DNA of 64,000 bases from Salinivibrio sp. ES.052. GTDB taxonomy: Bacteria; Pseudomonadota; Gammaproteobacteria; Enterobacterales; Vibrionaceae. Where the stretch lies: NCBI RefSeq assembly GCF_900141775.1, contig NZ_FSRI01000001.1:962251-1026250 (forward strand), given 5' to 3'. The notes beneath the pieces were generated by a model that did no database searches, was not told where the DNA came from, and saw only the letters and a program-made list of their open reading frames with translations. The first letter of the stretch is position 1. Every line of letters starts with the position of its first letter. Shown one piece after another: positions 1 through 64,000 of the stretch. Both the position numbers and the translations under genes were made by a program.

Positions 1-3000
1 CACCGTATGAAGTAGAAACGAGTCAAGGTGATGTTTACTGGATCCTCGATTTCTCAATGTTGCATAGCGCAGGCACTGCGTTTGATCTTGGGAATGCACG
101 TGATCGCTTTCAACATGCTTTTGCTGATATTTGGCATGGCCGCCTTGATAGTGATGGCTTTAATCGGCTGGTACTGAACGCGGGTCTTTCGGGGAGAGAA
201 GTTACTATATTACGTGCTTACGCCCGCTATATGCGCCAAATTGGCTTCCCGTTTAGCCAAACATATATCGAAGAGACGCTGGCCTCGCATCCGCATTTAG
301 CGGGTGTCTTGATCACGCTCTTTAATACGCGTTTCGATCCTGCGGGCAAGCGGACTCAACGTGCACAAGATGCCATCATTAACGACATTGAAGAAGCGCT
401 GGATAATGTCGAGAGCTTAGATGATGACCGAATCATCCGCCGTTATATGGAAATCATTCTTGCGACTACGCGAACTAACTTCTTCCAAAAAGATCCGGAT
501 AACGATCAAGACAAGCCTTACTTGTCATTAAAACTGCAAGCGTCTGATATTCCAGATATGCCCAAACCGGTTCCGGCATTCGAAATCTTTGTTTATTCGC
601 CAGATGTTGAAGGGGTCCACTTACGTGGCGGAAAAGTCGCGCGTGGTGGACTGCGTTGGTCAGATCGTCAAGAAGATTTCCGAACGGAGGTGCTTGGCCT
701 GGTTAAAGCGCAGCAGGTAAAAAACACGGTGATTGTTCCGGTTGGAGCCAAAGGTGGGTTTGTCTGTAAGCGTCAGTATCAATTGTCAGGTCGGGATGCT
801 ATTTTTGCAGAAGGCAAGCGCTGCTACCGTCTCTTTATTCAAGGGCTGCTCGATATTACCGATAACATTGTTGAGGGGACACTGACCCCGCCGCAACACG
901 TGGTACGTCACGATGAAGACGATGCTTACTTGGTGGTCGCCGCGGACAAGGGTACCGCTACCTTCTCCGATCTGGCGAACAGTGTCTCAGCACAATACAA
1001 CTTCTGGTTAGGCGATGCCTTTGCCTCGGGTGGTTCTAATGGCTATGACCACAAAAAAATGGGGATCACCGCTGCGGGGGGATGGGAGTCCGTTAAACGC
1101 CACTTTCGTGAAGTGGATATTGATTGCCAAACCACTGACTTCACCTGTGTGGGTATTGGCGATATGGGGGGCGACGTATTTGGCAACGGCATGCTGCTAT
1201 CTAAGCATATTCGCTTAGTGGCCGCATTTAACCACATGCACATCTTTATTGACCCAGATCCAGATGCAGAGAAAAGCTGGAAAGAGCGTCAACGTCTCTT
1301 TAATCTACCTCGTTCTACGTGGGAAGACTATGACAGCAAATTGATCGCTAAAGGCGGGGGAGTCTTCTCTCGTCGTGCGAAGTCAATTACCTTAACGCCA
1401 GAAATCCAAAAACTACTCGGTACGCGTAAACAATCGATGGCGCCTAACGATCTGATTAAACAGATTTTAAAGGCGAAAGTGGATCTCCTCTGGAACGGTG
1501 GCATCGGGACTTATGTGAAATCGTCTGACGAAACGCATACCTCTGTCGGGGATCGTGCTAATGATGGTTTACGTGTTAATGGCAATGAAATTGGCGCTCG
1601 CATTATTGGTGAGGGCGGTAATTTAGGCATGACACAGCTAGGGCGAATCGAGTATGCGCTCAAAGGTGGCCGAGTCAACACGGACTTTATTGATAATGTC
1701 GGTGGGGTCGATTGTTCCGATAATGAGGTAAACATCAAGATCTTGCTCAATGGCTTAGTCGCTGCTGGCGATCTGACCATGAAGAAGCGCAATGAGCTGT
1801 TGGAGCGGATGGAAGACGAAGTGTCGGACATCGTGCTTGAAGACGCTTATTGTCAGAGTGAATCGATCTCAGTGACCCATAACCAGCAAGCAGCCTTGTT
1901 AAAGGAACAGATCCGGTTTATTCATTATTTAGAAAAAGAGGGTAAATTAGATCGTGCACTCGAATATCTTCCCGATGATGAAACCTTGTCTGAGCGTAAT
2001 TTACGAGGCACTGGATTAACTCGTCCTGAAATCGCGGTGCTGGTGGCTTACGGAAAAATGGTGCTCAAAGAACAGCTGGTTGTTGATGAAGTGACTCAGG
2101 ATGCTCACTTTGGACAGTTACTCCCGAGTTATTTCCCCAAAGAGTTACAGCGTCACTATCGTCAAGAGATGGAATCGCATCCATTACGTGGAGAGATCAT
2201 CGCAACCGCGCTCGCCAATCAAATGTCGAATGACATGGGCTTTAATTTTGTGACGCGTATGCAAGATGAAACCGGGGCCAGTGTCAGTGACATTGCTAAG
2301 TCTTATGCGATAGCACGAGATGTGTTTGGCTTTGAACAATTGTTTGAGGATGTGCGGACACTGGATAACCAGGTGAGTGCAACCGTCCAATACGATATTT
2401 TGTTCCGTTGCCGTCGGATGTTACGTCGTGCGACACGCTGGATGCTACGTAATAAACGCAAAGGAGAAAGCATTGAGGCGCAAGTGGCCTTTTATCGTCC
2501 TGCGTTGCAGAACTTGGTCGAGCATTTAGATCAATACTTGGTAGAAAGTGAGATTAAAGAACATGATGAGCAAGCGAATAAGCTACGCCAATCAGGTGTC
2601 TCAGACGCGGTAGCGAATAAAGTGTGTCGTTTGACCAGTGTATTCTCTGGTTTAGATCTCGCACAAGTATCTGAACAGCTTGATAAACCTTTCGATCTGG
2701 TGGCGCGCTTGTACTATGTGCTTGGTGACAGCCTGTCATTGCACTGGTTCTTAAAGCAAATCAATAATCAACCCGTCGATAATCACTGGCAAGCGCTAGC
2801 ACGTGCATCGTTCCGTGAAGATCTTGACTGGCAACAACGTTTATTGACCGCGCGGATTGTCTCAGAAATGGATCCTGGCCAGAATGCTGAAACAGGGTTA
2901 GCCCAGTGGATGGATGACCATGTTGTGATCTTAGGTCGCTGGCAGAGTATTGTTGATGAGTTCAAAGTTGGCACTGTGCATGAGTTTGCCAAGTTCTCCG

Positions 3001-3038
3001 TCGCACTGCGTGAGTTGTCGTTGTTAAATTTGAATTGA
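1..3038 (+). CDS. gdhB: NAD-specific glutamate dehydrogenase, large type, 5' truncated by the window
   Basis: Oxidatively deaminates glutamate to 2-oxoglutarate with NAD in the cytoplasm. The frame is open from the left edge (codons begin at base 3), so the gene starts outside the window; about 1010 C-terminal residues of a family that is usually about 1600 long are present. The GDH core is visible: a GGLRWSDR segment, the Lys-containing VPVGAKGGFV loop and a WNGGIGTYVK stretch. The ATG at 57 is internal, because the reading frame continues upstream of it without a stop. A strong terminator follows, separating it from pyrD. Confidence 0.93.
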   Translation, partial: PYEVETSQGDVYWILDFSMLHSAGTAFDLGNARDRFQHAFADIWHGRLDSDGFNRLVLNAGLSGREVTILRAYARYMRQIGFPFSQTYIEETLASHPHLAGVLITLFNTRFDPAGKRTQRAQDAIINDIEEALDNVESLDDDRIIRRYMEIILATTRTNFFQKDPDNDQDKPYLSLKLQASDIPDMPKPVPAFEIFVYSPDVEGVHLRGGKVARGGLRWSDRQEDFRTEVLGLVKAQQVKNTVIVPVGAKGGFVCKRQYQLSGRDAIFAEGKRCYRLFIQGLLDITDNIVEGTLTPPQHVVRHDEDDAYLVVAADKGTATFSDLANSVSAQYNFWLGDAFASGGSNGYDHKKMGITAAGGWESVKRHFREVDIDCQTTDFTCVGIGDMGGDVFGNGMLLSKHIRLVAAFNHMHIFIDPDPDAEKSWKERQRLFNLPRSTWEDYDSKLIAKGGGVFSRRAKSITLTPEIQKLLGTRKQSMAPNDLIKQILKAKVDLLWNGGIGTYVKSSDETHTSVGDRANDGLRVNGNEIGARIIGEGGNLGMTQLGRIEYALKGGRVNTDFIDNVGGVDCSDNEVNIKILLNGLVAAGDLTMKKRNELLERMEDEVSDIVLEDAYCQSESISVTHNQQAALLKEQIRFIHYLEKEGKLDRALEYLPDDETLSERNLRGTGLTRPEIAVLVAYGKMVLKEQLVVDEVTQDAHFGQLLPSYFPKELQRHYRQEMESHPLRGEIIATALANQMSNDMGFNFVTRMQDETGASVSDIAKSYAIARDVFGFEQLFEDVRTLDNQVSATVQYDILFRCRRMLRRATRWMLRNKRKGESIEAQVAFYRPALQNLVEHLDQYLVESEIKEHDEQANKLRQSGVSDAVANKVCRLTSVFSGLDLAQVSEQLDKPFDLVARLYYVLGDSLSLHWFLKQINNQPVDNHWQALARASFREDLDWQQRLLTARIVSEMDPGQNAETGLAQWMDDHVVILGRWQSIVDEFKVGTVHEFAKFSVALRELSLLNLN

Positions 3039-3065
3039 ATTACGACGCTAATGACGTAATAATCT

Positions 3066-3090
3066 AGCCCCGTTTATTACGGGGCTTTTT
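3066..3090 (+). terminator. Intrinsic terminator after gdhB
   Basis: A stem of AGCCCCG paired with CGGGGCT, extended by a T-A pair, is followed by a T tract. It lies between the gdhB stop and the AGGAGG ribosome site of pyrD. Confidence 0.85.
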
Positions 3091-3103
3091 ATTAGGAGGG
3101 ATC

Positions 3104-4117
3104 ATGCTTTACCGCCTCGCCAGACCGGCCATTTTTCAGTTAGATCCAGAAAAAGCACACGATTTAACGATCAACACGCTCTCCCGTTTTCATCACACAC
3201 CACTTCGTTTCTTTTACTCTCAGCACCTTCCTCCTCGTCCTGTAACGGTGATGGGACTGAATTTTAATAATCCTGTTGGATTAGCCGCAGGGCTAGATAA
3301 AAATGGTGAATGCATAGAAGCGTTTGGTGCCATGGGGTTCGGTTTTGTTGAAGTAGGCACGGTCACCCCACGTTCTCAGCCAGGCAACGACAAACCTCGG
3401 CTCTTTCGTGTTAAGGCCGCCGAAGGCATTATCAATCGGATGGGCTTTAATAACCAGGGGGTGGATGCGCTCGTTGAGAATGTTAAAAAGGCGAAAAACT
3501 TTCATGGTATTCTCGGTATCAATATTGGCAAGAATAAAGATACGCCTATTGAGCAGGGCACTGATGATTATATTGCCTGTATGCAAAAGGTATATCAGCA
3601 TGCCGATTATATTGCCGTGAATATTTCATCGCCTAATACCCCAGGGCTACGTAGCCTGCAGTATGGCGATATGCTGGACGAACTATTAAAGGCGTTGAAA
3701 GCTGAACAAACACTGCTCGCAGACATGCATGGCAAATATGTTCCTCTCGCGGTAAAGATAGCGCCTGATTTGAGTGAAGATGAAATTCAGCAAGTAGCTG
3801 ATACCTTAGTTAGACAACAAATTGATGGTGTGATTGCGACAAATACGACGCTTGATCGTTCGTTGGTCGATGGTATGCCACATTATCGTGAATCGGGTGG
3901 GCTAAGTGGTCGTCCGGTTCAACTGAAAAGCACGGAAGTGATCCGTCAACTTCATCATGCACTCCATGGCGCGATGCCCATTATTGGCGTAGGGGGGATT
4001 GATTCAGTGACAGCGGCACGTGAAAAGTTGGAAGCGGGCGCCGATCTTGTTCAGATATACTCAGGACTCATCTACCAAGGGCCAGGGCTCGTCAAACAGA
4101 TCGTGAGACATGTTTAA
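3104..4117 (+). CDS. pyrD: Dihydroorotate dehydrogenase (quinone), class 2
   Basis: Membrane-associated flavoprotein that oxidises dihydroorotate to orotate with quinone, the fourth step of pyrimidine synthesis. At 337 residues it has class 2 length. The FMN-site segment [11 protein letters not shown] lies near residue 60 and the [11 protein letters not shown] loop, carrying the class 2 catalytic serine, near residue 174. The N-terminal amphipathic membrane-docking region ([19 protein letters not shown]) is intact. The start follows a good AGGAGG site. It stands alone between two terminators. Confidence 0.97.
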
Positions 4118-4141
4118 CGAAAAAATAAAGTTTTAGGGCAT

Positions 4142-4172
4142 AAAAGGGGGAGGTTTCTTCCCCTTTTTTTTT
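4142..4172 (+). terminator. Intrinsic terminator after pyrD
   Basis: An AAAAGGGG arm pairs with CCCCTTTT around a short purine/pyrimidine loop, and the stem ends in a run of T. Confidence 0.8.
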
Positions 4173-4256
4173 ATCCTCAGCCCATTACACTTCAGGCAAT
4201 GGCAATCATGACATCGCCACACACCCCAGTTAGTGAGTCACCGCGGGAGCTGAAGT

Positions 4257-4811
4257 ATGTTAAAACCTAATAATGCATGGAGATGGTATTTCGATGATGC
4301 GTCGACATCACTAATGCTAGATTTAGGTGATGACATGGTTTTTCGCGTGGCGATTAATGCCAAACATCTCATCCCTGATGCGTTCTCAGCATCCCCATTT
4401 TCAGTTGAGGACGCATCGCTTTTTCAGCGCATGGCAGAGCCTCTGTCGTGCCTTTCGCTTTCCGGCCCTCGACAGGCCGAACTTGGTTTGAACGCAGTGG
4501 CAGCTTATCGCTTCCACAAACCTATTCTACCGAAGAGCTGGTTTTTTGAGACGCAACAAGAAACGATTGCTGCACCCGAATGGGGGCAAATCGTCGAGCT
4601 CACCAGCCAAACAGGAGATAGGGCGCCATTTATCATCATAGAAAACGCCGGCTCGGCCTCGCTTTGCATGCTTGCACGAGAGGCTGATTTTGAGCTGAGC
4701 GCAAATAAAAAGATGGCGTTTTGTGGTGCGATAAAAGTAATGAACGACCGGCTATCGCAACCGATACCTCAAACAAATAGCCAAAAAGGTCGCTTTGCGT
4801 TAGTGGGCTGA
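4257..4811 (+). CDS. zapC: Cell division protein ZapC
   Basis: Cytoplasmic FtsZ-associated protein that promotes lateral bundling of FtsZ protofilaments at the Z ring. The 184 residues match E. coli ZapC in length and layout: N-terminal NxWRWYFDD then a LMLDLGDDMVFR block, a central LPKSWFF, and C-terminal AIKVMNDRLSQP. The start is preceded by GGAG with good spacing. The gene is monocistronic, and its stop codon lies inside the stem of its own terminator. Confidence 0.92.
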   Translation: MLKPNNAWRWYFDDASTSLMLDLGDDMVFRVAINAKHLIPDAFSASPFSVEDASLFQRMAEPLSCLSLSGPRQAELGLNAVAAYRFHKPILPKSWFFETQQETIAAPEWGQIVELTSQTGDRAPFIIIENAGSASLCMLAREADFELSANKKMAFCGAIKVMNDRLSQPIPQTNSQKGRFALVG

Positions 4812-4840
4812 GTGGTTATCACTTAGCCCACAATCTTTTT
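4803..4840 (+). terminator. Terminator overlapping the zapC stop codon
   Basis: A 12-bp stem (4803-4814 with 4820-4831, one G-U pair, 5-nt loop) is followed by AATCTTTTT. The TGA stop at 4809-4811 is part of the 5' arm. Confidence 0.7.
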
Positions 4841-5018
4841 CATACTCAAACCAAATTCACGTCCCTGACTTTCTGTTCATTCCCACATTTTTAGACGTTC
4901 AATGTTTCTTATACCAAACAGATGAGCATAAAACCTGTGATCTGCATTCATATTTAGGCTGAAAATCATCCACTAAAAATGACTCATTTTCAGCATTTCT
5001 GCTGATATTCACACCCTG

Positions 5019-5109
5019 AAACCACCAATCCCTGCCATGTTTTTCCCATTTTAACCCCAAGCATCTCTTTATATAACTCTTCTGGAATAGACCAGATTGG
5101 TGGTTTTTT
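5019..5109. repeat. 12-bp inverted repeat with a 64-nt loop ending in a T run
   Basis: AAACCACCAATC at 5019-5030 is perfectly complementary to GATTGGTGGTTT at 5095-5106, and T bases follow the right arm. Read on the + strand this could terminate a transcript covering 4840-5110. No coding frame lies inside, so a small RNA or a relic is possible. Confidence 0.45.
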
Positions 5110-5130
5110 ATTGGTGATTAATAGGAATCA

Positions 5131-5389
5131 ATGGTGTGGTTTTATTTCTATACGGTCAGTATTTACGGTGGTGATATCCCAAGTGAATACTTACCACTTA
5201 ATGGTTTTTAGAACAAAGTATCCCTATGGAAAAGGCTTGAGGTGAGTCCGTTTCTTTGTGGAAACAAATGGTGAGCCGTTTTGGGGTGATGAGATTCCTG
5301 GGGGAAACAGTGTGTCTGAGGGATTGATTCTTGATGGAAACAGAAAGGCGGTGGTTTATTCACCATTCAACGGAGATTGTTACGCCTAG
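5131..5389 (+). pseudogene. Possible decayed small gene of unknown family
   Basis: An ATG at 5131 after an AGGA site opens 26 codons ending at TAG 5209. Skipping one T in the T run at 5205-5209 moves into the frame that continues RTKYPYGKGLR, meets a TGA at 5243 and reads on as RFFVETNGEPFWGDEIP... to a TAG at 5387. The downstream part has normal protein-like composition. One frameshift plus one nonsense change would give an ancestor of about 85 residues. I do not recognise a family, and chance open frames remain possible. Confidence 0.3.
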
Positions 5390-5390
5390 G

Positions 5391-5421
5391 GTCAACGAGT
5401 GACGCAAGATTGATGTATAAT
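5391..5421 (+). promoter_or_regulatory. Candidate promoter of rlmKL
   Basis: A perfect TATAAT lies at 5416-5421, 43 bp before the rlmKL start. The best -35 candidate, GTCAAC at 5391-5396, is weak and its spacing of 19 is long. Confidence 0.5.
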
Positions 5422-5464
5422 CGCGGCCATCACGACAACCACGCCCAGAGGGTGTAGAGACTTA

Positions 5465-7594
5465 ATGAAACACTATCTCGCAATAACCGCTCGAGGCCTC
5501 GAGCATCTGTTGGCTCAGGAGCTTGAGCAGCTTGGCGTATCAAACCTCAAGCAAGTCCATGCCGGTGTAAAATTTAAAGCCGATGATCCGACACTGTATC
5601 AATGCTGTCTGTGGAGTCGGATTGCATCCCGCTTTGTCCTCGTGCTAGGTGAATTCGCGGTGCGTGATGATATGGATCTATACCTTGGCGCTACGGCGAT
5701 TAATTGGCCTGACTATTTTCACTCTAGCCAGCGTATTGCTGTTGATTTTAACGGTACTAACCGTGAAATTCGTAATAGCCAATATGGTGCGTTGAAAGTC
5801 AAAGATGCCATTGTCGATAAATTTGAAAAAGCAAATTTACCGCGTCCAAGCATTGATCGTGAGCAGCCAGATTTACGCATTCATATGCGATTATCGAAAG
5901 ACCAAGGGTTACTTGGCATTGATATGGTGGGTAGCGGTTTGCACCAGCGTGGTTATCGTACCCAAGCTGGGGCGGCACCATTACGTGAGACGCATGCAGC
6001 GGCCCTTGTCGCACGCAGTGGTTGGCAGGCAGACCAGCCCATGATGGACATTATGTGTGGGTCAGGAACACTGGTAATAGAAGCGGCGATGATGGCAGCG
6101 AAAGTCGCCCCTGGATTGAAGCGTAAACGATGGGGGTTTGAATCGTTGCTTGGCTTTGATAGCGAAGCCTTTAAAGCGATTAAGGCAGAAGCCAGCGTCA
6201 AAGCAAAACGGGGAGTCAGCCAATGTCAGACTCGGTTTTACGGAGTCGATAACGATGCGCGTATGGTCGAAACGGCGCGTGCAAACGCCCGACGCGCCGG
6301 TGTCGGCGATCTGATTCAGCTTGATGTAGCGGATGCTACTCACATCACACCTCCAGAAGGGTTCACTGGGGGTCATATTGTGTCTAACCCTCCTTATGGC
6401 GAGCGTCTAGGTACGACGCCAGGTCTTATCGCGTTGTACACTCAATTAGGTGACCACCTTAAGCAATCCTTTGCAGGGAACACGGTTTCTTTATATTCCG
6501 GCTCAGAAGAGTTGCTCAGTTGTTTACGGATGCGCGCTGACGATAAATTTAAGTTGCAAAATGGTGCGCTCGATTGTGTGATGAAAACCTATGCCATCAC
6601 TGCACGGGGCGAGAAGGCGACCAGCGATAGTCCAACCGTCGATGTTGCTCCAGACTTTGCTAATCGCCTGCGCAAGAATATGAGCAAACTTGATAAGTGG
6701 GCGAAAAAAGAAGGGATAGAGTGCTATCGACTCTACGATGCGGATCTGCCTGATTATAAAGCAGCGATTGATCGTTATCGTGACTTTTTAGTGATCCAAG
6801 AATATGCCGCACCTAAGACGATTGAACCAGAGAAAGCACGTCGCCGCTTGTTAGATATGGTTCGCGCATCAATAGCGGTAACGGGTGTCGATGCCAATAA
6901 AGTGGTACTCAAAACCCGCGAGAAACAAAAAGGCAATAATCAGTATCAAAAATTGGCGGGGGCTGCCCGTACAATGACGATTGATGAATACGGCGTCGCA
7001 CTTGAGGTTAACCTCTACGATTACCTAGATACCGGCTTGTTCCTGGATCATCGCTATACGCGTCGCCTTATCGGAGAAAAAGCGTCAGGGAAAGATGTGC
7101 TCAACCTGTTTGCCTACACAGGGAGTGCTTCTGTTCATGCTGCGGTAGGTGGCGCACGATCGACGACGACCGTTGATATGTCTAAAACCTATTTAGCATG
7201 GGCTGAGCGCAATATGAAGCTCAATGGCATTGTTGGGCGCCAACACCAATTTGAACATGCAGATTGCTTACAATGGATGCAGCAATCCAATCAGAAGTTT
7301 GATTTGATCTTTGTGGATCCTCCTACATTCTCAAACTCGAAACGGATGCAGACAACCTTTGATGTTCAGCGTGATCATCTTGATGTTCTACTCGCATTGA
7401 AAGCACTGCTACGTCCTGAGGGAGAAATTATATTCTCCAACAACAAGCGACATTTCAAAATGGATCTTGACGGTTTGGCGGCGGCTGGCCTCCAAGCTGA
7501 AAACATTAGCAAACGCTCGATTCCAGAAGACTTTGCCCGTAATCCACACATTCATAATTGCTGGATTATTCGTCACCAAGGTGTGACGTCATGA
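5465..7594 (+). CDS. rlmL: Fused 23S rRNA methyltransferase RlmK/RlmL
   Basis: Bifunctional SAM-dependent enzyme making m2G2445 (RlmL half) and m7G2069 (RlmK half) in 23S rRNA. The 709 residues include an N-terminal THUMP region, an RlmL Rossmann domain with the [10 protein letters not shown] catalytic motif near residue 307, and a C-terminal RlmK domain with [11 protein letters not shown] near residue 617. Length matches E. coli RlmKL (about 700). Its TGA stop overlaps the ATG of the next gene, so the two are probably translationally coupled. Confidence 0.95.
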
Positions 7595-7845
7595 CGTTAG
7601 TGTTGTTTAGCACTGAAGGGTGCCATCTTTGTGAGCAAGCTTGGTCGCTCTATCAATCACTCGGTTATCAAACGCCACTTGAGACCCAAGATATTGCCTT
7701 TGACGATATGCTGTTTGAGCGTTACGGCGTCACTATTCCTGTGATTGCTATACGCAGTCAAACCGGAAACGTTAGCGCAGAATTAGGCTGGCCGTTTGAT
7801 CACACACAATTACAAACTTGGTTAACGCAACATGGCATTAATTAA
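7591..7845 (+). CDS. Glutaredoxin-like (thioredoxin-fold) small protein
   Basis: An 84-residue protein with an N-terminal beta strand followed by the redox motif CHLC ([13 protein letters not shown]) and the cis-proline segment TIPVIAI, both typical of glutaredoxin-like proteins. It probably acts in thiol-disulfide exchange in the cytoplasm, but the substrate is unknown. The ATG at 7591 overlaps the rlmKL stop (ATGA) and is preferred over the in-frame codons upstream. The last 14 bases overlap uup, so the three genes form a tight operon. Confidence 0.8.
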
Positions 7846-9757
7846 AATTACCGCCGCTCAGCTGGCGTATGGCGACAATCCATTATTGGATAAAACGGAC
7901 TTTATTCTCCAGCCAGGCGAGCGCGTCTGTTTGGTTGGACGTAACGGAGCCGGCAAGTCCACCTTAATGAAGGTACTTGATGGCCAAGTACAACTCGATG
8001 ATGGCAGTATTCAAAGCCAGTCGGAGCTGAAAGTCTCTCGGCTTGAACAAGATCCTCCTCGGGATAGCGACGGTTCTGTCTTTGACTATGTTGCGGAAGG
8101 ACTCGCAGAGGCAGGCGATAAGCTCAAGCAGTACCATCAATTGATCGCCAAGATCGAAACCGATCCGAGTGATCGAAACATTGCAGAGCTAGCCAATGTA
8201 CAAGAAGCCCTTGATCACGCGGATGCTTGGCGCTTTGATAACCAGATTATGGTGGTATTAGGTGCGCTGGGTCTTGACGGGGATACGGCACTAAATGCTT
8301 TATCCGGTGGCTGGCAGCGTAAAGCCGCGCTAGCACGTGCATTGGTCTGTGAGCCAGACGTATTGCTGCTTGATGAGCCAACCAACCATCTCGACGTCTC
8401 TACTATTCTATGGTTAGAGCAGTTCTTGAAAGACTTCAGAGGTGCAATTGTCTTTATCTCGCATGACCGCGCCTTTATTGGTGCAATGGCAACACGAATT
8501 GTAGATTTAGATCGCGGTAAGCTGACATCCTGGCCAGGTAACTATCAGGCTTACTTAGACGGTAAGGAAGAAGCGCTACGCGTTGAGGCAGAACAAAACG
8601 CCGAATTTGATAAAAAACTGGCTCAGGAAGAATCATGGATTCGCCAAGGGATTAAAGCACGCCGTACCCGTAACGAGGGGCGTGTTCGCGCACTTAAAGC
8701 CTTACGGCAAGAACGTAAGAGCCGTGTTGAGTTACAGGGTAACGCTAACCTGCAACTGGATGATGCAGCTCGTTCCGGAAAAATTGTATTTGAAGCGGAA
8801 AACATTGCATTCACTTACCAAGATACACCGTTAATCAAACCATTTAGCTTTACCGTGATGCGTGGCGACCGTATTGCACTTATCGGCCCGAACGGTTGCG
8901 GCAAGAGTACACTGTTAAAGTTAATGTTAGAGACATTGACGCCGGACAGTGGTTATCTACATGTGGGGACTAAGCTTGATGTTGCCTATTTTGACCAATA
9001 TCGAGAGAAGCTAGATCCTGAGAAAACCGTGATTGATAACCTTGCGGGTGGGAAAACGGAAGTGGAAGTAGGGGGGCGTAAACGACATGTAATGGGCTAT
9101 TTACAAGATTTCTTATTCCATCCTCGTCGCGCACAAACCCCTGTAAAAGCGTTATCCGGCGGTGAAAAAAACCGGTTACTACTCGCTAAGTTGTTTCTTA
9201 AGCCAGCAAACTTATTGGTGCTTGATGAGCCAACCAACGATCTAGATATTGAAACGCTTGAGCTATTAGAAGATTTGCTCTCCCAGTTCCAAGGGACATT
9301 GTTATTGGTAAGTCATGATCGCCACTTTGTTGATAATACGGTGACACATAGTTGGATTTTTGAAGGTGATGGTACGATCAATAAGTTTGTTGGCGGTTAT
9401 CACGATGCGCAGCAGCAACGTGATCAATACCTGAAAGCGATCACGGCAAATGAGAAACCCCATTCAAAATCAAACAATGGCCATACCGATACGGAACAAA
9501 AGACGGCAAAACCGAAAAGTAAGCCACGGAAGTTATCGTATAAGTTGCAGCGAGAGCTAGAAGGCCTGCCCGCGCGGCTTGAAGCGCTAGAAAGCGAAGT
9601 TGAATCATTGCAGTCAGAGATGAGCGATCCTGATTTTTTCTCAAAAAGTCAGGATGTTACGCAACCTAAACTGGATAGATTAGCCGATGTTGAACAAGAA
9701 CTTGAGCAAGCCTTTGAACGCTGGGAAGAATTAGAGGCGATGCAACAAGAGGGGTAG
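7832..9757 (+). CDS. uup: ABC-F ATPase Uup
   Basis: Soluble ABC-F ATPase with two nucleotide-binding domains and no membrane part; the family acts on ribosomes, and uup mutants change precise transposon excision. Walker A boxes GRNGAGKST (about 37) and GPNGCGKST (about 352), signatures LSGGWQRK and LSGGEKNR, and Walker B boxes LLLDEPTNHLD and LVLDEPTNDLD are intact. A charged linker joins the domains. A Lys/Ser-rich spacer then leads to the C-terminal coiled coil (about 570-641) that binds DNA in E. coli Uup. Length 641, against 635 in E. coli. Confidence 0.95.
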   Translation: MALIKITAAQLAYGDNPLLDKTDFILQPGERVCLVGRNGAGKSTLMKVLDGQVQLDDGSIQSQSELKVSRLEQDPPRDSDGSVFDYVAEGLAEAGDKLKQYHQLIAKIETDPSDRNIAELANVQEALDHADAWRFDNQIMVVLGALGLDGDTALNALSGGWQRKAALARALVCEPDVLLLDEPTNHLDVSTILWLEQFLKDFRGAIVFISHDRAFIGAMATRIVDLDRGKLTSWPGNYQAYLDGKEEALRVEAEQNAEFDKKLAQEESWIRQGIKARRTRNEGRVRALKALRQERKSRVELQGNANLQLDDAARSGKIVFEAENIAFTYQDTPLIKPFSFTVMRGDRIALIGPNGCGKSTLLKLMLETLTPDSGYLHVGTKLDVAYFDQYREKLDPEKTVIDNLAGGKTEVEVGGRKRHVMGYLQDFLFHPRRAQTPVKALSGGEKNRLLLAKLFLKPANLLVLDEPTNDLDIETLELLEDLLSQFQGTLLLVSHDRHFVDNTVTHSWIFEGDGTINKFVGGYHDAQQQRDQYLKAITANEKPHSKSNNGHTDTEQKTAKPKSKPRKLSYKLQRELEGLPARLEALESEVESLQSEMSDPDFFSKSQDVTQPKLDRLADVEQELEQAFERWEELEAMQQEG

Positions 9758-9852
9758 TGATCTTGTCACTTCATGAGTGGGTTTGACTCACATTTTGTTT
9801 AGCTGTTGCTCGATATTGCTTGCTTAAAAAATAATCATAGCCGAAGCTGTAG

Positions 9853-9890
9853 AAGATGCTTCATAAAAACGTCATGGACGGGAGCATCTT
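9853..9890 (+). promoter_or_regulatory. Hairpin in the rmf 5' leader
   Basis: AAGATGCT (9853-9860) pairs with AGCATCTT (9883-9890) across a 22-nt loop, 50 bp upstream of the rmf start. No T run follows, so it is more likely a leader structure than a terminator. Confidence 0.35.
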
Positions 9891-9939
9891 TGCGAATGGC
9901 AATATTAGCATTGAACAAGATGGAAAAGAGGGCGACTCT

Positions 9940-10110
9940 ATGAAAAGACAGAAGCGAGATCGTTTGGAACGCGCACAGTCTAAAGGCTTTCAAGCAGGAA
10001 TAAACGGTCGATCGTCTGAACTATGTCCTTACCAACAAACGGATGCAAGAAGCTACTGGCTTGGCGGATGGCGCGAAGGCAGAACCAGTAAATCAGAGAT
10101 GATGAAGTAA
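9940..10110 (+). CDS. rmf: Ribosome modulation factor
   Basis: A 56-residue basic protein that binds the 30S subunit in stationary phase and dimerises 70S ribosomes into inactive 100S particles. The family signature is clear: MKRQKRDRLERA at the start, then ELCPYQ and WLGGWREGR. The ATG at 9940 follows AAGAGG at good spacing and matches E. coli RMF (55 residues); an in-frame ATG 84 bases upstream would add a non-homologous tail. A strong terminator follows, so it is a single-gene unit. Confidence 0.96.
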   Translation: MKRQKRDRLERAQSKGFQAGINGRSSELCPYQQTDARSYWLGGWREGRTSKSEMMK

Positions 10111-10129
10111 TCCATTTCCACAGTGTTTC

Positions 10130-10159
10130 GGCCTTATTATATCGATAAGGCCTTTTTTT
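10130..10159 (+). terminator. Intrinsic terminator after rmf
   Basis: GGCCTTAT at 10130-10137 pairs with ATAAGGCC at 10145-10152, followed by seven T. Confidence 0.88.
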
Positions 10160-10300
10160 AATAACCCCTAATGCACTATAACTTTATATATGAGTGCAAA
10201 TAAAACAATCTACCTATCAATGAGTATTGAACTCCTAGCTAACTGTCATCTAAAGTCAATTAATGTAGGAAGAGGGGTGAAGTGATTTTTTCTGGTGGGA

Positions 10301-10334
10301 AAAATAAAACCGGCGAGGAAAGATCGCCGGTTTT
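10301..10334 (-). terminator. Intrinsic terminator after fabA
   Basis: An AAAACCGGCGA/TCGCCGGTTTT stem; read on the - strand it ends in TTTTATTTTT just after the fabA stop. Confidence 0.87.
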
Positions 10335-10345
10335 GTCGAGGGAAG

Positions 10346-10861
10346 CTAGAATGCAGATGTGTCTTGAAATAGACCCACTTTCAGATCTTTAGCAACGTAA
10401 ATTTCTTTATCATCAACGTAAACATGGCCATCACCGACACCCATTACAAGCTTACGGTTAATGACACGCTTCATATGAATTTCATAGCGAACACGTTTAG
10501 CTGTTGGTAATACTTGACCTGTAAATTTCACTTCACCGACGCCGAGGGCACGACCTTTGCCTTCGCCGCCAACCCAGCCTAAGAAAAAGCCAACTAATTG
10601 CCACATCGCATCCAGGCCAAGACAGCCAGGCATTACGGGGTCACCAGGAAAGTGGCAGTCGAAAAACCATAGATCGGGATTAATATCCAACTCAGCGATA
10701 ATTACACCTTTATCAAAGTCGCCACCTTGATCGGCAATATGGGTGATGCGATCCATCATCAGCATGTTCGGTGCTGGAAGCTGTGGACGTCCCGGGCCAA
10801 AGAGTTCACCTTGGCTAGATGCAAGTAAATCGTCGCGATTATAGGAATTTTGGCGTTTCAT
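10346..10861 (-). CDS. fabA: 3-hydroxydecanoyl-ACP dehydratase/isomerase FabA
   Basis: Dehydrates 3-hydroxydecanoyl-ACP and isomerises trans-2- to cis-3-decenoyl-ACP, the branch point of anaerobic unsaturated fatty acid synthesis. The 171 residues form a hot-dog fold with catalytic His70 (in [11 protein letters not shown]) and Asp84 (in LGLDAMWQ), both at the usual positions. The start is set by homology with E. coli FabA; AAGGAG lies 13 bases upstream, slightly far. The promoter carries a perfect palindrome likely bound by FabR. Confidence 0.97.
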
Positions 10862-10894
10862 TATATCTAAACTGCTCCTTATTCAATTGCGAGC

Positions 10895-10923
10895 AGGTTA
10901 GCGTACACGTGTACGCCAAACAA
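10895..10923 (-). promoter_or_regulatory. fabA promoter with FabR-like operator in the spacer
   Basis: On the - strand TTGTTT and TAACCT are separated by exactly 17 bases. The spacer (10901-10917) contains the 16-bp perfect palindrome GCGTACACGTGTACGC at 10901-10916. FabR of gammaproteobacteria binds a GCGTACA...TGT-type palindrome in the fabA and fabB promoters, so repression by FabR sensing membrane unsaturation is the expected control. The assignment is from memory of the motif. Confidence 0.7.
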
Positions 10924-10929
10924 CTCGGA

Positions 10930-12585
10930 TCAGTACTGGCCAAACCAGTTTTTTAAGCGTTTAAACAAACTGTTGCAGCTTTGTTTTTCATCAGTATGAA
11001 AATGATTTATCCGATTAGATATTTTTCTCAACAATGTCTCATCGTCTTCTCCTGAGAATGGGAGACCCGTCACAATGGGCAGCGCTTGTTCGACATCGTC
11101 GACGGCCCAAATATGGAACTGACCCGCTTTGATTGCTTCAACGACGTCATTGCGTAGACAAAGTGATGAAAGATTCGTTTTCGGTAATACGACACCTTGT
11201 TGCCCGGTGAGGCCTCGATGCGCACAAACTTGATAATAACCTTCAATTTTCTCGTTAATCCCACCAACGGCTTGTACACGGCCAAACTGGTCAACAGCGC
11301 CCGTAATGGCGATGGCTTGATTAATCGGTTGTTGAGAGAGTGCGCTGACAAATGCACATAGCTCGGCCAATGAGGCGCTATCTCCATCTACTTCGCTATA
11401 GGATTGTTCAAACACAATCGAGGCGGAGTATGGAAGAGGATCATCCAGATTCAGGGCTACGCTTACAAAAGCCTGCATAATCATCATGCCTTTGGCATGA
11501 ATATTACCGGCTAGCTCTGCTTTACGCTCTACATCGGCAATATCACCGTCTCCGGAGTGCACAACACAGGATATCCGTGCGGGCTCACCATAACTCATCG
11601 GGTGACCAGGCACTTCTATGACTGTCAGCCCATTTATTTGCCCAATATGTTCACCGCGTGTATCAATAAAGACTTGTCCTTTATGGATGTCTTCAATGGC
11701 ACGTTCTGGCAAGTATGCGGCCCGTTGGTAACGACGCATAATTGCGGCATTGATTGCTTCACCATCTAGCATGTCATTAGCTGTCATGAGTGACTCCTCA
11801 AGCAGCTGTTGATACCAAATGGGGCTAAGAGGCATACGCAACTGGTCTTCACTTTCTCGCGCGCCGGCTTGCAGTAAACGAACCAACGCGGAATCTGTCA
11901 TGCTTAATGTTGTGAGTGTGTTGAGTATCCCTTTTAGCCAAGAAAAATAGGGGGTAACATTGCTCTCATTGAGCTCAATATCTTGTTCATATTCGGCATA
12001 GGCCGATAATCCGTCATAGAGATCCGGCTCATTGGTTTCAAAGTCCGCAAGCCATTGCCTATCACCCACCAAAACAAGGCGTACATCCAATGACTCATTA
12101 GGTAAGTCGGTAATTTGATCGGACCGGGCCGTTTGCCATGCCAGTTTTCCTGTGGCTAAAACCTGCTTGAGGCGAACCCAAACACGTGGCTGCTGAAGTA
12201 CATCAGCGACTTTCAATATTAATACACCGCCATTGGCTTGGTGAAGTAACCCCAGCTTTTTATATGACGCTGTCACATTTTTATTAGCATCATAAGCAAA
12301 GCCAAATAGTGTCGATTCTGTTACCGCATCGCCGATTAAAACGGGTCGGTTTGGGCACTGACTCGCCAACTCAGCCTGATAAGCATTAAGGTATTGCGGT
12401 AAATCAGCAGACATCACGGTAAGGCAACGTGTAGGGCACGAAGATGACATAAGCCAAGCTAGCGCGTGGGTTAAGCGAGACTGCAATGACAGTAGTGTGG
12501 CCGCCTCTAAGCGATCAAATTGTGCGATGTCTGGGGAAAACTGAGAATAATGTGGTTTGGCATCACGCCAATCAACTTCATGCAT
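10930..12585 (-). CDS. lonH: LonH (YcbZ) Lon-like protease
   Basis: Lon-related serine protease homologue of 551 residues (E. coli YcbZ 586). The C-terminal proteolytic domain is complete: the catalytic serine in GDSASLAEL near residue 400 and the lysine in GGINEKIEGY near residue 444, followed by VVLPKTNLSSL. The N-terminal half resembles YcbZ but shows no clear Walker A, so it is not a classical ATP-dependent Lon. In many gammaproteobacteria it sits between fabA and matP, as here. The native substrate is not established. Confidence 0.88.
   Translation of the reverse strand: MHEVDWRDAKPHYSQFSPDIAQFDRLEAATLLSLQSRLTHALAWLMSSSCPTRCLTVMSADLPQYLNAYQAELASQCPNRPVLIGDAVTESTLFGFAYDANKNVTASYKKLGLLHQANGGVLILKVADVLQQPRVWVRLKQVLATGKLAWQTARSDQITDLPNESLDVRLVLVGDRQWLADFETNEPDLYDGLSAYAEYEQDIELNESNVTPYFSWLKGILNTLTTLSMTDSALVRLLQAGARESEDQLRMPLSPIWYQQLLEESLMTANDMLDGEAINAAIMRRYQRAAYLPERAIEDIHKGQVFIDTRGEHIGQINGLTVIEVPGHPMSYGEPARISCVVHSGDGDIADVERKAELAGNIHAKGMMIMQAFVSVALNLDDPLPYSASIVFEQSYSEVDGDSASLAELCAFVSALSQQPINQAIAITGAVDQFGRVQAVGGINEKIEGYYQVCAHRGLTGQQGVVLPKTNLSSLCLRNDVVEAIKAGQFHIWAVDDVEQALPIVTGLPFSGEDDETLLRKISNRINHFHTDEKQSCNSLFKRLKNWFGQY
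12264..12276. other. Near-matS site (one mismatch) inside lonH
   Basis: ATGACGCTGTCAC differs from matS GTGACRNYGTCAC only at the first base. Confidence 0.35.
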
Positions 12586-12682
12586 GTCTATGATTACTGA
12601 CTAAGATTAGAATGGACAGAGTATAAAGGATAACACACGACGGTAATAGGATATCGCCTCTAACAAATGGCAAATTGCCAAC

Positions 12683-12690
12683 GGGTAGGG
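12683..12690 (+). other. KOPS octamer pointing to dif
   Basis: GGGTAGGG on the + strand, left of dif. It is oriented so that FtsK loading here would translocate rightwards to dif. Confidence 0.55.
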
Positions 12691-12734
12691 GGTGTCTTTC
12701 AAGTGTGTGATAATTGAACAGGCAGCGGGTTAGT

Positions 12735-12747
12735 GTTACGCTGTCAC
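12735..12747. other. Near-matS site just upstream of matP
   Basis: GTTACGCTGTCAC differs from the matS consensus at one base (third position) and ends 26 bases before the matP ATG, where bound MatP could affect its own transcription. Confidence 0.45.
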
Positions 12748-12773
12748 TATTAGGCGTGACAGAAGCTTGGCAT

Positions 12774-13223
12774 ATGAAATATCAACAACTAGAAAATTTA
12801 GAAGCAGGTTGGAAATGGGCCTACTTAATTAAAAAATGGAAAGATGGTGACGCTGTCACTAAATACATTGATCGTGACGAGGCAAAAGCCGCTGTCGACA
12901 CACTGTTAAGCCTGGAGCATGAGCCTACGCGAGTGCATCAATGGATTGATAAGCACATGGCGCCTTCATTAGAGAAAAAACTGAAACAAGCGATTCGTGC
13001 CAAGCGAAAGCGCCATTTTAATGCCGAACAAGAGCAAACACGGAAAAAGTCCATCGATTTGGATTATCGCGTATGGGAAAAACTCTCGCAGAAAGCGCAT
13101 GAACTTGATGCCACTTTGTCCGATACCATTGAGTACTTGTTGTCAGAAGCTAATCGCTCGGAGAGCGCAAATAAACAAGTGAATACGCTAAGGCAAGATC
13201 TGAATAACTTGCTGGATATGTAA
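12774..13223 (+). CDS. matP: Macrodomain Ter protein MatP
   Basis: DNA-binding protein that recognises matS sites, condenses the Ter macrodomain and links it to the divisome. The 149 residues include an N-terminal MKYQQLENLEAGWKWAYLIK helix bundle, the conserved RKRHFNAEQEQTRKKSIDLD segment leading to a ribbon-helix-helix domain, and a C-terminal coiled coil (SANKQVNTLRQDLNNLL). The ATG at 12774 matches the family start; 20 upstream in-frame codons are not homologous. An exact matS site lies inside its own coding sequence, and dif is less than 500 bp downstream of its stop. Confidence 0.96.
   Translation: MKYQQLENLEAGWKWAYLIKKWKDGDAVTKYIDRDEAKAAVDTLLSLEHEPTRVHQWIDKHMAPSLEKKLKQAIRAKRKRHFNAEQEQTRKKSIDLDYRVWEKLSQKAHELDATLSDTIEYLLSEANRSESANKQVNTLRQDLNNLLDM
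12847..12859. other. matS site inside matP
   Basis: GTGACGCTGTCAC is an exact match to GTGACRNYGTCAC and encodes part of DGDAVTK of MatP. Confidence 0.9.
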
Positions 13224-13255
13224 AACCTTTTGACCGATAAGCGAGCACTGTAGTT

Positions 13256-13546
13256 ATGGGTTATTTTTTACTGATTTCTTTTGCCATTTTTCTCGCATTT
13301 ATGTTGATCGACCGACCATTATTGGTCATTGCATTTAAAGATGGTCAGTTAGTGCGTCACAAAGGAAAAGTCCCGAAAGGTTTTTTACACGATTGCCAAG
13401 AGATTGCTAAGCGCCATCCGTTCACGGGCACCGTGAAAGTATATAGTAATCGTTTTAAGCCTGCGAAAGTTGTGTTGTCGCGTAGCATCGACAACCGTAT
13501 TCAACAGCGCATAAAAAACGTGTTCCCACACCAGTCATTCAAATAA
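13256..13546 (+). CDS. DUF3634-type small membrane protein
   Basis: A 96-residue protein with one N-terminal membrane helix (about residues 2-22), then a basic soluble domain with the segments FKDGQLVRHKGKVP, FTGTVKVYSNRF and a C-terminal QQRIKNVFPHQ. I recognise it as the Vibrio family DUF3634, of unknown function. It starts 32 bp after matP on the same strand and probably shares its transcript. The next feature downstream is dif. Confidence 0.72.
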   Translation: MGYFLLISFAIFLAFMLIDRPLLVIAFKDGQLVRHKGKVPKGFLHDCQEIAKRHPFTGTVKVYSNRFKPAKVVLSRSIDNRIQQRIKNVFPHQSFK

Positions 13547-13864
13547 TGTCGGTTGCTCGGTCGACCACGATACCTATTGGCTAAGGCAGAAGTGCCATAC
13601 TGGCTTGGCCGACCCAATAAACGTCGATGTGGAATATGTTGGCTGCATGACCAAATGACCCAATAGTACTTATAGACACCAGTGCGCATTATATATATTA
13701 TGTTAAATTACGTGTTGGGCAGTAACAACGATAGCCTATTCTTTGCATTAGTTTGCGCAGTTGGGTTTGTGATTGAACGTAATTAGCTATTTACCATAAA
13801 ATAGCTAATTACTACTTCTTTTAATCGTCATTACCCCAACTCGTTTGGTCTAAGTCGATTTAAC
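13547..13864. other. Intergenic region carrying dif
   Basis: These 318 bp lie between the convergent ends of the DUF3634 gene and the hybrid kinase gene. The only functional element recognised is dif; the flanks are AT-rich with no repeats of phage or IS type, and there is no second dif copy. Confidence 0.8.
13681..13708. other. Chromosome dimer resolution site dif
   Basis: The 28-bp site has an 11-bp XerC arm AGTGCGCATTA (13681-13691), a 6-bp centre TATATA (13692-13697) and an 11-bp XerD arm TTATGTTAAAT (13698-13708). The XerD arm is the canonical gammaproteobacterial sequence, and the XerC arm matches V. cholerae dif1 as I recall it. XerCD recombination, activated by FtsK, resolves chromosome dimers here. 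Nearby matP, matS sites and inward KOPS support the call. It marks the replication terminus. Confidence 0.95.
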
Positions 13865-15985
13865 TCAGTGGTAATTAGTAGATAGATCGACAGGCTGATG
13901 TGTATAAAGCACAGCGTTAAGGCTCGCTGCGCGTATCGGCTTCGTTACAAAATCATCCATCCCTGCACGGACACAGCGCTGTCTGTCTTCGTCCATCGCA
14001 TTCGCAGTTAAAGCGATAATCGGTTTTTTAAAACCTGATGCACGAAGCGCTTTGGTTGCGGCGATGCCATCCATTACTGGCATCGACATGTCCATCAGTA
14101 CAAGATCAAATTCAGTATGTTTAACATTTTCGAGTGCTTCTTCGCCGTTTGAAGCTAACACAACCGTGTGGCCTTGTTTTTCAAGCATCAATCGCACAAC
14201 CATCTGATTAGCCCGACTGTCTTCCGCCACTAAAATTGACATAGGTTGCACAGTTTCTACTGATACAGGCGTCTGAGATTGATGTCTCTCGGCATCTTGA
14301 GGTGTGGCAACTATCGGCAGACGGACGTAAAAGTCGGTACCTTTATGAAGTTCGCTCTCTACTTCAATACTTCCACCCATCATTTCAACGAGTTTTTGAC
14401 AAATGGATAAGCCCAGGCCTGTGCCACCAAATCGGCGTGTAATACTGCCGTCAGCTTGGGTAAAAGGTTCGAAAATTCGTCCAATTTGATGCTCATCAAT
14501 ACCAATTCCCGAGTCATTAACCCTTAGCATGAGCACGTCGCCTTCCGTATAGAGTGACACTGTCACTCCGCCATAATCGGTGAATTTAAGGGCATTGGCT
14601 ACGAGGTTAAGCAAAACTTGCGTAAATCGATTTTCGTCCATAAAAAGTGTTTCAGGGACTGACGGTGAGACTGAGGCTGACAAATAAATACGTTTTTTAT
14701 CCGCTCTCTCAATTAACTGTTGATAGACGTTAGTGACACTGTCACTAGGTTTCATCAACGATGGAGAGAGAGAAAAACGGTTTGACTCGATTTTCGATAG
14801 ATCAAGCACATCGCTGATTAAGGTCAATAGGAGCTGAGCGGATTTATCCATTTGCCCTACCCACTCTTTTTGTTCTGTGCTTAACCTCGAATGCTGTAGT
14901 GCATCAATTAGCCCTAATACAGCGTTGAGTGGCGTCCGTATCTCGTGGCTCATTACTGCCAGAAACTGCGACTTTGCGTTATTCGCTAATTCAGCTTGCT
15001 GACGTGCTTGTTGCAGTTCCACAACGCGGCGTTTGGTCGCGGTTATATCTTTAGCCGTCCCGCGATAACCCGCTAATTCTCCCCGTTTGTTATAACAGGG
15101 CCTACCTGACAGGCTAACCCAGTAATCATGGGCGCGAGATGTTATATGCCACTCGATATCACTGAATGCTTGCTCGTGATCGATGAATTGCTCAAGTTTG
15201 GCTTTGAGTTGTGAGTCGGATTTGATTTTCGTGAGTAAGGCTTCTGCATCAATATCGGCATCCGTATTGGGTGATGACAGGTAAGTCAGTTGAAACTGAT
15301 TATCAAGCTCCCAAAACCAGTCACTGGCCGTTTGTGCAAAATCTTGGAAGCGCTGACGGCTAGCATTTAGTTCTTGGGTTCGGCTACTAACAAGTGTATG
15401 TAAGCGATGTCGATAGTCGATGTCCATAATGGTACGTTCGATCAATGGGCGAAAACGGTCAATCACCTGTTGCGCTTCATTATTAAACGAGTCACGTCGA
15501 TGTGAGAGTAATATCAGCATGACTTCGCTATCGTTTACCGTTAAACCGCTGATCAGGGCGGTTCCTTGTTGGTAACTGGCATATTGATGCGTTAGACAAT
15601 GGAGCTCTTTAACCATGTCTGGCTTATAAATGGCAACAGTCTCTCCTTTTACACAACGACGAAAAACGTCTCCCGTTTGCCATGTCACGTTCTCTAGCAG
15701 ACGGTCGGTGGAGACTAAACACCGAAAAGCATCTTCCGTTTCGCGATTGCGGCTGAGTGTCACGGCACTATCGAAATTAACGTAGCGGTGGATAACGTCG
15801 AGCAGCGACGCAAATATATCAGTCTTTGACGTCGCCTCAGCCATGGCAGAGATCGCCGACAAAATCGCATCATTCTCTTCTCTTAAGCGTTTTTCTCTTG
15901 CTTCAACACGACTGAGTTCAAATAAGGTTTCCTGTAGAGACTCAGCGTCTGAGCGTTCAGATGCCGATAGGCGTTTCGACGTCAT
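13865..15985 (-). CDS. vpsS: Hybrid sensor histidine kinase, VpsS-like
   Basis: Cytoplasmic hybrid kinase of 706 residues with no membrane helix: an N-terminal coiled coil and GAF-like domain (about 15-190), a PAS domain (about 210-320, containing SDWFWELDNQ), HisKA with the phospho-His in SHEIRTPLN (about 346), HATPase with GTGLGLSICQKLVEMMGG, and a C-terminal receiver with Asp in LVLMDMSMPVMDG (about 630). No Hpt domain is fused, so phosphate must pass to a separate one; in V. cholerae VpsS uses LuxU. It lies 2 bp downstream of the FIST gene and is probably controlled by it. Confidence 0.82.
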   Translation of the reverse strand: MTSKRLSASERSDAESLQETLFELSRVEAREKRLREENDAILSAISAMAEATSKTDIFASLLDVIHRYVNFDSAVTLSRNRETEDAFRCLVSTDRLLENVTWQTGDVFRRCVKGETVAIYKPDMVKELHCLTHQYASYQQGTALISGLTVNDSEVMLILLSHRRDSFNNEAQQVIDRFRPLIERTIMDIDYRHRLHTLVSSRTQELNASRQRFQDFAQTASDWFWELDNQFQLTYLSSPNTDADIDAEALLTKIKSDSQLKAKLEQFIDHEQAFSDIEWHITSRAHDYWVSLSGRPCYNKRGELAGYRGTAKDITATKRRVVELQQARQQAELANNAKSQFLAVMSHEIRTPLNAVLGLIDALQHSRLSTEQKEWVGQMDKSAQLLLTLISDVLDLSKIESNRFSLSPSLMKPSDSVTNVYQQLIERADKKRIYLSASVSPSVPETLFMDENRFTQVLLNLVANALKFTDYGGVTVSLYTEGDVLMLRVNDSGIGIDEHQIGRIFEPFTQADGSITRRFGGTGLGLSICQKLVEMMGGSIEVESELHKGTDFYVRLPIVATPQDAERHQSQTPVSVETVQPMSILVAEDSRANQMVVRLMLEKQGHTVVLASNGEEALENVKHTEFDLVLMDMSMPVMDGIAATKALRASGFKKPIIALTANAMDEDRQRCVRAGMDDFVTKPIRAASLNAVLYTHQPVDLSTNYH
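14554..14566. other. matS site in the hybrid kinase gene
   Basis: GTGACACTGTCAC is an exact consensus match. A second site lies 179 bp away. Confidence 0.9.
14733..14745. other. matS site in the hybrid kinase gene
   Basis: GTGACACTGTCAC again, an exact match and the second copy within 200 bp, about 1 kb from dif. Confidence 0.9.
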
Positions 15986-15987
15986 GA

Positions 15988-17178
15988 TTAATCCTTATGA
16001 AATAACACAGCCGAGATCATTAAATTACCGTGAGAGAGCTCCCCTCCTTTGAATAAACCTTGCTCACCAAAAGTAAAAGGGCAAACAAAAGGCGCGTTAT
16101 ACAGGGCCATATTTATGTTATCAGCCACCTCATCTAAACGGTCTTTGACATGCAACATACATCCTGCGCAATAAATCGCTAGCCCGCCTAACGGCTCTGG
16201 CTTGTACAATGCGTGATCATTGGCGGATTCCACGACACGGCTAGCGCGTGAGATCAACCCTTCACTGGTGCCTGACATTAAATAAACAGACTGGCCAACT
16301 TCAAGCTGAGAAAATAGCGCCATATGACCTTGCTCATTAATAAACATCGGATGTGACAAGGTATAATATGGCAAACCATGTATGGTCCCCGTTTGGGTAC
16401 CGAGTGGATAGAGGGTCGATTGAGAAAACAGTGACTCTTCGCTATTAAACACTAATCCGGTTTCTGACTCATACCATTCTCTGTAAACGTCTGCAGCGGG
16501 TCGGTGGTTCAAACTGACTAATGTTCGACCTCGGACATCGGTGACCGTTGCGCGCTTTTTTGTCGCAGCATACCCTGAGTGGAATGAGTAACTCACACGA
16601 GCGGTAGGATAAAACACGCTAATCGCTATTCCAGACTGTGCGGTAGTGTGATTGTCAAAAATCGCCCACGGCCCACCAACAGTATCCGCCGCCGCAGAGC
16701 CACCGATCACGGGGACAGATACGCCCAACTCCTCACGGATAGCCGCTAATGTAGCCTCCTCATCGCCTGGCGTACTATGCAATGCGATCAATTTAGGTAA
16801 TTCACCACACCGTCCACTTTCTTTGATAGCCTGACTCAATGCGGTGCGAGCGGAATCTCGTACATGACGGTGAGCTTGATGTGTGACTAAGGAGGTACCG
16901 TATCCTCCCTTTTTATCACTGCAAGCCCACGCCGCCGCGGTGGGTCCACGGGTATAACCGCGTTGGGTCATTATTCCACCGCACGTGGAGCAGCCGATTA
17001 ATTGCACGCCCGGAAAAAGTGTGCACAAGGTGTGTTGCAGTAACTGGGCATCGTAGTGCTCTGTAAAATAGATCATTAAAAGCTTAGGCGTACTAAGGCG
17101 TGCTTTAATCATGCGAGCCAGGGTGTACGCTGCGTCTACTGCATCATCAGCTTGAGTTCGTGCTGTCGCTATTTTCAT
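15988..17178 (-). CDS. nosP: FIST-domain protein, NosP-like nitric oxide sensor
   Basis: A 396-residue cytoplasmic protein with FIST_N (about 30-220, including LIGCSTCGGIMT and HSTPGDEEATLAAI) followed by FIST_C (about 225-370, including GLAIYCAGCMLHVKDRLDEV). In V. cholerae the FIST protein NosP is a haem NO sensor encoded with hybrid kinase VpsS and inhibits its autophosphorylation; the same pair and order occur here. Haem binding cannot be read from the sequence. It is first in a two-gene operon with the kinase, and its start is supported by homology more than by a strong ribosome site. Confidence 0.82.
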   Translation of the reverse strand: MKIATARTQADDAVDAAYTLARMIKARLSTPKLLMIYFTEHYDAQLLQHTLCTLFPGVQLIGCSTCGGIMTQRGYTRGPTAAAWACSDKKGGYGTSLVTHQAHRHVRDSARTALSQAIKESGRCGELPKLIALHSTPGDEEATLAAIREELGVSVPVIGGSAAADTVGGPWAIFDNHTTAQSGIAISVFYPTARVSYSFHSGYAATKKRATVTDVRGRTLVSLNHRPAADVYREWYESETGLVFNSEESLFSQSTLYPLGTQTGTIHGLPYYTLSHPMFINEQGHMALFSQLEVGQSVYLMSGTSEGLISRASRVVESANDHALYKPEPLGGLAIYCAGCMLHVKDRLDEVADNINMALYNAPFVCPFTFGEQGLFKGGELSHGNLMISAVLFHKD

Positions 17179-17236
17179 ATTAACCGTTACAGGGGGAATT
17201 AGAACTAATCACACTGTTAATGATACAGATATCAAG

Positions 17237-17250
17237 CAATGAATTCATTG
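17237..17250. repeat. 14-bp perfect palindrome in a divergent promoter region
   Basis: CAATGAATTCATTG lies between the divergent starts of nosP (17178) and the SDR-like gene (17257). It could be an operator; no regulator is recognised. Confidence 0.35.
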
Positions 17251-17256
17251 AGCTAG

Positions 17257-17883
17257 ATGGCTGAAATAACATTCAAACTCACGTATCCTACTAGGCCATT
17301 TATATCCGATAGAGCGTCCAACATGGATTGTCGACCCGTCGCGCTATTAGGTGGTGCCTGCACTTTAGGCGCCACCATTGCTTATCAACTTGCCGCCAAG
17401 GGATACTCCCCTATTATTATCGACCAAGAGCAAGACGCTGCATTTGACATCGTTGCGGATGATCCTAGAGTTCGATTTAAAGCGCTCCCCAACCTTACCG
17501 TCTGTTCACTTCAAACCATCTTGAAGCAAAGTGTTTCACAACTTGCTCCAGTGACAGGCGTCGTCCTGATTTCTCCGCGCGGTAAACAATATATACAGCT
17601 TTTAGGATACCAAGAGTTAGATCTTTTTTGTCAGAAAGGCGCAGCTTGTGTGGCGGTATGTCCACAAGAAGCGCCTATTACGCATACACACAATGACATA
17701 AAGGATACAAGCTCTCTGCAACGGTTTAACAGTATTAGTTTCAGGTTGGATCACAGTATTAACACAGATGATGAAACATTATCGGACCGTAAAAAATGCG
17801 AAATTTTATCACCACTGGTCTGCTTTCTTCTGGAAAATGAGTCAAAATTCATTAATAAACAAGTTTTTAGTGTCGAAATTTAA
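17257..17883 (+). CDS. Degenerate short-chain dehydrogenase-like protein
   Basis: A 208-residue protein with a Rossmann start (PVALLGGACTLGATIAYQLA, glycine-rich turn) and a C-terminal SPLVCFLLENESKFINKQVFSVEI resembling the end of SDR enzymes. The catalytic Ser...YxxxK set is not visible and the middle is short, so it is either a non-catalytic relative or decaying. The ATG at 17257 lacks a good ribosome site; one at 17323, just before the Rossmann strand, is an alternative. The 3' half is more AT-rich than its neighbours. It stands alone, divergent from nosP. Confidence 0.5.
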   Translation: MAEITFKLTYPTRPFISDRASNMDCRPVALLGGACTLGATIAYQLAAKGYSPIIIDQEQDAAFDIVADDPRVRFKALPNLTVCSLQTILKQSVSQLAPVTGVVLISPRGKQYIQLLGYQELDLFCQKGAACVAVCPQEAPITHTHNDIKDTSSLQRFNSISFRLDHSINTDDETLSDRKKCEILSPLVCFLLENESKFINKQVFSVEI

Positions 17884-17890
17884 AAATTAA

Positions 17891-17926
17891 AAGATGCTTA
17901 CTTTAATAAATAAGCATCTTCTTTAT
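17891..17926. terminator. Intrinsic terminator after the SDR-like gene
   Basis: AAGATGCTTA (17891-17900) pairs with TAAGCATCTT (17911-17920), followed by CTTTATT. It lies between convergent genes and could act in both directions. Confidence 0.75.
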
Positions 17927-17970
17927 TAAAAGCCTGCTAGCGTTAGAAATAAGCTTTAAATCGTACTTTT

Positions 17971-18390
17971 TTATTTGGTTTTAGGGTAACTAAATTTATA
18001 TTGATACTGATCAAAGACAACATTGAAAACATCCGATTTTTTGGGGGCATTTTGACGTGCCCATCGCCATGTTGTTTTATAGGCGTCTTCCTGTTCTTCT
18101 TGGCTTCGACTCAGTTCAAGTGCTTGTTTTCCTTCCTTCTCCCAATAAGCTGAGTGTTGCTTATCTTTTGAAAATAAAGAAAATTCTATGTTTTTTTCAG
18201 TGATTGTCCACTCAAATTCTATTGTTTCCTGAGAATGTGACGTGCCACAAAAACCACTGACTCCATCGCAGTCTATAATCGTCAATCCTGGCGTATAAAT
18301 GAGTGTTCGCCAGAAGAAGGCAATCACTAAAAGTGTAAGCATAACGATGATTTGCGCTAATCGCCCTCGAGTCAGTTTTTCTGCTGCCAT
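17971..18390 (-). CDS. Small membrane-anchored protein of unknown function
   Basis: 139 residues starting at the ATG at 18390 after CGGAG (9-base spacing); an upstream in-frame ATG at 18450 lacks such a site. There is one N-terminal membrane helix (about 12-29, IIVMLTLLVIAFFWRTLIY), then a soluble domain with two cysteines (DCDGVSGFCG) and a charged C-terminal half. It is probably periplasmic and anchored in the inner membrane. It is divergent from ccoN, and the position matches an uncharacterised gene in V. cholerae. No family is recognised. Confidence 0.7.
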   Translation of the reverse strand: MAAEKLTRGRLAQIIVMLTLLVIAFFWRTLIYTPGLTIIDCDGVSGFCGTSHSQETIEFEWTITEKNIEFSLFSKDKQHSAYWEKEGKQALELSRSQEEQEDAYKTTWRWARQNAPKKSDVFNVVFDQYQYKFSYPKTK

Positions 18391-18667
18391 TGATTGCTTT
18401 CTCCGTGTTACAGAGGTCAAAGTTTTATAAGAAAGGCGGGTAAGCCGCACTAAGTGTGTGGGTTAGGCCCTGTTTTTTAACCAGTATCTACAGTATGATT
18501 CTGGTCGAAAATGCCATTTTTACAAAGAAATAGCAACGGAGTGTATAAAGCGGTTAAAAACCGTACGCGACGGGGTGTTTTCTTCAAAATGGTATGTTAC
18601 TAGACGAAGCGGAGGCTTTGTCCGTATCAAATGTGAGTGTAGTTAACTAAAAGTGGAAGCATGCAAT

Positions 18668-20094
18668 ATGAGCCAAGTTAAGCAGCTTGAACAAGACTAC
18701 AACTACCGCGTTGTCCGCTTATTTACCCTAACAACCATTTTGTGGGGTATCGTGGGCATGGCTGTAGGTGTACTTATTGCCGCTCAGTTGGTGTGGCCTG
18801 CACTGAACTTTGATATTCCGTATTTGACATACAGTCGTTTGCGTCCACTGCATACTAACGCAGTGATCTTTGCATTCGGTACTAGTGCTTTGTTTGCAAC
18901 CTCTTACTATGTTGCACAACGTACATGTCAGGCACGGTTGTTCGGAGGGAAGTTAGCAGAGTTCACCTTCTGGGGTTGGCAAGCCATTATCCTGTCTGCA
19001 GCAATTTCGCTGCCAATGGGGTATACCTCATCTAAAGAGTACGCTGAACTAGAGTGGCCAATCGATATCGCTATCGCGGTGGTATGGGTCGCCTACGCTA
19101 TCGTGTTCTTTGGTACGCTAATTAAGCGTAAAACATCGCATATTTACGTTGCGAATTGGTTCTTCGGTGCCTTTATTCTGACCATCGCTGTTTTACATAT
19201 CGTCAACAGTATGGCAATCCCTGTTTCACCGATGAAATCTTACTCCATTTACGCCGGTGCGGTTGATGCAATGGTGCAATGGTGGTATGGGCACAATGCG
19301 GTTGGGTTCCTACTCACTGCCGGTTTCCTTGGTATGATGTACTATTTCGTACCTAAGCAAGCGGGCCGTCCTGTTTACTCCTATCGCTTGTCTATTGTCC
19401 ACTTCTGGGCACTGATCTCCTTGTATATCTGGGCGGGTCCTCACCACTTACACTATACCGCCCTACCTGATTGGACTCAGTCTGTCGGTATGGTGATGTC
19501 GTTGATCTTATTTGCTCCTTCTTGGGGGGGATGATTAACGGTATAATGACCCTGTCGGGGGCATGGCATAAACTACGTTATGATCCTATTTTGCGCTTCT
19601 TAATCGTTTCTCTATCGTTCTACGGTATGTCGACGTTTGAAGGCCCAATGATGTCGATTAAAACGGTTAATGCTTTGTCCCATTATACCGACTGGACGAT
19701 CGGTCACGTGCACTCAGGTGCATTAGGCTGGGTTGCCATGGTATCTATTGGCTCTATCTATCACCTGATTCCAAAACTGTTTGGGCAAGAACGCATGTAC
19801 TCAGTCTCGCTGGTTAACGTGCACTTCTGGCTAGCGACAATCGGAACGGTGCTCTACATCGTCGCGATGTGGATCTCTGGTGTCATGCAAGGCCTGATGT
19901 GGCGTGCAGTGAATACTGACGGCACATTGACATACAGCTTTGTGGAGTCATTAGAAGCCTCCTACCCGTTCTACTTCGTCCGCTTTATTGGCGGAGCGAT
20001 TTTCCTATCAGGCATGTTCTTGATGGCTTACAACGCATACAAAACTATTCGTGCGCCTGAAGCCAGCTTGAAATCGCTTGAGCCTGCGGTGTAA
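18668..20094 (+). pseudogene. ccoN: cbb3 cytochrome oxidase subunit I, frameshifted
   Basis: Catalytic haem-copper subunit of the high-affinity cbb3 oxidase. It starts at the ATG at 18668 ([15 protein letters not shown]). The first part runs to a TGA at 19532 directly after a run of seven G (19524-19530). The rest ([15 protein letters not shown]...) continues in the -1 frame to 20094. Eight G would restore one 476-residue protein with the usual APSWGGMING junction. Haem and copper histidines are present on both sides ([37 protein letters not shown]). This may be a sequencing error, a slip-prone tract, or a true loss. Confidence 0.9.
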
Positions 20095-20107
20095 GGAGGA
20101 CGATTAA

Positions 20108-20719
20108 ATGAGTTCAAATCGCCACGAAATAGTAGAAAAAAATACGGGCTTGCTTGCGATCTTAATCATCGTAGCCATCAGTTTCGGTGCATTAGTGGAG
20201 ATCACGCCACTGATTTATCAAGAGCAAACCACTGAACCAGTTGATAACCTTCGCCCGTATACAGCGTTAGAGTTGGAAGGGCGAGACATCTATATTCGTG
20301 AAGGATGTAACGTCTGCCACAGCCAGATGGTTCGCCCGTTCCGTGCTGAAACAGAGCGTTACGGCCATTATGGCGTCGCGGGTGAAAGCGTATGGGAACA
20401 CCCTTTTCTTTGGGGTTCTAAGCGTACAGGGCCTGACCTATTACGTGTAGGTCAACGTTATTCTGATGAATGGCACCGTGTTCACCTGATTAATCCGAGA
20501 GATGTGGTCCCAGAGTCGAATATGCCTGGCTTCCCTTGGCTAGCAGAGAACACGCTAGATGGGGAAACGACGGCAGCGAAGTTACAAGTGTTCCGAGATC
20601 AATTTGGTGTGCCTTACACCGATGAGGACATTGAGAACGCGAAAGCTGCTGTCAAAGGTAAAACGGAGATCGAAGCACTCATTGCTTATCTTCAGTCACT
20701 CGGTCATGCAATGAAGTAA
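20108..20719 (+). CDS. ccoO: cbb3 oxidase subunit II, mono-haem cytochrome c
   Basis: Membrane-anchored cytochrome c subunit that passes electrons to CcoN. 203 residues: an N-terminal membrane helix (about 15-38), then a periplasmic domain with one haem motif CNVCH (about 68-72), followed by SQMVRPF, and an axial Met candidate in [10 protein letters not shown]. Length is normal. It starts 13 bp after ccoN behind AAGGAGG and is second in the ccoNOQP operon. It is intact, although ccoN upstream is shifted. Confidence 0.95.
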
Positions 20720-20731
20720 TAAGGAGGGCCT

Positions 20732-20908
20732 ATGGATATCGGCACCTTTCATAGTATTTGGACAGTGGTCATATTTGTGAGCTTCATTGGGATTGTGGTG
20801 TGGGCTTATAGCAAACGTCAAAAGAAAAGCTTTGACGAAGCTGCCAATCTGATCTTCGCCGATGAAGAGCAGGAAAAGTCCAATCATAAGACAGGAGATA
20901 ACCGCTAA
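20732..20908 (+). CDS. ccoQ: cbb3 oxidase small subunit CcoQ
   Basis: A 58-residue protein (MDIGTFHSIWTVV...) with one membrane helix at about 9-25 and a charged C-terminal tail (KRQKKSFDEAANLIF). CcoQ stabilises or regulates the oxidase complex. It starts 12 bp after ccoO behind a strong AAGGAGGG site. Its TAA stop shares one base with the ATG of ccoP, so the two are coupled. Confidence 0.92.
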   Translation: MDIGTFHSIWTVVIFVSFIGIVVWAYSKRQKKSFDEAANLIFADEEQEKSNHKTGDNR

Positions 20909-21888
20909 TGAGTACGTTTTGGAGTATCTTCGTAACAGTCATCGTACTCGGCACAATTGCTGGCTGTGCTGCCCTTATCATTTGGACAACCAAGGATAAA
21001 ATGGGCGTTGCTGAAGGCGATGACATGGGCCACGAATATGATGGTATCCGTGAGCTAAATAATCCACTCCCCAAGTGGTGGTCTTATATGTTTTGGGCCA
21101 CATTGGTGTTTGGTTTGGGTTACCTTATCCTGTATCCAGGGCTGGGTAACTTTGCTGGCGTTTTAGGCTGGAAAAGCTCTTACCAAAACATCAGTAGTGT
21201 CGAGGAGTCGCGTGAGTTAATGGCGAAAGCACAAGAAGCTCAGCATATTAACCAATACGCGATGGAGCTTGAAGCCGCGGACAAAGTCTTCGGTGAAGCG
21301 TTCCGTCAGTTGGCTTATCAAGAAGATGGCAAATCACTACGTCCAATCACACAAATTGCGCGCAATGAAGAAGCCTTGAAGGTAGGTCAGCGCTTGTTTA
21401 GCCAAAACTGTGCGGCTTGTCATGGGTCTGATGCACGCGGTCAAGCAGGTTTCCCTAACCTGACTGACGATGCATGGCTATATGGCGGTGAACCAGAAAC
21501 GATCAAAGCCACGTTGCTTCACGGTCGAAAAGGCAATATGCCGGCTTGGCTAGACACCATGGGTGAAGATGGTGTGAAAGAAGTGGCGGCTTATGCGCTT
21601 AGCTTGTCTGGTCGAAAAGTTGACCCACAAATGGCAGCAAAAGGTAAAACCCGTTTTGTGGTATGTGCCGCTTGTCATGGTACGGACGGTAAAGGTAACC
21701 CTGCCTTTGGCGCCCCAGACTTGACCGACAATACTTGGCTATATGGTGGCTCACGTCGTGCGGTAGAACAAACCATTCGAAGTGGTCGTCAAGGTGTGAT
21801 GCCAGCATGGGAAGCTCACCTTGGTGAAGAGAAAATTCAGATACTCTCCGCTTATGTGTGGCGTTTGAGTAATCCTGAAGTAGAATAG
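20908..21888 (+). CDS. ccoP: cbb3 oxidase subunit III, di-haem cytochrome c
   Basis: Electron-entry subunit of the oxidase, 326 residues: two N-terminal membrane helices (about 2-27 and 58-80), then two cytochrome c domains with haem motifs CAACH at about 168 and 253, each followed by a Pro/Met ligand region (GNMPAW, GVMPAW). The repeated DLTDxxWLYGG segments are typical of CcoP. It overlaps ccoQ by one base. A weak hairpin after the stop separates it from the assembly genes. Confidence 0.95.
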   Translation: MSTFWSIFVTVIVLGTIAGCAALIIWTTKDKMGVAEGDDMGHEYDGIRELNNPLPKWWSYMFWATLVFGLGYLILYPGLGNFAGVLGWKSSYQNISSVEESRELMAKAQEAQHINQYAMELEAADKVFGEAFRQLAYQEDGKSLRPITQIARNEEALKVGQRLFSQNCAACHGSDARGQAGFPNLTDDAWLYGGEPETIKATLLHGRKGNMPAWLDTMGEDGVKEVAAYALSLSGRKVDPQMAAKGKTRFVVCAACHGTDGKGNPAFGAPDLTDNTWLYGGSRRAVEQTIRSGRQGVMPAWEAHLGEEKIQILSAYVWRLSNPEVE

Positions 21889-21909
21889 GCACTTACGTGT
21901 AAAAAAACA

Positions 21910-21932
21910 GCCCCTGCTTGCAGGGGCTTCTT
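21910..21932 (+). terminator. Hairpin between ccoP and ccoH
   Basis: GCCCCTG (21910-21916), CTTG loop, CAGGGGC (21921-21927), then TTCTT. A partial terminator that could lower expression of the assembly genes relative to the structural genes. Confidence 0.6.
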
Positions 21933-21958
21933 AAATGCTCATACCCGAGGAGCTCCTG

Positions 21959-22444
21959 ATGATAACACCCTGGTACAAGCAGTTCTGGCCTTGGTTCCTT
22001 ATCGCTCTTCCCGCTTCTGTTGTAGTCGCGAGCCTCATTACAGTGACTCTTTTTTCAATGAACTCAGTGTCACTCGTTGCTGAGGATTACTACAAAAAAG
22101 GAAAAGGGATTAACGTTGATTTGTCGAAGCTTAGAGTGGCTGCGCAGTTAGGTGTTTCTGCTCATCTATCGTCGACGAATGAAGCCATCTCTATTGGGTT
22201 AGATAAAGGGAAACTTGATTCTTTTCCTGCGATCAACGTCCACCTTCAGCATCGAACCTTAGAACGTAAAGATGTGAATGTGATGGTCAACCCCAATCAA
22301 GCTGGCGTTTATCATATCGACCTTGCAGAGCCTATGTCCGGTCCTTGGTTTATCGAAGTATCATCATTTGATAAACAATGGAAAGTTCACGGTCGTATTA
22401 ATTTTCCTTTATCCAATACCCTGACGTTAAGCGGTAAGCAATAA
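21959..22444 (+). CDS. ccoH: FixH/CcoH family cbb3 assembly protein
   Basis: 161 residues with one N-terminal membrane helix (about 9-34, FWPWFLIALPASVVVASLITV) followed by the family signature DYYKKGKGIN and a periplasmic beta domain. It is needed for assembly or stability of cbb3 oxidase together with CcoI and CcoS. The ATG at 21959 is chosen because GAGGAG lies just before it; an in-frame ATG eight codons upstream has no site. It is followed after 2 bp by ccoI. Confidence 0.88.
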   Translation: MITPWYKQFWPWFLIALPASVVVASLITVTLFSMNSVSLVAEDYYKKGKGINVDLSKLRVAAQLGVSAHLSSTNEAISIGLDKGKLDSFPAINVHLQHRTLERKDVNVMVNPNQAGVYHIDLAEPMSGPWFIEVSSFDKQWKVHGRINFPLSNTLTLSGKQ

Positions 22445-22446
22445 CC

Positions 22447-24822
22447 ATGACCTCACCCTGTTATCACTGTGGTGATCCTGTTTTAACAGGAGACGCCTAC
22501 CAAGTAGTGATCTTCGACAAACCTCGCCTCATGTGTTGCCCTGGCTGCCAAGCTGTGGCAACCACCATCGTAGATAGTGGATTAAGTTCTTATTATCAAT
22601 ACCGAACGGAAAAAGCAGATAAAGCGGACTTAGTTCCCGACGAGCTCAAATCACTGACCTTGTATGACAATCAAGATGTACAACAAGAATTTGTTCGTGA
22701 TGTGGCAGATCAAAAAGAAGTTACATTGTCTCTTGATGGTGTCTCATGCGCGGCATGTGCTTGGCTGATTGAGAAACAGTTACAACGGACTCAAGGTGTC
22801 ACCCATATTCAGGTGAATACAACCACTAATCGAGCTCAAGTCCGCTGGGACCAAAGTGTGACCTCACTGAGTACAGTGTTGACGCGAATACATCAGCTTG
22901 GGTACAAAGCGGCTCCGTTTGAAGCGGACAAGCAAGAGCAACAATATCACCGGAACATGAAGCAGTATCTATATCGCTTGGGAATCGCTGGTCTCGCCAC
23001 CATGCAGGTCATGATGTTAGCGGTTGCGATGTATTTTGAAGTTTTTGGTGATATGGATGAAACCTTTCGCAACTATTTTCGCTGGATAAGCTTAATTTTT
23101 GCGACGCCCGTACTGCTATATTCCGCATTGCCGTTTTACACCAATGCTTGGCGAAACCTAAAAGCAAGAACGCTGGGGATGGATGTCCCTGTATCAATTG
23201 CGCTACTTTTTGCGTACTTTTCCAGTTTATATGCCACGATAACGGGCAAAGGCGAGGTCTTTTTTGAGTCTGTCGCTATGTTTACCTTTTTTTTGCTGTT
23301 AGGGCGCTTTTTAGAAATGCGCGCAAGACGTACAGCGGCAGCAGCCAGCGCCAACTTATTAAAGTTAGTACCCAAAATGGCACGCCACCTGGATGGTGAA
23401 GCGGTGCCTGCCAACAGCTTAAAAGTCGATGAACAAATCCGGGTGTTACCTGGCGAGCCCTTCCCTGCCGACGGGCAGATACTATCAGGCAAGACGTCCG
23501 TCGACGAAGCGATGTTAACAGGAGAGTCTCTCCCGCAAACAAAACAAACCGGTGATACCGTTTATGCCGGCACCATGAATGTCGAAGGTAATGTTGACAT
23601 CACGGTGACCTGTAACCACAAAGAATCTCTCGTTGCGCATATCGTTCGGCTGCAAGATGAAGCCCAAATGGCTAAGCCGAAAGTGGCCGTATTGGCCGAT
23701 CATATCGCTCGATACTTTGTTGCTGCTATCTTAATCATTTCGGCGTCAACTTGGCTTTATTGGCACTTTGTGCAACCTGATGATGCATTTTGGATCATGC
23801 TGTCGGTACTGGTTGCGACGTGCCCTTGCGCCCTGTCCTTGGCTACTCCTACAGCGCTTACCTGCTCAACGTCCACATTTGGACAACTCGGCATTATGCT
23901 GCGTCGAGGGCATGTGTTAGAAACCTTGACCAAAGTGAATCGGTTAGTGGTAGATAAAACGGGGACGCTGACAAAAGGCGAAATACAAATTCGTGCGGTT
24001 CGTGTGGATGATGAAGCTTTTACAGAGCAAGACGCTTATAACATTGCCGCAAGCCTAGAGGCATTTGCTAACCACCCAATAGCCAAAGCGTTCCAAGAGC
24101 TATCCACCCTGCGTTTTGATGTTTATGATGCCGATAATCATATCGGCCAAGGCGTAAGTGGCATCATTAATGGCCAGAGTTGGCGAATAGGAAAGGCAAA
24201 TTTTGCACTGACGTTAGATCAACCCGAGGATTACGAACGTTACCCTGTCGTTCTAAGTCGTGAAGGCAGTCCCATCGCAGCCTTTTCGTTAGTTGACCCA
24301 ATCAGATCAAGTAGTGCGAGATTAGTCTCATCGTTTAAAGATGCAGGCATTCAGACCACAATGTTGACCGGAGATCAGTCATGGAATGTCGAGCAGGTTG
24401 CAGAAGCGTTAGGCATTGACTCTGTGATATCGGGGGTATCTCCTGAAGGAAAATTGGCGTACCTTCAAAGCCTTGATGACAGTACCATTACGCTCATGGT
24501 GGGTGATGGTGTAAATGATGCTCCAGTCTTAGCCGGGGCTCATCTGTCGGTTGCAATGGGCGGTGGTACAGATATCGCGAAATCATCTGCGGATATGGTG
24601 CTACTCAGCGATGATTTAGAAAAGCTGTTAACCGCAAGACGACTTGCCCAGCAGACTCGCCGCATTATTCGAGAAAATTTAATCTGGGCGCTGGGTTATA
24701 ACGTGGTCATATTACCATTAGCGGTGTTGGGCTTTGTTGCACCCTACGTGGCAGTGGTAGGTATGTCGGCCAGCTCCATTATCGTGGTGTCTAACTCGCT
24801 ACGCTTGCTCAATAAAAAATAA
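22447..24822 (+). CDS. ccoI: Copper-transporting P1B ATPase CcoI (FixI)
   Basis: Inner-membrane copper-exporting ATPase that supplies copper for the CcoN centre. 791 residues: an N-terminal cysteine-rich metal-binding region (CYHCG, CCPGC), a heavy-metal domain with GVSCAACAW (about 98), membrane helices with the CPC ion-path motif (TCPCALSLATP, about 458), the phosphorylation loop DKTGTLTKG (about 503), and GDGVNDAP (about 686). The N-terminal extra cysteine domain separates FixI types from CopA. It lies between ccoH and ccoS. Confidence 0.95.
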   Translation: MTSPCYHCGDPVLTGDAYQVVIFDKPRLMCCPGCQAVATTIVDSGLSSYYQYRTEKADKADLVPDELKSLTLYDNQDVQQEFVRDVADQKEVTLSLDGVSCAACAWLIEKQLQRTQGVTHIQVNTTTNRAQVRWDQSVTSLSTVLTRIHQLGYKAAPFEADKQEQQYHRNMKQYLYRLGIAGLATMQVMMLAVAMYFEVFGDMDETFRNYFRWISLIFATPVLLYSALPFYTNAWRNLKARTLGMDVPVSIALLFAYFSSLYATITGKGEVFFESVAMFTFFLLLGRFLEMRARRTAAAASANLLKLVPKMARHLDGEAVPANSLKVDEQIRVLPGEPFPADGQILSGKTSVDEAMLTGESLPQTKQTGDTVYAGTMNVEGNVDITVTCNHKESLVAHIVRLQDEAQMAKPKVAVLADHIARYFVAAILIISASTWLYWHFVQPDDAFWIMLSVLVATCPCALSLATPTALTCSTSTFGQLGIMLRRGHVLETLTKVNRLVVDKTGTLTKGEIQIRAVRVDDEAFTEQDAYNIAASLEAFANHPIAKAFQELSTLRFDVYDADNHIGQGVSGIINGQSWRIGKANFALTLDQPEDYERYPVVLSREGSPIAAFSLVDPIRSSSARLVSSFKDAGIQTTMLTGDQSWNVEQVAEALGIDSVISGVSPEGKLAYLQSLDDSTITLMVGDGVNDAPVLAGAHLSVAMGGGTDIAKSSADMVLLSDDLEKLLTARRLAQQTRRIIRENLIWALGYNVVILPLAVLGFVAPYVAVVGMSASSIIVVSNSLRLLNKK
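23458..23465 (-). other. KOPS octamer pointing to dif
   Basis: CCCTTCCC on the + strand, that is GGGAAGGG on the - strand, right of dif and oriented towards it. Confidence 0.5.
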
Positions 24823-24832
24823 GGATAACGCT

Positions 24833-25045
24833 ATGGCTAGTTTATATATCCTGATCCCAATTGCCATCATCCTGGTTTGTATCGCTGCTTTCGTATTTAT
24901 CTGGGCAGTCAAGTCAGATCAGTTTGAAGATCTTGAGCGTCAAGGATCCTCTATCCTTTTCGATGAAGAAGAGCCAGAAAAAGAAACCTCTTCCCTTCCC
25001 GATCAAACAGCGAGCTCTGAATCTTCCCAGCATGGCCAACGTTGA
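24833..25045 (+). CDS. ccoS: cbb3 oxidase maturation protein CcoS
   Basis: A 70-residue protein with one N-terminal membrane helix (LYILIPIAIILVCIAAFVF) followed by the family hallmark WAVKSDQFEDLERQG and an acidic tail containing FDEEEP. CcoS is required for cofactor insertion into cbb3 oxidase. It starts 10 bp after ccoI and overlaps the next gene by 14 bp. The C-terminal tail is longer than in minimal CcoS proteins. Confidence 0.92.
   Translation: MASLYILIPIAIILVCIAAFVFIWAVKSDQFEDLERQGSSILFDEEEPEKETSSLPDQTASSESSQHGQR
24993..25000 (-). other. KOPS octamer pointing to dif
   Basis: CCCTTCCC on the + strand (GGGAAGGG on the - strand), right of dif and oriented towards it. Confidence 0.5.
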
Positions 25046-25706
25046 TTTTATAGGTGCCTTTGTCATAGGTTTGCTCGGTGCGGGCCATTGCCTCGGCATG
25101 TGTGGTGGCGTAGCGGCTGCTATGTCTTTAGGTATTCCCGCTGGACGAGCAAAGTGGCCTTACATTATTTTGTACAACTTGGGGCGTATTACCTCATATA
25201 CAATTGCAGGCACAGTCATAGGTGGAACAGTTGCTTCTTTGCTCGCGTTTTCTGACTTAACCCATCATCTGGCTATATTACGGCTCATCGCTGCGATGAT
25301 GATGCTATTGCTCGCCGCTTACATGGCTCGAGTCTGGAATGGCCTGAGTTACATAGAAAAAGTGGGTAGCAAGTTATGGCGTTATATCTCCCCGCTATCT
25401 TCAAAGCTAATGCCATTACGGTCAGCAGTCTACGCTTATCCGTTCGGTTTAGTTTGGGGCTGGTTACCGTGTGGCCTCGTCTATTCTGCACTCAGTTGGG
25501 CGGCTGTCGCAGGTAGCGCCTCTGGCGGTGGGCTTGTTATGCTCGGTTTTGGTTTGGGAACATTGCCGGCAATGTTGACCGTAGGTGTTCTTGCTGAACG
25601 AATAAAACCGATACTTGATAACCAATTACTGCGCTTGATATGTGCCACAGCGTTGGCCATTTATGGCCTCTACACCGCACAAGGCGCGCTGAAACTCCTT
25701 ATATAA
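25032..25706 (+). CDS. TauE/SafE-like (DsbD_2 type) membrane protein of the cbb3 cluster
   Basis: A 224-residue polytopic protein with about six membrane helices and the N-terminal signature GAGHCLGMCGGV, whose two cysteines are conserved in the DsbD_2 family. Such genes regularly follow ccoS and are thought to serve copper handling or redox steps of oxidase maturation; the exact role is unproven. The ATG at 25032 gives a start right at the first helix; a longer reading upstream overlaps most of ccoS and is unlikely. It is the last gene of the maturation operon. Confidence 0.85.
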   Translation: MANVDFIGAFVIGLLGAGHCLGMCGGVAAAMSLGIPAGRAKWPYIILYNLGRITSYTIAGTVIGGTVASLLAFSDLTHHLAILRLIAAMMMLLLAAYMARVWNGLSYIEKVGSKLWRYISPLSSKLMPLRSAVYAYPFGLVWGWLPCGLVYSALSWAAVAGSASGGGLVMLGFGLGTLPAMLTVGVLAERIKPILDNQLLRLICATALAIYGLYTAQGALKLLI

Positions 25707-25770
25707 GGTCGACCTAGCACATAATAATGGTGTAATATGTTAATTGACGTTTTCAATTTTAGGCAGGTGT

Positions 25771-26520
25771 ATGGTGTCGAATAAGATCATCACTCGGCGG
25801 GTTCAGTCTGGTGGCTGTGCGATCCATTGTCAGGACTGCAGTATTAGCCAGTTGTGTATTCCCTTCACGTTGAATGAGCAAGAGTTGGATCAACTGGATA
25901 GCATCATTGAGCGCAAAAAACCTATTCAGAAAGGCCAAGAGCTATTCAAAGCCGGTGATACTCTTCGAGCGCTTTATGCGATACGTTCAGGAACGGTAAA
26001 AACTTATACCATTACTGAACAAGGCGATGAGCAAATAACGGCGTTCCACCTCGCGGGCGACCTCGTTGGTTTTGATGCCATTAATGACAATGAGCACCCT
26101 AGCTTTGCTCAAGCATTAGAAACTTCAATGATTTGCGAAATCCCTTACGATACATTAGATGATTTGTCCGGCAAAATGCCTAAGCTACGTCAACAAATCA
26201 TGCGACTTATGAGTAATGAGATAAAAGGCGATCAAGACATGATTTTACTTTTATCGAAGAAAACAGCGGAAGAGCGCTTAGCGGCTTTCTTATATAACCT
26301 CTCAAAGCGTTTTGCTCAACGTGGTTTTTCCCCACGCGAATTCCGACTTACGATGACGCGTGGTGATATTGGTAATTACCTTGGCTTAACGGTTGAAACC
26401 ATTAGTCGCCTCCTAGGGCGGTTCCAAAAATCAGAAATTTTGGCTGTCAAAGGTAAGTATATTACGGTGTTAAACTTAGAAGAATTGGCGCGTTTGGCTG
26501 ACGAGGAATGCTTGACATAG
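25771..26520 (+). CDS. fnr: Oxygen-sensing transcription regulator FNR
   Basis: CRP-family regulator carrying an oxygen-labile 4Fe-4S cluster; it switches on anaerobic respiration. 249 residues starting at [15 protein letters not shown]. The cluster cysteines are present (Cys20, Cys23 and Cys29 in [11 protein letters not shown], plus the one in [10 protein letters not shown] near 121). The helix-turn-helix [13 protein letters not shown] near 205 is nearly identical to E. coli FNR. The start follows the E. coli N-terminus; nine codons upstream are not homologous. It sits directly downstream of the cbb3 genes and upstream of uspE and ttcA. Confidence 0.97.
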
Positions 26521-26547
26521 TAACACCCTGGTAAATATTTTGTTAAC

Positions 26548-26583
26548 AAATGGCGCTTAAATGCGCCATTTCTCTTTTTTTCG
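26548..26583 (+). terminator. Intrinsic terminator after fnr
   Basis: AAATGGCGC (26548-26556) pairs with GCGCCATTT (26563-26571), followed by CTCTTTTTTTC. Confidence 0.85.
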
Positions 26584-26667
26584 ATGCTACTTATAATTTC
26601 TTTCGCGCTACCTAGGTAAGTACGTTAAAGTGAAATTAACCGATGCATCTGTGTAAAGGAGGCAGAT

Positions 26668-27615
26668 ATGTCCAGGTACAATAACCTTCTCGTCGTCATT
26701 GATCCTTCCCAAGAACAACAACCTGCGTTATCGCGTGCGGTCACACTTAGTCAGCGGAGTGACTCACCGGTTAAGCTAACCCTCTTCCTCGCGATTTACG
26801 ATTTTTCCTATGAAATGACATCCATGCTTTCGTCTGATGAACGGCAAGCGATGCGCCAAGGTGTCATGCACCAGCGTGAAGAATGGATGAATGACATTAT
26901 TCAATCGCACCACGCCCAAGAGTGTGAGATAGAAAAAGTCGTTGTTTGGCATAACCGTCCTTATGAGGCTATTGTCGAGCGTGTACTTAGCCATCAGCAT
27001 GATCTTGTGGTTAAAGCCACGCATACACACGACACCCTTGGCTCAGTGATTTTCACGCCAACAGACTGGCATTTGCTACGAAAATGTCCAAGTTCAGTGT
27101 TACTGGTGAAAGAGCACGGTTGGCCCGATAAAGGAAAGATCGTTGCGTCAGTTCACGTTGCGTCAGAAACTGAGACCCATGCGGAGCTCAATGATAAGTT
27201 AGTTGATGAAGGTGATGTAATGTGTGCGATGCTGGGTGCTGAGCTGCATCTGGCCAATGCTTACCCTGCGACCCCTGTCAATATAACGATTGAGTTGCCA
27301 GACTTCGACCCCACATCCTATACGGATGCGGTACGCGGTCATCATCTCACCGCGATGAAAGCCTTACGCCAGCGCCATCATATTGAAGAGAGTCGTACCC
27401 ACGTGCAAGAAGGCTTACCAGAAGATGTCATCCCAAATATCGCTCGAAATTTGGATGCAGAGCTGGTGATTCTTGGTACCACTGGACGTACGGGGTTGTC
27501 TGCCGTCTTTATCGGTAATACGGCTGAGCATATGATTGATCAACTCGATTGCGACCTCCTTGCAATTAAGCCAGACGGATACATTAGCCCTCTTGATCCG
27601 CGAGCGAATGACTAG
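26668..27615 (+). CDS. uspE: Universal stress protein UspE
   Basis: A 315-residue tandem universal stress protein: two Usp domains (about 1-150 and 155-305). The second has the nucleotide-loop-like motif GTTGRTGLSAVFIGNTAE; the first is more degenerate. UspE supports stress survival and motility in E. coli, where it also neighbours fnr. It starts after AAAGGAGG. A terminator separates it from fnr, so it has its own promoter, which I could not place. Confidence 0.94.
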   Translation: MSRYNNLLVVIDPSQEQQPALSRAVTLSQRSDSPVKLTLFLAIYDFSYEMTSMLSSDERQAMRQGVMHQREEWMNDIIQSHHAQECEIEKVVVWHNRPYEAIVERVLSHQHDLVVKATHTHDTLGSVIFTPTDWHLLRKCPSSVLLVKEHGWPDKGKIVASVHVASETETHAELNDKLVDEGDVMCAMLGAELHLANAYPATPVNITIELPDFDPTSYTDAVRGHHLTAMKALRQRHHIEESRTHVQEGLPEDVIPNIARNLDAELVILGTTGRTGLSAVFIGNTAEHMIDQLDCDLLAIKPDGYISPLDPRAND

Positions 27616-27637
27616 GTCACCTTTAAAAGCCACACGG

Positions 27638-27660
27638 CAGGCAGTGATACTGACTGCCTG
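27638..27660 (+). terminator. Hairpin after uspE
   Basis: CAGGCAGT (27638-27645) pairs with ACTGCCTG (27653-27660). No T run follows, so termination would be weak. Confidence 0.4.
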
Positions 27661-27761
27661 TTCGTGACTGGCATTTATAGCCAAAATCCGTATCATACCC
27701 GCCATTCATGCACACTGGCAGCATAACGCGTTTAGGCTGCCCGATAACGCGATCGGTAATT

Positions 27762-28691
27762 ATGAGCACGCAAGAGCTGAGCAAAGCACAAAAATACGGG
27801 TTTAATAAACTGCAAAAGCGCATTCGCCGAAATACAGGCCAGGCCATTGCTGACTTTAATATGATTGAAGATGGCGACCGAATCATGGTTTGTCTTTCCG
27901 GCGGAAAAGACAGCTACACCTTGCTTGATATGTTGCAAAGTCTGCGAAAGAGCGCCCCTATTTCGTTCGAATTAATCGCGGTTAATTTAGACCAAAAGCA
28001 ACCGGGTTTTCCTGAACATATTCTCCCAGAGTATCTAAATACCTTGGGCGTAGAGTATAAAATTGTCGAAGAAGACACCTACTCAATCGTGAAAGAAAAA
28101 GTGCCAGAAGGGAAAACAACCTGCTCATTGTGCTCTCGCCTTCGTCGTGGGATCTTATACCGTACTGCGAAAGAGCTTGGTGCAACAAAAATAGCGCTTG
28201 GCCACCATCGTGATGACATTCTAGAAACCTTGTTCTTGAATATGTTTTACGGTGGAAAAATGAAAGGGATGCCACCTAAACTCGTATCTGATAACCGTGA
28301 GCACGTTGTGATTCGGCCATTGGCATATTGCCGTGAAAAAGATATCGAACGGTATTCAGAGCAGAAGGCATTCCCTATCATCCCTTGTAACCTGTGCGGC
28401 TCTCAGCCTAACTTGCAGCGTCAGGTGATCAAAGACATGTTACGGGACTGGGATAAACGACATCCAGGACGTATTGAGACCATGTTCCGTGCCATGCAAA
28501 ACGTGGTTCCCTCACACCTTGCAGATACCGAGCTATTCGACTTTAAATCTGTCGCCGCGGGTATGGCTTATGAAGGTGATGGTGATACCGCATTTGATAA
28601 AGAAAATTTTTCTGATCCAGCATCCAATTCAGAGTCCGTTGTAGAGGTGGACCCTGATCTATCACTCGATATCGTCAATATCAATGTATAA
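27762..28691 (+). CDS. ttcA: tRNA 2-thiocytidine32 synthetase TtcA
   Basis: Fe-S-dependent enzyme that thiolates cytidine 32 of certain tRNAs using ATP and cysteine sulfur. 309 residues: a PP-loop SGGKDS near residue 46 and two cluster-binding CxxC pairs (CSLC near 121, CNLC near 210), all intact. The ATG at 27762 ([18 protein letters not shown]) is chosen over an in-frame start 18 codons upstream whose product is not homologous. The C-terminal about 40 residues are acidic and less conserved. It is followed by a strong bidirectional terminator. Confidence 0.95.
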
Positions 28692-28715
28692 CGTTGCGAC
28701 GTTAATCTTCTAATA

Positions 28716-28749
28716 AAAAAAGCGCTCACTGTTTTAGTGAGCGCTTTTT
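28716..28749. terminator. Bidirectional terminator between ttcA and the DUF2987 gene
   Basis: AAAAAGCGCTCACT pairs with AGTGAGCGCTTTTT around GTTTT; A and T runs flank it, so it serves both converging genes. Confidence 0.9.
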
Positions 28750-28802
28750 GCTTTTATTCCGCTAAATATGGCTCGATAGCCTCGGAGATCAAGCGCCTAA
28801 AA

Positions 28803-29453
28803 CTAACCGTTCTTGGGGAGCCAAGGCGATACCTTTATTGGTGTCGCAGGGAGGCTTAGTTTGGCACCCTGCCCCAGGACACTAGCATCAATGATGGCTT
28901 GATGGTTTTTTATGGTATAGTCCTGACCTGCACTGTTGATTATTTTTCCTGCAACAGAGGGAGCAAAATGGATCACCACGCCCTGCGTTTTGGGCATAAA
29001 CCAAGAGGCAAACATCCCACCTAGGTTTTCCATCATAGCATCCATTTGTGGCAGCCAATCACGGACTTGTTGACTCGTTAAGATATTTCCGACTGGCTTA
29101 TCTACGAGGACTTGGAATGAAATATCACAATTTAGCTCTGACGGCGTTTCAACAAATACATCTGGATTCACTTGACGCAATTGGTTATCTAGCGGCAACG
29201 GCAACGCCTGTGAGGCCGGTATCGTAAACTCCTCGTAATGTTCTTTTTTACGCATCCATGCGCGCGATATGGGACATACTTGGCCAGAGTCAGCCGATAT
29301 CATAAAGTATGCTACACCTATATCGGGGTGGCCCTCCTCCGTATTATGCTTAAGTTGAGTAAAGAGCTTACTATAACTAAAACGGTACGTATCAGCGCTG
29401 GCGGGGGCACTGGTCATCGCCAACAATGCCAGCACACTCATTATTTTTTTCAT
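28803..29453 (-). CDS. Exported DUF2987-type protein
   Basis: 216 residues with a clear signal peptide (MKKIMSVLALLAMTSAPASA, cleavage after ASA), then a soluble domain beginning YRFSYSKLFTQLKHN and a few cysteines; predicted periplasmic. I recognise it as the Vibrio DUF2987 family, of unknown function. The ATG at 29453 is preferred because GGAG lies 5 bases before it and it begins the signal peptide. The gene follows a membrane protein gene by 28 bp and may form an operon with it. Confidence 0.72.
   Translation of the reverse strand: MKKIMSVLALLAMTSAPASADTYRFSYSKLFTQLKHNTEEGHPDIGVAYFMISADSGQVCPISRAWMRKKEHYEEFTIPASQALPLPLDNQLRQVNPDVFVETPSELNCDISFQVLVDKPVGNILTSQQVRDWLPQMDAMMENLGGMFASWFMPKTQGVVIHFAPSVAGKIINSAGQDYTIKNHQAIIDASVLGQGAKLSLPATPIKVSPWLPKNG
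28867..28874 (-). other. KOPS octamer pointing to dif
   Basis: CCCTGCCC on the + strand (GGGCAGGG on the - strand), oriented towards dif. Confidence 0.5.
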
Positions 29454-29481
29454 GAACACTCCACTAACGGGCTTAACGCCA

Positions 29482-30309
29482 TTAGGCATCAAACGTATCC
29501 TGATCGGATGATGGTGACGACGTTTCTGAAGCAGAAGTGGTATTACTCTCTTCTTTTTGTGACACGGTCACTTCAACACCGACACCGAACATTTCTCGGT
29601 AAATCACACCTTTAACGTTAAAAAGGAAGGGTAACGCCCAAACCAGTGCAAAGCCAGCCGTGGCAAAAGAAATGAGAAACAGCACACCTACTACCGCATA
29701 AATGGTGGCCATCTGAAATAACTTTTTATTCACCGCCCGGAAAGAGACGGTAAGTGCTTTCATTGGCATCACTCGCTTTTCACAAATCAATAACGGCGCC
29801 ATTGAAAATGCCATTGCGACATAAAGGCTAAGCAGTGGAAAAATCATACTTGCGACACTTTGAAGCGTGGCCGATAAGCAAATTACAACAGTGACAGGTA
29901 ACGCGAACGCTAATCCTTTTAACAAATGTCGCGGTTTGGAGCGAAAGCCTATTGCGTGACTAAGCCCCATCAAGCTGGCTCCTGCATATAAAGGAGCTAT
30001 CAATACTTCGGAGGTAAAGTTAGCTAACCAAATGGATGAAATCATATCGGTGGTGAGCTCTCGCTGACCTACTAATGCCTCAAACAAATGCGAAGGGGCG
30101 CCCAGCAACAAGGTAAGCATTAGCATTAAAATACCAATTTGAGTCGCGAATAATCCCAGTGTTGCAGGTAAGAAAGACCAAAAATGTTTAAAGGTCTGGG
30201 AGAAAGCCTCTTTGATGATCTCGAAAGGATCAAGGCGGTAACGGCCATTTAGTGCGGTTTCTATCGACCCACCAATATGTAAAGCATTATCGTATTCTTG
30301 TTGACTCAT
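29482..30309 (-). CDS. Polytopic inner-membrane protein of unknown function
   Basis: 275 residues with about six hydrophobic helices between residues 40 and 245 (for example FLPATLGLFATQIGILMLML and ATIYAVVGVLFLISFATAGF) and a Ser/Thr-rich acidic C-terminal tail after VSQKEE. No catalytic motif is visible and no family is recognised with confidence; a general resemblance to DUF2189/YciC-like membrane proteins is only an impression. It is first in a two-gene unit with the exported DUF2987 protein. A near-matS sequence (29559-29571) lies in its 3' part but fails the consensus. Confidence 0.75.
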   Translation of the reverse strand: MSQQEYDNALHIGGSIETALNGRYRLDPFEIIKEAFSQTFKHFWSFLPATLGLFATQIGILMLMLTLLLGAPSHLFEALVGQRELTTDMISSIWLANFTSEVLIAPLYAGASLMGLSHAIGFRSKPRHLLKGLAFALPVTVVICLSATLQSVASMIFPLLSLYVAMAFSMAPLLICEKRVMPMKALTVSFRAVNKKLFQMATIYAVVGVLFLISFATAGFALVWALPFLFNVKGVIYREMFGVGVEVTVSQKEESNTTSASETSSPSSDQDTFDA

Positions 30310-30423
30310 AATCGTTATCTATCATGGCTGATGCATACAGTATATCTGACTGTCACCCATAGCCAAAAATCATTCTGGCGAATCAGGGAAAATAACCCTA
30401 ATTTGTCTGCTTGAGCGCTTTAA

Positions 30424-30451
30424 AGCATACGCATTGTCATAAGCGTATGCT
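30424..30451. repeat. 9-bp inverted repeat upstream of potA
   Basis: AGCATACGC (30424-30432) and GCGTATGCT (30443-30451) flank 10 bases, 120 bp upstream of potA. No T run follows. It may be an operator or a leader hairpin; the surrounding 260 bp hold nothing else I recognise. Confidence 0.4.
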
Positions 30452-30570
30452 AATAGGTTAAATGAAGCGAAAACTGCTTTAACTTAGACTGTCACGCGTC
30501 TATCATGCGCCGTCTGTTTTATGGGTACCTATGTACAAGACAACTTGCCAGGTAGAGAGAGAAAGAACCA

Positions 30571-31686
30571 TTGAATCACGCAAATGTATCTCACAAACCG
30601 GTTGTCGAACTCGTGTCATTAACGAAAAGCTTCGACGGCAAAGAAATCATCTCACGCTTCGACTTGACGGTGAATGATGGTGAGTTCCTCACCATTCTCG
30701 GTCCGTCCGGTTGTGGTAAAACGACAGTCTTACGCTTGATTGCAGGGTTAGAAGATGTCGACAGCGGCCAAGTAATCATTGATGGTAAGGATGTCACTGA
30801 CTTTCCTGCTGAACAACGTAACGTCAATACAGTGTTTCAAAGCTACGCCCTGTTCCCGCACATGACTGTCTATGAAAACGTGGCATTCGGTCTGCGTATG
30901 CAAGGCGTTAACCGTCATGATATCGACCCCCGCGTGATGGAAGCACTACGTATGGTGCAACTGGATCACTATGCCTCACGCAAACCACATCAGTTATCGG
31001 GCGGTCAGCAACAGCGTATTGCTATTGCACGTGCCGTGGTGAATAAGCCAAGTGTCTTGCTGCTTGATGAGTCGCTCTCTGCTCTCGATTATAAACTGCG
31101 TAAACAAATGCAAATGGAGCTAAAACAGCTTCAGCGTAAGCTCGGTATTACTTTTATATTCGTCACCCACGATCAAGAAGAAGCCTTGTCGATGTCTGAC
31201 CGTATTCTGGTCATGCGTGAAGGCGAAATCGAACAAGATGGCTCACCACGAGAAATCTATGAAGAGCCTAAGAATTTGTTCGTGGCCCGCTTTATTGGTG
31301 AAATCAATGTTTTTGATGCCACCGTGATTAAACGCATTGATGAAAAACGCATTTGGGCCAACATTGAATCTCGTGAGTGTGAAGTCTTTTGTAAGCTGGA
31401 CGTTACGTGCGGCGATCAGATCAAGGTCCTATTGCGTCCTGAAGATATTCGTCTCGAAGAAATTAGCGATGATGCGGAGCCTAACGGCATTGTTGGCTAC
31501 GTGCGCGAGCGTAATTATAAAGGCATGACCTTGGATTCAGTGCTTGAACTCCCTTCAGGACAAACCGTCATGGTGAGTGAGTTCTTCAATGAAGATGACC
31601 CGGATGTGGATCATTCCCTTAATCAAAAAGTGGCCCTCACCTGGGTAGAAAGTTGGGAGGTGGTATTGGCCGATGAAAAAGCTTAA
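30571..31686 (+). CDS. potA: Spermidine/putrescine ABC transporter ATPase PotA
   Basis: ATP-binding subunit of the polyamine importer. 371 residues: Walker [10 protein letters not shown] (about 44), LSGGQQQR (about 143), Walker [12 protein letters not shown], the H-loop THDQEEA, then a C-terminal TOBE domain ([12 protein letters not shown]). The start is TTG at 30571; the nearby ATG is out of frame, and the N-terminus aligns with E. coli PotA. Its end overlaps potB by 14 bp. It is first in a potABCD operon. Confidence 0.95.
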
Positions 31687-32527
31687 TCTCCAAACTGCCA
31701 TCATCGGCCTCGTCGTTGGCTGGTTGTTGGTCTTTGTTTTTCTGCCCAACCTCATGATCATCGTGACGAGCTTCTTAACCCGCGATGACGCCAACCTTAT
31801 CGAGATGACGTTCACGCTGAGTAATTACGCGAAGCTTCTCGATCCGCTCTATGCCAAAGTAGTGTGGCATTCATTCTATATGGCGGCGCTGGCAACGCTG
31901 ATCTGCTTACTCATTGGTTATCCGTTCGCCTTTATTATTGCCAAAATGCCCAAAAACATGCGTCCACTGATGCTCTTTTTAGTGATTGTGCCCTTTTGGA
32001 CAAATTCATTAATCCGAACGTATGGGTTAAAAATTTTCCTTGGCACGCGAGGACTGTTGAATGAAAGCATGATGTGGCTCGGGATCATTGAACGCCCAGT
32101 CCGTATTATGTATACCGAATATGCCGTCATGATTGGCCTCGTGTACATATTGCTACCGTTCATGATCCTCCCCTTATATTCGAGTATCGAAAAACTGGAC
32201 AACAGTTATTTGGAAGCCGCACGCGATCTCGGCGCGAACAAGTTGCAGTGTTTTTTACGTGTCATCCTACCGCTGACGACGCCAGGGATCATTGCCGGTT
32301 GTTTATTGGTCATCCTCCCTGCCCTGGGCATGTTCTATGTATCGGACTTGTTAGGAGGGGCGAAAAACTTACTGATCGGGAATGTCATTAAAAGCCAAAT
32401 CCTCAATGTGCGTGATTGGCCATTTGGTTCAGCGGCCAGTATTTCACTCACTGTACTGATGGGCTTACTGCTTTTTGCTTACTGGCGAGTCGGTAAATGG
32501 ATGAACCGTAAGGAGACGCTATCGTGA
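31673..32527 (+). CDS. potB: Polyamine ABC transporter permease PotB
   Basis: Membrane subunit of the spermidine/putrescine importer. 284 residues with six helices; the cytoplasmic EAA loop ([21 protein letters not shown]) that contacts PotA is clear. It overlaps potA by 14 bp and potC by 4 bp (ATGA type), so the permeases are translationally coupled. Length agrees with E. coli PotB (275). Confidence 0.95.
32317..32324 (-). other. KOPS octamer pointing to dif
   Basis: CCCTGCCC on the + strand (GGGCAGGG on the - strand), oriented towards dif, within potB. Confidence 0.5.
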
Positions 32528-33294
32528 ATCGTTTTTTCAAAGGCAGCTTCCTCTCTTTGGTTTATGCGTTTTTATACATCCCAATTCTGATTTTGATTGT
32601 GAATTCATTCAATAAAAGCAAATTTGGGATGAGTTGGAAAGGCTTTTCCTGGGAGTGGTACGGGCAACTGGTTAACAACCATAGCCTGATGCAAGCGGCT
32701 GGCAACTCGCTCACCATCGCCATTTTTTCTGCCAGTGCGGCCGCCATCATTGGCAGTTTAACGGCGGTGGCTCTATTCCGTTACCGCTTTAGAGGTAAGC
32801 AGTTTGTCAATGGTATGCTGTTTGTAGTGATGATGTCGCCTGATATCGTAATGGCAATATCATTACTGGCGTTGTTCATTTTAATGGGCGCGCAGCTCGG
32901 GTTTCTGACGTTGCTGCTCTCCCATATCACCTTCTGTTTACCGTTTGTCGTGGTTACGGTATACAGCCGCTTAAATGGGTTTGATGTCAAAATGCTAGAA
33001 GCCGCAAGGGATTTAGGCGCGAGTGAATGGGTTATTTTAACCAAGATTATACTCCCGCTCGCTGCTCCCGCTGTCGGCGCAGGTTGGCTGCTTAGTTTTA
33101 CCTTGTCCCTCGATGATGTGATTGTAAGCTCTTTTGTCACTGGCCCAAGCTATGAAATTTTACCCCTTAAAATATATTCTATGGTGAAAGTCGGCGTTTC
33201 ACCCGAAGTGAACGCCCTCGCCACGATCATGTTGCTGGTATCGCTGGCTCTGGTCATGTGCTCACAATGGCTCACCAAAGATCGACTAAAATAA
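32524..33294 (+). CDS. potC: Polyamine ABC transporter permease PotC
   Basis: Second membrane subunit of the importer, 256 residues with six helices and an EAA loop ([20 protein letters not shown]). An N-terminal LVYAFLYIPILILIVNSFN helix and a YSxxKxGVSPEVNA segment near the end are typical of PotC. It overlaps potB by 4 bp; potD follows after a 65-bp gap. Confidence 0.95.
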   Translation: MNRFFKGSFLSLVYAFLYIPILILIVNSFNKSKFGMSWKGFSWEWYGQLVNNHSLMQAAGNSLTIAIFSASAAAIIGSLTAVALFRYRFRGKQFVNGMLFVVMMSPDIVMAISLLALFILMGAQLGFLTLLLSHITFCLPFVVVTVYSRLNGFDVKMLEAARDLGASEWVILTKIILPLAAPAVGAGWLLSFTLSLDDVIVSSFVTGPSYEILPLKIYSMVKVGVSPEVNALATIMLLVSLALVMCSQWLTKDRLK

Positions 33295-33359
33295 ACCATT
33301 CCTAGGGCGGCTGACAGGTCAGCAGCCCTTCTGTTGTTTGTGTTACCTAGGAGCTCACC

Positions 33360-34403
33360 ATGGTCAAATGGTCCTCACTCTTTGCGCTCACCCTGTTCGG
33401 CGCATCACTGTCCTCTCACGCCGCATCAGCCGGTAACGATATCCTCTATTTTTATAATTGGTCGGAATACATACCTCACTCGGTGATAGAAGAATTTACC
33501 GATGAAACGGGGATCGAGGTGATGTACTCAACGTACGAATCTAACGAAACCATGTATGCTAAGCTCAAAACATACCCTGAAGGGTATGATCTTGTGGTGC
33601 CGTCAACGTATTACGTCGCCAAAATGCGGCAACAAGGGATGCTGCAAAAAATAGATAAAACCCAATTACATCATTTTGATGGGCTCGATCCAGCAAACCT
33701 AAATAAGCCTTTTGACCCCAGCAATCAATACTCTGTCCCCTATATCTGGGGCGCTACCGGTATTGGTGTAAATACGGATTTTATGGATGCGGAGGATGTA
33801 TCAAGCTGGTCGGATCTATGGGATCCCAAGTGGCAAGGCCAACTTCTGATGATGGATGATGCCAGAGAGGTCTTTCATGTCGCACTGCGTAAACTTGGTT
33901 ACTCTGCCAACACCACGGATCCAGACGAAATAAAGGCCGCGTATGAATCACTTAAGACACTGATGCCGAATGTGTTGTTATTTAACTCTGATTTTCCTGC
34001 CAATCCATTCTTAGCCGGGGAAGTAACCATGGGAATGCTCTGGAATGGTTCTGCGTACATGGCACGTCAAGAAGGTGCCGCCATTGAGATGGTTTGGCCA
34101 GAAGAAGGGGCGATTTTTTGGATGGATAGTCTAGCGATTCCTGCTAATGCTAAAAACGTCGACGCCGCCCATAAAATGATCGACTTTCTCCTACGTCCGG
34201 AAAATGCAGCCAAGCTAGCCTTACAGATAGGCTATCCAACGCCTGTAAAAGCGGCTTATCCCTTGTTGCCTCCCGCATTTAAAAATAATCCGCAAATTTA
34301 CCCACCTCAATCTGTCATGGAGGCAGGTGAATGGCAAAACGATGTTGGTCGTGCTAACCGCCTCTACGAAGAGTACTTTCAACGACTAAAGGCGGGAAGT
34401 TGA
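33360..34403 (+). CDS. potD: Polyamine-binding periplasmic protein PotD
   Basis: Periplasmic receptor that delivers spermidine or putrescine to PotBC. 347 residues with a signal peptide (KWSSLFALTLFGASLSSHA), then the family start LYFYNWSEYIP and aromatic/acidic residues of the polyamine pocket (WGATGIGVN, WSDLWDPKW, WNGSAYMA). The ATG follows AGGAG. The operon ends here. Whether it prefers spermidine or putrescine cannot be judged by eye. Confidence 0.94.
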   Translation: MVKWSSLFALTLFGASLSSHAASAGNDILYFYNWSEYIPHSVIEEFTDETGIEVMYSTYESNETMYAKLKTYPEGYDLVVPSTYYVAKMRQQGMLQKIDKTQLHHFDGLDPANLNKPFDPSNQYSVPYIWGATGIGVNTDFMDAEDVSSWSDLWDPKWQGQLLMMDDAREVFHVALRKLGYSANTTDPDEIKAAYESLKTLMPNVLLFNSDFPANPFLAGEVTMGMLWNGSAYMARQEGAAIEMVWPEEGAIFWMDSLAIPANAKNVDAAHKMIDFLLRPENAAKLALQIGYPTPVKAAYPLLPPAFKNNPQIYPPQSVMEAGEWQNDVGRANRLYEEYFQRLKAGS

Positions 34404-34428
34404 TCCATACTTTGCTTTAGGCTTTACT

Positions 34429-34453
34429 CTCAGGAGCCCAACAGGCTCCTGAG
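34429..34453. terminator. Hairpin between converging potD and cobB
   Basis: CTCAGGAGCC (34429-34438) pairs with GGCTCCTGAG (34444-34453). No clear T run on either strand, so it is a weak or factor-assisted terminator. Confidence 0.5.
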
Positions 34454-35170
34454 CTACGTCTCAAGGGCGAGTATTTCATCCACCAGCTCGGGTACCAAGG
34501 TACTGGCTTTGCCGTAGCGCCTTTCATTAAATTCACTTTCTACCGCACTGGGCTCTAGGTTTATCTCAATGGTATGCGCACCATGCATTGCCGCCTCGTG
34601 GACAAACCCAGCGGCAGGATAAACCGCGCCGGATGTGCCTACCGATACAAATAGATCGGCCTGATTTAATGCATCATGAATATTCCCCATCCCTAATGGC
34701 ATTTCACCAAACCAAACAACATGTGGGCGAAGAGGCGCAGGCATCTGGCAGCAATGGCAATGGTCTGAATCGGAAATATCTCCTTTCCAGTCAATGGTTT
34801 GCTGAGAGTGGCTACAGCGTGCCTTTAATAACTCCCCATGCATGTGAATAATATTTTGGGTCCCCGCACGTTCATGGAGATCATCAATATTTTGTGTGAC
34901 CACCAGCACCGTTGCACCCGTTTCTTTTTCAAGACGAGCAAGCGCCTCGTGAGCAGGATTTGGGCTGACACCAGATTGCAATTGGCGACGACGATCATTG
35001 TAAAATTGTTGTACTAACACGGGATTCCGCTCAAATCCTTCCGGCGTTGCCACATCTTCAAGATGATGCTCTTCCCATAGCCCATCTTGATCGCGAAAGG
35101 TCCGAATACCTGACTCCGCTGAAATCCCTGCGCCGGTCAAGACTACAATATATCGATAAGGGAATATCAT
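34454..35170 (-). CDS. cobB: NAD-dependent protein deacylase CobB (sirtuin)
   Basis: Class III sirtuin of 238 residues that removes acetyl or succinyl groups from protein lysines using NAD. Motifs: [15 protein letters not shown] (NAD loop, about 13), [12 protein letters not shown], the catalytic His in IHMHGEL, a partial zinc-binding set (C..., CHCC) and PHVVWFGE. The N-terminus is short and starts right at the Rossmann strand, unlike the longer E. coli form. It converges on potD and is divergent from the DUF3581 gene. Confidence 0.93.
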
Positions 35171-35359
35171 ACGCCTGTCCTTGATTGTTACTTTACTTAC
35201 TGTATTTATAACACCCTCGCCTTTACCATTGAAGTACTATGGGTTTAGACCTTAGTCGTTGACATCAATCACAAATAGATGATGTAACGACTGGCTGGAC
35301 CAATGGTAGGCACCGCTTACGTTACAATAGCCTCTTACTTCTCGTATCTGTTAGTCACT

Positions 35360-36067
35360 ATGAAACTAGAAAACTATTACACCGAGCAGGATGGAAAACT
35401 GATATTTACTCGCCAAGGCGCGAGTGATTTTGCCAAGCATGTAGCAGGCGACTTTAACCCGATTCATGACACCGATGCGTCGCGTTTCTGTGTCCCCGGG
35501 GATCTTCTGCTCTCTATCTTATTGGCGAAAACCGGGATAAGCGAGCAAATTGAGATCCAGTTTAACGGCATGATTAGTGCCAACACCCCCTTATCTATCG
35601 TTGAAACAGGCGAAGAAGTCACTGTGGTGGACGATAATCAAAAACTATATCTCACCATGACCCGCAGAGGTACTGTACGACGAGATCACGTACTGGCGAC
35701 CGAAATTGCAGAACATTATGTGCAGTTTTCTGGTAAGAACTTCCCTCATATCATGGTACCCCTAATGCGTGAGCAACAAATGATGATCAACACCGATCGT
35801 CCTTTAGTGATGTATGAGAAAATGAGCCTCGCATTTGATGATTTATCCATAAACTCCGCCGATGTTGCCCTCTCTGACTCTGCCATGCATGTCAGTGGCA
35901 AACGCGGCAAAGTAGAACTTGCCTTTGATTTCATCGTCGACGGAAAACGTGTAGGTCATGGTTGCAAAACCATGGTGGCGAGTAGTCTACGTCCCTATTG
36001 TGAGGACGCTATCCAGGATCTTGTCGACCGATTTAATGCCAGAAAGCAAGCCTATTGCCTAACCTAA
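35360..36067 (+). CDS. DUF3581 family protein with a hot-dog-like N-terminus
   Basis: 235 residues beginning MKLENYYTEQDGKLIFTRQG; I recognise the family as DUF3581 of Vibrio and Shewanella, function unknown. The segment AGDFNPIHDTDASRF resembles the substrate-site signature of MaoC-like hot-dog dehydratases, and a second similar half (residues 130-210) suggests a double hot-dog. No enzyme activity is known. The ATG at 35360 fits the family; 19 codons upstream read as hydrophobic filler. It is a single gene. Confidence 0.72.
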   Translation: MKLENYYTEQDGKLIFTRQGASDFAKHVAGDFNPIHDTDASRFCVPGDLLLSILLAKTGISEQIEIQFNGMISANTPLSIVETGEEVTVVDDNQKLYLTMTRRGTVRRDHVLATEIAEHYVQFSGKNFPHIMVPLMREQQMMINTDRPLVMYEKMSLAFDDLSINSADVALSDSAMHVSGKRGKVELAFDFIVDGKRVGHGCKTMVASSLRPYCEDAIQDLVDRFNARKQAYCLT

Positions 36068-36146
36068 ACAACCTAATGATTTTCTTCACTATAACCGTTG
36101 GCTCTGATCTATAGTTAATTCAGAGCCAGCAGTGAAGGACGTTGTT

Positions 36147-36971
36147 ATGGAATCCAATAGCTTAGTAGAGCATATCGACCGGTTGCCCAAAATCCCCAAA
36201 GTCGTGCAAGAATTGATTGAGTTGGTCAATAGCCAAGGCGTTGAACTTCATCAAATCGCAGACAAAATAGCATACGACCAGGTCATCTCTGCCCGCGTGT
36301 TGCGACTTTCAAATTCTGCTTATTTTGGGCGAGCACGTAGCGTCGGATCCATCCATGAAGCCGTGGTTCGCCTCGGCTTAGGTCCTGTACGAACGGTGGT
36401 CGTATCCAGTGCACTTATGAGTGCTTTTGAGATCGATGCAGAGGTTGATATCGATGCTTTTTGGCAACATACCTTTGAAGTAGCGACCTTGAGTAAGGCC
36501 CTTGCCTGTTCATTAAGAATGGATGGTAATGAAGCGTTCACTGCCGGTATGTTACATAATCTGGGCGAGTTATTAATGATGGCCACCGCTGCTGAAAAAT
36601 TGGACCGTATTAGCCAACACATTGAATCCGGCAAGCCAAAACAAGAAGCTCAAAAGCTCATACTTGGTGTTACTAGTGCAGAGTTAGGTGGAGAGCTCGC
36701 GCAGTCTTGGGATTTTCCTGAACGCTTATCTGATGCTATCCGGTATCAATTTTCCCCCGTCCATGACGAGCAATTTTCTTCGCTCGCCGGCATTCTTCGT
36801 TTAGCGGGCAAAATTGATGCGGCTTGGGGCGATCTCGAGACAACGGATGCGAAACGTGAATGGCTCGATCAGCAACTTGAATATAATATTCTCGGGCTCC
36901 CTAACAGCGTCGTCGCGAGCGTCGATGAAATCATTGGATCTGGGCGTGAAATGGCCCGTATGCTTAAGTAA
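36147..36971 (+). CDS. HDOD-domain signalling protein
   Basis: A 274-residue protein consisting of a single HDOD domain (about 10-210) with LPKIPKVVQELIELV at the start, ARVLRLSNSAYFG, and GMLHNLGELLMM. HDOD proteins are regulatory relatives of HD phosphohydrolases that lack the metal site; many affect motility, biofilm or cyclic-di-GMP signalling. The ATG at 36147 follows AAGGA at good spacing and is preferred over a GTG 15 bases upstream. It is a single gene convergent with the LysR gene, 9 bp apart, with no visible terminator. Confidence 0.85.
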   Translation: MESNSLVEHIDRLPKIPKVVQELIELVNSQGVELHQIADKIAYDQVISARVLRLSNSAYFGRARSVGSIHEAVVRLGLGPVRTVVVSSALMSAFEIDAEVDIDAFWQHTFEVATLSKALACSLRMDGNEAFTAGMLHNLGELLMMATAAEKLDRISQHIESGKPKQEAQKLILGVTSAELGGELAQSWDFPERLSDAIRYQFSPVHDEQFSSLAGILRLAGKIDAAWGDLETTDAKREWLDQQLEYNILGLPNSVVASVDEIIGSGREMARMLK

Positions 36972-36980
36972 AAAATAACG

Positions 36981-37883
36981 TTAAAAACAATGCTGAATGG
37001 CTAAATATTTTTGGCGAATATGCTCAATGAGTAGGCGAACTTTCTTCGGCGGCTGGCGAGTAAACGGGTAGACGGCATAAATCCCCAACCTTTTACCTAC
37101 TTGATCTGGAAACAAATCAATCAGGTCGCCTTTTATCAGATCATGATACACCAAGCAGCGCGGAACATATGCAATGCCATGCCCCGTTAACGCCCCTTGA
37201 CGCAACGCAATCGGGTTATCCGTTGAAAGGTTTCCCGCTACTTTAATGACTTGATTTTTCTGCTCTCCTTTAAACTCCCAATCACTCGCTCCGGTGGTTT
37301 GGTAGGCATACTGTAGGCAATTGTGCTGTTTAAGCTCAATAGGTTGCTGTGGCCGCCCGTGACGAGCAATATAACTCGGGGCTGCGCAGACAACCCATTG
37401 AGAGTCGAGAATATGGCGAGCAATTAAACTAGAGTCTTCTAGATACCCGGTGCGAATAACTAAGTCGAAGCTTTCGTCAATCAAATCCACAAAGCGATTG
37501 TTTAAAGACATCTCAATGTTCAGTCCAGGATACTGACCACAAAACTCGGCCACAGCCTCTGCCAACAATAGCTCTCCCGATATTGTCGGTACTGAAATCT
37601 TTATTTTCCCTGTGATGGACTCTCCAAGCCCGGCCACGGCATCAAAGGCCTCATCAGCGGCTTGCTTCACAGTTTTTGCACCTTGGTACAAGGTCCGTCC
37701 CGCATCGGTCAGCGTCAGTTTACGCGTGGTTCGGTATAAAAGCTGAATACCTAAGCCTTCCTCAAGCTTTTTTATCCGCTTGCTAACTACGGAGTTTGTC
37801 AGGGAATTTATTTCTGCCACCTTGCTAAATGAACCACATTCGGCCACTTGAGCAAAAAGGATAAGATCATCTGTTTTAAGCAT
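36981..37883 (-). CDS. LysR-family transcription regulator
   Basis: 300 residues: an N-terminal winged helix (DLILFAQVAECGSFSKVAEI, SVVSKRIKKLEEGLGIQLLYR) and a periplasmic-binding-like effector domain with LAGEL-type strands and YVPRCLVYHDLI near the end. Close to the CrgA/AaeR-like group that regulates metabolic genes. The target is not known, but it is divergent from the lactate permease remnant and dld, so it may have controlled lactate use. Its start codon lies only 5 bp from the remnant, so the usual divergent promoter region has been lost or displaced. Confidence 0.88.
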   Translation of the reverse strand: MLKTDDLILFAQVAECGSFSKVAEINSLTNSVVSKRIKKLEEGLGIQLLYRTTRKLTLTDAGRTLYQGAKTVKQAADEAFDAVAGLGESITGKIKISVPTISGELLLAEAVAEFCGQYPGLNIEMSLNNRFVDLIDESFDLVIRTGYLEDSSLIARHILDSQWVVCAAPSYIARHGRPQQPIELKQHNCLQYAYQTTGASDWEFKGEQKNQVIKVAGNLSTDNPIALRQGALTGHGIAYVPRCLVYHDLIKGDLIDLFPDQVGKRLGIYAVYPFTRQPPKKVRLLIEHIRQKYLAIQHCF

Positions 37884-37888
37884 ATATC

Positions 37889-38249
37889 GTGGTTGCTGCC
37901 ATTTTACTGGTAGGTTTAAACTGGCCCGCTAAAAAGGCGATGCTCGTCGCCTTTATCATGACAGTCTTGATCGCACTATTCCAGTGGCAAATGAGCGCCG
38001 CTCGTGTCTCTGCCTCCATCGCACAAGGCTTGATCATTACTGCCGCCGTACTTTGGATCGTGTTTGGTACCATCCTTTTGCTTAACACGTTAAAGCACAC
38101 AGGCGCGATCACTGTGATTTGAAATGGCTTTACCACCATCTCCGATGACAGACGTATTCAGGCAATCATTATTGCCTGGTGCCACGGCGGTTATTGGCTT
38201 GGTGTTAATCAATGTATTGCAATTTGCCGATGTCCTCTCCGGGGCGTAA
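37889..38249 (+). pseudogene. Remnant of an LldP-type lactate permease
   Basis: In frame 2 from 37889 the sequence reads VVAAILLVGLNWPAKKAML and continues as two membrane helices of a lactate permease N-terminus. A TGA at 38120 interrupts it (an R codon is expected), then the same frame resumes NGFTTISDDRRIQAIIIAW up to about 38180. There the frame breaks and a short helix-like tail ending ADVLSGA runs to TAA 38247. Roughly 400 or more central residues are missing, as is the first start region. It is a deletion relic directly before dld. Confidence 0.78.
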
Positions 38250-38261
38250 TCTACAACGATC

Positions 38262-38288
38262 AGGCCGAGCTTATCTCGGCCTTTCTCA
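38262..38288 (+). terminator. Terminator after the permease remnant
   Basis: AGGCCGAG (38262-38269) pairs with CTCGGCCT (38275-38282), then TTCTC. It originally ended the permease transcript, so dld probably has its own promoter or depends on read-through. Confidence 0.65.
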
Positions 38289-38349
38289 CCACAAGCGGGC
38301 CAGCCAGGCTGACCCCAGCCTTTGTAAAAAATAAAGGAAAGGAACGCTT

Positions 38350-40101
38350 ATGAATACCCCATCACGTTTGTCGTCACCCCAACAACAAGCATTTCTCTCG
38401 ACCTTGACGGACATCGTGGGCGAAGACAACCTACTCACAGATAAAAGCCATACTCAACACTATCGTACCGGCTTTCGCTCTGGCGGCGGGCCAGCACTTG
38501 CAGTTATCTTTCCAACGTCGTTGGTGATGCAGTGGCGCTTACTACAAGCCTGTGTAAACGCCGATGTGGTCATGATCATGCAAGCCGCCAATACTGGATT
38601 AACCGAGGGCTCAACGCCCAAAGGGGATGATTATGATCGAGATGTCGTGATCATCAACACCACTCGATTAGACGGTTTACAATTGATTGATAATGGTAAA
38701 CAGGTCGTGAGTTTTCCTGGCACGACACTCCACCATTTAGAGCAAACACTACGGCCGCTCAATCGTGCGCCACACTCGGTGATCGGTTCATCCTGCATTG
38801 GCGCATCCATTGTCGGTGGCGTCGCCAATAACTCAGGTGGCGCGCTGGTCAAGCGAGGCCCGGCCTATACCGAGTATTCGCTATTTGCACAACTGACCGA
38901 ACAAGGGGAGCTAGTCCTCGTGAATCATTTGGGGATTGCTCTGGGTGACGACCCTGAAACCATTCTTTCCCGCGTCGAGCGTGGTGATTATCGTCCAGAT
39001 GATGTGACCTTTGATGATCGTAAAGCGTCGGCGCATGACTACGAACAAATCTTGCGTGATGTGGATGCAAACAGTCCCGCACGTTACAACGCAGACAAGC
39101 ATCGTTTGCATGAAGTCAGCGGGTGCGCAGGGAAGCTTGCCGTGTTTGCGGTTCGATTAGATACTTATCCTATCCCCGCACGCGAGCAAGTTTTTTACCT
39201 TGGCACTAACAACCCAGATGTATTCAATACCCTACGCCGCCAAGTGTTATCTGAGCTGTCTCATTTGCCCGAAGTGGCTGAATACATACATCGCGATGCG
39301 TTTAATATCGCAGAGCGTTACGGCAAAGACGTGTTTCTGGCCATTGGACGCCTGGGGACCGATTCGATACCAAAAATGTTTGCGCTGAAAGCACAGATCA
39401 CGGCCTGGTTAGACAAAGTACCATTGCTGCCTAAGTCCCTACCCGACAAAGTGATGCAGTCTGCCAGCCAATTGTTCCCGCAGCATTTACCGCAACGGAT
39501 GCTTGCGTTTCGTGACCGGTTTGAACACCACCTAATTTTTAAAGCATCAGATGATGGGATTGAAGAGACATCCGCCTTTCTTAATCGCTTCTTTGCCGAG
39601 CACTCTGATAGTGATTATTTTGTCTGTGATGAGGACGAAGCTAAAAAGGCGATGTTACATCGTTTTGCTGCCGCCGGCGCCGCCATTCGTTACCACACCA
39701 TGCATACTCGGGACAGTGAAGACATTCTTGCGCTCGATATCGCCCTGAAACGGAATGAAACGGAATGGGAAGAGCACCTTCCTGACGACATTGAAAAAGA
39801 GATGGTAGCAAAACTCTATTACGGGCATTTCTTCTGTCACGTGTTTCATCAAGACTACGTGGTAAGAAAAGGCGCCGACGTAGGAGCGATCAAAGCCAAG
39901 ATGTTGGCGCTATTGGAAACACGAGGCGCGAAATACCCAGCAGAGCACAATGTCGGACACTTGTATGCGGCAGAGCCCGACCTCGCGAACTTTTACCACC
40001 AACTCGATCCAACCAATAGCTTTAACCCAGGGATCGGCAAAACTGGGAAGAAAAAGCACAGCGTAGATTGTCAGTGCTTGGACCATCAATTGCGCCAATA
40101 G
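38350..40101 (+). CDS. dld: Quinone-dependent D-lactate dehydrogenase Dld
   Basis: Peripheral membrane FAD enzyme oxidising D-lactate to pyruvate and passing electrons to quinone. 583 residues (E. coli Dld 571) with the FAD-binding segment (MQAANTGLTEGSTP, HSVIGSSCIGASIVGG), the cap domain and the membrane-binding region, ending HQDYVVRKG...YPAEHNVGHLYAAEP as in E. coli. It starts after AAGGAAAGG. It is intact although the permease upstream is broken. Confidence 0.96.
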   Translation: MNTPSRLSSPQQQAFLSTLTDIVGEDNLLTDKSHTQHYRTGFRSGGGPALAVIFPTSLVMQWRLLQACVNADVVMIMQAANTGLTEGSTPKGDDYDRDVVIINTTRLDGLQLIDNGKQVVSFPGTTLHHLEQTLRPLNRAPHSVIGSSCIGASIVGGVANNSGGALVKRGPAYTEYSLFAQLTEQGELVLVNHLGIALGDDPETILSRVERGDYRPDDVTFDDRKASAHDYEQILRDVDANSPARYNADKHRLHEVSGCAGKLAVFAVRLDTYPIPAREQVFYLGTNNPDVFNTLRRQVLSELSHLPEVAEYIHRDAFNIAERYGKDVFLAIGRLGTDSIPKMFALKAQITAWLDKVPLLPKSLPDKVMQSASQLFPQHLPQRMLAFRDRFEHHLIFKASDDGIEETSAFLNRFFAEHSDSDYFVCDEDEAKKAMLHRFAAAGAAIRYHTMHTRDSEDILALDIALKRNETEWEEHLPDDIEKEMVAKLYYGHFFCHVFHQDYVVRKGADVGAIKAKMLALLETRGAKYPAEHNVGHLYAAEPDLANFYHQLDPTNSFNPGIGKTGKKKHSVDCQCLDHQLRQ

Positions 40102-40167
40102 ACAGGTGCTTCCTCCTTTTCCGTCACTCAGGCGCATTCGTGAGCGCTAATCGTTAACGGGGAGCGG

Positions 40168-40204
40168 CACCGCCAACGGTGAGTGTCACTCTCCGTTGGC
40201 GGTG
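40168..40204. terminator. Strong hairpin between converging dld and ligase genes
   Basis: CACCGCCAACGG (40168-40179) pairs with CCGTTGGCGGTG (40193-40204). The loop is itself partly self-complementary (GAGTG/CACTC). There is no long T run. Confidence 0.6.
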
Positions 40205-40210
40205 GTTTCA

Positions 40211-41068
40211 TTATATGGACGGCTTCTCGCGAATAAAACGCGCAAAGCGCGGAATGCCCTTTTGGGTGACACCGTTATGGCGCACCAAGATAGTACTCCC
40301 AACCTGTGGCGGATCAGCCCGCTGCGCATCACTAAAGCCAGATCCCACGCTAAACTCGGTGCCATCGGCAAGGCGTACCACCAATGAGCCCATCAAGCCT
40401 TGCAATCGTCCCTTCCCAGGGTTTACCCCTACCACAACCACGTCTTTCTCTTGATAGGTTTTCAATTTAATCAGGCTTTCTACCCGATGGCTTACATACA
40501 CACTATCAGGATGATGCAGCATCATCCCCTCTCCCCCCGCATCATTGATCGACGCCAGCCGAGCCTCGAGTGCACGATTATTCTCGACAGGGGTTTGTAT
40601 GACATACGCTAAGTAAGGCGACGCCGTTTCAGCTACAACCTGTTTTAGGGCGGCGTAACGCTCCGAAAACTGGCCAGGATGGTCGGGCACATCAAAGGCA
40701 TAAAAGCGAATGCGCTGCCACATGTTTTCATCCGGGGTATCATCAAGCACAGTGCGCAACACGGTTTGAAATTCGCCTCTTCCCGCCCATAACTCACCGT
40801 CTAAAGGTGTGCGCGGCAGTGATTGGGTAAACGTCTCAGGGGCGTGAATAAGGTTCCCTTGCCGCGTCACTAACCGAGAGCCGGTCCAGTAAGCACGGAC
40901 CCCATCGAGCTTTTCACTGGCCCAATAACCTCGGTAGTCTTGTTCGGTAATATGTCCATCCGTGCCATGCATCAGGGCAGGCGCAGACGGTGCAGCGTGG
41001 CTGTCACTGGTTGGCCACAACGTAAACACCGATAATAAACACAGAGTGAAAGGATTTAGGCGTGTCAT
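40211..41068 (-). CDS. Exported ATP-dependent DNA ligase
   Basis: 285 residues with a signal peptide (LNPFTLCLLSVFTLWPTSDSHA) and a minimal ligase core: catalytic Lys in EKLDGVRAYW (about 50), DGELWAGRG, GGEGMMLH, IKLKTY, and an OB domain. Small signal-peptide ligases (Lig E type) occur in Vibrio, Haemophilus and Neisseria and are thought to act on DNA in the periplasm or biofilm. The ATG at 41068 follows AGGAGG and starts the signal peptide. It is not the replicative ligase, which is NAD-dependent. Confidence 0.9.
   Translation of the reverse strand: MTRLNPFTLCLLSVFTLWPTSDSHAAPSAPALMHGTDGHITEQDYRGYWASEKLDGVRAYWTGSRLVTRQGNLIHAPETFTQSLPRTPLDGELWAGRGEFQTVLRTVLDDTPDENMWQRIRFYAFDVPDHPGQFSERYAALKQVVAETASPYLAYVIQTPVENNRALEARLASINDAGGEGMMLHHPDSVYVSHRVESLIKLKTYQEKDVVVVGVNPGKGRLQGLMGSLVVRLADGTEFSVGSGFSDAQRADPPQVGSTILVRHNGVTQKGIPRFARFIREKPSI
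40410..40417 (-). other. KOPS octamer pointing to dif
   Basis: CCCTTCCC on the + strand (GGGAAGGG on the - strand), oriented towards dif. Confidence 0.5.
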
Positions 41069-41237
41069 GCGTTCCTCCTTGGTCGCGAGTGTCACACGCT
41101 ATCGAGATGGAGGAAATATCAACACACTTTTGTTTTCTCGCTGCAGAGAATTGGCTTTCACGGCCTACAAGGCGCAGGTGTTACATTGCATACCGTGAAA
41201 TCGCTCGTGAAACATTGCTTATGCAAGATCAACGGCA

Positions 41238-41879
41238 TCAAGCTTGGCTGGCGCTGGCAAATGCATAGATAAAGGTGCCATTTTTTATCGCATCTATCAC
41301 CTGAGACGACAAATAGCTAGGCAGTGCCGGGCAGCCCCAGCTTCGGCCTAATTGGCCACTGTATTTGATCACCTTAGGGTGCGCATAGTCCGCGCCATGG
41401 ATCACTATCGCTCGCTCGCGCGCGTTATCATTTAGCCCCTTCGACAAGCCATCCAAACGCAGCGAATAGCCATGCTTACCATGATACGTTTCCGCCGCGC
41501 GATAGATCCCCAAAGACGTTTGCAATGAATTGACTTGGTTAGAAAACTGCTTAGCATACAAGGCACCGCTGTTTTTGCCGTGTGATACGTATGAGCGAAA
41601 GAGCACTCGGCGCTTTTTTACATTGATCACCCAAAAGCGCTTTTCAGAAGAAGGCTTACCATAGTCGATCAGTGTCATCACGGGTTTGCGACTTCTATTG
41701 TAGGTGAAGTGTCGGTAAGCATCAGAAAAAGCTTGATATGACACCTCGCCAGCGAGGTTGAGTGATTGATATAAACCACTGACTTCATCTTTAAAACTGG
41801 CCCATACCGAGGTTGGCATGCTTAACGCCAACACATAGCAAACGACCCGATACCAAGAGGCTTTACCTGCTTGTTTCAT
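41238..41879 (-). CDS. Exported murein L,D-transpeptidase-family protein (YkuD_2 type)
   Basis: 213 residues with a signal peptide (ASWYRVVCYVLALSMPTSVWA) and a YkuD_2 catalytic domain: RAIVIHGADY with the conserved His and GRSWGCPALP with the catalytic Cys near residue 185. Such proteins modify peptidoglycan crosslinks in the periplasm; the exact reaction is not proven for this branch. The ATG at 41879 follows AAGGAG and starts the signal peptide. It lies downstream of the ligase start with 170 bp between them and nothing recognised in the gap. Confidence 0.85.
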   Translation of the reverse strand: MKQAGKASWYRVVCYVLALSMPTSVWASFKDEVSGLYQSLNLAGEVSYQAFSDAYRHFTYNRSRKPVMTLIDYGKPSSEKRFWVINVKKRRVLFRSYVSHGKNSGALYAKQFSNQVNSLQTSLGIYRAAETYHGKHGYSLRLDGLSKGLNDNARERAIVIHGADYAHPKVIKYSGQLGRSWGCPALPSYLSSQVIDAIKNGTFIYAFASASQA

Positions 41880-41946
41880 TTTTTGCTCCTTTTTTGCCAC
41901 GGCAACACGAACCACCGAGCGATTTGTTGTTCGTATTGACAAAAAC

Positions 41947-41974
41947 AAAAACCGTGCCACATGACACGGTTTTG
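41947..41974 (-). terminator. Intrinsic terminator after hrpA
   Basis: AAAACCGTG pairs with CACGGTTTTG around CCACATGA. On the - strand the stem runs into GTTTTTGTTTTT, downstream of hrpA and upstream of the transpeptidase gene. Confidence 0.75.
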
Positions 41975-42060
41975 ATTAACTATTGATATCTCTATAAATT
42001 AAATAAAGTCCAACATTTGCTCACTGCCGCCTTACCCGCAGCGGCATAAGCTTGCCGTGC

Positions 42061-45000
42061 TTAGATCGCGGCAATAGCGTTTTTTATCCGCTTATCGGAT
42101 ACCGGATATGGCGTGCCGAGTTGTTGCGCAAAGTAGCTCACGCGCAGCTCTTCAATCATCCAGCGAATCGCTTTCACCTCATCAGGTACGGCCTTTCCTT
42201 TAGGAAGCTTGTTCAGCAATCCTTTATACTCATTCATTACCGACTCGATTTTGAGCATATGGTTGCGATCTCGGGTGGGATCCACGGGGAGCTTTTCCAA
42301 GCGACGCTCAATCGCTTTCATGTAACGCAGAATATCAGGCAAGCGCTGCCAGCCTGAGTCAGTAGCAAAGCCTTTATAAATGAGCCCTTCTAGCTGTGCT
42401 TTGATATCTGACATCGCAAACGCCATGGAGAGATCGACTTTGCCTTTCAGCTTTTTGTTGATGTTGAATGCGTGCGTCAAGATTTGTTCGACCTGTTGCG
42501 CTATCTCGACCACGGTATCGCCTAACTCCGCGCGAACCATCTCTTTCAGCGACTCGAACGTGTGTGCTTCCCAGGTTAAACCACCATGCTGCTCGATAAG
42601 CTTGTCGATTCCACAGGCGATACAGTCATCAATCAAATCCAACACCCGACCGTATGGATTAAAGTAGAGCCCCAATTTGGACTTGTTGGGTAAGTGCGCA
42701 TGTAAGTATTTAATCGGCGATGGCACATTGAGCAAGATAAGCCGACGTTGACCCGCTTGCATCGCTTTTTGTTGCTGGTCTTCGGTTTCGAAAAGACGAA
42801 TCGCAACACTGTCTTTTTCATCGACCAATGCTGGGTAGGCTTTGACTTCAAATCCACTGCGCTTTTGCTGATAGCGTTTCGGCAGTTCGCCAAATGTCCA
42901 TTGGGTGATCCCTTGCTGCTCAAGATCATCATCCGCCACATCCGATAACGTCGCTTGTACTTTTTCTTTCAGCGAGAGTTTAAGCGTATTGAGATCTTCA
43001 CTTTCGGCCAAAGTTTGGTTTTTATCGTCCACCACGCGGAACTGGATACGTAAATGCTCAGGGAGCTGGCTGAAGTTCCAGCTTTCACGCTCAATGGTCA
43101 CCCCCGACATCTGCTTAAGTGCTTTTTCCACGCTATCTAGCAGCGGCGCGTCCATCGGCGTCACCCGCTGTAAAATCGCATCGGCATAGTTTGGCGCTGG
43201 AACAAAGTTACGCCGTAATGGTTTAGGTAAGGACTTAATCAATGCCACAATCAGCTCGTGACGCAGTCCGGGGACATGCCAATCAAAACCGTCCTCTGAC
43301 ACTTGATTGAGGATCGGCAACGGGATATGCACGGTCACCCCATCGTGGTCTTGGCCCGGCTCAAATTGGTAGCTCAACTTGAGTTTCAAGTTGCCTTGAT
43401 GCCAAAAATTGGGGTAATCCAGCTCAGTGACATGGCTGGCGTCGCCTTGCAACAGCATGGCTTTTTCAAAGTTGAGCAGGTCGGGATTGTCTTGACGTGC
43501 CTTTTTCCACCACGCATCAAAGTGACGACCGCTGACCACGCTGTGATCGAGACGCTGATCGTAAAAGTCGAACAAGGTATCGTCGTCTGCCAAAATATCG
43601 CGCCGGCGAGATTTAAGCTCAAGCTCTTCCACTTCCGCCAGCAGCTTTTGGTTTTGACGGAAAAAGGCATGCTTGGTGTGCCAGTCGCCCTCGACTAAAG
43701 CCGAACGAATAAACAGCTCACGGCTGAGCACAGGATCAATCGCGCCATAGTTAACATTACGGCTGGCAACAATTGGAATACCGTATAAGGTAACCTTCTC
43801 GCTGGCCATCACCGCCGCTTGCTTGCGTGACCAATGCGGCTCACTGTAGCTGCGCTTAATCAAGTGCTGCGCTAACGGCTCCACCCATTCCGGTTGGATA
43901 CGCGCGACAATCCGCCCCCACAGTTTGGAGGTTTCAACCAGCTCGGCCACCATCACCCATTTCGGCTGCTTTTTAAAAAGCCCAGAGCCAGGGAAAATAT
44001 GGAATCGTGCATTCCGCGCGCCCTGATATTCATTCTTTTCTTGGTCTTTTAAACCGATATGGCTTAATAAGCCAGCGAGCAGCGACATATGGACGGGCTG
44101 ATAACTTGCCGGCTCTTGGTTAAATTGCGCATTCTGCTCTTTCATCACCTGGGTGATCTGGTAATGGACGTCTTGCCACTCCCGCACACGAAGATAATTA
44201 AGAAAGTCTTTTTTACACTGTTTACGGAACTGATTGTTCGATAGCGCTTTCTGCTGCTCTTTAACGTAATCCCAAAGGTTTACATAGGCCAAAAAGTCCG
44301 ATTCTTTATCGGCAAAGCGACGATGCTTTTCATCTGCTTGTTGCTGCTTATCCGCTGGGCGCTCGCGTGGATCTTGTATCGCCAATGCCGCAGCAATCAC
44401 CATCACTTCATTTAGCGCACCCTGCTTGGGTGCTTCGATTACCATGCGGGCCAGACGGGGGTCAATCGGCAATTTCGCCAAGGTTTTACCAATAGCGGTC
44501 AGTTTACGTTTATCGGTGGCTTGTCCTGGCTTAACCGCGCCCAGCTCTTCAAGCAAACGCACACCATCTTTAATATGGCGGCTGTCTGGCGGTTGAACAA
44601 ACGGGAAAGCTTGGATATCGCCCAGTCCTATCGCCGTCATTTGCAGGATCACCGAGGCCAGATTGGTACGAAGAATTTCTGGGTCGGTAAATTCCGGTCG
44701 ACCTAAAAAGTCCTCTTCGCTGTAAAGGCGAACACAAATACCTTCTGACACACGGCCACAACGGCCTTTACGCTGGTTGGCACTGGCTTGTGAAATAGGC
44801 TCAATCGGCAACCGCTGCACCTTGGTACGGTAGCTATAACGAGAAATGCGCGCCGTCCCTGGGTCAATCACATACTTGATCCCTGGCACGGTCAATGAGG
44901 TTTCCGCCACGTTGGTCGCCAGCACAATCCGTCGTCCCGAGTGGGATTGGAAAACACGGTTTTGCTCGCTGGCAGAAAGCCGAGCATACAAGGGTAAGAT

Positions 45001-45954
45001 GTCGGTATCTCGCAGTTGACGGCGCTGCAAATGATCAGCGGTGTCACGAATTTCACGTTCACCATTCATAAAGATCAGGATATCGCCGGGCCCTTCAAGG
45101 CACAGCTCGTCCACCGCATCGCTGATCGCTTCCAGCTGATCGCGGTCGCTGTCATCGTCTTCCACCAATGGGCGATAACGTACATCAACAGGATAAGTTC
45201 GACCTGAGACCTCTATCATAGGTGCATTGTTGAAGTGCTTGGAAAAGCGCTCTGGGTCGATGGTCGCCGAGGTAATAATGACTTTGAGATCAGGGCGCTT
45301 GGGCAACAGCTCGCGCAAATAGCCGAGAATAAAATCGATGTTTAGGCTGCGCTCGTGGGCTTCATCGATAATGATGCAATCGTACTGATTGAGGTAACGA
45401 TCATGCTGGATTTCAGCCAGCAAGATCCCATCCGTCATTAGCTTCACTTGGGTGGTATCCGAGACTTTGTCGTTAAAGCGGACTTTATAACCCACGCTGC
45501 CACCCAGTTCGACCTCAAGCTCTTCGGCAATCCGTGAGGCGACCGAGCGTGCCGCCAAACGACGCGGCTGAGTATGACCAATGGTGCCGGCAACACCCAG
45601 CCCAAGATCCATACAGATTTTAGGTATCTGAGTGGTTTTTCCAGAACCGGTTTCACCCGCGATGATCACCACTTGGTGATTAGCGATCGCCTCGGCGATA
45701 TCGTCTTTTTTCTGACTTACCGGTAGCGATTCGGGGTAGCTCACCGTCGGCGTGTTGGCTTGTCGTGATAACACGCGCTGCATACTGTGCGCCATCTCCG
45801 CGGCGATTTGGTCGTAAACGGCCTGTTTGGCGTCGTCTTTTTTGATTTTTTGCGCGCCGTGGATGCGCTTTTTAAAACGAAAACGGTCTTGCAGCATACA
45901 ATCGTTTAGTGCTGCAAACAGTGTCTCTGGCGTGTTGTGATGACGTGAACTCAA
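42061..45954 (-). CDS. hrpA: ATP-dependent RNA helicase HrpA
   Basis: DEAH/RHA helicase of 1297 residues (E. coli HrpA 1300) involved in rescue of stalled or collided ribosomes. Motifs: GETGSGKTTQIPK (Walker A, about 97), IIDEAHERSLN (DEAH box), SATID, and the QASANQRKGRCGRVSEG helicase motif, followed by HA2/OB domains and a long C-terminal region ending PYPVSDKRIKNAI as in E. coli. The start is TTG at 45954 preceded by AGGA; the first downstream ATG would cut conserved residues. A single gene. Confidence 0.95.
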   Translation of the reverse strand: MSSRHHNTPETLFAALNDCMLQDRFRFKKRIHGAQKIKKDDAKQAVYDQIAAEMAHSMQRVLSRQANTPTVSYPESLPVSQKKDDIAEAIANHQVVIIAGETGSGKTTQIPKICMDLGLGVAGTIGHTQPRRLAARSVASRIAEELEVELGGSVGYKVRFNDKVSDTTQVKLMTDGILLAEIQHDRYLNQYDCIIIDEAHERSLNIDFILGYLRELLPKRPDLKVIITSATIDPERFSKHFNNAPMIEVSGRTYPVDVRYRPLVEDDDSDRDQLEAISDAVDELCLEGPGDILIFMNGEREIRDTADHLQRRQLRDTDILPLYARLSASEQNRVFQSHSGRRIVLATNVAETSLTVPGIKYVIDPGTARISRYSYRTKVQRLPIEPISQASANQRKGRCGRVSEGICVRLYSEEDFLGRPEFTDPEILRTNLASVILQMTAIGLGDIQAFPFVQPPDSRHIKDGVRLLEELGAVKPGQATDKRKLTAIGKTLAKLPIDPRLARMVIEAPKQGALNEVMVIAAALAIQDPRERPADKQQQADEKHRRFADKESDFLAYVNLWDYVKEQQKALSNNQFRKQCKKDFLNYLRVREWQDVHYQITQVMKEQNAQFNQEPASYQPVHMSLLAGLLSHIGLKDQEKNEYQGARNARFHIFPGSGLFKKQPKWVMVAELVETSKLWGRIVARIQPEWVEPLAQHLIKRSYSEPHWSRKQAAVMASEKVTLYGIPIVASRNVNYGAIDPVLSRELFIRSALVEGDWHTKHAFFRQNQKLLAEVEELELKSRRRDILADDDTLFDFYDQRLDHSVVSGRHFDAWWKKARQDNPDLLNFEKAMLLQGDASHVTELDYPNFWHQGNLKLKLSYQFEPGQDHDGVTVHIPLPILNQVSEDGFDWHVPGLRHELIVALIKSLPKPLRRNFVPAPNYADAILQRVTPMDAPLLDSVEKALKQMSGVTIERESWNFSQLPEHLRIQFRVVDDKNQTLAESEDLNTLKLSLKEKVQATLSDVADDDLEQQGITQWTFGELPKRYQQKRSGFEVKAYPALVDEKDSVAIRLFETEDQQQKAMQAGQRRLILLNVPSPIKYLHAHLPNKSKLGLYFNPYGRVLDLIDDCIACGIDKLIEQHGGLTWEAHTFESLKEMVRAELGDTVVEIAQQVEQILTHAFNINKKLKGKVDLSMAFAMSDIKAQLEGLIYKGFATDSGWQRLPDILRYMKAIERRLEKLPVDPTRDRNHMLKIESVMNEYKGLLNKLPKGKAVPDEVKAIRWMIEELRVSYFAQQLGTPYPVSDKRIKNAIAAI

Positions 45955-46179
45955 GGCGATTCCTGCTTACTGCTTAATCTTTTAAGGCGTTTATCAGTGT
46001 CACAGCCGATAAATAAGGTTGATTGGTGTCGCATCCTATCACAAAGTAAAAAGAATCAAAGCCGCGCCAGCTACGCGCTAACCACCAACGTGGCGGCGAT
46101 AAAGTAAACGCATTGGCCGTTCGTTGCGTATAAACGCATAATGACGGCCAATAAACCCCCGCAGTTTGGGAGAGCAGCC

Positions 46180-46647
46180 ATGCTAAAACAGCTTTTTAGA
46201 AAACTCGAATCCGCCCTCACCGCCGAAGCCGGTCAACACGGTAACCAATCAGGGCTATCCCTTCATCAAGCGATGGCGGGGCTACTCAGTGAAGTGGCGA
46301 TGGCCGATCACGATATCGACGAGCGAGAGAGAACAACGAAGCGCAATCGTATTTGCCAGTTGCTATCACTCGACGTGACACAAGCCGAACAGTTGCTCGA
46401 GGAGGCCAGACAACACAGCGAGCATGCGACCTCACTGTATGAATACACGGATAAACTGCGCGACCTTGACCCACAAACCCGGATAGCATTAATCGAGGCG
46501 ATGTGGTCAGTCGCGTATGCCGATGAGAACATTGATCCATTAGAAGAAGCGGTTGTTCGAAAAACGGCCGAGCTGCTCTATGTCGATCATGCTGAATTTA
46601 TTCGTGCCAAACTCAATGTCATTGATGACGACGAACGTGGTGATTAG
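46180..46647 (+). CDS. TerB-domain protein
   Basis: 155-residue helical protein of the TerB family (VAMADHDIDERERTTKRNRI and VAYADENIDPLEEAVVRKTAELL, two acidic DxxxDxxE-type repeats that bind metal in TerB). The family is linked to tellurite resistance, but stand-alone copies have no proven role. The ATG at 46180 after GGAGAG is preferred to one 39 bases upstream. No other ter genes are nearby. Its stop overlaps that of btuD by 4 bases on the opposite strand. Confidence 0.8.
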   Translation: MLKQLFRKLESALTAEAGQHGNQSGLSLHQAMAGLLSEVAMADHDIDERERTTKRNRICQLLSLDVTQAEQLLEEARQHSEHATSLYEYTDKLRDLDPQTRIALIEAMWSVAYADENIDPLEEAVVRKTAELLYVDHAEFIRAKLNVIDDDERGD

Positions 46648-47417
46648 GCCGATGAAGCGCGCATAATCACGGGACCATTAGGGGTGGGCACCTGTTCAAG
46701 CGGGGTGGCGAACACGTCTGAAAGCCGTTGGTCAGTGAGAACCTCACTCGGTCGCCCGGTTGCAACGAGGCGGCCCTGTTTGAGCAATAACACTGTATCA
46801 GCATGCGCCAATGTACGGTTAAGATCATGATTTGCCATTATAATCGCAATCCCATGCTCGGTGGCCATCGTGCGGATTTCTTGGTAAATAATTTCCTGCT
46901 GAGCCACATCCAGCCCTGTAGCTGGTTCGTCCAATAACAGTAAGCAAGCATTAGGGTTCAGCCAAGGAGACACGTGTAACAACGCGCCTGCTAACCGAAC
47001 ACGTTGCCATTCTCCTCCCGATAAGCTATCTATTCGCCGATGGAGCTTGTCGGTTATCGCCAAACGGGCTGACACCTCTGTCACCGTATTATCGCGGCAG
47101 TCACCGCTAGGTAGTTGTAAACTGTCGAGAACGAGATTGAGGTATTCAAAAACCGCCATTACAAACGCAGGGCGCTGATGTTGCGTTAAATAGCCCCGGA
47201 TCTGAGCCAAGGCATGCCGTGTTTGACCCGCGATAACCTGGCCATTCATTGACACATAGCCCGTCTCCGCCGTTTCCAGTCCTGAGAGAAGCTGAAGTAA
47301 TGTGCTTTTTCCACTCCCATTCGGCCCAATTAGGTGAACCACCTGCCCTGCTTCGACCGCCAACGACATCGGCAAAAGGCGTGGTGACAAGCCTAAATCT
47401 TGCGCGTTCACGATCAT
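46644..47417 (-). CDS. btuD: Vitamin B12 ABC transporter ATPase BtuD
   Basis: ATP-binding subunit of the cobalamin importer. 257 residues: Walker A GPNGSGKSTL, Q-loop YLTQHQ, signature LSGGEWQRVRLA, Walker B LLLLDEPATGLD and H-loop ANHDLNRTLAHAD, all close to E. coli BtuD. The ATG at 47417 overlaps the btuC stop by one base (TAATG), which sets the start. No binding protein gene btuF is in this operon. Confidence 0.92.
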   Translation of the reverse strand: MIVNAQDLGLSPRLLPMSLAVEAGQVVHLIGPNGSGKSTLLQLLSGLETAETGYVSMNGQVIAGQTRHALAQIRGYLTQHQRPAFVMAVFEYLNLVLDSLQLPSGDCRDNTVTEVSARLAITDKLHRRIDSLSGGEWQRVRLAGALLHVSPWLNPNACLLLLDEPATGLDVAQQEIIYQEIRTMATEHGIAIIMANHDLNRTLAHADTVLLLKQGRLVATGRPSEVLTDQRLSDVFATPLEQVPTPNGPVIMRASSA

Positions 47418-48400
47418 TATCTCGCCCTCACTAGCATCCAAATAAACAAGGGAGCGCCAATCACACTGGTCACCACGCCTACGGGAAGCTCGGCCGATGG
47501 TATAATTAGCCGTCCAACGGTATCCGCGCAGACCAGTAACAAGGCACCAGCCAACGCTGACATCGGTAACAAATAGCGATTACGGCTCCCTAACCACACG
47601 CGCAGATAGTGAGGCACGATCAAACCAATAAAGCCAATCACCCCCGCGGTCGCAACCGACACACCAACCAGGACGCTGATCAGCACAATCAACTGCCAAC
47701 GAAGCTGATGCGTATCAAGCCCCAGTTGCTGCGCTTGCTGGTCGCCGAGCATAAGCTGATCAAGTTTTTGTCCGTAACGCCATAATATCCCGATACAAGG
47801 CAACGTTATCGACAGTAACGCTGCATGCTCTAGACGCATGCCTGATAGCGATCCCATCAACCAAACCATTAATTGTCGTAGATTGAAATCGGTACTGAAA
47901 TAGAAAGCCAGTGTCACCCCCGACCCAGCCAGTATACTCAACGCCACCCCAACCAATAAGATGCGCGACGTCGCTAATGCTCGTCGTGCTAATAATACTA
48001 AAACCAAAGTAAATAGGCTGGCACCTAACATCGCAGCGATCGCCATGTTCCCACTTGACGCCCAAGCTGGCGCGAGAAGTAACAGTAAAACTACAGCGAT
48101 ACTTGCGCCCCCCGATATACCAAGTACACCCGGTTCAGCCAGAGGGTTTCCCAGTAATACCTGCAAACTCGCACCGGCCATCGCCAGTGAGGCACCAATC
48201 ATTAAACCTGCGAGCACTCTTGGAAGCCGAAGCTGGATCAGTAGCTGTTGCTCTAATGGCGAGCGAGGTGAAAATGGATTAATCCATAGCTCACCCACAC
48301 TCAGTGCAGCACCACTTGCCAAAAACAATAAACAGGAAAAAATAAGTAATGCGCGCCGCCAACGGCTTTGTTGGCGGGCGGTGAGTTCTGACACTCGCAT
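47417..48400 (-). CDS. btuC: Vitamin B12 ABC transporter permease BtuC
   Basis: Membrane subunit of the FecCD/BtuC family, 327 residues with about ten helices; the motifs GVLGISGGASIAVV and GFIGLIVPHYLRVWLGSRNRYLLP with the coupling-helix region are clear. Partner of BtuD, whose start overlaps its stop. Iron-siderophore permeases share the fold, but the order with a BtuD-like ATPase favours cobalamin. No B12 riboswitch was recognised in the 62 bp to astE. Confidence 0.9.
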   Translation of the reverse strand: MRVSELTARQQSRWRRALLIFSCLLFLASGAALSVGELWINPFSPRSPLEQQLLIQLRLPRVLAGLMIGASLAMAGASLQVLLGNPLAEPGVLGISGGASIAVVLLLLLAPAWASSGNMAIAAMLGASLFTLVLVLLARRALATSRILLVGVALSILAGSGVTLAFYFSTDFNLRQLMVWLMGSLSGMRLEHAALLSITLPCIGILWRYGQKLDQLMLGDQQAQQLGLDTHQLRWQLIVLISVLVGVSVATAGVIGFIGLIVPHYLRVWLGSRNRYLLPMSALAGALLLVCADTVGRLIIPSAELPVGVVTSVIGAPLFIWMLVRAR

Positions 48401-48462
48401 GTGTGATCCATTAGGCCAATACTGTGACGCACTTTACCGACTGACAGTCGGCTTGAAAAGCA

Positions 48463-49503
48463 CTACGCAGAGGCTTTTTGGGGAGCGCACACATAGAGCG
48501 GTTGATTGACATCGGCATCAAAGGGGGTGGCAAGTAACCCAGCACGATGGCCAACTTGCACATGCGCATTCGGGAAAATCACCACTTCACCCTCATGCTC
48601 GGCATAGACGTCTTCTCCCATATCGGTCGCCAACAATGTACCCTTCTCGAACGGCGTGAAGTTTTTAGCCGACGAGGGAAAAGTCAGAGCGAATTGTTCG
48701 GAACGCTTGGTTAAAGTGCGCGTCACTCGATAAAAACGCATCGGAGCAAGTGATGAAGGCAAATCAGCGGCAGTGAGAAGCGTGCGCAAGGTGCGGTCAA
48801 GTGGTGCGTATTCACGCATGTCATTCTTATACAGCGGTGCAACCCGCCCCATCTCTAGTGTCGCAGCTAAGGCATGATGATGATTTGCACTGTACCAGCT
48901 AAAGGTGGGAGACGGAGATTGTGACAGTACTGTCGCATCCATTTGGGCATCATTAAGCAGTGCAGCAAGCGGACGTACGTCGCTGGCTTCCGGCGTCGTA
49001 GGGATCACCCCAAACATGTAATGATGAGAGTCACGAATGGCACTATGTAAATCTAAATGCCATCGCTGCATCGATGATGATTGGACAGCAAAAAAATCAC
49101 TTACCGCTTGCTGAAGTTGGTTCGCGAGATAGTGCTCTTCGTTTTTCTCATCGTTCCAGCCACCAAACAAACGATTGAGGTTATCTTCGATAAAGCGGGT
49201 ATGGACTTTAATCGCTTCAGCATGACCAATAATCAGTAGCAACGGAGAAGTTGGTGTCAACGCGCCACTTAGGATATCGGCGAGAAGACGATCAATAAGC
49301 TCAATGGGTGCCGTTTCATCACCATGGATACCTGATGACAATACGACACAACGATCACCGGTTGGGGAATCAGGCTGAACCACGACAATACCAGGCATGC
49401 GATGTGTAATGGTAAGCGTGTTCATACGCCACTGATCGGCATGGAAGGCGTGGGGAGCGGTAAGTGCGGCATCAATAAAAGCGCCTGGACGTGCTGTCAG
49501 CAT
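48463..49503 (-). CDS. astE: Succinylglutamate desuccinylase AstE
   Basis: Zinc enzyme releasing succinate from N-succinylglutamate, the last step of the AST arginine catabolic pathway. 346 residues with zinc ligands in SGIHGDETAP (about 57, His and Glu) and DLHSAIR (about 145, His). The ATG at 49503 follows AAAGGAAG; the upstream in-frame ATG at 49575 has no site. No other ast genes are in the window, so the pathway is encoded elsewhere. It lies between ihfA's terminator and btuC. Confidence 0.88.
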   Translation of the reverse strand: MLTARPGAFIDAALTAPHAFHADQWRMNTLTITHRMPGIVVVQPDSPTGDRCVVLSSGIHGDETAPIELIDRLLADILSGALTPTSPLLLIIGHAEAIKVHTRFIEDNLNRLFGGWNDEKNEEHYLANQLQQAVSDFFAVQSSSMQRWHLDLHSAIRDSHHYMFGVIPTTPEASDVRPLAALLNDAQMDATVLSQSPSPTFSWYSANHHHALAATLEMGRVAPLYKNDMREYAPLDRTLRTLLTAADLPSSLAPMRFYRVTRTLTKRSEQFALTFPSSAKNFTPFEKGTLLATDMGEDVYAEHEGEVVIFPNAHVQVGHRAGLLATPFDADVNQPLYVCAPQKASA

Positions 49504-49603
49504 AATGCTTCCTTTTATTACAACTAGACAACAAAACGTTACAGCGAGATAACCCAGAAACCCAGAATTTTCCACTCACAATGTGATCATGTATAGACAA
49601 ATT

Positions 49604-49634
49604 AAAAAGCCGTGCACCTTTAGTACACGGCTTT
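49604..49634 (-). terminator. Intrinsic terminator after ihfA
   Basis: GCCGTG pairs with CACGGC inside longer A/T arms (49604-49614 and 49626-49634). On the - strand it ends in TTTTTAATT, 40 bp after the ihfA stop. Confidence 0.8.
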
Positions 49635-49673
49635 CTACTGTGGTGTCGTCACCACCGACAAGTTGATGCTGGG

Positions 49674-49970
49674 TTACTCTTCTACCTCAGCATTTTCAAC
49701 TCGCGCTTTAAGTTTTTGTCCAGGGCGAAAGGTCACTACGCGGCGCGCAGTGATCGGAATATCTTCCCCTGTCTTAGGATTCCGACCAGGTCGTTCATTC
49801 TTGTCTCGCAAATCAAAGTTGCCAAAACCCGATAGTTTGACCTGCTCGCCACTTTCAAGTGCTTTTCGTACTTCTTCGAAAAACGCCTCGACTGTATCCT
49901 TGGCGTCCCGTTTGCTAATCCCGACATTTTCAAACAGGTTCTCAGCCAAATCGGCCTTCGTGAGCGCCAT
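49674..49970 (-). CDS. ihfA: Integration host factor alpha subunit
   Basis: 98-residue DNA-bending nucleoid protein that dimerises with IhfB. The family sequence is clear: [34 protein letters not shown] (arm with the intercalating proline) and [16 protein letters not shown]. The start [10 protein letters not shown] is set by homology; longer upstream codons are not homologous. It lies 407 bp downstream of pheT, but the pheT terminator intervenes, so ihfA must have its own promoter in that gap. Confidence 0.97.
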
Positions 49971-50333
49971 AGGTTTTTCCCTCAAGAATTGTTGAACACA
50001 TATGCAATACCGCAGTATCGACACCACCATTCTACACGTGGTCCACACGTCTTTAGCCCTTGTATTCTAGGGATATTTGAGGACCCGTTCAAATCAAGTG
50101 TATGCCAACTGGCTGATTTGCGCCAACTTTTTTACGTTAAAAAAGCAAGGGGCATGTCCAAAAAATTGACCTTTTAAACCAGTATGTTAAAAGCTGTATG
50201 ATCCTCAGACACGTTAATGGGCTTTCAATATGATTGATATTAGGCTTATTTATCAATATCTGAACACTTAATAAACAAATATAGCGAATTTATTCAGTTT
50301 TTCAAACGCATAGATGTTAGGCCATTTAGGCAT
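49971..50333. other. Upstream region of ihfA without recognised genes
   Basis: 363 bp of AT-rich sequence between the pheT terminator and ihfA. It must hold the ihfA promoter. I could not place -35/-10 boxes or an exact IHF site with confidence. Confidence 0.55.
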
Positions 50334-50362
50334 AAAAAAAGCAGCGTTTCCGCTGCTTTTTT
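50334..50362 (-). terminator. Intrinsic terminator after pheT
   Basis: GCAGCG (50341-50346) pairs with CGCTGC (50351-50356) around TTTC, flanked by A7 and T6 runs. On the - strand it follows pheT directly. Confidence 0.85.
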
Positions 50363-50376
50363 ATATTTAAACGGGG

Positions 50377-52779
50377 TTAGTCACGCAAGGCAACGCCCAA
50401 TTTCTCCGATAAATGGCTAACGACACCAGACACGGCCTCACTAATATCCGCTTCTTCCAGTGTGCGTTCACCTGATTGCAAGACCAGTGCTATCGCGAGG
50501 CTCTTCTTACCCTCTTCTACCCCTTTACCGGTATAAAGATCGAAAAGCTGCGCATCTTTAATCAATGGACTGCCGGTTTGCAAACACGCGTCCACCACAT
50601 CACCAGAAGCAAGCGCTTGGTCGGCAATCACAGCAATATCACGGCGGTTAGCCGGGTATTTAGAAAGCCCTGCGGCTTCAGGAATAAAGCGCTCATCAAT
50701 GGCTTGCCATTCCAGCTCAAACACTACGGTACGGCCGTTTAAGCCAAATTCACGCTCAAGCTCTGGATGCAGTGTACCAATGTGGCCCACGACCTTGTCG
50801 TCATACTCGATCGCGGCGGTTTGGCCTGGGTGCATCGCTGGGTGCGACGCGGATACAAAACGGAAGTCTTTCAACTTTCCTGTTAGCTCAAGCACCGCTT
50901 CTAAGTCGCCTTTTAAGTCAAAAAAGTCGACAGTTGTGCTCGCCAGATCCCAATGCTCTTCACTGCCAGGACCTGCAATCACCCCCGCAAGCATGCTTTC
51001 TTGGCGAATGCTTGATTGACGAACGGTACCACCCGTTTCTCCTTCAGGGGTAAAGCGTAAGCCAAATTCAAACAAGCGCACACGAGGCTGCTGACGTTTT
51101 TGGTTGTAGGCAACTGTATTCAACAGCCCTGGAAGCAAGCTCAAGCGCATGGCCGACATATCAGCAGAAATTGGGCTTGGCAGGATCAGCGGCTCAACAT
51201 CAGGGACAATCAGCGCTTGCTGTTTAGGTTCAACAAAGCTGTACGTAATCGCCTCGTGGAAGCCACGATCAACCAACAAATCGCGTACACGTTTTAGCGG
51301 CATTGCCGCTTCTTTGTATTCACGCATCGTCAGTGCCGCTTTAGGGGCTCGGGTTGGAATGTTGTCGTAGCCGTAAATACGGCCGACTTCTTCAATCAGA
51401 TCCTGCTCAATGGCAATATCAAAGCGCCAGCTTGGAGCTGTTGCTTGCCAACCCTGTTCTGTGGTCGTTACCGCACACCCTAAACGCGTCAGAATCGCGT
51501 CGACATCGCTAGTGTCAATATGATGACCCAGCAAGCCGTCGAGTTTGCTTCGACGAAGCGTGACAGTGTCACGAGCCGGTAATGCTTCAGAGGACTCAGC
51601 GGTAACAATCTCTCCCGCTTCACCACCACAAATAGCTAATAGCAGCTCAGTGGCACGCTCCATCGCCGCCGCTTGCAGCGCCGGATCGACACCACGCTCA
51701 AAGCGGTGAGAGGAATCTGTGTGTAGCCCATAGCTGCGTGCACGGCCGCGGATCACATCAGGGGCAAAAAACGCCGATTCGAGTAAGATATCTTGCGTGT
51801 CTGTAGTGACGCCAGAGTCTTGCCCGCCAAAAATCCCGGCCATCGCCAAGGCTTTGTTCTCATCGGCAATCACCAAGGTTTGCGCATTGAGTGTTGCTTC
51901 GTTGCTATCGAGCAATGTAAGCGTTTCGCCCTCTTTTGCCATACGCACCACAATGCCACCCTCAAGCTTGCTAAGGTCAAAAGCATGCATCGGCTGACCT
52001 TGCTCAAGCATCACATAGTTAGTGACATCCACCACAGGGTCGATAGCGCGAATGCCACTGCGGCGCAATTTCTCTTGCATCCACAGCGGAGTCTGCGCAT
52101 TTAGATCCACATTTTTTACCACACGTCCTAAATAACGTGGACACGCTTGTGGCGCATCAATACGCACGGATACCTTGTCTTCAATGCTGGCAGCGACCGG
52201 TGTGATAGTCGGCTCGGTGACATCCGCGCGATTCAATACGCCGACTTCACGCGCCAAGCCACGTAGGCTCAAGCAATCAGCACGGTTCGGGGTTAAGTCG
52301 ACATCGATGGTTACATCGTTTAGCGCGAGGTAGTCACGGATGTCCGTACCAATCGGTGCGTCGACAGGCAGCTCGATAATGCCGTCAGATTCAACATCAA
52401 TCCCTAACTCAGTAAATGAGCACAACATGCCGAAAGACGGTTGACCACGTAGTTTTGCTTTTTTGATTTTGAAGTCGCCAGGCAGCACAGCACCGACCAT
52501 TGCTACGGCCACTTTCAGGCCTTGGCGGCAATTGGGCGCACCACAGACGATATCGAGTAATTCGTCGTCGCCGACATTAATTTTAGTCACGCGCAGTTTA
52601 TCGGCATCAGGGTGCTGGCCACACTCAACGACTTCGCCAACAACCACTCCGCTAAAGTCACCAGCGACTGGCGCAATTTCATCGACTTCGAGGCCGGCCA
52701 TGGTGATCTGATGGGCAAGCGCGTCGGTGTCGTTTGCTGGGTTTACCCACTCTCTCAACCAAGATTCACTGAATTTCAT
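50377..52779 (-). CDS. pheT: Phenylalanyl-tRNA synthetase beta subunit
   Basis: 800-residue beta subunit (E. coli 795) of the alpha2beta2 enzyme that charges tRNA-Phe. Visible parts: an N-terminal EMAP-like tRNA-binding domain ([12 protein letters not shown]...), a B3/B4 editing region, B5, and a C-terminal ferredoxin-like anticodon domain ([13 protein letters not shown]). It starts 19 bp after pheS. An exact matS site lies inside at 51560. Confidence 0.96.
51560..51572. other. matS site in pheT
   Basis: GTGACAGTGTCAC is an exact match to GTGACRNYGTCAC, about 38 kb from dif. Confidence 0.88.
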
Positions 52780-52798
52780 TATTACCTTGCCCCACTGA

Positions 52799-53845
<1,047 letters not shown>

Positions 53846-54092
53846 TCATGGTTTCACCCATTGTCTGAGCAAACTGACAGAGTCGTCTTGTTATACGCCT
53901 CAATGCCAATTGACTGAGAGAACAGGTAATAAATTGACCTTACATACTAATTAATGCCACGACTAATGCCAAACGCTAAACGGCATTTAAGCCATTTTTC
54001 CTCGTCATTACCTACCGGTTTATCCATTTCGTTGGCACAGAGGGAGAGTTTGCTATCCTATGGACCAATATCTCGACGAATCCGGAGCCAGT

Positions 54093-55121
54093 ATGCAAGA
54101 CAACAATCACCCTTTACGCGTGTTTGTATCCACCTCGACTCACCCTTGGTTTAATTTAGCGGTGGAAGATACGATTTTTCGGACGATGTCTGCAGATCAA
54201 AATGTGCTCTTTCTTTGGCGCAATGATAATACCGTGGTGATTGGTCGTGGCCAAAATGCGTGGCGCGAATGTAACACCCGAAAAATGGAACAAGACGGTG
54301 TCGTTTTAGCGCGGCGCCAAAGTGGGGGCGGCGCCGTGTTTCATGATCTCGGCAATACCAACTTTACCTTTATGGCCGGCAAACCGGGTTTCGATAAATC
54401 GATATCGACACAAATTGTACTCGACGCGCTGAAAAACCTGGGAATAGATGCCGATGCCAGTGGACGTAATGATCTCACCATGGAGACGCCCGAAGGCCCA
54501 AGAAAAATATCGGGCTCTGCCTACAAAGAGGCCAAAGATCGCGGCTTTCACCATGGTACGCTATTAATTAATGCCAACTTGTCGCGACTGGGCGACTACC
54601 TCAACCCCGACGCGAAGAAACTGAAAGCAAAAGGGATTACATCGGTCCGTGCCCGCGTTGCCAATATTACCGACTTTGTCCCTAGCATTGATCATCAACG
54701 CGTGTGTGCGGCGATTAAAACCGCCTTTTTCCGCCATTACGGCCATACCACTGAGGTTGAGTACATTTCTCCCGACGCCAAGCCCGATGTAGAAGGCTTT
54801 AATGCCATCTACGAAAAACAGTGCAGCTGGGAATGGAATTTTGGCAAGAGCCCACAATTTATGCATACGTTTGATGAGCGCTTCGAATGGGGCGGTATTG
54901 AGCTGCATTTAGATGTGAAGAATGGAGAAATCGCCGACTGTAAGCTATTTACCGATAGCTTAACGCCAGGGCCGCTGGAAATACTGGCGAGCCAGCTTAT
55001 TGGGCAAACCTATCACTCGGAAACACTCTATCAATTTGTCACCCGTCAGGCAGAGGCAGATCCAAGCCACCAGGCCATGTTTCAGGATATAGCCCTTTGG
55101 CTGCGCCACGCCCTCGCTTGA
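54093..55121 (+). CDS. lplA: Lipoate-protein ligase A
   Basis: ATP-dependent enzyme that attaches scavenged lipoate to the lipoyl domains of pyruvate and 2-oxoglutarate dehydrogenases and GcvH. 342 residues (E. coli 338) with [15 protein letters not shown] (lipoate site) and the catalytic Lys region KISGSAYKE near residue 133, plus the C-terminal domain. The ATG at 54093 follows GGAG and matches the family; one 33 bases upstream does not. Divergent from pheS, with 310 bp between the starts holding the promoters. Confidence 0.95.
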
Positions 55122-55443
55122 TAGGCACACATTAACAGTGACCCCCGTCACATAATCCCCTCTCTTTTTGATCCCACGCAAAGACGCAATCAGCTGTCAC
55201 GTCACTATAGGTGGCAGCTGCTCAGTGCGACAAAATTTCATCATTTGGATAAAACTCATCATTAATGACGGCATTGTTGCTTGAATAATAGTTTTTAATT
55301 TTGATAAAAAACCATTAATCTAGTTTTACATATTTTGTTACAAACTGTAGCGAGGTGATCTTTCCAACAAACGTTTCGGCAATGTACTGCACGCCGATTG
55401 AAGAAATGCAGGCCCAACAAAACTCACGAATAATTAGATAGTT
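55122..55443. other. Intergenic region before the POT transporter
   Basis: 322 bp with AT-rich sequence; the transporter promoter must be here but no clear -35/-10 pair was found. A matS-like GTGAC...GTCAC at 55138 has the wrong centre length. Confidence 0.5.
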
Positions 55444-56832
55444 ATGGAAAACCAAAAAACAATACTCGGTCACCCTCGGGGACTTTTTTTACTCTTCGGC
55501 ACGGAACTGTGGGAGCGCTTTTCCTACTACGCGATGCGTGCGATTTTGGTGCTTTACCTCACCGATCAAACCATCAATGGCGGCTTAGGCTGGTCCACCA
55601 AAGACGCACTAGAGCTGTATGGCTACTACACTGGTCTCGTCTACATCACTCCACTCATTGGTGGATGGTTTGCCGATAACTTTATTGGTCAGCGCCGTGC
55701 CGTTATCGTCGGTGGTGCGCTGATGGCAATTGGACAATTCACCCTCGCCTTTCCTGCCCAAAAGTACGGTTTAGACATTGTTCACACCTTATATGCTGGC
55801 CTAGCTCTGCTGATCACAGGTTGTGGCTTACTAAAACCCAACATTTCGACGATGGTGGGTGACCTTTACTATGAAGGCGATCATCGTCGTGATGGTGCGT
55901 TTACCATCTTTTATATGGGCATCAACATTGGCTCATTGTTGGCCGGCTTTGTCTCTGGCTCGGTAACCAGCGCTTACGGCTGGCAATATGGCTTTTTTGC
56001 TGCCGGTATCGGCATGCTGTTTAGCTTAGTAATCCAGCTAACTATGGCCAACGCTTGGCTAGGCGAAATAGGCCGTGTTCCCGCGGCACAAAAAGCGCGA
56101 GATGCTAATCATTCTAAGACCAATGCTCCACTGACCAAGCAAGAAATCGATCGCCTTAAAGTCATCTTATTGATGGGTTTGTTCGTGATCATTTTCTGGG
56201 CCGGCTTTGAACAAGCGGGTGGCTTGATGAATATTTACACGCAAGAGTACACGGATCGCATGGTGGGTGGGTTTGAAATCCCAGCGGCATGGTTCCAGTC
56301 ACTCAACCCCTTCTTCATCATTGTCTGTGCGCCCATAGCAGCATCATTGTGGGTGCGCCTGGGTCCGAAAGAGCCCGGCTCACCGGTCAAATTTGCCATG
56401 GCGTTATTTATGCTGGCGCTTGGCTTTTTGTGCATGATCGGGGCCGTGTTAGAGCAAGGCGGCGATACCACGGTGAAAACCTCGATGTTCTGGCTAGTGG
56501 GCGCGTTCTTCTTCCACACATTAGGCGAGTTGTGCCTCTCGCCAATTGGTTTATCGCTAGTGACTAAGCTAGCCCCACTTCGCTTAGCATCACTGATGAT
56601 GGGCGCGTGGTTTGGCTTTAACGCAATTGCCAACTACATTGCCGGTATTATTGGCTCGCATGTGGGTGATTATGGTGCCATGGCTATTTTTGGTGGCATA
56701 GCGGCCACGGCTGCTGTCTCAGGCGTTATCTTGCTGACACTATCCAACACCCTGATCCGCTGGATGCACGGCGCTGAATCCGGTGCCACTCCCAGTGAAG
56801 AAATCGAGCAACAACAAGTACAAGTGGCGTAA
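55444..56832 (+). CDS. dtpA: Proton-dependent di-/tripeptide transporter (POT family)
   Basis: Inner-membrane peptide:H+ symporter of 462 residues with the POT signature TELWERFSYYAMRAILVLYL in helix 1 and a second conserved region around NIGSLLAGF (PTR2 motif). About 12 to 14 helices are expected. The ExxER residues that couple protons are present. It resembles E. coli DtpA/DtpB; the symbol is by family resemblance, since paralogues are common. Single gene ended by a bidirectional terminator. Confidence 0.87.
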   Translation: MENQKTILGHPRGLFLLFGTELWERFSYYAMRAILVLYLTDQTINGGLGWSTKDALELYGYYTGLVYITPLIGGWFADNFIGQRRAVIVGGALMAIGQFTLAFPAQKYGLDIVHTLYAGLALLITGCGLLKPNISTMVGDLYYEGDHRRDGAFTIFYMGINIGSLLAGFVSGSVTSAYGWQYGFFAAGIGMLFSLVIQLTMANAWLGEIGRVPAAQKARDANHSKTNAPLTKQEIDRLKVILLMGLFVIIFWAGFEQAGGLMNIYTQEYTDRMVGGFEIPAAWFQSLNPFFIIVCAPIAASLWVRLGPKEPGSPVKFAMALFMLALGFLCMIGAVLEQGGDTTVKTSMFWLVGAFFFHTLGELCLSPIGLSLVTKLAPLRLASLMMGAWFGFNAIANYIAGIIGSHVGDYGAMAIFGGIAATAAVSGVILLTLSNTLIRWMHGAESGATPSEEIEQQQVQVA

Positions 56833-56861
56833 CATTAACACCCGTCGCGTTATTGAATAGC

Positions 56862-56886
56862 AAAGAGGCCCGAGGGCCTCTTTTTT
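56862..56886. terminator. Bidirectional terminator between dtpA and ptsG
   Basis: AAAGAGGCCC (56862-56871) pairs with GGGCCTCTTT (56874-56883), with T6 on the + side and A-rich sequence on the other. Confidence 0.85.
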
Positions 56887-56894
56887 ATCGTTGT

Positions 56895-58331
56895 TTAACC
56901 AACAAGCACCGCTTTTATTTCAGATTTAATAGTGTCTGATTGCGTACCAAATATGGCTTGAAGGTTGTCACCAACAACCAGTACCTCTTTGGCGCCGAGC
57001 TGCTTAATTGCGGCAATATCGGCATGCTGGATATCATTCAGGCTGACTCGCAGTCGCGTGATACAGGCATCCACATTTTTAATGTTTTCCTTTCCTCCAA
57101 GCGCACTGACCAATTGATGTGCCAGCTCTGAACCGATTTCCGAAAGTTGACTTACCTCGGTTTCAGCTGTTTCACGGCCTGGTGTCAGCAAATTAAGCTT
57201 ACTGATCGTTAATCTAAACAAGCTGTAATACATCAACGCCCAGAGCGGGCCAATCAGTGCGAAAAGCCAAGCATTGGTCGACAGTGGGTAATAGATCAGG
57301 AAGTCAATTGCGCCATGAGCGAAGGTGACGCTATGGTGGATATCTAACGTTGTGACGAGAGCAAAACCGATCCCCGTTAAGACACAATGCATGGCATACA
57401 ACACCGGCGCGACAAATAGGAAAGAAAACTCCATCGGTTCGGTAATACCCGTCAGCCAAGATGTTAACGCTGCCGAAGCCATAATCCCGCCAACCAGTGC
57501 GCGTTTGTCAGGGCGAGCTGCGTGATAAATAGCTAACCCCACCGCCGGTAACGCCCACATTGAGTACAAATAGCCTCCGGCTAGATTGCCAGCAGTAGGG
57601 TCACCGGCAAGATAGCGCTGAATTTCACCAGTGATCACTTTACCGCTTTCAGGGTCGACGTATTCCCCCACTTCAAAGAAGAAAGGCACGTTCCAAATGT
57701 GGTGTAAGCCAAAAGGAATCAAAGAACGCTCAACAAACCCGTAAATACCAAAAGCGGTGGTTGGGCTTTGATAAGCCGCCCAGTGCGAAAAACTCTTGAT
57801 TGCGCCGCCAATGGGAGGCCAGATATAGCTGAGCGCAATACCCAGGAATATTGCAGCAATACCCGTAACGATAGGGACGAAGCGTTTTCCGGCAAAGAAG
57901 CCTAAGTACTCAGGAAGTTGGATGTTATGAAAGCGATTAAATAAATAGGCTGCCACAGCCCCGATCATAATCCCGCCGAACACCCCAGTATTAAGGCTAG
58001 GGATCCCGATGATCATCGCAGGCTCAATGCCGTGGATGTTAGCCATTACCCCTAAGGTTGCGGTCATAATGGCAAAGCCAACCGTCGCCGCCAGCGCAGC
58101 CGCGCCATCGTTGTCTGATAGACCCAGAGCGACACCAATTGCAAAGATAAGTGCCAGATTGCTGAATACGGCATCGCCTGACATGGCCATGATTTCAGAG
58201 ACACTATCCGGTATCCATGCGAAGTTAGCAGAACCGATACCGAGTAATAGACCAGCGACAGGTAATACCGCCACAGGCAGCATCAAAGAGCGCCCTATCC
58301 GTTGTAGTAATCCAAACGCGTGACTAAACAT
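56895..58331 (-). CDS. ptsG: Glucose-specific PTS enzyme IIBC
   Basis: Membrane permease and phosphotransferase that imports and phosphorylates glucose; IIA comes from Crr. 478 residues (E. coli PtsG 477): the IIC domain (about 1-380) with GLHHIWNVPFF and GITEPMEFSF, then IIB (about 395-478) with the phosphorylated cysteine in DACITRLRVSL near residue 420. No IIA domain is fused. It is divergent from a response regulator, kinase and glucose-type binding protein operon that probably controls it. Confidence 0.92.
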   Translation of the reverse strand: MFSHAFGLLQRIGRSLMLPVAVLPVAGLLLGIGSANFAWIPDSVSEIMAMSGDAVFSNLALIFAIGVALGLSDNDGAAALAATVGFAIMTATLGVMANIHGIEPAMIIGIPSLNTGVFGGIMIGAVAAYLFNRFHNIQLPEYLGFFAGKRFVPIVTGIAAIFLGIALSYIWPPIGGAIKSFSHWAAYQSPTTAFGIYGFVERSLIPFGLHHIWNVPFFFEVGEYVDPESGKVITGEIQRYLAGDPTAGNLAGGYLYSMWALPAVGLAIYHAARPDKRALVGGIMASAALTSWLTGITEPMEFSFLFVAPVLYAMHCVLTGIGFALVTTLDIHHSVTFAHGAIDFLIYYPLSTNAWLFALIGPLWALMYYSLFRLTISKLNLLTPGRETAETEVSQLSEIGSELAHQLVSALGGKENIKNVDACITRLRVSLNDIQHADIAAIKQLGAKEVLVVGDNLQAIFGTQSDTIKSEIKAVLVG

Positions 58332-58391
58332 GTGATGTTCCTTTTTTATGTAGAGACATACACACGATAAAGAAAAGCGTCTCCCCTAAGG

Positions 58392-58415
58392 TTACAAAAG
58401 CCTATGAGTTTGTAA
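58392..58415. promoter_or_regulatory. Candidate operator between ptsG and the response regulator
   Basis: TTACAAA (58392-58398) and TTTGTAA (58409-58415) form an inverted repeat with a 10-base spacer; a further TTACA half-site lies at 58424-58428. The position in the shared 200-bp promoter region fits binding of an OmpR-type regulator or a sugar repressor. Confidence 0.4.
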
Positions 58416-58531
58416 GCAGGCTGTTACATACCAACGCCTACCGGTGTGGCAATATCAGCTTGCACCAATAGTGATCTCGTTTTAATTGAGGTATACACAA
58501 GGCATTGGTGATAAACACAGGAATGTGCAAG

Positions 58532-59236
58532 ATGAAAACCATCCTCGTTGTGGATGACAATCAATCGCTTAGAGATGCACTCACCGATTACCTAGGGCGA
58601 GCTGAGTTTCATGTTCTTACTGCCAGTGACGGTGAGCAAATGTGGGCGCACTATCAAACGCACGCACCGGATCTCATCATTCTCGATATTATGCTGCCAG
58701 GCGATGATGGGCTTACGCTATGTAGCCAAATTCGCAAACACTCTAACGTCCCCATCATCATGCTCACGGCCGTGACAGATGAAGCTGATCGTGTTGCAGG
58801 GCTTGAAGTGGGCGCCGATGATTACATGACAAAAACCTTTAGCCCACGTGAGCTACTGGCACGCATTAAAGCCTTATTGAGGCGTACACGTATGACCCAA
58901 TCATCCGGTATCGGCCATAAAGTCACTTTCGCCGGATGGACGTGTGACCTGCTGAAGCGTCAATTAGTTAGCCCTCACGGTGAGTGCAAACAATTGTCTG
59001 GCGCCGATTTTAACCTGATCAGCTTAATGCTAGAAAAACCCAATCAGCTTTTGAGTCGAGATGATATTGCCCGCTGCATTTGGGGGCGAGATGCAGAGCC
59101 ATTTGAACGCGGGATTGATGTACAAATCAGCCGATTACGTAAGCACCTTCACGACGACGAGCGTTCGCTGATTCTAACGGTAAGAAATAAAGGTTACATG
59201 CTCGCCACTGATGTCATCGCGACAGAGGTGCATTGA
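58532..59236 (+). CDS. OmpR-family response regulator, GltR-like
   Basis: 234-residue regulator: a receiver domain with acidic pocket VVDDN, phospho-acceptor Asp52 (LILDIMLPGDDG) and Lys101, then a winged-helix domain ending in VRNKGYMLA. The almost invariant proline after the lysine (KP) is a threonine here (KTFSPRELL). The start at MKTILVVDD is preferred over an in-frame ATG 27 bases upstream. The kinase gene overlaps its stop. By gene context with a GtsA-like protein it resembles Pseudomonas GltR, a glucose-uptake regulator. Confidence 0.85.
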   Translation: MKTILVVDDNQSLRDALTDYLGRAEFHVLTASDGEQMWAHYQTHAPDLIILDIMLPGDDGLTLCSQIRKHSNVPIIMLTAVTDEADRVAGLEVGADDYMTKTFSPRELLARIKALLRRTRMTQSSGIGHKVTFAGWTCDLLKRQLVSPHGECKQLSGADFNLISLMLEKPNQLLSRDDIARCIWGRDAEPFERGIDVQISRLRKHLHDDERSLILTVRNKGYMLATDVIATEVH

Positions 59237-60678
59237 TGCGTACGCTTGCGCTATCGTTGTTCACCTCCATTCGCTTTCGTATTGGCGTGACCTTATTGAT
59301 CGTGATTGTTATCGCCCAATTGATCGCAGGGTTAATTTGGTACCAAACCAGTGCGCAAAAGGAGCAAGAGAGCCTACAGAAAACGGTACAAAGCCTAACC
59401 AGTAACGTTGCCGATACTTACAATTACTTTGAGGCGCTTCCCGTCAGTTATCGCTACCTCATCTTGAACCAAATTAGAGAGATGGGCGGCACACGCTTCT
59501 TTATTTCCATCAACCAACGCAAATTAGATGTTGGCTTACCCACACAAACTGCGCGTACCGCCATGATTCTAGATCAGGCATCAACGCGATTGTCTAAATC
59601 AGTGCGCCACGCTCAGCACATTGATGTTGCCTTAAGCCGACGCCAAGATCTCAAAGTGTTTAACTCAGGTATTAAGCTTGAGGCATTGCCTGCTATCTGG
59701 GCCGACTACAGTTTAGCCTTAGGCGATCTGGATTTACCTATCGTTGTGGTACAGATCCAAATGTCACAAAGCGAATGGTTTTATCTCGCGGCGACGCTAC
59801 CTGTGCCCTTCTCGGCCTTATCCCCACAGTTTATCGACCAAAAACAGCTGGTCTTTTTGGGGATTTCTTCGTTGCTTCTTGTCTTTTGTACGGTCTGGTT
59901 GTTGCGATTAGAAATTCGTCCAATTCGGCGACTGGCTAAAGCCGCTACGCTAATGAGCGGACAGCTATATGTCGAAGAAGTACAAGAAGAAGGCAGTAAA
60001 GAAACACGTGCTGCTGTGCGAGCGTTTAATAAAATGCAGCGACGTATACGCGCCTATATCCGCGACCGTGAAATGCTGTTTGGGGCTATATCACACGATT
60101 TAAAGACGCCATTAGCTTGTATGAAATTACGCACGGAAATGTTGGAAGATGATGCAGAGCGGCAAAAATTTGAGACCGTATTGACTGAATTTGATGTGTT
60201 GTTAGAGGGCGCTCTGCAGTGTATTCGTGAAACTGACATCCATGAGGACGTTGAATGGATTAATTTGGTCGACACGCTTGAACAATGCGCAGCGTACTAC
60301 AACCGCAGTAAACATAAGGTTCAGCTTTCGCTACCAGTTGAAAGCCGATTCTTGGGTAAACCCCTTGCGATTAAACGATGCCTTTATAACGTCATCGACA
60401 ACGCGATTAAATATGGTGGCTCCGCTGAGGTTGGTCTTTACGACGGTCATGACAAGGTTGTTATTCAGGTGCGCGACTTTGGTCCAGGATTAGATAAAAA
60501 GTGGCAAGAAAAAGTCTTTGAGCCGTATTTTCGCGTTGATGCAACGACACACACTGGTTCAGGGCTCGGTCTAACCATTTCACGCAGTATTGCTCGCAGC
60601 CATGGCGGCGACCTTTATGTAGAAAATCACTCGACACAAGGACTCATTATCACCATTCAGTTGGCATGTGAACTATGA
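59236..60678 (+). CDS. Membrane histidine kinase, GtrS-like
   Basis: 480-residue sensor kinase: TM1 (about 12-34), a periplasmic domain of about 170 residues, TM2 (about 207-228), HAMP, HisKA with phospho-His in AISHDLKTPLACM (about 286), and HATPase with GSGLGLTISRSIARSHGG. The ATG overlaps the regulator's TGA. Its stop overlaps the binding protein's ATG by 4 bases, so three genes are coupled. The periplasmic domain could contact the binding protein, giving sugar-dependent signalling (inference). Confidence 0.87.
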   Translation: MRTLALSLFTSIRFRIGVTLLIVIVIAQLIAGLIWYQTSAQKEQESLQKTVQSLTSNVADTYNYFEALPVSYRYLILNQIREMGGTRFFISINQRKLDVGLPTQTARTAMILDQASTRLSKSVRHAQHIDVALSRRQDLKVFNSGIKLEALPAIWADYSLALGDLDLPIVVVQIQMSQSEWFYLAATLPVPFSALSPQFIDQKQLVFLGISSLLLVFCTVWLLRLEIRPIRRLAKAATLMSGQLYVEEVQEEGSKETRAAVRAFNKMQRRIRAYIRDREMLFGAISHDLKTPLACMKLRTEMLEDDAERQKFETVLTEFDVLLEGALQCIRETDIHEDVEWINLVDTLEQCAAYYNRSKHKVQLSLPVESRFLGKPLAIKRCLYNVIDNAIKYGGSAEVGLYDGHDKVVIQVRDFGPGLDKKWQEKVFEPYFRVDATTHTGSGLGLTISRSIARSHGGDLYVENHSTQGLIITIQLACEL

Positions 60679-61922
60679 AAAGACTCTTTTTCAACCTATT
60701 ACTCGCAATCGCTTTCCCCATTAACGCAGCACAGTCCACCGTAGCATCTGTTGAATTTCTGCATTGGTGGACATCAGCAGGCGAAGTCCGCGCTGCCAAT
60801 ATCGCCACGCAAGCGCTTGAGGAGGCTAACGTTCACGTCGAAACGCAAGCGATTCAAGGCGGTGGCGGTGATACCGCAATGTCTATTTTACAAGCTCGCG
60901 CAATTGCGGGAACACCGCCAGCTATCGCCCAACTAGAAGGGCCTGCAATCCAGTCATGGGCCGCGCTGGGGTTTCTTTACGACCTAGAACAGTTAGCCCA
61001 TCAAGAACATTGGCGCTCTCAACTCTATCCTATCGCCCGAGCGGTCAATCAATTTGAAGGGAAGTTTGTGGCCACGCCCGTCACGATCCATCGTTTAAAT
61101 TGGATGTGGGTAAATCATGACGTGCTTCACCAATACAACCTATCGCCACCTGACAACTGGGAAGCGCTAATCGACACTTTTAAAATCTTAAAGCGCCATA
61201 ATGTGCAACCGATCGCTATTGGCAATGATCAATGGCAAATCGCATTACTGTTCGAAAACCTTGCTTTTGGCTACGGCGGTGCGGATTATTATCGGCGTGC
61301 ATTTATGGATATGGATAAACATACACTACGGAGCGCAACCACATTTGAGATATTAAGTTTGTTCCGAGAGATTAGCCACCTCATCCAGCCAACGATTTCT
61401 CACATACGCTGGGATGAAGCCACTCAGTTGCTGATTGAAGGAGAGCACGCATTTCAGTTTTCTGGCGACTGGGTACTGGGAGAGCTATTGGCCAAACATG
61501 TAGCGGCTCCAGAAGCAATCGGCTGCTATCAAGCCCCCGCTAAGCACACAGGGTTTATTTACAATATGGACAGCTTCGCACTCTTTAATAGCGCAAGGAG
61601 TGATAGAACAACCGCCAATACGCTCGCTCGCGCCTTATCATCCAAAGCATTTCTTACCGATTTTAATCAAGCAAAAGGGGCACTGCCCGCTCGTAAAGAT
61701 ATCAACCTAAACCAGTTCAACCCGTGCTCTCGCCAAGCTCATCATGATATGGAGCAAGCAGAACAAAACGGCCGCTTGCTTCCTAGTACGGTTGATTCAA
61801 TGGCTGTAAGCCCTATCGTTCAAAAAGCAACGACCAGTGAGATCTATCGGTATTTTAATGATGAAAGTATTGGGCCAGAGGAATTTATTCTGCGCCTTGA
61901 AAATATACCGCGGGGAAAATAA
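60675..61922 (+). CDS. Orphan glucose-type ABC solute-binding protein
   Basis: 415 residues with a signal peptide (RLFFNLLLAIAFPINAA) and a family 1 sugar-binding fold; VEFLHWWTSAGE, the GGGGDTAM segment and AGTPPAIAQLEGPAIQ strongly recall the glucose-binding GtsA of Pseudomonas. No permease or ATPase genes follow: the next gene is on the other strand, 4 bp away. With the kinase directly upstream and overlapping, a sensing role is more likely than transport. The binding specificity is inferred. Confidence 0.82.
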   Translation: MKRLFFNLLLAIAFPINAAQSTVASVEFLHWWTSAGEVRAANIATQALEEANVHVETQAIQGGGGDTAMSILQARAIAGTPPAIAQLEGPAIQSWAALGFLYDLEQLAHQEHWRSQLYPIARAVNQFEGKFVATPVTIHRLNWMWVNHDVLHQYNLSPPDNWEALIDTFKILKRHNVQPIAIGNDQWQIALLFENLAFGYGGADYYRRAFMDMDKHTLRSATTFEILSLFREISHLIQPTISHIRWDEATQLLIEGEHAFQFSGDWVLGELLAKHVAAPEAIGCYQAPAKHTGFIYNMDSFALFNSARSDRTTANTLARALSSKAFLTDFNQAKGALPARKDINLNQFNPCSRQAHHDMEQAEQNGRLLPSTVDSMAVSPIVQKATTSEIYRYFNDESIGPEEFILRLENIPRGK

Positions 61923-61926
61923 ATGA

Positions 61927-62730
61927 CTACTTCTTGCTCAAATCCAGCTTTCCGCCAAATACGGTCACTGCTTGGCCTTGTAGCAACACATGATCGTCGC
62001 TAAGCGTCATCTTGATCTGCCCACCGCGCGCGGACGCTTGATAACCGATAAGCTGCTTTTTACTCAGAGCTTGTGACCAATAGGCTGCCAGCGCACAATG
62101 TGCGGATCCTGTCACTGGGTCTTCATTCACCCCCACCCAAGGGGCGAAGTAGCGAGAGACAATATCGACCGTATTATCAGAGCTTGTCGCAGTTACCACC
62201 ACGCCACGTCCAGGCTGCGTATTTAGCGCGGCAAAATCAGGAGACAGCGCTTTTACATCGTCTTCAGAATCAACCACCAATAGCTCTTTTTCACCAAAGC
62301 AATAACTCGCGCGGATAACAGAGCCATGTAGACCTAAAGCTTCTAGTCGCGATGGGTTTGGCGTTACTTCTGCAAGCTCAGAAACAGGAAATGCCATCGC
62401 TATTCCCTCGCGTTGAACCGTCACGTCAAGAGGCCCAGACTGCGTCTTAAACGTGACACTGTCACCCAGCATTACGTCACCACGCTCAACTAAAATATGT
62501 GCTGTTGCAAGCGTGCCATGACCGCAGAGTGCGACTTCAACTCTCGGTGTAAACCAGCGTAAGGACATGGTATCCAAGGAAAGAAATGCGGTTTCAGAGA
62601 CAGCCATCTCGTCAGCAATAGCGAACATGGTTGCTTCATCCAGCATGGAGGTCGAGATGCACACGCCAGCCGGATTACCTTGAAATAACGACGCACTAAA
62701 GGCATCAACCTGATACATATCGACAATCAT
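61927..62730 (-). CDS. PhzF-family isomerase/epimerase
   Basis: 267-residue two-domain PhzF fold protein. Visible: FQGNPAGV near the N-terminus, the catalytic glutamate region MAVSETAFL, the CGHGTLA turn, and GVNEDPVTGSAHCALA in the second domain. Family members isomerise or epimerise small acids, but the substrate of this one is unknown. The ATG at 62730 overlaps the stop of the small gene upstream (ATGA). An exact matS site lies inside. Convergent with the binding protein gene, with no terminator between. Confidence 0.88.
   Translation of the reverse strand: MIVDMYQVDAFSASLFQGNPAGVCISTSMLDEATMFAIADEMAVSETAFLSLDTMSLRWFTPRVEVALCGHGTLATAHILVERGDVMLGDSVTFKTQSGPLDVTVQREGIAMAFPVSELAEVTPNPSRLEALGLHGSVIRASYCFGEKELLVVDSEDDVKALSPDFAALNTQPGRGVVVTATSSDNTVDIVSRYFAPWVGVNEDPVTGSAHCALAAYWSQALSKKQLIGYQASARGGQIKMTLSDDHVLLQGQAVTVFGGKLDLSKK
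62453..62465. other. matS site in the phzF-like gene
   Basis: GTGACACTGTCAC, an exact match, about 49 kb from dif. Confidence 0.88.
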
Positions 62731-63017
62731 GATTTCATTCCAAGCCGACAACGCAATGAACGATACATTTCTATCATAAAGGTCGTAAAGCCAACGGTAG
62801 GATCGTGTTGTATGTAATCCTCGATTGCATTGAGATTAATCTGGCGAAATTTTTCAATCGCCGTCTCCGCACAATCGGCAACAATCACATCCCCTTCGAT
62901 GATCAACCCCTGCTCTAACAATGCATTTTTTTCAACGAGGTAGTTGGGGTTTTCCTTAACCAAGTAAGTAAATTGGTCACAGTGATTCGGCTGACAAAAA
63001 AAGACATATTGGTTCAT
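62727..63017 (-). CDS. Small protein of unknown function in the PhzF cluster
   Basis: 96-residue acidic protein (MNQYVFFCQPNHCDQFTYLV...) with three cysteines in the N-terminal two thirds and no membrane segment or known motif. It overlaps the kinase-like gene upstream and the PhzF gene downstream by 4 bp each, so all three are likely made together. No family is recognised. Confidence 0.6.
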   Translation of the reverse strand: MNQYVFFCQPNHCDQFTYLVKENPNYLVEKNALLEQGLIIEGDVIVADCAETAIEKFRQINLNAIEDYIQHDPTVGFTTFMIEMYRSLRCRLGMKS

Positions 63018-64000
63018 CGTATATCCTTATCGTTTTTTAGGTGGTGAGCGACACGACACCACTGCTGAGAAAAAGGCACAAAATCTTGATGAGGAATAAA
63101 GCGCTTTGCAGCAACATTATTATGCAAGTACACCTGCTCTAGCGGCCAAATATGATGATCCGCATACATACCCCAGGCTCTGGCTCCATCTATCAGTTCC
63201 TCGCCAGTCAGTGGTAATTGCAACGTATATCCATCAATAAAGGCACTTGATAACAGCGGGTCCATTTGAAACATATATGCACATGCCCGTATCACATCAT
63301 AAGCCGGTGGCATGTTCTGTAATAAATCCCAATCGATCAGACCTGATACTGCGCTATGTCTATCGAAAAAGAGGTTAGCCTGATGGTAGTCGCCGTGAAT
63401 TAGCTGACGTTGAGTGGCTATCTCATATTGGTGCTCACTGTTATTACTCGCCAAGTGCTCTCTCTGTTGTTTAACACGGCGCATCGCCCAATAGCTGTCT
63501 TCGCAGCTAGATGCCTGACTAATTCGTTTAATGATCGTTTCTAATTTGAGTAACCAAGCCTCTTTTTCCCAGTGAAGGGTGATAGTCGGAAAGGCGCTAC
63601 CATCATGCAGAGCAAGCGCACTATGCACTTGCGCGAGAGCAAAACCCGCCGATTGAGCCTGAACTGACGAGAGTTCACTCACGGATCTCCCATGAGCAGC
63701 AGGGTACAAAGCGTAAGATGCACCATTAAATTTGATCAACGTTAACTCTTTGTCGGTGAAGCAGGGAGCAACCACAAACGGCAGCTGGGTTGCTAACGAG
63801 CGCTGAATCTGATGAGACTGTAAGATTTGATCGTCAGTTAACGTTTGATAGCAGCGTAAAAAGAAAACACGCGCAGCATGAATCTTGTACGTAACATTCA
63901 CTGCTCCGCATTCAATTTTTTCAATCGACGAACATTGACCGATGCAAGGCCAATGCATTAACAGTCTATTCAATTCTCTAGCATTGATGAGTTGCACCTC
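63014..64000 (-). CDS. APH/homoserine kinase-like phosphotransferase, 5' end outside the window
   Basis: At least 327 residues of a kinase-like fold (choline/homoserine kinase or APH type). The catalytic loop LIHGDYHQANLFFD and the metal-binding GLIDWDLL are present, and a Phe/Tyr-rich C-terminal lobe follows. The frame is open at the right edge; a GTG at 63997 could be the start, but no ribosome site can be seen, so the gene may begin beyond the window. The substrate is unknown: a small alcohol or amine is typical of the family, and an antibiotic-resistance role is not indicated. Confidence 0.75.
   Translation of the reverse strand, partial: EVQLINARELNRLLMHWPCIGQCSSIEKIECGAVNVTYKIHAARVFFLRCYQTLTDDQILQSHQIQRSLATQLPFVVAPCFTDKELTLIKFNGASYALYPAAHGRSVSELSSVQAQSAGFALAQVHSALALHDGSAFPTITLHWEKEAWLLKLETIIKRISQASSCEDSYWAMRRVKQQREHLASNNSEHQYEIATQRQLIHGDYHQANLFFDRHSAVSGLIDWDLLQNMPPAYDVIRACAYMFQMDPLLSSAFIDGYTLQLPLTGEELIDGARAWGMYADHHIWPLEQVYLHNNVAAKRFIPHQDFVPFSQQWCRVAHHLKNDKDIR

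Follow-up and report, generated by a model that had tools for sequence, protein, structure and literature searches.

Which sequence serves as the dimer-resolution site (dif) of the chromosome of Salinivibrio sp. ES.052 that carries matP, and is the 28-mer the only conserved sequence at that position? We examined a stretch of 64,000 nucleotides (G000:C6:962251-1026250, hereafter the window), in which an initial annotation had placed a dif site at 13681-13708. Our analysis confirms that this sequence is the dif of chromosome 1 (dif1) in a two-chromosome bacterium. It is very probably accompanied by a real, conserved companion element, a joint claim that does not extend to binding of XerD. Taken alone, dif1 is an ordinary chromosome dimer-resolution site. 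The features are listed in Table 1.

Table 1. Features around dif1 (window positions)
Feature	Position	Strand	Basis or remark
matP	12774..13223	+	Pfam MatP 1e-41, MatP_C 3.9e-27; likely start 12774
Nearest left GGGNAGGG, pointing at dif	12683..12690	+	Motif search
Exact matS-like site GTGACGCTGTCAC, inside matP	12847..12859	+	Motif search
dif1, 28 bp	13681..13708	+	Sequence; sole C6 match at ≤3 mismatches
XerC arm AGTGCGCATTA	13681..13691	+	Sequence; arm assigned by comparison with E. coli dif
dif1 6-bp core TATATA	13692..13697	+	dif2 in the same genome has TGTATG
XerD arm TTATGTTAAAT	13698..13708	+	Identical to E. coli XerD arm
Companion element	13772..13813	+	14-bp inverted repeat at 13779-13812 in the window genome
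Companion box 1 ATTGAACGTAA	13772..13782	+	Loosely like reversed XerD arm ATTTAACATAA
Companion box 2 ATTTACCATAA	13789..13799	+	10/11 like reversed XerD arm
Exact matS-like site	14554..14566	+	Motif search
Exact matS-like site	14733..14745	+	Motif search
Nearest right GGGNAGGG, pointing at dif	14855..14862	-	Motif search

The dif site of chromosome 1 and its surroundings

The site has the layout of a chromosomal dif, in which a 6-bp core separates an 11-bp XerC arm from an 11-bp XerD arm, and both the letters (AGTGCGCATTA-TATATA-TTATGTTAAAT) and the coordinates originally given for it are exact, as is the description of the XerD arm as canonical. The initial annotation proposed comparisons with the sites of E. 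coli and Vibrio cholerae. Agreement with E. coli dif is 25 of 28 bases, and with one version of V. cholerae dif1 it is 26 of 28; the runner-up 28-mers within the window reach 18 and 20 of 28, respectively, against these two references. V. cholerae dif1 as printed in PMC2731167, which has a T at position 7, agrees with the window site at 25 of 28 bases.

When the whole 3.57-Mb genome (six contigs) was searched with a dif pattern at up to 3 mismatches, two matches were found, on contigs C6 and C5, while the reversed pattern, used as a control over the same sequence, gave none. There is thus one dif per chromosome at this threshold, and a second, better dif on chromosome 1 was looked for on C6 and not found. 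The other site, dif2, is AGTGCGCATTA TGTATG TTATGTTAAAT at C5:666233-666260 on the minus strand. RctB is the initiator of chromosome 2 in Vibrionales. Because rctB and the second dif are on C5, and matP and the window dif are on C6, the window dif is that of chromosome 1; dnaA is on C4. From its 2.04 Mb and its gene content, we infer that C6 represents most of chromosome 1.

An array of three tandem 3,649-bp units (L033, G000:C5:666247-678120) lies on the XerC side of dif2 and reaches the contig end. It encodes a G2P/RstA-like replication protein, a phage single-strand DNA-binding protein, an HTH repressor, and a 218-aa protein, and in each copy a pair of inverted dif-like sites, spaced by about 126 bp, has XerC arms that are good and XerD arms that are poor. 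By its gene content and sites, L033 is a putative integrated satellite of filamentous phages, of the type that relies on XerC/XerD.

The neighborhood of dif1 is as the initial annotation described it: 457 bp separate the end of matP (13223) from dif1, where less than 500 bp had been claimed, and the site lies between converging genes, a DUF3634 gene ending at 13546 (+) and a hybrid histidine kinase gene ending at 13865 (-). The DUF3634 gene (13256-13546) stands between matP and dif1. The mechanical open reading frame of matP starts at 12714, upstream of the likely true start. Linkage of this kind was scorable in 117 of 150 family genomes, in which matP shares a contig with exactly one tabulated dif; among the matches listed, dif lies on the matP strand and downstream of the gene in all 117, with 0.6 to 48 kb between it and the MatP match (median, 4.7 kb). 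In ten genomes from other families that have matP and dif on one contig, the two are 21 kb to about 1 Mb apart, and dif is upstream of matP in two of these ten (G181 and G201). Tight matP-dif linkage therefore looks like a trait of the family Vibrionaceae and not a peculiarity of the window genome. A MatP match is also present in three family genomes with an absent or doubtful dif: among the matches listed, G021 and G050 have no dif-like match at 3 mismatches, and the sole match in G002 is doubtful.

GC skew, FtsK-orienting sequences (KOPS), and matS sites were scored over a 400-kb stretch around dif1. The initial annotation expected the extreme of the cumulative GC skew to fall at dif. A skew change is present in the region, but the maximum lies at C6:995281 (window position, about 33.0 kb), 19.35 kb to the right of dif1 (value of 6067 versus 5879 at dif1); at this distance within the 400-kb stretch, we count dif1 as near the shift point. 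The offset of 19 kb is within those printed for other gammaproteobacteria in PMC2731167, which include 20,231 and 24,027 bp. The octamer GGGNAGGG, proposed as the KOPS of V. cholerae (PMC2533119), occurs in forward orientation 10 times to the left and once to the right of dif1 and in reverse orientation 0 times to the left and 14 times to the right. The switch of polarity is confined to 2.2 kb that hold dif1 (C6:974933 to 977105; window, 12683 to 14855). Exact matches to the matS consensus number 14 within the 400 kb, and three of them are within 1.1 kb of dif1.

The position of the skew maximum would also agree with a reading in which a phage left 13681-13708 behind as a dif-like attachment site and chromosome 1 has its working dif elsewhere, e.g., near 33 kb of the window. 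We regard this as extremely improbable, since C6 has no other match at up to 3 mismatches, the KOPS switch brackets dif1 and not the skew maximum, and both flanks of dif1 can be aligned to the corresponding dif loci in seven congeners.

Homology with E. coli and V. cholerae gives strong reason to expect that XerCD and FtsK act at dif1. KOPS pointing from both sides would guide FtsK, which would activate XerD at the closing septum, and XerC and XerD would add a crossover at the site, so that a chromosome-1 dimer becomes monomers. The proximity of matP and matS would put dif1 inside a MatP-organized terminus. The initial annotation went too far in stating that dif fixes the replication terminus: according to PMC13342612, dif marks dimer resolution and does not set the end of replication, and V. 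cholerae is described as being without a fork trap (PMC6549158). The correct dif call nevertheless gives an anchor for the terminus of the Salinivibrio sp. ES.052 genome.

A companion element on the XerD side of dif

Comparison of the right flanks of dif1 and dif2 in the same genome revealed a short homology, mostly 60 to 150 bp from dif. This companion element is composed of two direct XerD-like boxes in reversed orientation, 80 bp past the XerD arm of dif1. The 12-mer ATTTACCATAAA is present with at most one mismatch in 79 of 84 loci (76 distinct sequences), a conservation that is partly by construction because the companion pattern was defined on these loci with up to one mismatch allowed in the 12-mer. 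It is preceded 16 to 17 bp upstream by a looser box, ATTnAAC..TAA, and followed by conserved RTAnnTAATnA. Within the window, the pattern at 3 mismatches gave two matches (0.01 expected), namely the companion itself (0 mismatches) and dif read backwards (3 mismatches). The combined dif-plus-companion pattern was matched exactly in four genome records, all of Salinivibrio.

The element was surveyed in 52 family genomes, 51 of which have dif, with 102 tabulated dif sites. At 86 of these sites, on both chromosomes, it shares the strand of dif and stands 48 to 181 bp past the XerD arm (median, 100 bp, 86 sites); it is displaced at 6 sites and absent by pattern at 10, although diverged copies exist in flanks scored as absent (chromosome 2 of G042, chromosome 1 of G102, and chromosome 2 of G079). 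Outside the genomes that defined the pattern, it was found at 36 of 48 sites (24 dif-bearing genomes). The pattern matched 112 times in the same 52 genomes versus 19 times for its reversed control. Eighteen of the 112 matches are not assigned to a chromosomal dif, including extra copies past insertions and one on contig C3 of G012. On that 332-kb third contig, a dif-like site has a companion 100 bp past its XerD arm (G012:C3:64618-64766), as if the two traveled together.

The best match to the reversed XerD arm reaches 10 of 11 bases in 79 of the 84 right flanks and at most 9 of 11 in 84 shuffled sequences and in 40 left flanks. Box 1 resembles the reversed arm at 8 or more of 11 positions in 75 of 79 loci, compared with about 6 percent of shuffled 22-mers. 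Nearly all Vibrionaceae loci have a C in box 2 where the reversed arm has an A, while on both chromosomes of G001 box 2 is the reversed arm at all 11 positions.

Outside the family, the companion was found at 5 of 5 sites in family f2 and 5 of 5 in family f12. Family f12 has the reversed arm ATTTAACATAA itself as box 2, and its box 1 departs from that arm by at most one change. By contrast, it was found at none of 30 sites of 17 other families, and thus it is not needed for dif in general; at two of these 30 sites a single arm-like match occurs, at distances of 396 and 527 bp, and 20 XerC-side stretches in other families have no arm-like match. Two sampled genomes of family f19, which we take to be near E. 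coli, have no companion, nor was one found at 2 of 2 sites of family f6. The Shewanella oneidensis dif printed in PMC2731167 fits f6, and an assignment of f2 to Shewanella was therefore rejected. In the portion of the published literature searched by the letters of the motif and for an XerD site beside dif, we did not find the companion element.

A non-recombining docking site for XerD is suggested by the two direct XerD-like boxes, which face the XerD arm of dif. Because the companion has no good XerC arm, XerD would bind there without recombining, and we put the chance of such binding at roughly even. Possible roles would be to stop or orient FtsK, to load XerD, or to unload condensin, as XerD does in Bacillus subtilis. 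If XerD does bind, the companion would represent a conserved part of the terminus that the view of dif as a bare 28-mer omits. Bases that the XerD arm does not explain are the C in box 2 and the conserved RTAnnTAATnA past it; both would fit a site for another conserved protein, a reading that we consider possible but less probable than XerD binding. It accounts poorly for the exact arm in f12 and on both G001 chromosomes and for the arm-like character of box 1, too.

A role of the companion solely as a bidirectional terminator of transcription from the converging genes is improbable, although the window itself would fit. Here, the element comprises a 14-bp inverted repeat followed by a T-rich tail (TACTTCTTTT), its AT-rich stem contains 3 G-C pairs, its folding energy is -17.7 kcal/mol (z of -7.1), and a terminator scan picks it up where 0.7 such sites are expected from shuffles of the scanned stretch; by eye, some other genera show hairpins just past box 2, so that a terminator may lie nearby. 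Yet box 2 is kept where the hairpin is not, as a perfect stem of at least 9 bp around it exists in only 13 of 79 loci and the copy beside dif2 on C5 has a stem of 4, and the orientation and distance from dif are the same on two chromosomes with different neighbor genes. Termination was thus rejected as a full account of the companion. Still less credible, indeed very unlikely, is an origin as a former phage attachment site. Phages do integrate at dif in Vibrionaceae, inverted dif-like sites are present in the tandem array next to dif2, and some genomes have extra companion copies past insertions; however, the attachment-like sites of the array have good XerC and poor XerD arms, which is the reverse of the companion, and the companion is kept family-wide on one side of dif on both chromosomes.

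Core sequences within and between genomes

The cores of dif1 and dif2, TATATA and TGTATG, differ, including beside the XerD arm; hence, Xer recombination should not readily fuse the two chromosomes. We tabulated cores at two sites per genome, hand-picked among the matches listed, in 138 of 150 family genomes, with chromosome 1 defined as the contig bearing matP. The other 12 genomes (G002, G003, G008, G021, G029, G041, G050, G066, G093, G115, G127, and G145) have no two clear sites, or three in the case of G008, among the matches listed. Among these matches, no genome of the 138 has identical cores at its two tabulated sites, and all 138 core pairs differ at position 5 or 6, beside the XerD arm; between genomes, 13,888 of 75,624 core comparisons are identical, with each genome pair counted both ways. 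Third and weaker dif-like matches are omitted from the table. Two such third sites, G089:C3:128717 and G052:C3:90650, each on a third contig and with 2 mismatches, share the core of their own chromosome-1 dif. Another genome, G026, has two dif sites on one contig (C38:98770 and 1510431) with the cores TGTATA and TGTATC, among the matches listed, which represents either a natural chromosome fusion or a misassembly.

The assignment of cores to chromosomes is reversed between congeners. Given as matP-chromosome core/other core, with the number of genomes one way and the other among the matches listed, the cases are TGTACC/TGTATA (6 and 16), CATAGA/TGTACA in genus g8 (1 and 5), TATATC/TGTATA in g10 (4 and 6), TCTATC/TGTATA (4 and 8) and the same pair in g3 (1 and 8), TGTACG/TGTATA (3 and 8), TATGTG/TGTATA (3 and 2), and TGTATC/TGTATA in g12 (1 and 2). 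We compared the flanks of 40 dif sites in 20 genomes. Where right flanks align over long distances, they do so between like chromosomes (1 with 1, 2 with 2) regardless of the core; group B gives the clearest case, with 5 genomes and both chromosomes represented. The picture in groups A and C is incomplete: for swapped genomes of group A, the right flank on chromosome 1 matched nothing, and in group C no alignment was obtained on chromosome 2 between the right flanks of genomes with and without the swap. Several of the 20 genomes have left flanks that match between chromosomes, which we read as probably due to shared inserted elements. Where alignable, the flanks are mostly unchanged despite the reversal of cores. 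An exchange of whole chromosome ends was therefore rejected, as right flanks track the chromosome, not the core, wherever they can be aligned.

There are two plausible explanations for the reversal. (i) Xer recombination between dif1 and dif2 would fuse the chromosomes and leave the 6-bp core as a heteroduplex, and a later crossover would re-separate them with the cores exchanged. This inferred mechanism predicts a local change. (ii) Alternatively, phages that integrate at dif may replace the core. Divergence of cores in multichromosome genomes is already published (PMC2533119), where it is read as a guard against fusion and where one exception is given, in a Burkholderia; a review (PMC4246890) asks about classical V. 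cholerae strains with a dif2-type sequence on both chromosomes. In the portion of the literature searched, the reversal between congeners was not found in print. Core exchange represents natural evidence on how the chromosomes of multipartite genomes stay apart and also bears on how often they may have joined through dif.

Tentatively, both observations can be combined, although we consider the combination rather doubtful as a whole: the Vibrionaceae dif may be a composite site with a tandem dock for XerD only, and the chromosomes may trade cores by Xer fusion and re-separation. Both chromosomes would then bear the same module of dif and companion, and the non-recombining dock would let XerD act in a second way, alike on both, by halting or orienting FtsK from one side or by removing condensin. 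Trading of cores would be repeated but rare, and the cores would have to remain unmatched beside the XerD arm.

Comparison with known systems

The arrangement in Salinivibrio sp. ES.052 resembles that described for V. cholerae dif1 and dif2 in PMC2533119 and PMC2731167, with one dif per chromosome, divergent cores, and a position in the terminus, and with FtsK that has GGGNAGGG as its proposed KOPS (PMC2533119). The V. cholerae dif1 core, TGTATG, is that of chromosome 2 in the window genome, whose dif1 core is TATATA. Excerpts of these two papers mention no companion element, and Carnoy and Roten termed the sequence past the 28-mer highly variable. The dif site of E. coli has the same length, the identical XerD arm, and the 25 of 28 bases noted above, but E. 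coli has a single chromosome, and the sampled f19 genomes (n = 2), presumably near E. coli, are without the companion.

The nearest likeness in terms of role is found in the XerD sites (XDS) of B. subtilis, which serve SMC unloading in the terminus (PMC10945525, citing Karaboja 2021). At an XDS, as proposed here for the companion, XerD is considered to act at a site in the terminus without recombination. The companion differs from XDS in that it is fixed beside dif as two direct boxes, and the two are likened by role, not by sequence. If this analogy holds, the corresponding reaction at the companion would involve the unloading of MukBEF.
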